From: a virus
Direction: 5' to 3' (one strand)
IMG/VR virus record: IMGVR_UViG_3300028802_000243
Location: 1 to 27,689 of that record
Length of the DNA stretch: 27,689 nucleotides
Shown here: positions 1 through 27,689 of the stretch, piece after piece
How the letters are laid out: every line of letters begins with the position of its first letter
Numbering within the stretch: the first letter of the stretch is position 1
The notes under the pieces: generated by a model
The model's input: the letters and a program-made list of their open reading frames with translations, nothing else
What the model was told of the DNA's origin: nothing
Databases searched by the model: none
Program-made: the position numbers and the translations under genes

Positions 1-1
1 C

Positions 2-175
2 TTGGCCGACTACGAAAGGCTGGAAGACATGGCGACTATTTTAAGCGGTACGTTGGTCACCAAAATGTCGGCGGGTAATGTGTGGATTGTGATTTACAAA
101 TTCAGCAGTCGCGACAAGCAGGAAAAATTTGCCAAGCTGGCGCGTCGCGACGCCAAAAAGATTGTCTGTCCTTGA
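2..175 (+). CDS. Hypothetical protein, C-terminal 57 residues only
   Basis: An open frame enters from the left edge and ends at a TGA at 173-175. The 57 visible residues are rich in Lys, Arg and Asp, with a short hydrophobic stretch (NVWIVIYKF) in the middle and a basic C-terminus. I recognise no family. An in-frame ATG at 29 could serve as an internal start, but it has no clear ribosome site, so the gene most likely begins outside the window. It is followed by two GC-rich hairpins and then by another plus-strand gene cluster. Confidence 0.5.
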   Translation: MADYERLEDMATILSGTLVTKMSAGNVWIVIYKFSSRDKQEKFAKLARRDAKKIVCP

Positions 176-186
176 AGGCGTAGCCC

Positions 187-247
187 GTCTGTTTGGGCAG
201 ACAGTGCGCGCCCCCGGCGAGTTGCTTACTCCAAGGAGCCGGGGGCG
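187..247 (+). terminator. Two tandem hairpins after the truncated gene, possible terminator
   Basis: A 5-bp hairpin (GTCTG 187-191 with CAGAC 198-202) is followed by a perfect 10-bp GC stem, CGCCCCCGGC at 209-218 with GCCGGGGGCG at 238-247, and a 19-nt loop. No T-run follows, so this is not a canonical intrinsic terminator. It could slow or end transcription from the truncated upstream gene, or be an mRNA structure. Confidence 0.35.
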
Positions 248-296
248 TTGCAAATTATTCCTGACTGCTTGTCAACGATGCAGCCAGGATAGGCGT

Positions 297-336
297 CCCG
301 GTGCAATTTCCCCAGCCGGAAGCCCCGCACCGGGGC
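297..336 (+). promoter_or_regulatory. Overlapping alternative hairpins in a leader, candidate attenuator
   Basis: CCCGGTGC (297-304) pairs with GCACCGGG (327-334). A shorter, tighter hairpin GCCCCG-CAC-CGGGGC (322-336) reuses the same right arm, so the two folds exclude each other. The structure ends about 10 nt before the AGGAG ribosome site (347-351) of the next gene. No ligand class is recognisable. Confidence 0.3.
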
Positions 337-359
337 GCCGCTTTGCAGGAGATGATGCG

Positions 360-605
360 ATGAAGGCGCCTTACCCGATCACCGAAATTTTTGCCTGGGT
401 GATAGATGATCCTTCAAGCCACTTAGGCATCATCGCCATGATGCCGCTTGACGGATTGCCCATGCAAGCCATCAGCAGCAAGCGCTATGTCATAGACAAT
501 CCGAAGTTTCGCGACTTCGCGGAGAGCGTGGCGCAGCAGACCGGCTATCCCGTCAGGCTGCAACGCTTTGTGCTGTCCGATACCGTCACGGAGTTTAAAC
601 AATGA
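360..605 (+). CDS. Hypothetical protein (81 aa)
   Basis: The ATG at 360 is chosen because AGGAG at 347-351 sits 8 nt upstream; the open frame continues further upstream, but that stretch overlaps the hairpin region and reads like non-coding sequence. The protein is small and mixed alpha/beta in appearance, with no membrane segment and no motif I recognise. Its TGA overlaps the ATG of the next gene (ATGA at 602-605), so the two are probably translationally coupled. It is the first gene of a three-gene cluster of small proteins. Confidence 0.7.
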   Translation: MKAPYPITEIFAWVIDDPSSHLGIIAMMPLDGLPMQAISSKRYVIDNPKFRDFAESVAQQTGYPVRLQRFVLSDTVTEFKQ

Positions 606-865
606 ACAACAACAAGAAGCCGATTAAGAAAAGCCAGCTTGAAGGCTACCTGACCGCCGACGAAGCCGCCGAAGCCTTGGGCCTCAACCCTGCCACGCTT
701 GCAAACTGGCGAGCAAAGCGCCTTGGCCCGCCGCGCATCAAGATTGGCAAGAACACATTTTACCGGCTTGCGGCCTTAGAGGCTTGGATTATCTCACGCG
801 AAACGAACTACGAACTAAAGACGCCGAAGAAAAAGAAACACACCGCCGCGCGAAAAAAGAAATGA
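602..865 (+). CDS. Helix-turn-helix DNA-binding protein, excisionase/MerR-like (87 aa)
   Basis: Residues about 15-65 fit the helix-turn-helix type found in excisionases and small phage regulators: YLTADEAAEALGL, then NPATLANWRAKRLGPP, a basic wing (RIKIGKNTFYR) and a closing helix (LAALEAWI). The C-terminus is strongly basic (KKKKHTAARKKK), which would add non-specific DNA contact. Such proteins bind operators or attachment-site arms. The distance from the integrase (about 16 kb) argues against a simple int-xis pair. GGAG lies 8 nt before the ATG. It overlaps its neighbours at both ends by 4 nt. Confidence 0.8.
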   Translation: MNNNKKPIKKSQLEGYLTADEAAEALGLNPATLANWRAKRLGPPRIKIGKNTFYRLAALEAWIISRETNYELKTPKKKKHTAARKKK

Positions 866-1041
866 AACACATCGCCAAGGACCAACTGCCCTACGCGACG
901 CCGCCCTTCGATTGGGAGTTCATCACCACGCGCTCGCTGGGGCGCTTTCGCGTGCGAGATGCAAAAGACAATGCGATGGGCTGGGCCGACACCGAAAAAG
1001 AGGCAGATGAGATTGTCGCGGAATTGAACACGCGAAAATAA
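862..1041 (+). CDS. Hypothetical protein (59 aa)
   Basis: I start this gene at the ATG at 862, which overlaps the TGA of the HTH gene (ATGA at 862-865). An upstream ATG in frame at 784 would only add residues that are a shadow of the HTH gene. The protein has an N-terminal polar segment, a central DWEFITTRSLGRFRV stretch, and a helical C-terminus rich in Glu and Asp. No family is recognised. A-rich sequence (AAAAAAGAA) precedes the start in place of a strong Shine-Dalgarno. It is the last gene of the coupled cluster. Confidence 0.6.
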   Translation: MKHIAKDQLPYATPPFDWEFITTRSLGRFRVRDAKDNAMGWADTEKEADEIVAELNTRK

Positions 1042-1266
1042 ATCTAAGCCTTTAAAGTCAGGCATCGACTTTTCGGTTTCGCCAACTTTTTGCACATCCA
1101 ACTTCGGAAACGCCTGAAGTCAACACCCCGACTTTTTGCATCTGGGCCTTTAGCGGCGCATCGCAAAATCCCAAAACCGAAAAAAGCGTGGACCCCCTAG
1201 TTTAAGATATTCGGGTCGGTGGCAATTTCGCCGCCGCGCTGTTTGACATCGCTAGGAGTGAAGACA
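1042..1266. other. Non-coding gap with short direct and inverted repeats
   Basis: No credible gene is seen in these 225 bases. ACTTTTTGCA occurs twice at a 46-bp interval (1085-1094 and 1131-1140), and CGACTTTT also occurs at 1066-1073. A 10-bp inverted repeat, TTTTCGGTTT (1070-1079) with AAACCGAAAA (1174-1183), spans most of the gap. The gap could hold a promoter or operator for the peptidase-like gene at 1267, but I could not identify a convincing -35/-10 pair. Confidence 0.4.
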
Positions 1267-1971
1267 ATGAACATGCAACTGCATGTGCCCAAAAACACGG
1301 GCAATCAATACTGCGGCCCAAGCGCCATCTCTGCCATCACCGGCATAGGGACCGCCGAAGCCGCGACGGTCATCCGGTCGGTGACGGGCCAGCGGTTCGT
1401 CAAGAGCGCCACCTACAGCGGCGTGACGGTCGCGCTGTCCAAGCTGGGCTACAAGGCGACACAACTTAAATCGTCGCCGGACGGCATCAAGCAGCCCACG
1501 CTTGCGGGCTGGCTCAAAGCGTCCAAGTCCATCAGGACGCCGGGGCGGGTCTTCTTGGTGTGCGCCGGTCAGCATTACCAAGTGATCAGCGGGCGCCGCT
1601 ATGTCTGCGGCATCATCAAGGATGTCGTCAGCGTTCGTCACGAAAAGATAAAGCGGCGGGCGCGGGTAGCGCGGGTTTGGGAAGTCACGAAGGTTGGTGA
1701 ACCCACCTTCATGTTTGAAAGCCCCAAGCGCGTGACGCCGGACATTGCCAAGGCTCGCCGCGAAGCAAAGCGGCTGTGCCTCAAGCTGGGGATTGAACTT
1801 GATCCTTGGAAGCCGGAAGGGAAGTTCACCCACGGCCCTGAGTATTGGGTGCCGAAGCCGGATTGGGTGGACGAATACGCCGATCCTTATTGGGACGGTC
1901 ATCTTGGTATCGGCTGGCTGGAAATTCTGGAACGACTGCAAGCCTACGACGCCATGATGCCGAAGAACTAA
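1267..1971 (+). CDS. Papain-fold cysteine peptidase-like protein (234 aa)
   Basis: The N-terminus carries NQYCGPSAISAITG (Cys16), the typical helix start around the nucleophile in papain-like and C39-like peptidases. GQHYQVISG follows with a candidate catalytic His103 in a beta-strand context. The spacing of about 87 residues and the order Cys then His fit that fold. About 100 further residues at the C-terminus are basic and then Trp/Tyr-rich (YWVPKPDWVDEYADPYW), without a recognised domain. The ATG at 1267 has AGGAG about 10 nt upstream; an upstream in-frame start lacks this. There is no signal peptide, so a role in lysis is not supported. It may process a phage or host protein inside the cell, or be a catalytically inert relative. 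It stands alone between a long gap and a terminator. Confidence 0.6.
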   Translation: MNMQLHVPKNTGNQYCGPSAISAITGIGTAEAATVIRSVTGQRFVKSATYSGVTVALSKLGYKATQLKSSPDGIKQPTLAGWLKASKSIRTPGRVFLVCAGQHYQVISGRRYVCGIIKDVVSVRHEKIKRRARVARVWEVTKVGEPTFMFESPKRVTPDIAKARREAKRLCLKLGIELDPWKPEGKFTHGPEYWVPKPDWVDEYADPYWDGHLGIGWLEILERLQAYDAMMPKN

Positions 1972-1974
1972 AAC

Positions 1975-2010
1975 AAAAGGCCCCGCTGATTTCTCAGCGG
2001 GGCCTTTTTC
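1975..2010. terminator. Bidirectional intrinsic terminator
   Basis: A perfect 15-bp stem (1975-1989 with 1994-2008) with a 4-nt loop (TTTC) has a GGCCCCGCTGA core. It is flanked by A-run on the left and T-run on the right, so it works on both strands. It lies 3 nt after the peptidase-like gene and 32 nt beyond the 3' end of the leftward early operon, separating two convergent transcription units. Confidence 0.93.
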
Positions 2011-2040
2011 TTTTCGCAGCCTGTCCAACTCTCTCGAAGG

Positions 2041-2568
2041 TTACTTAGGCTGCGCCGTTGTGGGCGGAATGTCCACCACCATGTACCGCCAGCCAACCCC
2101 AACCAGCCACACCAGCAACGCGGCAGGACCGGGCGGGGCGCCTTCGGGCAGCGGGGGCCAGATGGTGCCGGGGGGCGGGTTCGTCGGCGGCTTGGTGGTG
2201 CCGTAGGGCGGCAGGGCGTTGTCAGGATGCCCAGGCCCAACCGGAATAAAGATGGGATGCGTGGCGCGCGGCGGCATCGGAACACCAGCGCCATATTCCG
2301 GGTCGGTCACGCTTGGGGGCCATTTGCTGACCGGCGCCCAGGGCAGGGAATTGTCGGGATGCCCATGCCCCGGCAAGCTGTTGTCAGGACGCCCGCCCCA
2401 GATGGGGCCGGTGCTGGCGTGCGGCGAGCGACCGGGCAAGTCATTGTCGGGGTGCCCATAGCCTGGAAGGTCATTGTCGGGTCGGCCACCGGCAGAATTG
2501 CCGAAGCCTGGATCGACAGGGTTACCCTGCCGGTCGATGAAATTGATTACTGCAAGGACGCTTTTCAT
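2041..2568 (-). CDS. Pro/Gly-rich protein with PDNxLP repeats (175 aa)
   Basis: The ATG at 2568 has AGGAGA about 8 nt upstream. An N-terminal hydrophobic patch (SVLAVINFID) is followed by five copies of G(R/H)PDN(D/S/A)LP at about residues 29-36, 39-46, 60-66, 70-76 and 114-120, with Pro-rich linkers between. A C-terminal hydrophobic segment (about 150-165, ALLVWLVGVGWRYMVVDI) could be a membrane-associated strand or buried core. The G-HPDN-LP repeat also occurs in other phage proteins of unknown function, as I recall. It is the last gene of the leftward operon and is preceded by a perfect 20-bp palindrome, so it may be controlled separately. The function is unknown; binding, structural or surface roles are all possible. 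Confidence 0.75.
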   Translation of the reverse strand: MKSVLAVINFIDRQGNPVDPGFGNSAGGRPDNDLPGYGHPDNDLPGRSPHASTGPIWGGRPDNSLPGHGHPDNSLPWAPVSKWPPSVTDPEYGAGVPMPPRATHPIFIPVGPGHPDNALPPYGTTKPPTNPPPGTIWPPLPEGAPPGPAALLVWLVGVGWRYMVVDIPPTTAQPK

Positions 2569-2601
2569 GTGGGTGTCTCCTGTGGGGCAGCCCCCCAGGG
2601 C

Positions 2602-2607
2602 CTTATA
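2602..2607 (-). promoter_or_regulatory. Possible -10 element for the repeat-protein gene
   Basis: TATAAG on the minus strand lies 12 nt downstream of the palindrome at 2619-2638 and 34 nt upstream of the ATG at 2568. No good -35 hexamer is visible at the right spacing. It is a weak promoter candidate, whose interest comes mainly from the adjoining palindrome. Confidence 0.25.
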
Positions 2608-2618
2608 CACCCAGCGCA

Positions 2619-2638
2619 ACACTGTTGCGCAACAGTGT
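2619..2638. promoter_or_regulatory. Perfect 20-bp palindrome, candidate operator
   Basis: ACACTGTTGCGCAACAGTGT is its own reverse complement. It sits between the 45-residue membrane protein gene and the PDNxLP protein gene. Its core, TGTTGCGCAAC, recurs in the divergent switch region at 16061-16071 and downstream of the integrase at 18240-18250, always between genes. This suggests a shared DNA-binding protein. As RNA it would also fold into a hairpin, but no T-run follows. Confidence 0.55.
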
Positions 2639-2776
2639 CTAATGGATGCCAGGGATCAGCAACGACAAGGTGACGAAGGCGGCGCCCAACCAGCCGATCT
2701 GCACGCCAGCAGGATAGTTTGCTGCGGCAGCGATGAAACAAATCAAGGCGATGATCAGTAGGACGGTGACAATCAT
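2639..2776 (-). CDS. Small two-helix membrane protein (45 aa)
   Basis: The ATG at 2776 is preceded by AGGAGGT, a near-perfect Shine-Dalgarno 4 nt upstream, and the frame ends at TAG 2639-2641. The 45 residues form two hydrophobic segments (MIVTVLLIIALICFIAAAA, then WLGAAFVTLSLLIP) joined by a short NYPAGVQIG turn, with almost no charge. This shape would fit a membrane hairpin. A small holin-like or membrane-accessory role is possible, but there is no adjacent endolysin to support it. It lies within the leftward operon. Confidence 0.7.
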   Translation of the reverse strand: MIVTVLLIIALICFIAAAANYPAGVQIGWLGAAFVTLSLLIPGIH

Positions 2777-2822
2777 GGCGACCTCCTATGTTGTGCGAGA
2801 ACGCACCCCCGCCTGGGAAGTT

Positions 2823-3119
2823 TCAATTTTCGCTTTCAGGCTTCGCCGGATGCAACCGCGATGCGAGAGATTGCGCATATTGCGCCCGCATCAGCAACAG
2901 CAGCGTTTCTTTCGGCAGCTTGGCAAGGTCTTCTAACTCCGCGCGCCGCACTTGAAGTTCTGGCGTGTAAATCAGGATCACGCCGCAGTGCAGACACATG
3001 GAATAGTCACCGGGGACCGGCGCATGGTCCTCATGGCCCAACTCGGTTGAGGTGTCCAGCTTCGCGCCGCAATGCGGGCACAGACAAGCGCGCGGCAGCA
3101 TGCTTTCGCGGCGCTTCAC
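2823..3119 (-). CDS. Zinc-ribbon protein (98 aa)
   Basis: Two CxxC pairs, CPHC near residue 14 and CLHC near residue 43, are about 30 residues apart and form a likely zinc ribbon. A helical C-terminal half (VRRAELEDLAKLPKETLLLLMRAQ) follows. The chosen GTG at 3119 overlaps the upstream stop (GTGA at 3116-3119). ATG 3101 and ATG 3152 are alternatives; the last adds a stretch read mainly by the neighbouring gene. It is one of several small CxxC proteins in this part of the operon. The function is unknown; nucleic-acid or protein binding is plausible. Confidence 0.7.
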   Translation of the reverse strand: MKRRESMLPRACLCPHCGAKLDTSTELGHEDHAPVPGDYSMCLHCGVILIYTPELQVRRAELEDLAKLPKETLLLLMRAQYAQSLASRLHPAKPESEN

Positions 3120-3451
3120 TTCACCACCCTCAATTGCTTCACCATCGCGCATGTTGCTTTGTGCATCGCTTCGGCTTCGTCGTAGGTGGCGCAGCGATCC
3201 GTGTAACCGTCATGCTGCCCGCCAAAAATCATGCTTTCAAATAAAATGGGCGGCGATTTGCCGGTATAGTCAAAGCTGTGATCCAGCCCCAGGAACACGG
3301 TCGAGATACTGACCTTGCCGTACTCGGTGAAAGCTATTCGCCTGTCAGCAGTTTCAAACCAACGCGCCCACACCATCAGCGGCACCGCAAGCGGATTGCG
3401 GCCCGCCAAAATGTAATACTTCGGCGCCGGATAGTCGAAGCGCTTTGTCAT
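3116..3451 (-). CDS. Conserved phage protein of unknown function (111 aa)
   Basis: The core, KYYILAGRNP followed by MVWARWFETADRRIA, then STVFLGLDHSF, PPILFESMIFGG and a final YDEAEAMHK helix, matches a small protein I recall from many temperate phages and prophages of Gram-negative bacteria. It has no assigned function. The ATG at 3451 is chosen because GAGG lies 5 nt upstream and relatives begin just before the KYYIL segment. The frame could also start at TTG 3502 or ATG 3481. Its TGA overlaps the GTG of the zinc-ribbon gene. Confidence 0.75.
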   Translation of the reverse strand: MTKRFDYPAPKYYILAGRNPLAVPLMVWARWFETADRRIAFTEYGKVSISTVFLGLDHSFDYTGKSPPILFESMIFGGQHDGYTDRCATYDEAEAMHKATCAMVKQLRVVK

Positions 3452-3512
3452 CGCGTCCTCATCATACGGCACCACCAGCATTGACAGTTCGCGGCCTTCC
3501 AATCGTGAAACA

Positions 3513-3734
3513 TCACCACTCCTGCCAAGGCGCTTCGTCGCCTATTACCAGCACGTCACCCTCGATCTTGGCGAAGAAAAATCCTTTTTGGTCGGGGCGC
3601 TTTGTCAGCGCCAGAACGTGCGGCGGCAATTCTTCCAAGTAGCGCATGATCCAAACGCTTTTGCCCTTGTTGTAGATCAGCGCTGGGGCCGCGCCGTCAT
3701 TAGAGATTAGCGGTAGCTGGACTTTGACTATCAT
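3513..3734 (-). CDS. Conserved phage hypothetical protein (73 aa)
   Basis: A compact, probably beta-rich protein: IVKVQLPLISNDG, an IYNKGKSVW hairpin, then GFFFAKIEGDVLVIG and an EAPWQEW end. The ATG at 3734 overlaps the end of the upstream gene by 35 nt; AAGG lies 6 nt ahead. The same frame is open upstream but reads as a shadow. I recall similar small proteins in other phages, but none with a known role. It belongs to the tightly packed leftward operon. Confidence 0.7.
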   Translation of the reverse strand: MIVKVQLPLISNDGAAPALIYNKGKSVWIMRYLEELPPHVLALTKRPDQKGFFFAKIEGDVLVIGDEAPWQEW

Positions 3735-4002
3735 GCGGCCTTGCTTCCCATTTTGTGTTGCACAACAGGCAGACTTCGTAGAGCAGCACGACATCGCGCC
3801 CCGCCTTCTCATGGGCTGGCGGCGGGTCTTCGATCACCGTCATCAGCGTGCCCTTATCGGAATTGCCGCAGCGGGGGCATTGATCCACCATCTCCCCAGG
3901 CTTCGGCGGCTTGAAGGTCAGATTGGTGCGCGGGTCGGTGTAGGGCATGCCTTCGTCGTGGCACAGCTTCTTGGCGACCGCATATAATTCTGGGACTTCC
4001 AT
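3700..4002 (-). CDS. Zinc-ribbon protein (100 aa)
   Basis: CPRC at about residue 42 and CLLC at about residue 78 form two CxxC knuckles of a likely zinc ribbon. The N-terminal helix (VPELYAVAKKLCHDEG) and the segment after it look like a separate small domain. The ATG at 4002 shares bases with the TGA of the upstream gene (TGATG), indicating coupling. The last residues overlap the next gene by 35 nt. I know of no family function. It is one of three CxxC proteins within 1.7 kb. Confidence 0.7.
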   Translation of the reverse strand: MEVPELYAVAKKLCHDEGMPYTDPRTNLTFKPPKPGEMVDQCPRCGNSDKGTLMTVIEDPPPAHEKAGRDVVLLYEVCLLCNTKWEARPHDSQSPATANL

Positions 4003-4268
4003 CAGGCGTTCCCGCTGATTTCAGGCTGGCCCTCAAAGCGGGCAATCTGTTCTTTCAGCATCACCACCACGTCGCGGCGGTCGGCATTGCTCATGTAGTT
4101 GCAGCGCCCGCCGTGATTGTGAAATGGAAAGACCATCAGGATGAAGCCGGTGTGCTTGGCCTCGCCTTTGGCATTGTCGTTGAACATCACGTCAATGAGG
4201 CGGGCGACCTCCTTCATCATGTCCACATATTCCTGCTGCACCGGCCCGTCGCCAATTCGCTCAACCAT
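4002..4268 (-). CDS. Conserved phage protein of unknown function (88 aa)
   Basis: The sequence runs through an N-terminal helix (EVARLIDVMFND), a GFILMVFPFHNHGGRCNYMSNADR core and a C-terminal helix (VVVMLKEQIARFEGQPE). I recognise this pattern as a small protein found widely in temperate phages of Gram-negative bacteria, without known activity. The ATG at 4268 has GAAGGG about 6 nt upstream. Its TGA overlaps the next ATG. The gene sits between two CxxC proteins in the early operon. Confidence 0.78.
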   Translation of the reverse strand: MVERIGDGPVQQEYVDMMKEVARLIDVMFNDNAKGEAKHTGFILMVFPFHNHGGRCNYMSNADRRDVVVMLKEQIARFEGQPEISGNA

Positions 4269-4271
4269 AGT

Positions 4272-4493
4272 TCACCCTTCCTTGAGTTTGCCGACGATAG
4301 ACGGCGCAAGCTGTGCGTCCGATTGATGAACCATCGCCATTTGTTTTGCGCAGCGTGCGCATTGCAGGACGCGAATAAAATTGTTGCCGTTTTCCGGGTT
4401 GACCGCGACGCCAACTTCAAATTCGAGATGGCCGCAGTCGCAGCGAACTTGCCCATTCACCCCCAGGACCGTGGCAAGCTGTGTCTTCTGCAA
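4272..4493 (-). CDS. Zinc-ribbon-like protein (73 aa)
   Basis: A CDC motif near residue 19 and a CARC motif near residue 46 could hold one zinc ion. The segment between them (HLEFEVGVAVNPENGNNFIRV) looks like a beta-hairpin. The ATG at 4493 follows GAGGGG by about 5 nt. It starts 5 nt after the stop of the resolvase gene. The long upstream open frame is a shadow of the resolvase. The function is unknown. Confidence 0.7.
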   Translation of the reverse strand: MQKTQLATVLGVNGQVRCDCGHLEFEVGVAVNPENGNNFIRVLQCARCAKQMAMVHQSDAQLAPSIVGKLKEG

Positions 4494-4498
4494 CATCG

Positions 4499-4996
4499 TC
4501 ACCCCTCTAGCCATGCTGGCGGCGCCCGCAGCGCCATGTTGATGTCTCGCTTGGTCTGCCGGGTCGCGGCGCGCGGGGCGACCTCCACCCGGATGGCGAC
4601 CGACCCGCTGGGCGCCCAGCGCTTCACGCAATCGCCCATCGCGATGTTGCAGTCATCGTTGCCCAGGGCGCCCGCCCTCTGAAGGCAGTCGCAACATAAT
4701 TTCAAAAGATTATCGCGGTCGGGCTTGTGGGTGTGCAGCGTGCCCAGGCGTTCCGGCTTATTGGTTGGGAAGCGCCACAGGATCGACACGCGCAGCGCCT
4801 GACCGGCGAACGCCGCCAGGACGGCATCGGCGCCCACGTTCGTCACCACCGCCCTGGCGGCGCGTTCCAGGGCCGCTGCATAGACTTTGGCTTTGCCGGT
4901 CATCGACACAGGCCGACGCCGCCCGACATGGCGACCCCTGGGCAGGGCGTGAGGGGTGCCCTTCAAAGTGACTATCAAGACCAGCGGTTCTTGCAT
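4499..4996 (-). CDS. rusA: RusA-like Holliday-junction resolvase (165 aa)
   Basis: RusA enzymes cut Holliday junctions in pairs of symmetric nicks and occur in many lambdoid and other temperate phages. The diagnostic part is here: HKPDRDNLLKLCCDCL, with Asp93 and Asp95, followed by GALGNDDCNIAMGDCVKRW with Asp114/Asp115 and Lys125. These carry the expected metal-binding acids. The N-terminus (LVLIVTLKGTPHALPRGR) matches the start of the fold. The ATG at 4996 is used because the extra upstream residues from 5041 look like leader. It lies just downstream of the iteron-like repeat region and next to the primase-helicase gene, consistent with a role in resolving replication or recombination intermediates. 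Confidence 0.85.
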   Translation of the reverse strand: MQEPLVLIVTLKGTPHALPRGRHVGRRRPVSMTGKAKVYAAALERAARAVVTNVGADAVLAAFAGQALRVSILWRFPTNKPERLGTLHTHKPDRDNLLKLCCDCLQRAGALGNDDCNIAMGDCVKRWAPSGSVAIRVEVAPRAATRQTKRDINMALRAPPAWLEG

Positions 4997-5224
4997 GGCT
5001 AAAGTTCCGTCAAAAAAGTTCCATGAAAACCGGCGCCGCAAAAAACACCCTACTGTCGCGCTGACGCCCCGAAGGGGGTAGCGTCGTGCGATGTGGGGTT
5101 ATAATTAAGGGGTCTGCGACGCTAAAAAAAATCATCGTTAAACCTTTGGCACGATTGAATAATGACGGGCGCGACGCTAACGATTTTTGGCATTTTTCTT
5201 GCGACGCTAACATTGCGACGCTAA
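4997..5224. other. Non-coding region, candidate replication origin
   Basis: This 228-base gap between the resolvase and primase-helicase genes holds no credible gene. A 67-residue open frame here is poor and crosses the repeats. It contains four GCGACGCTAA direct repeats (annotated separately), A/T-rich stretches (GCTAAAAAAAATCATCG and GATTTTTGGCATTTTTC) and TATAATTAAGG at 5100-5110. An iteron cluster plus AT-rich DNA next to the replication protein is typical of an origin, but this is inference. Confidence 0.5.
5116..5224 (+). repeat. Four iteron-like GCGACGCTAA direct repeats
   Basis: Identical copies are at 5116-5125, 5171-5180, 5201-5210 and 5215-5224. The last two extend to a perfect 13-mer, TTGCGACGCTAAC, at 5199-5211 and 5213-5225, spaced 14 bp start to start. 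Neighbouring copies are 55, 30 and 14 bp apart. A degenerate copy, GCGACGCTAC, lies inside the primase-helicase gene at 5313-5322, and GACGCTAC occurs inverted at 5079-5086. Iterons normally bind a replication initiator, or they could be operator sites. Confidence 0.7.
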
Positions 5225-7897
5225 CTAACCCTTTGCTTCATTTGAACAATCACCTGAAAACTGTAGGCCAGTCGCACGGGTCGCATCGGTTGCAAGGCTT
5301 TCCGAATGTTGCGCGACGCTACCACCACTTTCTTCCATCGTCGCAGCGGTCGCAAGCGGCGCATCGGTTGCAGGTTCGGCCTGTTTAGGGGGTGCTGCGG
5401 TGGTGCGGTCCTTCTCCTGGCCCTTGGGCACGATGCGCCCTTCGACCGCGTGGAAGGTATAGTCATGCTCCCAATTCGGCGGCTTGAAGTCGGCACCTTC
5501 CCCAATCCGATAGGCGCCGCCATCCACCCCCAGGGCCTTCGCCAGCGGCCCGCTGGGGACATCCAGATAGTTGTAACTTTTGGACCCTTTGGGGTTGCAC
5601 TGGCTGATGCGATCCTGCTCCACCAGCGTCTTCGCCAGATTTTGCACGTCGCGTTCCACCATGTCGTGGAAAATGGCCGGTAGCTGGTGTTTGCGGCCAT
5701 TGGGCGGCTTCTTCATCGCGGACTTGATAGTGAAGGGGTGGCCCTGTTCGGCGGCGTAGGCGACCGCGAAAACGAACCAAGCGCTAATCTCGCCGCTGAC
5801 CGCCGCGCGCATCGACTGTTCTTGGTCGGTGATGTCGCGCAACAGGCCGGACGGCTCCCGCAACAAGGCGCGGATGCCATAGGCCATTTCCGGGTTGTTG
5901 GCCTTCACCACGGCAAAATTGTACAGCAGCCCAGGGCGCCCCTCCCGGCCTATCGCGGCCAGCCGCCCCTTGAAGTCCGGCGCATGCCAGATGCCCAGCA
6001 CCACCCGAAAGGCGCCGATGATGGCGGTGCTGCCCCGGATAGCGGTCTTCATGTCTTCGGCGGTGAAAATCTTGGAATTGCCGCTGGGCTTGCGGATGTG
6101 ATGCGTGACAATAAGCGTGGCGCCGAACTTGCCGCAGACATAGGCGCTGGCGGCTTGCACATATTCGTTGATGACGGTCGCGCTGTTTTCCTCGCCGTGC
6201 ATCGTGCTGTTCAAAGTGTCGATCACCACCAGCCGCAAATCGGTGATGCCTTCCAACTGCTTCAGCCAGCCGCCCCACTGGCTGCCGATCTTCGCCGGTC
6301 CCTGGGCGCGGTCGCGTTCAACAAGTGGGAAGGCGCCGCCCATGTTGGTTGTCGGCAGGATGATCAGCTTGCCCAGCGCCGCGCGCTTCGCCGGGTCCGG
6401 CACGATGTCGGCCAGCCGGATGAAAAGTTCTTCCCTGTCGTCTTCGGTGGTGAACATGACGACCGTGCCGCCAGCGTCCTGGGCCAGCGGCAAGCCGCAC
6501 CAGCTTTGCAGCCGTTCGGGGGTGTGGCTCGCAATCTTCACGCCCAGGTCCAGCAGCAAGAAAGTCTTCCCGGCGCCGCCTTCGGCCACCAGCAAATGCG
6601 ACTTCGCCGCCTGGATCATCCCTTCAACCAAGAACTTCCTTTTTGGCTTGTCACCCTTCGTCCAGTCGCCCACGCGCCATTGATCCAGGCGCTGTTGCTC
6701 CGAAAAAACACCGTCTAGGCCGCGCGCCACGTCTATCTGGGGTGCTTGATTGGGGTTCAGCGCGGCCACAGACCCCGTGGCGGGGGGTGCAAAAGGCAAA
6801 ATTACCCCCGGCATGGGGCCATAGGACCGAATATCCTTGTTCAGCAGCGCCCGCCATTCGGTGTCTATCTTGGCCTGTGCCCACAGCGGCTTCATGTGCA
6901 ATTCCGCCCACGCCATTGTCAGTTCGGCGGCTTTGTCCAGGCTGATAATGCGCGTGCGGGCCTGATGGATATGCAGCCCCGCGACGCGGTTGAACTCGGT
7001 CCAGCGGTTGCGGTCGGCATCGCCGCCTTCCACGATGTCGCTGTTCATAGCCACCGCGATGTCGGGCTTGTCGCCCGCCAAATCACCCTTGGCTTCCTTG
7101 AAGGCGACGAAGTTCAGACCATTGCCGGTCGCATATAGAGAAGGCGCCACGGTGCCGCACAGCTTGGCGGCATCCACCTTGATGCCGTCCATTGCTGGCA
7201 TTTCTTCGATGGCGGTCAGAAGGTCTTCCAGTTCATATTCCACATCCGCCTTGGCAGCGACGCAGCAAGGCTTCTGCACACCGTTTTTGCCGTACACGCT
7301 TCCCGGCATGCGGATGATCTGGGTGCAGCGGCCAAACGCTGCGTCGGCGCCAATCTTCAGCGCCAGCATCTTACGGGCGGCGGCGATGGTGGCGATGCGA
7401 TCACTCGGTTCTGTCAGCCGCCAATAGGCGTGCAGCTTAGGGTGGCCGGTTTCGGTGACGCCGCCGCTGTGGACGACCATCGTAGGGCGCCCCAGATATT
7501 TGGTGGCATGCGCCAGCTTGGCCGTGGTGTCGCCGCTGTCGATGTCCACCAGCAAGGTGGTGAACAATGAGATGCGTTCTTCCGTGGCCTTCTTATCCGA
7601 TAGCGCGGCGGGCGACACAGCGGCGGGCACGACAAAGACCGCGCGGCCATACTTGGCCCAGCGCTGCATGTGCCCCAGGATCATATCGACCTCAAAGGGC
7701 GAGCGCAGCGGCGTCACCGCTTCGGCTTCGTTGAAGACGCCTTCGCCTGGGGTGCCCTTTTCCCCAAGCCCGCGCAGCACGATGGAGTAGGCGAAGTTTT
7801 CCTGCCCTGGGTCGCAATAGCCGAACATCATATCGAGATAGGCCACTAGGTCAGCGCGGTTTGGCTCTACGCCCGGTGCTTGTTGTGCGAATGTCAT
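5225..7897 (-). CDS. Fused primase-polymerase and RecA-like helicase (890 aa)
   Basis: The N-terminal third looks like a RepB/PrimPol-type primase: a LLVDIDSGD motif with Asp118 and Asp120, then HSGGVTETGHPKLHAYWRL with His156, and RMPGSVYGKN at about 196-205. After a linker, residues 420-620 form a RepA-like RecA-fold helicase: Walker A EGGAGKT (439-445), a Walker B with Asp560 (LVVIDTLN) and a VTHHIRKPSG motif at 597-606. A likely winged-helix region (700-800) and a low-complexity Ala/Thr-rich tail follow. Together it could prime and unwind DNA at the phage origin. It starts at ATG 7897, overlapping the upstream TGA (ATGA), with GAGGA ahead. Its stop abuts the last iteron-like repeat. The combination in one chain is known in phage and plasmid replication proteins. 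Confidence 0.85.
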   Translation of the reverse strand: MTFAQQAPGVEPNRADLVAYLDMMFGYCDPGQENFAYSIVLRGLGEKGTPGEGVFNEAEAVTPLRSPFEVDMILGHMQRWAKYGRAVFVVPAAVSPAALSDKKATEERISLFTTLLVDIDSGDTTAKLAHATKYLGRPTMVVHSGGVTETGHPKLHAYWRLTEPSDRIATIAAARKMLALKIGADAAFGRCTQIIRMPGSVYGKNGVQKPCCVAAKADVEYELEDLLTAIEEMPAMDGIKVDAAKLCGTVAPSLYATGNGLNFVAFKEAKGDLAGDKPDIAVAMNSDIVEGGDADRNRWTEFNRVAGLHIHQARTRIISLDKAAELTMAWAELHMKPLWAQAKIDTEWRALLNKDIRSYGPMPGVILPFAPPATGSVAALNPNQAPQIDVARGLDGVFSEQQRLDQWRVGDWTKGDKPKRKFLVEGMIQAAKSHLLVAEGGAGKTFLLLDLGVKIASHTPERLQSWCGLPLAQDAGGTVVMFTTEDDREELFIRLADIVPDPAKRAALGKLIILPTTNMGGAFPLVERDRAQGPAKIGSQWGGWLKQLEGITDLRLVVIDTLNSTMHGEENSATVINEYVQAASAYVCGKFGATLIVTHHIRKPSGNSKIFTAEDMKTAIRGSTAIIGAFRVVLGIWHAPDFKGRLAAIGREGRPGLLYNFAVVKANNPEMAYGIRALLREPSGLLRDITDQEQSMRAAVSGEISAWFVFAVAYAAEQGHPFTIKSAMKKPPNGRKHQLPAIFHDMVERDVQNLAKTLVEQDRISQCNPKGSKSYNYLDVPSGPLAKALGVDGGAYRIGEGADFKPPNWEHDYTFHAVEGRIVPKGQEKDRTTAAPPKQAEPATDAPLATAATMEESGGSVAQHSESLATDATRATGLQFSGDCSNEAKG

Positions 7898-8208
7898 AAG
7901 CCGTGTTTTTCCTCATATGTCTGACCATCGGCAAAGCCGTACAAAATTTCATGCACCCGCGCGCCGCCACTCCCATCAATTCCAAAATGCTGCGCTATTT
8001 TGGAAAGGTGCATAACAGGATGCCGGTAGCGATACGCGCGCACCGCGTCGCATGTATGGCGGGTAATGGGGGCTTGGTCCGCTGGCGCTACTGTGCGGCT
8101 GCACTTTCGCCGCCGTAAATCCTCCGCATACTGCGCGAGTATCGGCATATCCTTTTCAATCGCCAGCCTGTGCAAATCGGCGCGAACTTCTGGAATTGGT
8201 CTAGACAT
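7894..8208 (-). CDS. Small predicted HTH protein (104 aa)
   Basis: The C-terminal half (DAVRAYRYRHPVMHLSKIAQHFGI followed by GARVHEILYG) resembles a helix-turn-helix with a turn at QHFGID, as in small phage DNA-binding proteins that precede replication genes. The N-terminus is helical and charged (ADLHRLAIEKDMPILAQYAEDLRRRK). The ATG at 8208 has AGG about 7 nt upstream. The TGA overlaps the ATG of the primase-helicase, so the two are co-translated and may act together at the origin, which is inference. Confidence 0.65.
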   Translation of the reverse strand: MSRPIPEVRADLHRLAIEKDMPILAQYAEDLRRRKCSRTVAPADQAPITRHTCDAVRAYRYRHPVMHLSKIAQHFGIDGSGGARVHEILYGFADGQTYEEKHGL

Positions 8209-8216
8209 AGCAGCAC

Positions 8217-9131
8217 CTAAAAGGGTGGGTCTTCCATTTCGTTGGGGTTGAAAAAGCCAGATACTGGCGCGGCCCGCACCGGCACACTTTCATGCCAGCA
8301 TTGCTGCTGGTAATCGCAGAACTTGCACACCCAATCGTCTTCGCTGCGGCCCAGGCGCGGCAACTCGAAAGGCGTCTTAGTCTTAAAGGTATCGACCGCG
8401 CGGTTGACCAAATTCTGCGCATGCCATTGGTCGAAGGGGATCAGTTCAAAATAGTATTTCATGGTGTCTAGGTTCAGCATGCTGAAAAGCGTCTGGGTGA
8501 TGCCCAGATAGCCCATGTTCACCTGAAGCTGGCCGTAGTATTTCTTGTCGGCGCCGATCACCTTTTCCTTGACGAACTTTTTCCACTTCTTGTCGGTGGC
8601 TTTTTTGCTTTCCCACACGCAGGGCGTCTTGATCAGCGCCGCCAGGGCTTGGTCGCCCACATAAGTAATGACGCCATCGACTTCACCGGCCAAACGATAC
8701 TGGCCTGTCTCCGGGTCTTTGCTGTCCTTCCAGCCGATCTGCTTTGGCCTACCCCATTGGTCAACCATCACTTCGCCGGACGCATCGTGCTGCATCGTTT
8801 CAATCAGCATGCCCGTCAACTTCATCCACTCGGCGGTCTTAAATTCTGTCCAGTGGCCCGCCTGGGCGTGGCGCTGAAGTTCGCCAGCAGTGACGCCGCT
8901 CTCGCGCACTTCCTTGGCAGCCTTGTGATACTGGAAGCCCAGGGCGCGGTGACATTCGGTGCCGATATACCCGGCACCGATGCGGTACTTGGCGACATCG
9001 CCTTCACCGCTGCCGCGCGTGGCGGCGTAGTCCTTGCGCCACGCCTCCACCACGGCAGCATCCAGCAGGGGGCACAGCACCGCGTTGATTTCGTTGGTGT
9101 CGGCAATCGCGGCGCGTTGGCTAAAGTCCAT
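8217..9131 (-). CDS. Cas4/RecB-like PD-(D/E)XK nuclease with Fe-S cysteines (304 aa)
   Basis: The central part contains the nuclease core: GEVDGVITY with Glu150 and Asp152, WESKK with Glu174 and Lys176, and a YYGQLQVNMGY helix with the Gln residues of the RecB motif. One cysteine upstream (Cys60 in GTECHRA) and three near the C-terminus (Cys269, Cys272, Cys278) match the arrangement that holds a 4Fe-4S cluster in Cas4/AddB-type nucleases. Such enzymes resect DNA ends to produce single strands for a phage recombinase. Here a Sak4-like ATPase and an SSB-like protein lie in the same operon. The ATG is at 9131. There is no CRISPR array in the window, so a recombination role is preferred. Confidence 0.85.
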   Translation of the reverse strand: MDFSQRAAIADTNEINAVLCPLLDAAVVEAWRKDYAATRGSGEGDVAKYRIGAGYIGTECHRALGFQYHKAAKEVRESGVTAGELQRHAQAGHWTEFKTAEWMKLTGMLIETMQHDASGEVMVDQWGRPKQIGWKDSKDPETGQYRLAGEVDGVITYVGDQALAALIKTPCVWESKKATDKKWKKFVKEKVIGADKKYYGQLQVNMGYLGITQTLFSMLNLDTMKYYFELIPFDQWHAQNLVNRAVDTFKTKTPFELPRLGRSEDDWVCKFCDYQQQCWHESVPVRAAPVSGFFNPNEMEDPPF

Positions 9132-9414
9132 GATGCAAATTCCCGGCTTTAGTAAGGGCGTCTATCGCCATCTGGGATGCTTCGGGATGATCCTTGTACA
9201 TGCTGTCATTCACCAAGCGCTCGCATGCCAATTTCAAATCCATTTCGACAACAACATGGGCGGCAAAAATATCGTCACGAATATATTTGACCGCTTTATG
9301 CTTTGCGTCCTCGCACTCACATTCCCAATTACCGTCATCCTCGCACCATTGACGGCCATCGTCTTCGCAACAAATCGGCGCCAAGAAGATTACTTTGGGA
9401 CCATCGTTGTCCAT
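9121..9414 (-). CDS. Cys- and Asp-rich hypothetical protein (97 aa)
   Basis: The first 35 residues hold five Cys, several Asp/Glu and two Trp (CCEDDGRQWCEDDGNWECEC), a possible metal-binding module; the rest is helical (HVVVEMDLKLACERLV, then EASQMAIDALTKAG). No known family is recognised. The ATG at 9414 shares bases with the upstream TGA (TGATG), and the end overlaps the nuclease gene by 11 nt. It is part of the packed early operon. Confidence 0.65.
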   Translation of the reverse strand: MDNDGPKVIFLAPICCEDDGRQWCEDDGNWECECEDAKHKAVKYIRDDIFAAHVVVEMDLKLACERLVNDSMYKDHPEASQMAIDALTKAGNLHHGL

Positions 9415-9629
9415 CAGATAAAGCCCTTCAAATGTGCTTGCCAGCGGCGCATGCGGAAGACCCGTTCTTCGCCGTCGCCGCTAATCGGTATCTTGTCCAG
9501 ATACAGGTCGTCGCCACCATGCAGACAAGAGCGCGGCACCCAATCTTCAATTTCCCCATCATCCAGCAACACCGCCAATTTTGTCTTGGCGCGCACGGTC
9601 GCTGTGATTTCCACATAGTCATCCGTCAC
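9414..9629 (-). CDS. Conserved phage hypothetical protein (71 aa)
   Basis: The pattern EITATVRAKTKLAVLLDDGEIEDWVPRS is a short beta-rich module I recall from small phage proteins without known function. The start is GTG at 9629, overlapping the upstream gene by 11 nt; no ATG in frame is nearer. The TGA overlaps the next ATG. A single Cys and a conserved-looking DWVPRSC segment are visible, but no catalytic motif. Confidence 0.68.
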   Translation of the reverse strand: MTDDYVEITATVRAKTKLAVLLDDGEIEDWVPRSCLHGGDDLYLDKIPISGDGEERVFRMRRWQAHLKGFI

Positions 9630-9795
9630 GGCGCTTCACCGGGAAAATGTCGGGTTCAGCACTGCGCCGCTGGCCTTGCAGCCGCGCGATGTTCAGGATG
9701 CGGGCCTTGGCTATGGGGTCTTCCAGCGCTTTGACCCGCCGCAGCAGCAACCGGAATTGCAAAGAGGTTGGTTCGTTGTGAACGCTTTCAGCCAT
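9619..9795 (-). CDS. Small hypothetical protein (58 aa)
   Basis: The ATG at 9795 follows AAGGA by about 8 nt, and the frame ends at TGA 9619-9621. The product is Arg/Lys-rich and largely helical (LQFRLLLRRVKALEDPIAKARILNIARL), ending with QRRSAEP. No family is recognised; a nucleic-acid or protein-binding helix is possible. It overlaps the upstream gene by 8 nt and the downstream GTG by 11 nt, which fits the operon pattern. Confidence 0.65.
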   Translation of the reverse strand: MAESVHNEPTSLQFRLLLRRVKALEDPIAKARILNIARLQGQRRSAEPDIFPVKRRDG

Positions 9796-9982
9796 CGGAA
9801 ATTCCTTTCAATGGAATGGGTTGGATTTTATGCCATTGGCTTCTGTCCCCAGCGGCAGGGCTAGGTAAAACCCAAAGCTCCCCATTGTCGCAAAGGGCGT
9901 ACAGATTTTCAAAACTATCGCTGTCGTTGTCGCTGACCGCGACCCCACCACACACGGCAATCTGGATTACTTTACGCGGCAT
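9788..9982 (-). CDS. Conserved phage small protein (64 aa)
   Basis: The order KVIQIAVCGGVAVSDNDS, then ENLYALCDNGELWVLP, then QWHKIQPIP looks like a short beta-propeller-type repeat module, with a LYALCDNGELW strand typical of sensor-like blades. I recall similar short proteins in other phages, with unknown role. The ATG at 9982 has AGGAG about 6 nt upstream. It overlaps the 58-residue gene by 8 nt. Confidence 0.68.
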   Translation of the reverse strand: MPRKVIQIAVCGGVAVSDNDSDSFENLYALCDNGELWVLPSPAAGDRSQWHKIQPIPLKGISDG

Positions 9983-9991
9983 GGCGTTCTC

Positions 9992-10243
9992 CTATGCGTG
10001 GCCTTGGATGTTGTCTATTTTTTCGCACATCGAATGGTATCCATACGTGATGTTCTGAAACATCGACTGCGCCATCTCATCGGAGTTGCACGGGTCGGAC
10101 AGCATCGCCAAGGCTTGGCCGGTCATGTGGGCGCACACGCACAACATTTCCATGCTGCCGCACTGGAAGCTGTGTTTGTTGAACAGCTTCATCAGGTCGA
10201 GCATGAAAGCTTCCTCCTTTGCAGTCATGGGCCTTGAAGTCAT
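9992..10243 (-). CDS. Hypothetical protein (83 aa)
   Basis: A mostly helical protein with six Cys scattered through helices (FQCGSMEMLCVCAHMTG, then CNSDEMAQ and YHSMCEKI). The ATG at 10243 overlaps the upstream TGA (ATGA at 10240-10243) and is preceded by GAGGAG. A later ATG at 10228 is a weaker choice. No family is recognised. Confidence 0.62.
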   Translation of the reverse strand: MTSRPMTAKEEAFMLDLMKLFNKHSFQCGSMEMLCVCAHMTGQALAMLSDPCNSDEMAQSMFQNITYGYHSMCEKIDNIQGHA

Positions 10244-10716
10244 TCCACCTTCTCCTCTAGCTGTTTCAGCAATCCGGTTTCCGTCAGGCGCTGCACTAAA
10301 GTTCTGCCGTCATTGGTCAGCATGTACGGCATGAAGACCGCATCGAAACTAAGCATCCCACATTCGACCGCCGTCACCTGACCCTTCACCCAATCGCGCA
10401 GGATCGAATTGATGGCGATGTCGCCTTGCTTCAAGGCCGACTGTTCGTAGTCGATCCGGGTCCGGTGGTTGCGCGCCGGGTTGTAGGGGTTCTGCTTCAT
10501 CCATAGCGACGCCCAGCCCTTGGCGGTGGCGACAAGCTGGACGCGGCGCCCGCGATGCTGGAACACCAAACACAATTCATGTTTTTCAAAATCGTCCATG
10601 AAGCCGATGCTTTCACAGCCGAAATTGCGCAACAGCTTGGTGATTTCATCCCTGGCCTTGCCGCCAGATGAAGCACTCTCATAGGGCACAGGCTGGGCAC
10701 TGCGGCGCCTACTCAT
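10240..10716 (-). CDS. Conserved phage protein of unknown function (158 aa)
   Basis: The sequence includes FGCESIGFMDDFEKHE, a VFQHRGRRVQLVATAKGWASLW strand-rich core and DWVKGQVTAVECGMLSFDAVF. I recognise the last pattern from a widespread uncharacterised phage protein in alphaproteobacterial prophages. It has no known enzyme motif. The ATG at 10716 has GGGGGAG about 10 nt upstream and overlaps the stop of the upstream gene. Basic residues in the first 30 positions may be a flexible tail. Confidence 0.75.
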   Translation of the reverse strand: MSRRRSAQPVPYESASSGGKARDEITKLLRNFGCESIGFMDDFEKHELCLVFQHRGRRVQLVATAKGWASLWMKQNPYNPARNHRTRIDYEQSALKQGDIAINSILRDWVKGQVTAVECGMLSFDAVFMPYMLTNDGRTLVQRLTETGLLKQLEEKVE

Positions 10717-11054
10717 ACGGTTTTAATCTCCCCCATCGACCGCAGCTTATTGGCAATGTCCGGCAACAACACCGCCGTCATGCGGATGTTGCGGTTGACC
10801 GCGTGACCGACAGAAAGCGGGTCGTTTTCTGCCTCCGGGTTTTGCAGCGCCAGAACGCGCTTAAATTCCCGGTCCAGGGCGTCAGCGCACTCGGCTATGA
10901 CTTCCACGCGCTGATGCCGCAGGGCAGCCGCCGCGCGGGCCATCAGTTCCACATTCTCGCGATCAACCGCGATGGTCGGCAGCCCCTGGTGACGGGCTTC
11001 GCTCAAGCGCTGGCCCAGCCGCTCCAAGTCTTCGATTAGAATACCGATGTCCAT
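10713..11054 (-). CDS. Helical hypothetical protein (113 aa)
   Basis: The protein begins with amphipathic helix GILIEDLERLGQRLSEAR, continues through NVELMARAAAALRHQR and VEVIAECADALDREFKRV, and ends with an ALLPDIANKLRSMGE helix. It is probably all-alpha, perhaps coiled. No catalytic motif is visible. The ATG at 11054 has GGAGAAAGAAG upstream. Its TGA overlaps the next ATG. The function is unknown. Confidence 0.68.
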   Translation of the reverse strand: MDIGILIEDLERLGQRLSEARHQGLPTIAVDRENVELMARAAAALRHQRVEVIAECADALDREFKRVLALQNPEAENDPLSVGHAVNRNIRMTAVLLPDIANKLRSMGEIKTV

Positions 11055-11154
11055 TTTGATCTTCTTTCTCCGGGTTATAAGGGACGCCCATGCAGCCAGC
11101 GCGACATATCAAAGGCGTCGGGCATTTCTGGAACGGGCAGAAGTCACATGGCAT
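10963..11154 (-). CDS. Cys-rich small protein, possible overlapping gene (63 aa)
   Basis: The ATG at 11154 has GGAG about 8 nt upstream and overlaps the stop of the 28-residue gene. The first 22 residues contain five Cys (MPCDFCPFQKC, then PLICRAGC), suggesting a zinc-binding knuckle. The C-terminal third runs out of frame through the start of the next gene (92-nt overlap) and looks less like normal protein. It may be a true small protein, or only the first part may matter. The gap it fills is otherwise empty. Confidence 0.45.
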   Translation of the reverse strand: MPCDFCPFQKCPTPLICRAGCMGVPYNPEKEDQNGHRYSNRRLGAAGPALERSPSPGAADHRG

Positions 11155-11230
11155 TGACTATCTCCGCAGCTAAAAATCCCAGCATCACCACCAGCGCCAC
11201 CGACGCCAAAATCTGTGCCAATTCACGCAT
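11144..11230 (-). CDS. Tiny single-pass membrane protein (28 aa)
   Basis: ATG 11230 is preceded by GGAGG with about 7 nt spacing, a strong ribosome site, and ends at TGA 11144-11146. The peptide has a charged start (MRELAQ) and a hydrophobic stretch (ILASVALVVMLGFLAAEIV), enough for one membrane pass. It overlaps the upstream frame by 8 nt and the Cys-rich frame by 11 nt. Such tiny genes are rarely annotated; its function is unknown. Confidence 0.55.
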   Translation of the reverse strand: MRELAQILASVALVVMLGFLAAEIVNAM

Positions 11231-11426
11231 CGCTTGCCTCCATCACCAATTCGATGCAGCGGGTGGCTTCGGCACAATCCACCCAGGCCAGATAATTTAC
11301 TTCGTTAATGTACCGCGTGACCTCCGCTGCAACCATTCCTGAATGTTCACGACAGTAGAAACGACCTGGGAAGGCAAAGGCCCTGCGTTCGCGGGGGAAC
11401 CACCCGTAGGCTGCATCAGCGCCGCA
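11223..11426 (-). CDS. Zinc-finger-like frame with no clear start (about 67 aa)
   Basis: This frame encodes CRVCGADAAYGWFPRE, then GRFYCREHSGM, a plausible zinc ligand set (C, C, C, H), and a helical C-terminus (EATRCIELVMEASDA). There is no ATG or TTG near the first Cys. GTG 11426 is the only ordinary start and would remove that Cys. Farther upstream the frame reads as non-coding: its third codon positions are AT-rich, while the overlapping 91-residue frame is GC-rich there. It may be reached by a -1 shift from that gene or by an unusual start. The given boundary is therefore a guess. Confidence 0.45.
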   Translation of the reverse strand, partial: CGADAAYGWFPRERRAFAFPGRFYCREHSGMVAAEVTRYINEVNYLAWVDCAEATRCIELVMEASDA

Positions 11427-11572
11427 CACGCGGCACAGGTTCTGATGTGGCTTTCTAGCAGCCGGATTTGGCGCGGCATGATTTTGGCGTCGGGATGCAG
11501 CATCAGTAAAATAGCCAGGTTCAGCAGGGTACTGTGCAATTCCACTTCGCTCATTGGGGTCAGTTTTGCCAT
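11297..11572 (-). CDS. Hypothetical protein with CxxC, overlapping a second frame (91 aa)
   Basis: The ATG at 11572 follows the helicase stop directly (TGA-ATG). The N-terminal 45 residues form a helix pair (SEVELHSTLLNLAILLMLHP and PRQIRLLESHIRTC) with good coding character. A CAAC motif at about residue 47-50 marks the point after which the sequence becomes Pro/Gly-rich. From there the other reading frame (-1) encodes a convincing zinc knuckle. The second half may therefore be translated in two frames, or the true product may shift frame. Confidence 0.6.
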   Translation of the reverse strand: MAKLTPMSEVELHSTLLNLAILLMLHPDAKIMPRQIRLLESHIRTCAACAALMQPTGGSPANAGPLPSQVVSTVVNIQEWLQRRSRGTLTK

Positions 11573-13324
11573 TCATGCCGCCACTAATTGACGCTGGTTT
11601 TGATAGTCTTCCAGGCGGCGCTTCACACCGCGTTCGTTGAACATCCATGTCAGGCAGCACGATGCGCGATAGCGCGTCATGCCCATTGCCGTCATGGGCG
11701 TAAGGTCCAGCAATCTTAGCTGGGCATCGGTCGGCGGCAGCGACAGCCAGCGCGCGGTCTTCGCCGCCATTTCCATGTCGCCCTGTTCGCGCAAGAAATC
11801 GTCAGCCGACACCAGCGCCAAGGATTGGTCGGCATAGTCGCCCAGGATGCGCAGCGGGCTTTCCTTCTTGCCGCCTAGCGCGATCCAGCGCCCGCGCCAG
11901 CTAATGCACATCGCCCAGGCTTCAAAGGCGCATGCCACCCAGGCAAGGCCCTCAAACATATTCTCCCATTTGTAAGGCGAGAATTGCAGCACATCAATTT
12001 CCGACAGCGCAAATTCCTCAAGGTCTTCTTTTTCCTTCTTGGGAAATTCGGCGCCGCACTCCTCACAGAAGCGCACGGCAATAGGATTGTCGGCGCCGCA
12101 CTCCTTGCACTTCTTGGTGTCGGCAATGATGAGTTCGGCGGGAAATTCCAGACCGCAGATAGGGCACTCCTGGCACTGCTTGGGCACAATCGCTTCGCAG
12201 CCCTTGCAGATTTTGGTCCCGGCGCCATCCAGCATGACTTCTTGTTCAATGCTGCCGTGCTGCAAGATGGACGTGCCGAAGTCCAGCACGATGCAGTCAT
12301 CTTTGCGGATGCCGGGATAGCGCTCCGGGTCCACCTTGCGCAGCCCGCGCCCGACCATCTGGATCATCGTTGACTTGTAGGACGATGGCCGCAGCAGGAC
12401 GATGCAGCTTGTCGGCTGGCTGTCCCAGCCTTCCACCAGCACCGCGACATTGACAAGGACTTGGATTTCACCGTGTTCATAGGCGGCAAGGATGTCGGCG
12501 CGTTCGCGGTCTGGCAGTTCGCCATGCACCACGCCAGCCGTCACACCGTATGACATGAAGGTGGCGGCGACATGCTCCGCATGCGCGATAGTGGAACAGA
12601 ACACCACGGTTCGCCGGTCGGCGGCGTGTTCCTGCCATTCCTCCACCACCCGGTCGTTCAAAACCTTGTGATCCATGATGGATGCGACTTCGTTCATGTC
12701 GAAGTCCGACGCGGTGCGCTTCACGTTCTTCAGCTTGTCGGTCACACCCAAATCAATGACGAAGGTGCGGGGCCGCACCAAGAAGCCAGTTTCGATAAGC
12801 TCTTTAATGCTGATCTGATCAGCGCAGTTTGAGAACACCGCGCGCATCGCCTTGCGGTCGCCGCGATTGGGCGTGGCGGTGACGCCCAACAGCTTGCATT
12901 TGTCGTTCAGCTTCAGGGCATGGTCGATGACGCGAAGATAGCTGTCGCTGGGCGCGTGGTGGGCTTCGTCCACGATCAGCAGCCCCAGCGGCGGCATGGT
13001 CTTCAGATTGTCGGGCCGCGCCAGGGTCTGGGCCATCGCGAAGGTGACGCCGGTTTTATTCCAGCGCTTGCGGTCAGCGTTGAACAAATCGCTGTCCGCT
13101 TTTTTGTTATAGGCATGCAGCGTCTTGCGGTTCTGCATCAGCAGTTCGTCGCGATGCTGGACGACACAAATAGGTCCATCCCAGCCATTCACATCCGACG
13201 CAACAGCCGACAGCATGACGGTCTTGCCGCCGCCTGTCGGCGCCACGCCTAGCGTGTTGCCGTGGAATAGAAGGGCTTCGGTGCAGCGATCCACAAACTG
13301 CGCCTGACGCGGGCGAAGCTGCAT
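11573..13324 (-). CDS. RadD-like superfamily 2 DNA helicase with zinc ribbons (583 aa)
   Basis: Helicase motifs appear in order: Q-type start (LRPRQAQFVD), Walker A APTGGGKT (28-35), VDEAHH (118-123), a VTATPNR motif III (148-154), and C-terminal QMVGRGLR motif VI (322-329). Two CxxC pairs follow (Cys373/376 with Cys387/390, then Cys406/409 with Cys420/423), making two zinc ribbons. The overall plan matches RadD (YejH)-type helicases, which act in recombination and repair. About 150 C-terminal residues are unassigned. The ATG at 13324 has AAGG upstream. In this operon it probably remodels recombination or replication intermediates with the Sak4-like ATPase. Confidence 0.85.
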   Translation of the reverse strand: MQLRPRQAQFVDRCTEALLFHGNTLGVAPTGGGKTVMLSAVASDVNGWDGPICVVQHRDELLMQNRKTLHAYNKKADSDLFNADRKRWNKTGVTFAMAQTLARPDNLKTMPPLGLLIVDEAHHAPSDSYLRVIDHALKLNDKCKLLGVTATPNRGDRKAMRAVFSNCADQISIKELIETGFLVRPRTFVIDLGVTDKLKNVKRTASDFDMNEVASIMDHKVLNDRVVEEWQEHAADRRTVVFCSTIAHAEHVAATFMSYGVTAGVVHGELPDRERADILAAYEHGEIQVLVNVAVLVEGWDSQPTSCIVLLRPSSYKSTMIQMVGRGLRKVDPERYPGIRKDDCIVLDFGTSILQHGSIEQEVMLDGAGTKICKGCEAIVPKQCQECPICGLEFPAELIIADTKKCKECGADNPIAVRFCEECGAEFPKKEKEDLEEFALSEIDVLQFSPYKWENMFEGLAWVACAFEAWAMCISWRGRWIALGGKKESPLRILGDYADQSLALVSADDFLREQGDMEMAAKTARWLSLPPTDAQLRLLDLTPMTAMGMTRYRASCCLTWMFNERGVKRRLEDYQNQRQLVAA

Positions 13325-13326
13325 GA

Positions 13327-13524
13327 TTACACCTTGGCGGTAGCTGCGTAGGGGGCGCGTTCAATGGTGACGTGGTTGCGAGCCAACAGCGCTTCGGCTT
13401 GTCGCTGCGGTAATCCTCTTGGACCGCCAGCCAGCCGCATCAGGCTTTCCACACCGCGCAGATGCGTGTTCAAATCTGTCGATCTAAAATCTGTCTCGGC
13501 TTGCCATTCTTTTTGCATGGACAT
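13327..13524 (-). CDS. Hypothetical protein (65 aa)
   Basis: The ATG at 13524 has AAGGGG about 6 nt upstream; an in-frame ATG at 13518 is an alternative. The product is polar with a helix (HLRGVESLMRLAGGPRG), followed by LPQRQAEALLARNHVTI. No known domain is recognised. Its stop is 2 nt before the helicase ATG, so it is part of the same mRNA. A gap of 88 bases separates it from the SSB-like gene; that gap holds only short frames. Confidence 0.6.
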   Translation of the reverse strand: MSMQKEWQAETDFRSTDLNTHLRGVESLMRLAGGPRGLPQRQAEALLARNHVTIERAPYAATAKV

Positions 13525-13612
13525 GGGACACCCCTTCTTCTTCGATTACCGCCCTTCGTTCCCCAGCCCACAATGCGACCTTAGTCCCATTGCGGACAGA
13601 ATGTCGCGCCCA

Positions 13613-14293
13613 TTAGGTCTGACCGGCCTTTAAAAATGCGGGCGCCGAATTGGGATTGAAGCCGCGCTGTTCTGCGGGCTTCGCCGCTGCGGTAGTGTTG
13701 CTGTTCTGTTGCGCCACATCCTGTTGAGCGAAACCCAAACTGCGTTGCGCCGGGGCCTGGGCACCACTTCCGAACGGTGTGTGAACCGGCGCCGCCGTGA
13801 TGCCGTGATCCCCGGTTGTCAGCTTGATGAATTTCTTGTGCGATTGGCTGGCGGCATTGGGCGTAAGATATTCGCCCACTTCGTTTTTATCTTCATAGCC
13901 CTGGGCGCCGGGTTCAATCCTCACGCGGATGGCGACATACTTGCCGTCCAGCATGGTCAGCACCGCTTCAATGTTACGGCCACTCACATTCTTGTAGCTG
14001 TCGCTATCCTCCGGGTTCACCAGCCCCGCCGCTTCCACCATGCGGGTCAGCGATGCCATGCCCATCTGCCGGTACTTTTCCGAATTATCCATGTGATCCG
14101 GGTCGGCAATCTTGGTGAAAATTTTCTTGCGCGCGTAGGGCTGGTTGGCCGCGATGGTCAGTTCAACATCGGCGTAGCGGCTGCCGGTGGTGGCGGTCTT
14201 TATCCCGCGCAAAGTCACCATCGCCCAGCACAGATAGCCGTTGGGGATCAGGTCCATTGGGGACGACGCGCCGGACTTTTGGTTCATTTCCAT
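13613..14293 (-). CDS. SSB-like phage protein (226 aa)
   Basis: Residues 12-150 resemble the OB-fold-like single-strand DNA-binding proteins that accompany Sak4/RecT-type recombination systems: PNGYLCWAMVTLRGIKTATTG, SRYADVELTIAANQPYARKKIF, and VAIRVRIEPGAQGYEDKN, which read as beta-strands and loops. The last 60 residues are low complexity, rich in Gln, Ala and Pro (QQDVAQQNSN, TAAAKPAEQRG), like the flexible tail of SSB. The start is ATG 14293, with AGGA 11 nt upstream; ATG 14287 is an alternative. The long frame to 14812 is an artefact of the neighbour. It directly follows the Sak4-like ATPase gene. Confidence 0.75.
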   Translation of the reverse strand: MEMNQKSGASSPMDLIPNGYLCWAMVTLRGIKTATTGSRYADVELTIAANQPYARKKIFTKIADPDHMDNSEKYRQMGMASLTRMVEAAGLVNPEDSDSYKNVSGRNIEAVLTMLDGKYVAIRVRIEPGAQGYEDKNEVGEYLTPNAASQSHKKFIKLTTGDHGITAAPVHTPFGSGAQAPAQRSLGFAQQDVAQQNSNTTAAAKPAEQRGFNPNSAPAFLKAGQT

Positions 14294-14304
14294 GATGGTT
14301 GTTC

Positions 14305-15255
14305 CTATTGCAGATTGGGGTTGAGGACGCCGCCGCCCGTGATGACGGGGGCAAAGTCTTGCGGCACGCTGTTCACCAGCGCTTCGCGGCGCACGCCAGC
14401 GGACGATTTCTTGATGATGTGCGACAGGTCGGGCGGCTCCACCGTGTCCAGGGCGCCGCTGCGGTCCTTGGCGAGATAGCCCCAGGGGTTGATGCCCGTA
14501 CACACCAGCGCCCTGACTTCGGCACCGTTGGCGTCCGGCAGCAGCACCAGCGACATGATGTTGTCGAAGATGCCGGGGAGTTCGGCCTTCACCTTCGATC
14601 CATCCAGTTGCAGCGAATAGGTGACGCGGCGAAGGTCGTCCACTTCTTCGTTCAGGATGGCGGCGATGATGGTGGACTTGTCTTTGATGTGCTGGATGGT
14701 CGTCAGCCAGCGCACCAGTTCGCGGCCATGCAATCCATAGGCGCCCCGATTGTCGGGCTTGCCGGTTTTCTCGCTGTAAGCTTCGGGCTGGGTTTGGCAC
14801 CACGAAAAGCAATGGCGGGCCGCGACCGTGGCGCTGTCCCAGAACACTGCGTCATATTTGGCGAAGGCTTCAGGCCCGCCCAGCACGCGGCAATAGGTGG
14901 CGTAGTTCACTTCGCTATAGGGGTTGCCGATGTCCTGGGGGTCGGCTGCCGGGTCGGGACCGCACATCACGCACGCCAACGCCCTGCACAATTCCCAGGG
15001 GTGGACTTTGACCGCCGTCGCGACCTCGCGAACCTTCAGGATGTCGCCGCCCCAATCGGCCAGGGCCTTGGTGCCCGCCTCAAGGTCGATGAACAGGGTT
15101 GTGGCCGGGGGCAGGGTGCGCGCCAGGGTGGTTTTGCCCACGCCGCTGGCGCCGGTCACCACAAGGTTGGTGCGGGCTGGCTGGGCCATGCGTTGGTCAG
15201 CCGTCATAATGAAGGGGTGTGGCCCCGGTGGCGGGGCGGTCGCGGCTTCGCTCAT
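14305..15255 (-). CDS. Sak4-like AAA ATPase, putative recombinase (316 aa)
   Basis: Walker A GASGVGKTT (35-43), a Walker B region AVFWDSAT with Asp140, and a short RecA-like core match the AAA_24/Sak4 family of phage single-strand annealing or recombination ATPases. These work with an SSB partner, here encoded just downstream. An early LFIDLEAGTKALADW stretch follows the P-loop, as usual in this group. The final 100 residues are unassigned. The ATG at 15255 has CAGGAG about 7 nt upstream. The Cas4-like nuclease, the RadD-like helicase and the RusA-like resolvase in the same operon make a complete phage recombination set. Confidence 0.82.
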   Translation of the reverse strand: MSEAATAPPPGPHPFIMTADQRMAQPARTNLVVTGASGVGKTTLARTLPPATTLFIDLEAGTKALADWGGDILKVREVATAVKVHPWELCRALACVMCGPDPAADPQDIGNPYSEVNYATYCRVLGGPEAFAKYDAVFWDSATVAARHCFSWCQTQPEAYSEKTGKPDNRGAYGLHGRELVRWLTTIQHIKDKSTIIAAILNEEVDDLRRVTYSLQLDGSKVKAELPGIFDNIMSLVLLPDANGAEVRALVCTGINPWGYLAKDRSGALDTVEPPDLSHIIKKSSAGVRREALVNSVPQDFAPVITGGGVLNPNLQ

Positions 15256-15270
15256 GGCTACTCTCCTGGG

Positions 15271-15690
15271 TTAGTCAGCCAGCGATATTTTGGGTTCGCT
15301 GTATTTCACGGTGCGGGCGCATGTCAGCCGCGCCTTCAGTCCTTGATTGGTTATGGATTTGAAGACCGTTTCCGGCACGGTCAGCTTCAATTTGAAAAGC
15401 GCTTCGGCATCTTCCAGCGGCATTTCGCGGGAAATCTCGCGCAAGATTTCGCTGTCCCATTCGATGCGCTTGTCCACCACCGCCTTGAAAATGTGATTGT
15501 CCAAGGCAAACTGAACGGTGCCGCTGGGGGAGCCTTCGCGAGCCAGGGCGGCATCAACGGTCGGACGGGTCATCGCGGCTATCGCCTTCTCGACCTGGGC
15601 CAGTCGGCCCTTCGCAGCCCCAAGGTCGCGCTCCGCGTCGGCCCTCTCGGTCAGCAGTTCAAATAGGTGTGCCCCTTGTCCGAACGCCAT
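15271..15690 (-). CDS. Conserved phage protein of unknown function (139 aa)
   Basis: A helical N-terminus with heptad character (ADAERDLGAAKGRLAQVEKAIAAM) is followed by a beta-rich core, FALDNHIFKAVVDKRIEWDSE, then KLKLTVPETVFKS and a closing LTCARTVKYSEPKISL. I recall similar proteins from other phages, always uncharacterised. The ATG at 15690 shares bases with the regulator's TGA (TGATG), so the two are coupled. It immediately precedes the Sak4-like gene. Confidence 0.7.
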   Translation of the reverse strand: MAFGQGAHLFELLTERADAERDLGAAKGRLAQVEKAIAAMTRPTVDAALAREGSPSGTVQFALDNHIFKAVVDKRIEWDSEILREISREMPLEDAEALFKLKLTVPETVFKSITNQGLKARLTCARTVKYSEPKISLAD

Positions 15691-15971
15691 CAGGCCACCT
15701 TCGCTTTAGGGGCCGCTGGGGGCTTCTTCTTCTTGAAGAAGCGCGAGATGCGGAAGGGTTTGTCCAGCGCTGCGGCGAGCCTTTGAAGGTCCAGGCGACG
15801 CGAAGCGGGGATGTCCTTGCGGTAAAGCCACTGCTTAATCGCGAAGGGAGAGATGCCAATAATGGCGTGTTTTTCGAGAGCGCGGGCTAGTTCGTCGGGG
15901 CCTCCGAAGAAAGAGACAATACCCTTCACGTCCAGCGGCGCGGTGGCGCCCTGTGGATACTTCTTGACCAT
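15690..15971 (-). CDS. Cro/YdaS-like helix-turn-helix regulator (93 aa)
   Basis: The sequence DVKGIVSFFGGPDELARALEK, then AIKQWLYRKDIPASRRLDLQRLAAAL, shows the HTH pattern of Cro/YdaS-type proteins: helix, turn near GGPDELA, recognition helix in PFAIKQWLYR. The C-terminus is basic (FFKKKKPPAAPKAK). It is the first gene of the leftward early operon, divergent from the repressor-like gene, as expected for a Cro. The ATG is at 15971. A promoter candidate lies upstream at 16024-16052. It could repress its own promoter, the opposite repressor gene, or both. Confidence 0.8.
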   Translation of the reverse strand: MVKKYPQGATAPLDVKGIVSFFGGPDELARALEKHAIIGISPFAIKQWLYRKDIPASRRLDLQRLAAALDKPFRISRFFKKKKPPAAPKAKVA

Positions 15972-16023
15972 GTTGCGTTTTTTCCGGCTTGGCGTTTACA
16001 AGCGTTTTACGCTGCTGTGCCGG

Positions 16024-16052
16024 ATCAAAGTTACATTTTGTTGCGGCGTCAA
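16024..16052 (-). promoter_or_regulatory. Leftward early promoter candidate
   Basis: On the minus strand, TTGACG (16047-16052) and TTTGAT (16024-16029) are separated by exactly 17 nt, matching sigma-70-type -35 and -10 positions. The predicted start is about 45 nt before the Cro-like ATG. The palindrome at 16061-16071 lies just upstream of the -35. The -10 is weak. Confidence 0.5.
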
Positions 16053-16060
16053 GCCCGAAA

Positions 16061-16071
16061 TGTTGCGCAAC
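16061..16071. promoter_or_regulatory. TGTTGCGCAAC site in the switch region
   Basis: This copy contains the perfect palindrome GTTGCGCAAC (16062-16071), with flanks that pair further except at one position. It abuts the -35 of the leftward promoter candidate, so a bound protein could repress or activate. The other copies are at 2623-2633 and 18240-18250. Confidence 0.5.
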
Positions 16072-16083
16072 GTTGCTTTATTT

Positions 16084-16112
16084 TTTTGTAGCCCCCTGGA
16101 CACTACAAAATG
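16084..16112. promoter_or_regulatory. TTTTGTAG/CTACAAAA inverted repeat, candidate operator
   Basis: Eight-base arms (16084-16091 and 16103-16110) are separated by 11 nt. The right arm extends to CTACAAAATG, repeated exactly at 16192-16201, at the start codon of the repressor-like gene. Rightward TGGACA (16097-16102) lies inside the spacer and could act as a -35, although no good -10 is seen. Confidence 0.4.
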
Positions 16113-16198
16113 TATTTTGGCAGTATGTGCCCACTTCTAAAAAGCTTAACGAAGTCCTATCTTTAGCTACTTCTCTCAAACAGGCGGGCACCTACAAA

Positions 16199-16690
16199 AT
16201 GAAAAAAGCGACAAAGACAAAAAAAATTACTGCGCTCAAGACGCTTGGCACACTAGCTTCGCTCAAGCGAAACTCTCCTCCGAAATCGAATGGCCGTCTT
16301 ATCAATCACTCTCAGGCTCGTAGTTTGGAGTTTGGGCGTCGTCTTCGCGGACTGATGGATAAGGTAGGTCTTATTCCAATTCGGATGGCAGCACTTCTCG
16401 AAATCGACCGTGCAACAATGTCGTGCTACACAAACGGGCGTCAAATCCCGAACGAAAAACGACTGTTGAAGATATGTTCAATTTTGAAGTGCGAAGTTGA
16501 CGACTTAGTACCGCGCTACGGAATTGCCATCTCCGGTGCCGAAGCAAGGTCGGGTGCGACCTTGCAGATTGACGGAGAGTGGGTTTGGCTGACGATCACT
16601 CACGCGACGGCAAAGCTGTCCTACGCGGACGCTTCGATGATCTGCAACAAGCTGGGCATCATCAACCAGCCCAACAAGGCATCGACCTAA
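16199..16690 (+). CDS. XRE-type transcriptional regulator, repressor candidate (163 aa)
   Basis: Residues about 42-105 fit an XRE/Cro-CI helix-turn-helix: SLEFGRRLRGLMDKVGLIPIRMAALLEI, then DRATMSCYTNGRQIPN and KRLLKICSILKCEVDDL. The first 30 residues are basic and disordered, and the last 60 have no catalytic Ser/Lys pair of a LexA-like cleavable repressor. The frame is open upstream, but ATG 16199 avoids reading through the switch region; its ribosome site is weak, so it may be translated with little leader. It diverges from the Cro-like gene, so it is the best CI candidate. Its 3' end overlaps another HTH frame in the -1 phase. Confidence 0.7.
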   Translation: MKKATKTKKITALKTLGTLASLKRNSPPKSNGRLINHSQARSLEFGRRLRGLMDKVGLIPIRMAALLEIDRATMSCYTNGRQIPNEKRLLKICSILKCEVDDLVPRYGIAISGAEARSGATLQIDGEWVWLTITHATAKLSYADASMICNKLGIINQPNKAST

Positions 16691-16959
16691 TCACACACGA
16701 CGAAGTTTGCCGGATGCTTCAACGCTCCAAACGCCAGATAGCAAACTATCGGCGCCAGGGCCTTGGAGACTACGGCGGGCGCCCGGTCATGTTTGACCGT
16801 GCTGAAGTAGAAGCCTTCATCGAAAAAAGGAGACACGAAAAATGGAGAGATAGCGCAGCCGCTTTGTCGGCATACGAACAGGGCAGAAATTCTGCCAAAC
16901 AATCCGCCGCCCTATCGTTCTATGAACGGGGGCGGTTATCGGCACTGAAGAAAAAATAG
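16579..16959 (+). CDS. Excisionase-like HTH protein with uncertain start (up to 126 aa)
   Basis: The domain LITHDEVCRMLQRSKRQIANY, followed by GGRPVMFDRAEVEAFIEKRR, is an excisionase/MerR-type helix-turn-helix. Its first helix begins at about 16681, just where the repressor gene ends, and no ATG, GTG or TTG lies close before it. The only upstream start is GTG 16579, but the sequence between reads as non-coding in this frame. ATG 16714 would cut the HTH. The C-terminus holds a duplicated unit, SAALSAYEQGRNSA and SAALSFYERGRLSA. It precedes the integrase by 11 nt and may be an Xis. A -1 fusion to the repressor is possible. Confidence 0.65.
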   Translation: MGLADDHSRDGKAVLRGRFDDLQQAGHHQPAQQGIDLITHDEVCRMLQRSKRQIANYRRQGLGDYGGRPVMFDRAEVEAFIEKRRHEKWRDSAAALSAYEQGRNSAKQSAALSFYERGRLSALKKK

Positions 16960-16970
16960 GGAAGCACACA

Positions 16971-18116
16971 ATGTCAAGACCAATAGGGCCAAGCCGCATC
17001 GAAGCGGACAAGAAGACGGGGATTTTCTACTACTACTGGACTGAAAATGGCCGCAGCAAGCGCGCCACCACCAAGACCAAAATCCACAAGGAAGCGCTTG
17101 AGTTTCAGCTAGGCCGGGAAAAAGGCCAAGCTGAAATCGCCAGCAACGCGGGCCGCTGGACCGTGCAGATGGCGATTGACTATTACGACGAACGCCACCT
17201 TTCGATTGGGGACGTGTTCTCGCCCGAACAAATCAGGGTCAATCTCAAGAAGCTGGCTGCCTACCTGAAGGCCACCACCTACATCGACACCCTGACGCCG
17301 ACCCACTTCACCGACTATCGGCTGATGCGGCAGAAGCAGCCGGGTTCGGTGAAGGGCAGCAAGGTCAAGGACAGCAGCATTTGGCGCGAGTTGGGGGCGC
17401 TCAAAGCCTGTTTCAATTTCTGCGCCAGGGAAGAAGCCTATTTGGGCAAACTCCCCTTCATCAAGATCGGCAAGCAGGGGCGGGCCAAGGATCGCTGGCT
17501 GAAGGACGAAGAAGCCCACCGGCTGCTGATGGCGATGCAGGGCACCCAGACCGCCCGACTGTCGTCCTGCTACCGGCTGGCGGCTATCGCCTGGGGGACC
17601 GGCAAGCGCAAGCGGATCATCGAAACCCTGCAATGGGATCAGGTCAATTTCGAGACTGGCCGGATCGACTTTCGCGAACCCTGCAAACAGGAAAGTTCCA
17701 AGAAAAAGGGCCTCACGGCGCTGTCGCCTTGGATGCTGGAACGGCTGAAGGAGTTCTACGACCAGAGGTTGAACAACTATGTGCTGGACAGCCCCGGCAA
17801 GCGTGACACCCAATTCCGGCGCATCGCCCGCGAGTGCGGCTTTAAGGGTGTCACGCCACACACCCTGCGGCACACCTGGGGGACGCGCGCCGCGCAGAAG
17901 GGCCTCAAGCTGTTTGAAATCGCAGAGGCTATGGGCATCAGCCAGAAGACCGCTGAACGCAACTACATCCACCACTGCGAAACCTTCCAGGCCGAAGCCG
18001 TCCTGAAGGGCGCCCCGCCGACCGGCATGGGCAAGGTGGTGCTGCCCGAACGCAAGGCCGAACGGCGCCGGATCATGGCGCGCAGATCGACTTTGGGGGA
18101 CGGTTTGGGGGCCTAG
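16971..18116 (+). CDS. int: Tyrosine recombinase, phage integrase (381 aa)
   Basis: The C-terminal domain carries the expected catalytic residues: Arg213 in WGTGKRKRIIETLQW, His297 and Arg300 in TPHTLRHTW, and Tyr332 in AERNYIHH. The N-terminal 60 residues form an arm-binding-like domain with an aromatic, basic start (GIFYYYWTENGRSKRATTK), and 62-165 a core-binding domain (KKLAAYLKATTYIDTL). The C-terminal 45 residues are basic, maybe DNA-contacting. The ATG at 16971 is 11 nt after the HTH gene. It integrates and excises the phage genome. The repeat-rich region just downstream (18119-18406) would be a natural attachment site. Confidence 0.93.
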   Translation: MSRPIGPSRIEADKKTGIFYYYWTENGRSKRATTKTKIHKEALEFQLGREKGQAEIASNAGRWTVQMAIDYYDERHLSIGDVFSPEQIRVNLKKLAAYLKATTYIDTLTPTHFTDYRLMRQKQPGSVKGSKVKDSSIWRELGALKACFNFCAREEAYLGKLPFIKIGKQGRAKDRWLKDEEAHRLLMAMQGTQTARLSSCYRLAAIAWGTGKRKRIIETLQWDQVNFETGRIDFREPCKQESSKKKGLTALSPWMLERLKEFYDQRLNNYVLDSPGKRDTQFRRIARECGFKGVTPHTLRHTWGTRAAQKGLKLFEIAEAMGISQKTAERNYIHHCETFQAEAVLKGAPPTGMGKVVLPERKAERRRIMARRSTLGDGLGA

Positions 18117-18118
18117 CC

Positions 18119-18406
18119 GTTGGGCGTTTGTTGGGCATTAAGCCCGTTTAGCGCCCAAAATGTTGCGTATTTCTGCCAACAATTTCCGACTGATGCGATG
18201 ATCAAAGTGAGTAAAATAAGGGAAAAGCCAATGTTGCTATGTTGCGCAACAAGGCCGTGTGCCTTTGTTGATCACGATGGCACATCGCCTCATGTCGGCG
18301 CCTCTAAAGTTGGAAATAGCGGAGTAAAAACAACGATCTAAAACCTTCAGCAAAATGCCCGCAACATGCGAACAAAGCAAGAGTTGGGCACTAAATGGGC
18401 GTTAAA
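18119..18406. repeat. TTGGGCRYTAAA repeats, candidate integrase arm sites
   Basis: Copies are TTGGGCATTAA (18131-18141, plus), TTGGGCGCTAAACGGGC (18142-18158, minus), TTGGGCACTAAATGGGC (18384-18400, plus) and TGGGCGTTAAA (18396-18406, plus), plus a partial GTTGGGCGTTTG at 18119-18130. The second and third form a 17-bp inverted repeat with 15 matches about 225 bp apart. Repeats of this kind around an integrase gene often bind its N-terminal domain. Confidence 0.6.
18240..18251. promoter_or_regulatory. TGTTGCGCAACA palindrome near the integrase
   Basis: A perfect 12-bp palindrome in the middle of the repeat region. It shares its core with the palindromes at 2619-2638 and 16061-16071. In this position it could bind the same regulator or a host factor during integration or excision. 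Confidence 0.5.
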
Positions 18407-18411
18407 GCCAG

Positions 18412-18452
18412 GGGCCGGGAAGAACAGGTGTTCTCCCCGGCCCTCTTTTTTT
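18412..18452 (+). terminator. Strong intrinsic terminator
   Basis: A 15-bp stem (18412-18426 with 18429-18443) with one mismatch has a GGGCCGGG base and a 2-nt loop, followed by TCTTTTTTT. It is well placed to end rightward transcription from the repressor-integrase unit before the convergent late genes. Confidence 0.9.
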
Positions 18453-18472
18453 GGCCCACAAAGGTACGACAT

Positions 18473-18491
18473 TTTCTGTCGCAGACAGAAA
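18473..18491. repeat. Perfect 8-bp hairpin
   Basis: TTTCTGTC-GCA-GACAGAAA (18473-18491) folds into a perfect 8-bp stem with a 3-nt loop. It is the first of three consecutive symmetric elements between the terminator and the end of the late operon. Its role is unknown. Confidence 0.45.
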
Positions 18492-18497
18492 GGCAAT

Positions 18498-18550
18498 GCG
18501 GAATAATTTTGAAATTACTCCGCACCCCCTGCGCATAATTTATAAATTAT
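18498..18550. repeat. Two AT-rich palindromes beside the late operon end
   Basis: The first (18498-18523) has 12-base arms, GCGGAATAATTT and AAATTACTCCGC, with one mismatch. The second (18535-18550) is a perfect palindrome, ATAATTTATAAATTAT. They share half-site sequence (AATAATTT and AAATTAYTCC) 37 bp apart. They lie 8-61 bases beyond the stop of the 1939-residue gene. They could be mRNA 3' hairpins, a protein-binding tandem site, or the att core region. Confidence 0.45.
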
Positions 18551-18558
18551 TCCCCACG

Positions 18559-21500
18559 TCAGGGCGGCACGGGTTCGGGCGCCCGACGATCCGGCGCCCT
18601 GGGTCCGGCGAAGTGGCGGGTGAAATATTCGCGGGTCTGGGGGTGGGCGATTAGGGCCAGCAGCCCGGTGCCCAGGCCCTGCAACACTTTGACCCTTGGG
18701 TTGAGCGTCATGCCCAGCCCGGTTTCAAGCATAGGTTGTACAATCATCTTGTAACTATCTTGCGCCAGCTTGCGTTCGGCGTGGTTGGTGTTGGGGGAAT
18801 TGCGGTCGCCAAAATAGGCGTTCAGGTCGTCGTAGGTTTCGGCGGCGGTGCCCAGGGTCGGCCCCAGGATTTGGGTCCAGGGCGTGGATTTATACTTGGT
18901 GCTTGTCGCGGCCTGGACCTTGCTATCCATCGTCCCCAGGCCCCCGGTGCGCGACACCACTTCCAGCCCCTTTTTAAGAAGCCCAGGCGGGTTGCGGCGC
19001 TCCCGCTCCTCGGTCTGCTCCCGCTGGGTGTCGCTGCTGAGATAGGCTTTCTTGGCCTCCACAATCGCCCAGCCGACCGCCGTCATGGGCGCCATCATCA
19101 TAAGCGGCATCATGGCATAGGCCCGTTCCTGCCAGTTCAAGCCCGACTTGGGGTTCAGGGCGGCTTCGCTCATGGCCCCCACCCGGTTCAGCACTTGCTT
19201 CTGGTGGGCATAGGCGAAGGACGCAATGCCGAAGATGGCCCCGCCGACCGGGTGGCTGGCCCACCCCGGCTTCAGGCTGCGATTGGGCCGCACCACAGTC
19301 TCGCCCACGAACTTTCCCAACGCCCGCTGGTAGTGCATGCCAAATTCGCCCTGGGTGTCCAGATCGGCTTTGGTGGGCTTGTCCAGGCTAACCAGCCATT
19401 CCGCGAAGTGCTGCACGCTGTCCTTCGGGGCGTTGGCGCCACGGCGCCCTGGGGGCTGGTTGTGGCCTGTGGTCAAGGTTTCCTTGCCGACGCCCAATTC
19501 CGCCAGCAGCCGCCGCGACAGATTGGAATAGGGCGTGTCATCGACAATATCTTTCGCCAGCCGCCGCATGAAGACCATGCCAGCCTTCACCGCCACGATG
19601 CGGTTCTTCTCGGTCAACTGCGTCAGCAGATTGAATTTGAACAACCGGCTGGTGATCTTGCGCGCGAAGCCGTTTTCATTGCCGCCTTCATCGCCTGTGC
19701 GTGCCATCAGGCCGACTTCATCATAGGCATCTCCCACCAGCCCCATGTCGGTTGCGAAATCGCGCACATACTTTGCGCCCGCCGTTTGACGCAGCAACGG
19801 GATGGTCTGGTGGATCATGTCGATATAAGCCTTCGGCCCGTCAAACAGATTGCCGGTCCTCACGCTGATAGCCATAGGCTCCGTCAAATTGATGATGGTG
19901 GACAGCGGCAAGAAGGCCAGCGCCTGGACGGTGCGCGCGATACTGAGCGGCAGCCGCATTTTGCCGGTCGCACCTTTGGGCGCACCGAAGGCGCCCGTCA
20001 TCTGCCGGATAATATGCGTCACCTGTGGGATCAACGGGCCGTTGCCTTCATCACGCAGCCGCTGCTTGTAGTCTTCCCATTTGCCTTCAGGGTGATCATA
20101 CCACGCCTTGGCATCCTGGCCCTTGGGGACCGGCGTTGTCTTGTCCCGCTTACCCAAGCGGCGCGACCATTCCGCCAGCCGCACCGCGCGGTTGAGATAG
20201 GCAGGAAGAACATCAGCCGGACTGCGCAAGAAGAAGTCGCCCATGATGGCGTCGGCATCCGGCCCCAGGCTGCGGCTGTGGTTGAAGGGGTCCGCATCGC
20301 CCAATCCCTTGGTCAATGCCGAACCTTCGCCCATGCCCCAATCTTCGGTCTGTAGCCGCTCAAGCCAATCTTGCGCAGCGACAACAGCTTCGTTGTGGCT
20401 CAACCCGCGCGAACCGTCTTGCTTGCGCGCCATGTACGCCTTGGTCGCCGCCGCCAGAAAACCTTTTTCGTCGTGCAGCGCCCGGTGGCGGTCCACAATG
20501 CGCGGCCAATAATTCTTGATTTGGCCGACATCGACACCGGCAGCCTTCAGGTAATCATAGACTTCCTTCAGGATGGTTTGCAGTTCAATAGCGGCGTCGC
20601 CTAGTTCTGTGCCGCGCACGATGTTCCTGGGGTTCTGCACCAGGGCGCCGATTTGGCGCAAATTCTCGCGCATCTTCTTGCGCCGCATGGTGCTGAACTT
20701 GTCCAACGCCTTGCCGACGCGCGCCGTCCATTGATCGGTCTTTTCCTCAAAGGCCGCGTGATAGCCCTGATCCTTGGCGCCATCGGCGCCGCCGCGCGAC
20801 AGCGGGTTAAACAAATCTGCCAGATCATGCAGCGTCTGCCGACTTTTGGCGTACATGCCAATGCCGCCAAGCTGCCGCAGCCGACCGTCAAGGGAATACT
20901 GATAGATGCCCCAGATGGTCCGCATCTTGCGGGTGGCGTCCCAGCCCTTCTGGAAAAAGGTTTCACCCGGCGCCCGCCGTGAACCGAAACGCTCAAAGCT
21001 GTCGGCCAGATCATCAACAAAATTTGCCGCTGAATTTTTCAGCCAGTTGTAGAGCCGCTTCAGGTCACCGCCCAGCATCTTCCAGATTTTCGGGTCCATG
21101 ATCGGATTGGAGTACATGGTGTTTCGGATGTCGGCCATGCTATCGACTTTTTCTTCGACACCGGGTTCGTCCTTGCCAGCTTCCTTGGCGGCTTTGACAT
21201 CATCGGCGGCTTCGGCTTTTTCTGCGGCCTTCGCGCGCTCATCGGCCTTGGGTGCTTCGTGAGGCTGGCGCGTATCGCCAGGAGTGGTTTTCCCGCTGCC
21301 AGCCTCACGCGCACCTTCCGCCGCTTTGGTCGGCGGGGGTTCTGTCTTGGTTTCCGTCTTCTTTGGGTCCGGCTTCGTCGCCTCCGGTTTAGGGCTTTCA
21401 GGCGCCGCCCGCCCACGCTCTCGCACGGTCAGGCCCTGGCCGGATGGGTGGTTCTCGACCTCAAAGAATTGATCCGGCGAGCCAGTGGGGTTGCGTTCGT

Positions 21501-24378
21501 TTTTCTGGCCCTTCCTGATGATCCACAGCGCGGCTTGCTTGTTGTCCATGAATTTGATGGGACCGCCTTTGTCCGACAGGACATACTTACGGCTGTCGAT
21601 GTCAAAGCGTCCGTCCTTGTCCTGGGCCTTGGGCGTGTTGGTGGCGTTTTCATCGCCCACCTTGTAGTCGCGCCCGCGCGAGTGCTGCTTGGCTTGCTGG
21701 CCGGACTGCTGGCGCTGACCGCCACCTGACTGTTGGCGCTGCTGATCGCGCTGGCGCTGTTCACGTTCGCGCCGACGCTGTTCTTCCTGCGCCCGCCGCC
21801 TTGCCTCAATCTCCGCATCTTCGCGCGCATAACGGGCTTCTCTTTCCGCCTTATCCTTGGCATGTTTTGCCGCCCGTTCTTTAGCCTCCCTATCGAAGCG
21901 GTCAAAATCTTCGCGCATTTTGCGCATGATTTCATCCATCTCGGCGCTGTGCTTTTTCCTGTCTTCGTCGCTTCTGCGCTGGTGTTCTTCGTCACGCGCC
22001 TTGCGTTCCGCGCGTTCAGCGTCCCTCTTTTCCTTTGCGGCTTTTTCAGCTTTGACGGCTTCTGCCGCTTGGCGCGCACGTTCGGCTGCGGCCTCCCGGT
22101 GGACCCGTTCCGCTTCGGCAGCGTCCCTGGCCTTCCTGGCGTCGGCGTCTTCCTTGGCCTTGGCTTGCTTGGCGCGTTCTTCCGCAATCTTGCGCCGGAC
22201 CTCTGTCGCAGCGGCTTCGTCACGCTTGGCTTTCTCATCGGCGGCTTTGGTGTCAGCCTCCCGTTTGGCGCGGGCTTCCTGTGCCGCGCGAGTGTCGCGC
22301 GCTGCCTGGGCCTTGGCTTGCTCTTGTGCGGAACGCGCCGCCCTTTCGTTGACACGGCGCTGTTCCGCCGTCTTCGCTTCGTCGTCCTTCACCTTCTTTT
22401 CGTGGGCTGCCTGTTCGGCTTCGCGGCGGGCGCGTTCGTCCTGGCGGCTGCCGGTGCGCCTTTGTTCGCCGGGGGTTTCGACATCAGGGCTATCATCTTC
22501 GCCCATGTCGTCGTGGCGTTCCTGGCGGCGGGTGCGCTGGCGTTCCTCAAAGTCCCGCATGATTTGTTCGGCGGTACTCATGCGCGGGCCTGGGTGTTCA
22601 CCGGGCGGCTGTTCGGGGAAGGGCGACCGGCCTTCACCCTGGCCGGGGAAATCCACATTGTCGTCAGCGGCGGTGTCGGCGCGATAGGTCTGCTTTGGCT
22701 TGCGCGTCACGCCTTCATCCGGCATACGCGGATTTTCCGGCTCGCCGGGGATTGTCTCGCCCTTTTCATTGACATGAACCGGCCCTTTGCGGCGGCGCTC
22801 CAAGTCCGCTTCCATGCGGGTGTTGTCGCTGTAGCTGCGCTTCTTCAGGTCGTTGGCGTCCACCGGATAGGGCTTGGCGCCTTCCAGCGGTTTGCCGGTC
22901 CTGGGGTCGATGCGCTGCACCGTCACAATCTCGCGCAAAGTGCCGTCCACATCGTTCACGCGGCGCTTGATTTCCTGCACCGGATGTTCGCCGTGCATTG
23001 TGACTTCAACCGGCTCCGGTCCCTGCGGCATGCCAGCCGGTTGGGTGTCAGCGCTGTTAGGCGTGACGCGCGCCCGCTGGGCATCGGCTTGGTTAAACAC
23101 ATGCTGGGCTTCGCGCTGGCCCGCCAGATCATCGCGGGTACGCGGCGCCATGTCGTCGCCGCCAAAAAAGCGGTCCTTCATCGGGTCGGCTGCTTCGCCA
23201 CCAAAGCCAGGATCATAGTCAGGCGGTGCGTCGTCTGCCTTCTCATAATTCGGCTTTGGCCTGTCGGTGCCCGCTGCCCGCGCCCGCTCCCGATGGCGGA
23301 TGTCTTGTTCGCTGGGCGTGATGGGATGTTCCGGCAGCGGCACAGCACCCGGTTCGCCTTCCGGCGCCGCACCCTTGCCGCGCGACAGGGTGTTGAACAT
23401 ATCGGTCATCTGTTCCGGCGTGACGTTGTTGGGGTCGGTGATGCCGTGTTCCGCCATGAACGCCTTGAAGGCGTCAATTTCTTCAGGCTCCGGTGGCGCC
23501 TTGTTGCCGCCACGGAAACTGCCAAACATATTCAGCACGCCGCGCAGCCCTTCCACGCCGCCATGAAGCGTGCCGCCCATCGCAAAGCCCAGCAGCGGCG
23601 CCAGGGCAAGTTCTTCTGCGGAGAACTTTTCCTGCATCCCGCTACCGACTTTCAGGGCCTGTTCGGCAGGATTGAACGCAGTGCCCACTACGGCTTGATT
23701 TCCGCCCGCCGCCAAAGTCCCACGCACTGGCGCGGACGTTGCGACGCGCTGGACAACCTTGGGCACAACCCGTTCCGCGATTTGCGGCACCGCAGACTGG
23801 ACAATCTTAGGAAGTATCTTGTTGCCAACCCACCCCAGCGCACGCCCCGCCCCGTGGATTTTATCAACCATCACAGATGGGTTGGTCAGCACATTGGTAA
23901 AATCGCCGCCGACTTGACCCAGCAACGCAGCCGGACCTTCGCCGGATGCGACGCCAGCCCAAAAGCCGTTGCGGTTCCAAGCTGGCACGGCTTCATCTTG
24001 TGCAGCCACTTGCGCGTCGTAGGCCGCGCGGTTGGCTTCATAGCGTGCGGCGGCTTCAGGCTGACCCTGTGCCCGCAGTGTGCGCAGCATGGTGTTTTCT
24101 TGATTGCGCAACACCGCTTGATTGGTGCCGCCGAAGGCGGCTTGGCGAAAGTTCAGCGCCGTGCGGCCCAGCAGCGACGGCACCGGCTCCGGGCGGGCAG
24201 TGACTTCCTCGGTCGGCAACGCCATGCCTTCGGGCGCGGCGACAGGATTGAAGCCAGGGGGCGGCGGCGGATCGGCGTCGTCGTCATCCATTACCGGCTG
24301 CGGGGCCTTGATCGGCGCGAACCCAGGCGGGGGCGGCGGGTCTTCGTCGTCGTCCATATTGTAGGCGGGCATAACCAT
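18559..24378 (-). CDS. Giant virion protein, putative ejection protein (1939 aa)
   Basis: The last gene of the leftward late run. N-terminus: an acidic Pro-rich unit, DDDEDPPPPPGFAPI, is followed by a near copy, DDDDADPPPPPGFNPV (about 9-47). Residues 60-300 are a folded-looking, helix-rich segment. About 600-895 is a highly charged, Ala/Glu/Lys/Arg-rich helical region resembling TolA or internal-virion coiled coils, and about 990-1075 is a second low-complexity stretch. The C-terminal 850 residues (from about 1080) look globular, with hydrophobic helices (LPLSIARTVQALAFLPLSTI, and MMPLMMMAPMTAVGW near 1756). The size and position suit an internal or ejected virion protein. No transglycosylase or polymerase motif is evident. 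GGGAGG lies 6 nt before ATG 24378. Confidence 0.78.
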   Translation of the reverse strand: MVMPAYNMDDDEDPPPPPGFAPIKAPQPVMDDDDADPPPPPGFNPVAAPEGMALPTEEVTARPEPVPSLLGRTALNFRQAAFGGTNQAVLRNQENTMLRTLRAQGQPEAAARYEANRAAYDAQVAAQDEAVPAWNRNGFWAGVASGEGPAALLGQVGGDFTNVLTNPSVMVDKIHGAGRALGWVGNKILPKIVQSAVPQIAERVVPKVVQRVATSAPVRGTLAAGGNQAVVGTAFNPAEQALKVGSGMQEKFSAEELALAPLLGFAMGGTLHGGVEGLRGVLNMFGSFRGGNKAPPEPEEIDAFKAFMAEHGITDPNNVTPEQMTDMFNTLSRGKGAAPEGEPGAVPLPEHPITPSEQDIRHRERARAAGTDRPKPNYEKADDAPPDYDPGFGGEAADPMKDRFFGGDDMAPRTRDDLAGQREAQHVFNQADAQRARVTPNSADTQPAGMPQGPEPVEVTMHGEHPVQEIKRRVNDVDGTLREIVTVQRIDPRTGKPLEGAKPYPVDANDLKKRSYSDNTRMEADLERRRKGPVHVNEKGETIPGEPENPRMPDEGVTRKPKQTYRADTAADDNVDFPGQGEGRSPFPEQPPGEHPGPRMSTAEQIMRDFEERQRTRRQERHDDMGEDDSPDVETPGEQRRTGSRQDERARREAEQAAHEKKVKDDEAKTAEQRRVNERAARSAQEQAKAQAARDTRAAQEARAKREADTKAADEKAKRDEAAATEVRRKIAEERAKQAKAKEDADARKARDAAEAERVHREAAAERARQAAEAVKAEKAAKEKRDAERAERKARDEEHQRRSDEDRKKHSAEMDEIMRKMREDFDRFDREAKERAAKHAKDKAEREARYAREDAEIEARRRAQEEQRRREREQRQRDQQRQQSGGGQRQQSGQQAKQHSRGRDYKVGDENATNTPKAQDKDGRFDIDSRKYVLSDKGGPIKFMDNKQAALWIIRKGQKNERNPTGSPDQFFEVENHPSGQGLTVRERGRAAPESPKPEATKPDPKKTETKTEPPPTKAAEGAREAGSGKTTPGDTRQPHEAPKADERAKAAEKAEAADDVKAAKEAGKDEPGVEEKVDSMADIRNTMYSNPIMDPKIWKMLGGDLKRLYNWLKNSAANFVDDLADSFERFGSRRAPGETFFQKGWDATRKMRTIWGIYQYSLDGRLRQLGGIGMYAKSRQTLHDLADLFNPLSRGGADGAKDQGYHAAFEEKTDQWTARVGKALDKFSTMRRKKMRENLRQIGALVQNPRNIVRGTELGDAAIELQTILKEVYDYLKAAGVDVGQIKNYWPRIVDRHRALHDEKGFLAAATKAYMARKQDGSRGLSHNEAVVAAQDWLERLQTEDWGMGEGSALTKGLGDADPFNHSRSLGPDADAIMGDFFLRSPADVLPAYLNRAVRLAEWSRRLGKRDKTTPVPKGQDAKAWYDHPEGKWEDYKQRLRDEGNGPLIPQVTHIIRQMTGAFGAPKGATGKMRLPLSIARTVQALAFLPLSTIINLTEPMAISVRTGNLFDGPKAYIDMIHQTIPLLRQTAGAKYVRDFATDMGLVGDAYDEVGLMARTGDEGGNENGFARKITSRLFKFNLLTQLTEKNRIVAVKAGMVFMRRLAKDIVDDTPYSNLSRRLLAELGVGKETLTTGHNQPPGRRGANAPKDSVQHFAEWLVSLDKPTKADLDTQGEFGMHYQRALGKFVGETVVRPNRSLKPGWASHPVGGAIFGIASFAYAHQKQVLNRVGAMSEAALNPKSGLNWQERAYAMMPLMMMAPMTAVGWAIVEAKKAYLSSDTQREQTEERERRNPPGLLKKGLEVVSRTGGLGTMDSKVQAATSTKYKSTPWTQILGPTLGTAAETYDDLNAYFGDRNSPNTNHAERKLAQDSYKMIVQPMLETGLGMTLNPRVKVLQGLGTGLLALIAHPQTREYFTRHFAGPRAPDRRAPEPVPP

Positions 24379-24767
24379 TAGCGGCCTCCCATCAAGCGTT
24401 CGGTGTCTTGATCCATGACCAAGTGCGTCAGCATTTCACCAAGTTCGGACGACATGGGACTGGCAGCGCGGGCAAACTGTTTGCCGTTGGCCGCTTCCCA
24501 ATTCAATGCACGCTGGCGTGCAGCCATCGGGTCGATCACCCTGCCGTCCCAGAATGTGGGATGGTTGAAATAGCCGCCGCCTGGGGCGTCACTGATGGCG
24601 CCCATGAAAGACGTGATGCCGCCATCGGGGTTGCGCTGATAGGTGTTGTCGGCAATGCGGTCACGGCTGTACTGCAAGCCGGTGCGCTGGCCCTCGGTCA
24701 GCAGATCGGCCACCGTCAGCGGCGGGGGTGGTTGGGCAAACAAGGACGACAGGCCGACTGGCATCAT
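24378..24767 (-). CDS. Virion-associated hypothetical protein (129 aa)
   Basis: A small polar protein with a Pro-rich start (SLLFAQPPPPLTVADLL-like segment near residue 8) and Trp/Tyr/Gly-rich middle (ISDAPGGGYFNHPTFWDGRV), then a helical C-terminus (ASPMSSELGEMLTHLVMDQD). No family is recognised. It overlaps the previous gene's stop (ATGA at 24764-24767) and its TAA shares bases with the giant gene's ATG (TAATG). Coupling to the giant protein suggests a chaperone, adaptor or minor structural role. Confidence 0.6.
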   Translation of the reverse strand: MMPVGLSSLFAQPPPPLTVADLLTEGQRTGLQYSRDRIADNTYQRNPDGGITSFMGAISDAPGGGYFNHPTFWDGRVIDPMAARQRALNWEAANGKQFARAASPMSSELGEMLTHLVMDQDTERLMGGR

Positions 24768-26092
24768 TGCACCTGATGTCGCTGGGCATCGACCCAGATT
24801 TTCTTGTTCGTGTTCTTGTCGCGCACCATATAAATTTCTTTGCCCTGCGCGTTGGTTGTCGATCCCAGGATTTCGCTCCGGTCAAAGGCCAGCGGCTTCG
24901 GCTGTGCCGGGGTCTGCTGCGGTGCCCCGTTGGGCTGGGGTGGCGGCGTCTTGTTACCGGCGTCCAGCACCACTTTCGCCGGGGTGCCATATTGCAATTC
25001 ATCGGGCTTGGACCCCCACCACCCGCTGTCTTTGTGCATCCCGGTGACGTTATCCATCCCCGCCACACGCTTGAACTCATCCGCCGCTTCGCGCGCCGTG
25101 CGGTTGTTTTGCAGCATCTTGCTGGCAGCACTTTCCGCATCCGCCCATGTGGCACGGTCAAACATCGCGCGGAACCGGGGGTTCACGCTTTCAGAAGTCG
25201 TGCCCTTGTTGTCGATGGCGCCTTCAACATCGCGCAAAGCAACAAACAAAATGTCATCCAGCTTCTTTTGATCGACAAGAACAGGCTGCCCCTTGGACTT
25301 CGGCGGCGAACCGGCTGGCGGCGTGTCGAAGACAATATCGCGGATGCGGGGGTCTTGGTTGCCACCAGCATATTTGTTCACGGCTTCGCCGCGCGCCGTG
25401 GTTTCGGTCGGCATCCCGGTCAGCGGTTTGTCGCCAAACGCTTTCGCTGATCTTGAGCCAGGAGTGTTGTAGTGGGTTTCGCCCGCGTTGACGTTCGTTC
25501 CTTTTTCAATGATTTGGTCGATGGCGCTTCTCGCGTTGATCCCCGCCACATTGGCGGCACTGGACTTATTGATGTTGGCAACGCTGTCAGTCGCCGCCCT
25601 CTCATAGCCATACACATCCTTGGCAGCGGCGGCGCTGGGCGCAAAGTCTTTCGGCACAGGCTTGCCCTGCGTGACCATCGACTGGCGCATTTCGTCGTCG
25701 GTGCCCTGGGCATAGATGCTGCCTTGCTGGACGTTCAGCGCATCGGCAATATCTTTGGCGGTCATGCCCGACTGCATTATTGCTGACTGGATCGCTGACG
25801 TGCGGGCCAAATGTACAAGAGCGCTTTCCGGCAAATTGGTTTTCGGGTCAATTTGGCGCCCGAAAGTCGCCAGCAATTCCGGCGTCAACTTCGCCCGCGC
25901 GGCGGTACGCATTGCCTGATCAGATGCTTCAGCGTTTGCCTTCGCCGCCTGGGCTTCATTTTCCAAAGCGCCGGACCCGTAATAGTCGCGCATCATGCGC
26001 GTCTTCGGGTCACCGGCAAAAATCGTGGCGAGGTTGCCAGCGCTTTCGCCCATCCATTCATTGTCGAAGTGCATATTGGGGCCAGTGGGCAT
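24764..26092 (-). CDS. Virion-associated protein (442 aa)
   Basis: Helical, Ala- and Asp-rich protein with segments such as ENEAQAAKANAEASDQAMRT, AIQSAIMQSGMTAKDIADAL and DSVANINKSSAANVAGINAR. The last 100 residues are Pro- and Gln-rich (NGAPQQTPAQPKPLAF). No lytic or catalytic motif is seen. The helical repeat character and the neighbours suggest an internal or ejection protein. The ATG at 26092 has GAGG 8 nt upstream. It could also be a scaffolding-type protein; function by position only. Confidence 0.65.
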   Translation of the reverse strand: MPTGPNMHFDNEWMGESAGNLATIFAGDPKTRMMRDYYGSGALENEAQAAKANAEASDQAMRTAARAKLTPELLATFGRQIDPKTNLPESALVHLARTSAIQSAIMQSGMTAKDIADALNVQQGSIYAQGTDDEMRQSMVTQGKPVPKDFAPSAAAAKDVYGYERAATDSVANINKSSAANVAGINARSAIDQIIEKGTNVNAGETHYNTPGSRSAKAFGDKPLTGMPTETTARGEAVNKYAGGNQDPRIRDIVFDTPPAGSPPKSKGQPVLVDQKKLDDILFVALRDVEGAIDNKGTTSESVNPRFRAMFDRATWADAESAASKMLQNNRTAREAADEFKRVAGMDNVTGMHKDSGWWGSKPDELQYGTPAKVVLDAGNKTPPPQPNGAPQQTPAQPKPLAFDRSEILGSTTNAQGKEIYMVRDKNTNKKIWVDAQRHQVQ

Positions 26093-26101
26093 GGTGCTAC
26101 C

Positions 26102-26887
26102 TCATCGTCCTGCGAACGGGCTGACATAACCAGCGGGAAGCGGCGGTCCCATGTTCGGATTGGGCGCATAATAGCCGCCGTTCAACCAGCCGGGGACACC
26201 CTGGCCTGAGAGCCAGGACGTGGCATCAGTCGGCACGCCAGCCGCGCTGGTGCCCAAGCCGCCGCCGCTGGCCTGTACCATCGCCCCCATCTTGATCCAG
26301 TCGCCAATCGCCTGATAGGTCGCGCCCGCGTTCTGTTCGTTGGCTGCCAGCTTGCCAGGAAGAAGGGCTTGCTGGGCGCCTTCCGCGCGCTGCGACCCCT
26401 GGGCGATGCGCGACACCATGCCAATCTTGTTGGCGTTGTTGGCGGCGAGAATGTTGCCCAGCATGGTGGCATCGCCAAAAGCATCCAGCTTGCCCTTGGC
26501 GTCGGCCATTGCCAGCGCCCTGCTGCGTTCCGCGTTGCCGGTGACGGCATTGCGCCGTGCCACAACGCTGTTGCTGGTGTCGCCATAGTCAGCCGGTAGC
26601 GCATGGTTGAAATCGTGCGCCAGCATCGGGGAACGATACAAATTCTGCCGGTCAAGGACAGCGTTCTGCAATCGCGCATCTGTTTCAGGGCGCGTGTAGA
26701 GATTGAGCGTGTCGGCAAAATTGCCCGCGTTTTCTTTCTCATACCCTGTCTGGGTGGCGCGTTCTCTTTTAAAGCTTTCGTCCGTGTACTTAACATCCCG
26801 CTCGTTGGATTTGTTCACGCGCGACGCGCCATAGTTGGAGAACAACGAACCCGTTGCCGCCAATGCCATTGAAATGGGGTCAGCCAT
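26102..26887 (-). CDS. Virion-associated protein (261 aa)
   Basis: The N-terminus has a short hydrophobic stretch (MADPISMALAATGSLFSNYGA), and the centre is long helical and Ala/Asn-rich (RNAVTGNAERSRALAMADAK, ANNANKIGMVSRIAQGSQ). The C-terminus is Gly/Pro-rich (GVPGWLNGGYYAPNPN). This resembles internal virion proteins in short-tailed phages. The ATG at 26887 overlaps the preceding TAA, with GGGGGA upstream. No enzymatic motif is visible. Confidence 0.65.
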   Translation of the reverse strand: MADPISMALAATGSLFSNYGASRVNKSNERDVKYTDESFKRERATQTGYEKENAGNFADTLNLYTRPETDARLQNAVLDRQNLYRSPMLAHDFNHALPADYGDTSNSVVARRNAVTGNAERSRALAMADAKGKLDAFGDATMLGNILAANNANKIGMVSRIAQGSQRAEGAQQALLPGKLAANEQNAGATYQAIGDWIKMGAMVQASGGGLGTSAAGVPTDATSWLSGQGVPGWLNGGYYAPNPNMGPPLPAGYVSPFAGR

Positions 26888-27564
26888 TATTTCCCCCGCA
26901 CATAGCTTGTTGAAGCCGCAGGGCTGTAAGTCCGCACGCCACTGCTGCTTGGGCGATACCCGTCAGGGTCGCTTTCCGACGCAATCTTGTTCTGCGCCGC
27001 GACTGCGGAAATGTTTTGGAACATTTGCCCCAGCGGCGAGAAGGTGGGCTTGGGCACCGCCATAGATTTTGAGTTTGACAGCGCAACACTATTGGCCGCG
27101 TCTGCGTCATAGGTGCCATACAACTGGCCTATCGCATCCTGCTTGTTGCCCTGGATCACGGTACGCGCTTGATTGGCGTAATCCTTCCCGGCGCCTTCGA
27201 TGCCAGCCACATTCACGGCGTTCTGCCGGTCAAGCTTGCCGTACTGATCCCCCGCCGTGGTGGACGCGAGATTGCCTTTGCGCGCCAGCGAAAACAGGAT
27301 GTTGCTCTTGGCGTCGTCATACTGATCGCGCAACTGCGGCATGTTGTAGTCGGTGTAATCCTGTTGCAGCTTCCTGAAGTAGCTGTCATCAAAACCGCCG
27401 AAGCTGGTGTTGATGTCAGCCATGCCCTGCCGCAGCGCTACGGCCCTGCGGTCGGTGTCGGTGCGCAGATCATTGGCTTGCCCTTGGGCTGCCCGTTCAG
27501 CGGTGCGCGAAGCGCCGCCGCTGTTGCCGCCGAAAATACTTGAGAAAAAACTCCCGATGCTCAT
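26887..27564 (-). CDS. Virion-associated protein (225 aa)
   Basis: The N-terminus is MSIGSFFSSIFGGNSGG, a flexible Gly/Ser patch, followed by a helical region rich in Asp, Gln and Arg (AERAAQGQANDLRTDTDRRA), FRKLQQDYTDYNMPQLRDQY, and later AGKDYANQARTVIQGNKQDA. The C-terminus is Ser/Thr/Tyr-rich and low complexity. It looks structural; no known domain is found. The ATG at 27564 follows AAGGAG and shares bases with the upstream TAA. Similar protein order occurs in short-tailed phages, as recalled. Confidence 0.65.
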   Translation of the reverse strand: MSIGSFFSSIFGGNSGGASRTAERAAQGQANDLRTDTDRRAVALRQGMADINTSFGGFDDSYFRKLQQDYTDYNMPQLRDQYDDAKSNILFSLARKGNLASTTAGDQYGKLDRQNAVNVAGIEGAGKDYANQARTVIQGNKQDAIGQLYGTYDADAANSVALSNSKSMAVPKPTFSPLGQMFQNISAVAAQNKIASESDPDGYRPSSSGVRTYSPAASTSYVRGK

Positions 27565-27689
27565 TAGGCGTTCTCCTTCAAGCTTTGGTGATGCACCGCA
27601 ATGCTGGACAGCCGCGCATACTTATTGGGCCGTCCGACAAAACGCAGTGCGATAGCCGTCACGTCTTCGCCCTGGAAGGGATTGATGCC
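27564..27689 (-). CDS. Late protein, C-terminal 41 residues only
   Basis: An open frame enters from the right edge on the minus strand and ends with TAA 27564-27566, overlapping the next ATG (TAATG). The visible residues include TAIALRFVGRPNKYARLSSI. Too little is seen to identify a family. The coupling and direction place it in the late operon. Confidence 0.55.
   Translation of the reverse strand, partial: GINPFQGEDVTAIALRFVGRPNKYARLSSIAVHHQSLKENA

Follow-up and report, generated by a model that had tools for sequence, protein, structure and literature searches.

What purpose is served by the cluster of short repeats that lies between a primase-helicase gene and a rusA-like gene in this viral genome, and which protein reads it? 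To our knowledge, phage origins have seldom been mapped, and those of uncultured phages almost never. We analyzed the whole 27,689-base linear IMG/VR contig IMGVR_UViG_3300028802_000243, hereafter the window, whose positions supply all coordinates. We consider it very probable that the array at 5079–5322 is the replication origin of the phage and that its repeats are iterons, to which the adjacent primase-helicase binds through a winged helix in its C-terminal part. The reading is based on the array itself, clusters of other sequences at the same place in relatives, specific covariation in a related clade, and predicted folds.

The 10-mer GCGACGCTAA occurs exactly four times on the plus strand of the window, with start-to-start spacings of 55, 30, and 14. 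Everything listed by the initial annotation was found, namely the four exact repeats, two of them in a tandem 13-mer, and a degenerate copy at 5313. It had overlooked a further core copy, in inverted orientation at the distal edge of the array, which we scored as a site in the layout analysis; the same core, CGACGCTA, is also present at 5314, inside the degenerate copy region. It had likewise missed how the repeats meet the primase-helicase gene: the copy at 5313 falls inside its 3′ end, and the second 13-mer abuts its stop codon. The array begins in the final ~100 bp of the gene and occupies most of the gap to rusA. None of 400 Markov-simulated windows contained any 10-mer at even three copies per 120 bp, confirming that the array is real and not a product of chance. 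The strongest repeat cluster in the whole record was the 9-mer GCGACGCTA. The A/T-richness remarked on earlier also held (Table 1), and the best 100-mer of the array (at 5101) reached 60% A+T, within the top 0.24% of the window. The window contained no DnaA boxes (TTATNCACA) and gave no Rfam match.

Table 1 Coordinates of the repeat array, the hairpin beyond it, and the flanking genes and domains
Feature	Position	Strand	Remarks
rusA-like Holliday junction resolvase gene	4499–4996	-	Across the array from the primase-helicase; neighbor kept in L092 and L093
Short hairpin, CCCC-TTC-GGGG	5067–5077	-	Beyond the array; weak, 4-bp stem
Inverted core copy, CGACGCTA	5079–5086	-	Far array end
A/T-rich array segment	5087–5224	.	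Candidate unwinding region; A+T 56% vs 41% in the window
Iteron copy 1	5116–5125	+	Exact GCGACGCTAA
Iteron copy 2	5171–5180	+	Exact GCGACGCTAA
Iteron copy 3	5201–5210	+	Exact GCGACGCTAA inside 13-mer TTGCGACGCTAAC (5199–5211)
Iteron copy 4	5215–5224	+	Exact GCGACGCTAA inside identical 13-mer TTGCGACGCTAAC (5213–5225)
Degenerate copy, GCGACGCTAC	5313–5322	+	One mismatch; within the primase-helicase gene, at its 3′ end
Primase-helicase gene, 890 aa	5225–7897	-	Proposed initiator; N-terminal RepB-primase-like part, RSF1010-RepA-like helicase, C-terminal winged helix
Predicted winged helix, residues ~690–785	5543–5830	-	Proposed iteron reader; AlphaFold model; in relatives, the equivalent domain covaries with the repeats
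RecA-fold helicase domain, residues ~402–690	5828–6694	-	Best solved match RSF1010 RepA

The 890-aa protein fuses primase-like and helicase domains in one polypeptide. A Pfam search returned an AAA_25 match and a weak RepB_primase match that fell under Pfam's cut-off, with no TOPRIM match. The sole match of a profile built from 52 relatives to solved structures was RSF1010 RepA (E 1.8e-10), and Foldseek with the modelled helicase domain likewise ranked RepA first (1nlf, E 2.6e-12). In the AlphaFold model, a primase-like domain (residues ~14–247) and the helicase (~402–690) are followed by a helix-helix-helix-strand-strand unit at 690–780, and the tail is disordered. Neighboring genes encode RusA, a Cas4-type exonuclease, a second helicase, and a Sak4-like protein.

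GCGACGCTAA used as a query in viral and genome collections retrieved no relatives, nor did single-protein peptide patterns; relatives were obtained with helicase and primase alignments. Three records, L092, L093, and L094, carry primase-helicases 57–58% identical to that of the window, and L094 is identical to L093 over the compared stretch, leaving two distinct close relatives in the searched collections. The initial annotation had held that absence of the repeats from close relatives would count against its reading. This holds at the level of sequence only: GCGACGCTAA is absent from both, but in the stretch from the primase-helicase stop codon to rusA, L092 has a cluster of GGTGCAATTG and L093 one of CTGGGTCAA. 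The position of the cluster is thus conserved and its sequence is not. Identity is 42–56% in their winged-helix regions, compared with 58–67% in the primase or helicase domains. By best-9-mer count, the window and L092 arrays equal, and do not exceed, their best control window. Among more distant window-type homologs (36–39% identity, 61 loci), repeats were not enriched at the gene end, and just three of the 61 loci had any 9-mer cluster of at least four copies; these proteins can be aligned across the winged-helix region despite having no array there. Homologs from Azospirillum, Wolbachia, and Agarilytica had no exact 9-mer cluster of at least three copies near the stop codon. As a separate observation, the distant window-type loci L095–L171 have a strongly conserved winged-helix region with the motif KNAKSGLYRRR and no array at the gene end.

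Helicase and primase alignment scans also retrieved ~110 relatives of a Shinella type, ~26% identical to the window protein, from which 90 distinct loci were analyzed. L009, an element carried on a Shinella plasmid, has the same gene order as the window and another cluster, AGTTGGGAA, in the same place. We counted copies of the best 9-mer, with one mismatch allowed, in the 350 bp from 50 bp before to 300 bp after the stop codon. The mean across the 90 loci was 7.14 copies; 2348 control windows drawn from these loci averaged 3.24, and dinucleotide shuffles 2.65. In 68 of the 90, the array count exceeded every one of the locus's own control windows. Rhizobium phage RHph_Y3_1 has an array of nine sites around TGGGAACG and a TOPRIM-like primase part. 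The N-terminal primase part varies among members, being TOPRIM-like in L006 and L010, which are more distant, and RepB_primase-like in the window, with the RepA-like helicase kept; L006 nevertheless has an array.

At least 14 repeat groups occur within the Shinella-type clade, and the arrangement of sites is frequently retained even where all copies have changed. In L224 (CCGGATTTTGA), for example, sites lie 27, 41, 54, 64, 135, and 216 after the stop codon; each of these six positions is also a site in L208 (CAGAACACGGA), with matching relative orientations, and L208 has three additional sites. Among pairs with differing repeats, 7.6% had 60% or more of their site positions and orientations in common, compared with 0.7% for random positions. 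The spacing in the window had been called unusual for plasmid iterons; its values were confirmed, and uneven spacing with mixed orientation proved normal for the arrays of its relatives.

We then compared repeat-consensus distance with protein distance along the primase-helicase in 83 Shinella-type loci (L009 numbering), with relatedness partly controlled by permutation. Repeat distance followed the C-terminal part, the last ~150 residues (rho 0.51; largest of 2000 permutations 0.13), and hardly the rest of the protein (rho 0.09). In segments along the protein, the raw correlation was 0.00–0.12 before residue ~800 and 0.24–0.59 from there to the end. Sak4, the other helicase, and Cas4 gave 0.02–0.03. 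The 25 best single columns were confined to the C-terminal domain, and several of them map to the wing or to where helix 3 begins. The support for origin recognition by this domain comes from covariation across 83 relatives of a clade ~26% identical to the window protein rather than from the window's own subgroup, which is small, with two distinct close relatives. It is with the C-terminal winged helix of this large clade that the repeats covary, and not with the N-terminal primase, which the initial annotation had put forward as a possible binder.

Such a correlation could also arise if repeats and C-terminal codons, which are adjacent, traveled together as one recombination block, neither reading the other. 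The C-terminal part has clearly been swapped among phages. Pairs with N-parts 96–97% identical and C-parts only 50–64% identical have different repeats, as in the natural swap L052/L190 (96% and 61%), and pairs with N-parts 71% and C-parts 95–99% identical share them, as in L033/L232 (71% and 99%). Within this C-terminal stretch of codons, synonymous change correlated weakly with repeat distance (raw 0.03–0.16), making linkage alone a poor explanation; the partial correlation with repeat type was 0.01–0.15 for synonymous and 0.25–0.55 for amino-acid change. The signal also persisted in residues 800–900 alone and after thinning to 25 divergent representatives (0.31, compared with −0.02 for the N-part), and linkage offers no account of all copies changing together on a kept layout. 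We therefore regard co-travel without recognition as very unlikely.

The covariation and the kept layout also bear on a broader possibility, that the iterons and the gene segment for the winged helix form an exchangeable lock-and-key cassette whose two parts move and diverge together. We hold this idea tentatively and think it somewhat doubtful. If it is true, cassette turnover may be selected, for instance because it keeps relatives or satellites that infect the same cell from exploiting one another's initiators.

The last 145 residues of the L052 protein were predicted with confidence to form a winged helix followed by strands (mean pLDDT 89.6), and the AlphaFold model of the window protein shows these elements in matching order at 690–780. 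From this shared order, in parallel with the related clade, we infer that the window's own winged helix reads GCGACGCTAA. Structural matches of the C-terminal domain in VIA-align were generic winged helices (Z about 7), and no family assignment was made from them.

A 104-aa HTH-like protein, encoded at 7894–8208 in a gene adjoining that of the primase-helicase, had been named as the other possible binder. This protein, or another small one, might bind the iterons and recruit the primase-helicase, much as RSF1010 has a separate iteron binder, RepC (PMC4234260). No homolog of the 104-aa protein was detectable in any locus examined, including the array-bearing L092 and L093, and in the related clade it is the primase-helicase itself that covaries with the repeats, so we give a separate binder very little credence.

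Beyond the array, a C-rich/G-rich hairpin was present in 70 of the 90 Shinella-type loci, compared with 67 of 1069 control windows. Its loop is most frequently TAC, and its stems vary between phages while pairing is kept. In L009, L014, L035, L060, L196, and other Shinella-type loci, the hairpin stands ~140–300 bp past the primase-helicase stop codon. No T run follows it in the Shinella-type loci read, which makes a plain terminator unlikely. In RSF1010, stem-loops beside the iterons are primase start sites (PMC4234260), and by this analogy the hairpin is a plausible candidate for such a site.

The array lies between two co-directional genes, and winged helices are common among regulators. It could accordingly be an operator, bound by the winged helix of the primase-helicase or by another phage DNA-binding protein and controlling transcription into rusA and later genes, with replication starting elsewhere. 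GC skew, proposed earlier as a check, does not help to locate the start: it showed no sign change at 5.1 kb along the window and is uninformative on a short temperate-phage contig, temperate life being suggested by an integrase (16971–18116) and a Cro-like regulator in the window. A scan of 4900–5400 found no sigma-70-like promoter, and its one terminator-like site was not above shuffle expectation. The lack of a promoter, the A/T-richness of the array, the fusion of the covarying domain to helicase and primase domains, and a hairpin past the array without a T run in the related clade all argue against an operator, and we judge both the operator and its control of rusA and later genes unlikely.

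Short repeat arrays are also found at partition and packaging sites, and the array might serve such a function, or recombination, in cis. In all loci read, however, it lies beside the primase-helicase and not beside partition or terminase genes, and it varies with the initiator domain; another cis function is thus very improbable. Overall, the initial annotation's interpretation was partly supported: comparison with relatives strongly favors its view that the repeats beside the primase-helicase gene are the iterons of a phage origin, and neither of the binders it had proposed is supported.

If the array is the origin, the 890-aa primase-helicase would be its own initiator, encoded beside its target. 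Its C-terminal winged helix would bind the 10-bp iterons, the array would nucleate helicase rings, the A/T-rich DNA between the sites would open, and the attached primase would begin synthesis, perhaps helped by the hairpin beyond the array. Each of these steps, from iteron binding and unwinding to priming and initiation at this site, is inferred.

As proposed, the module resembles the SaPI, P4, and RSF1010 systems yet lacks one defining feature of each. P4 alpha differs from this phage in helicase class and in origin layout. It likewise joins primase, helicase, and winged helix in one protein, the winged helix here being predicted, and its winged helix binds repeats (PMC4234260); its primase is of the TOPRIM type, whereas here there is a weak RepB_primase match and no TOPRIM. 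SaPI Rep and SCCmec Cch2 are self-loading replication helicases with a primase fused or nearby, in which respect they resemble the proposed module, and each binds, through a C-terminal domain, iterons that directly follow its own gene (PMC7581432). Several short repeats immediately downstream of the initiator gene are seen here too. Their ATPases are of the DUF927 or D5/Primase_Cterm type, in contrast to the AAA_25, RecA-fold helicase here that is closest to RSF1010 RepA, and SaPI is a staphylococcal island rather than a tailed phage. RSF1010 (IncQ) oriV has in common with this phage a RepA-type RecA-fold helicase, a RepB-primase-like domain, and iterons; the related clade adds a hairpin near the array, which in the window has a stem of only 4 bp. 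RSF1010 divides the labor among three separate proteins, RepA, RepB′, and RepC (PMC4234260), whereas here one polypeptide has a predicted winged helix in place of a separate RepC, and the repeats are ~10 bp, irregular, and in both orientations.

By domain order, the protein can further be likened to PrimQH-type primases, which combine a RepA/DnaB-like helicase with a C-terminal winged helix (PMC5862659). That survey of mobile-element primases suggested, from domain order, that the winged helices ending such fusions recognize origins; here, arrays and covariation in one lineage support the proposal for fused phage primases. A literature search, with subscription journals mostly outside its coverage, found no paper describing this array family. 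The arrays offer a rule for predicting an origin and its reader domain from sequence alone in a widespread replication module. They also offer a natural set of matched winged helices and repeats, in which the recognition code, and the reason for its turnover, are directly testable.

Two further genes of the window stood out. A 1939-aa virion protein (phrog_30152; 18559–24378) has a long, charged, low-complexity middle. A 250-aa ORF at 1219–1971, with no PHROG match, contains NQYCGPSAISAITG and has features suggestive of a papain-like cysteine protease fold.
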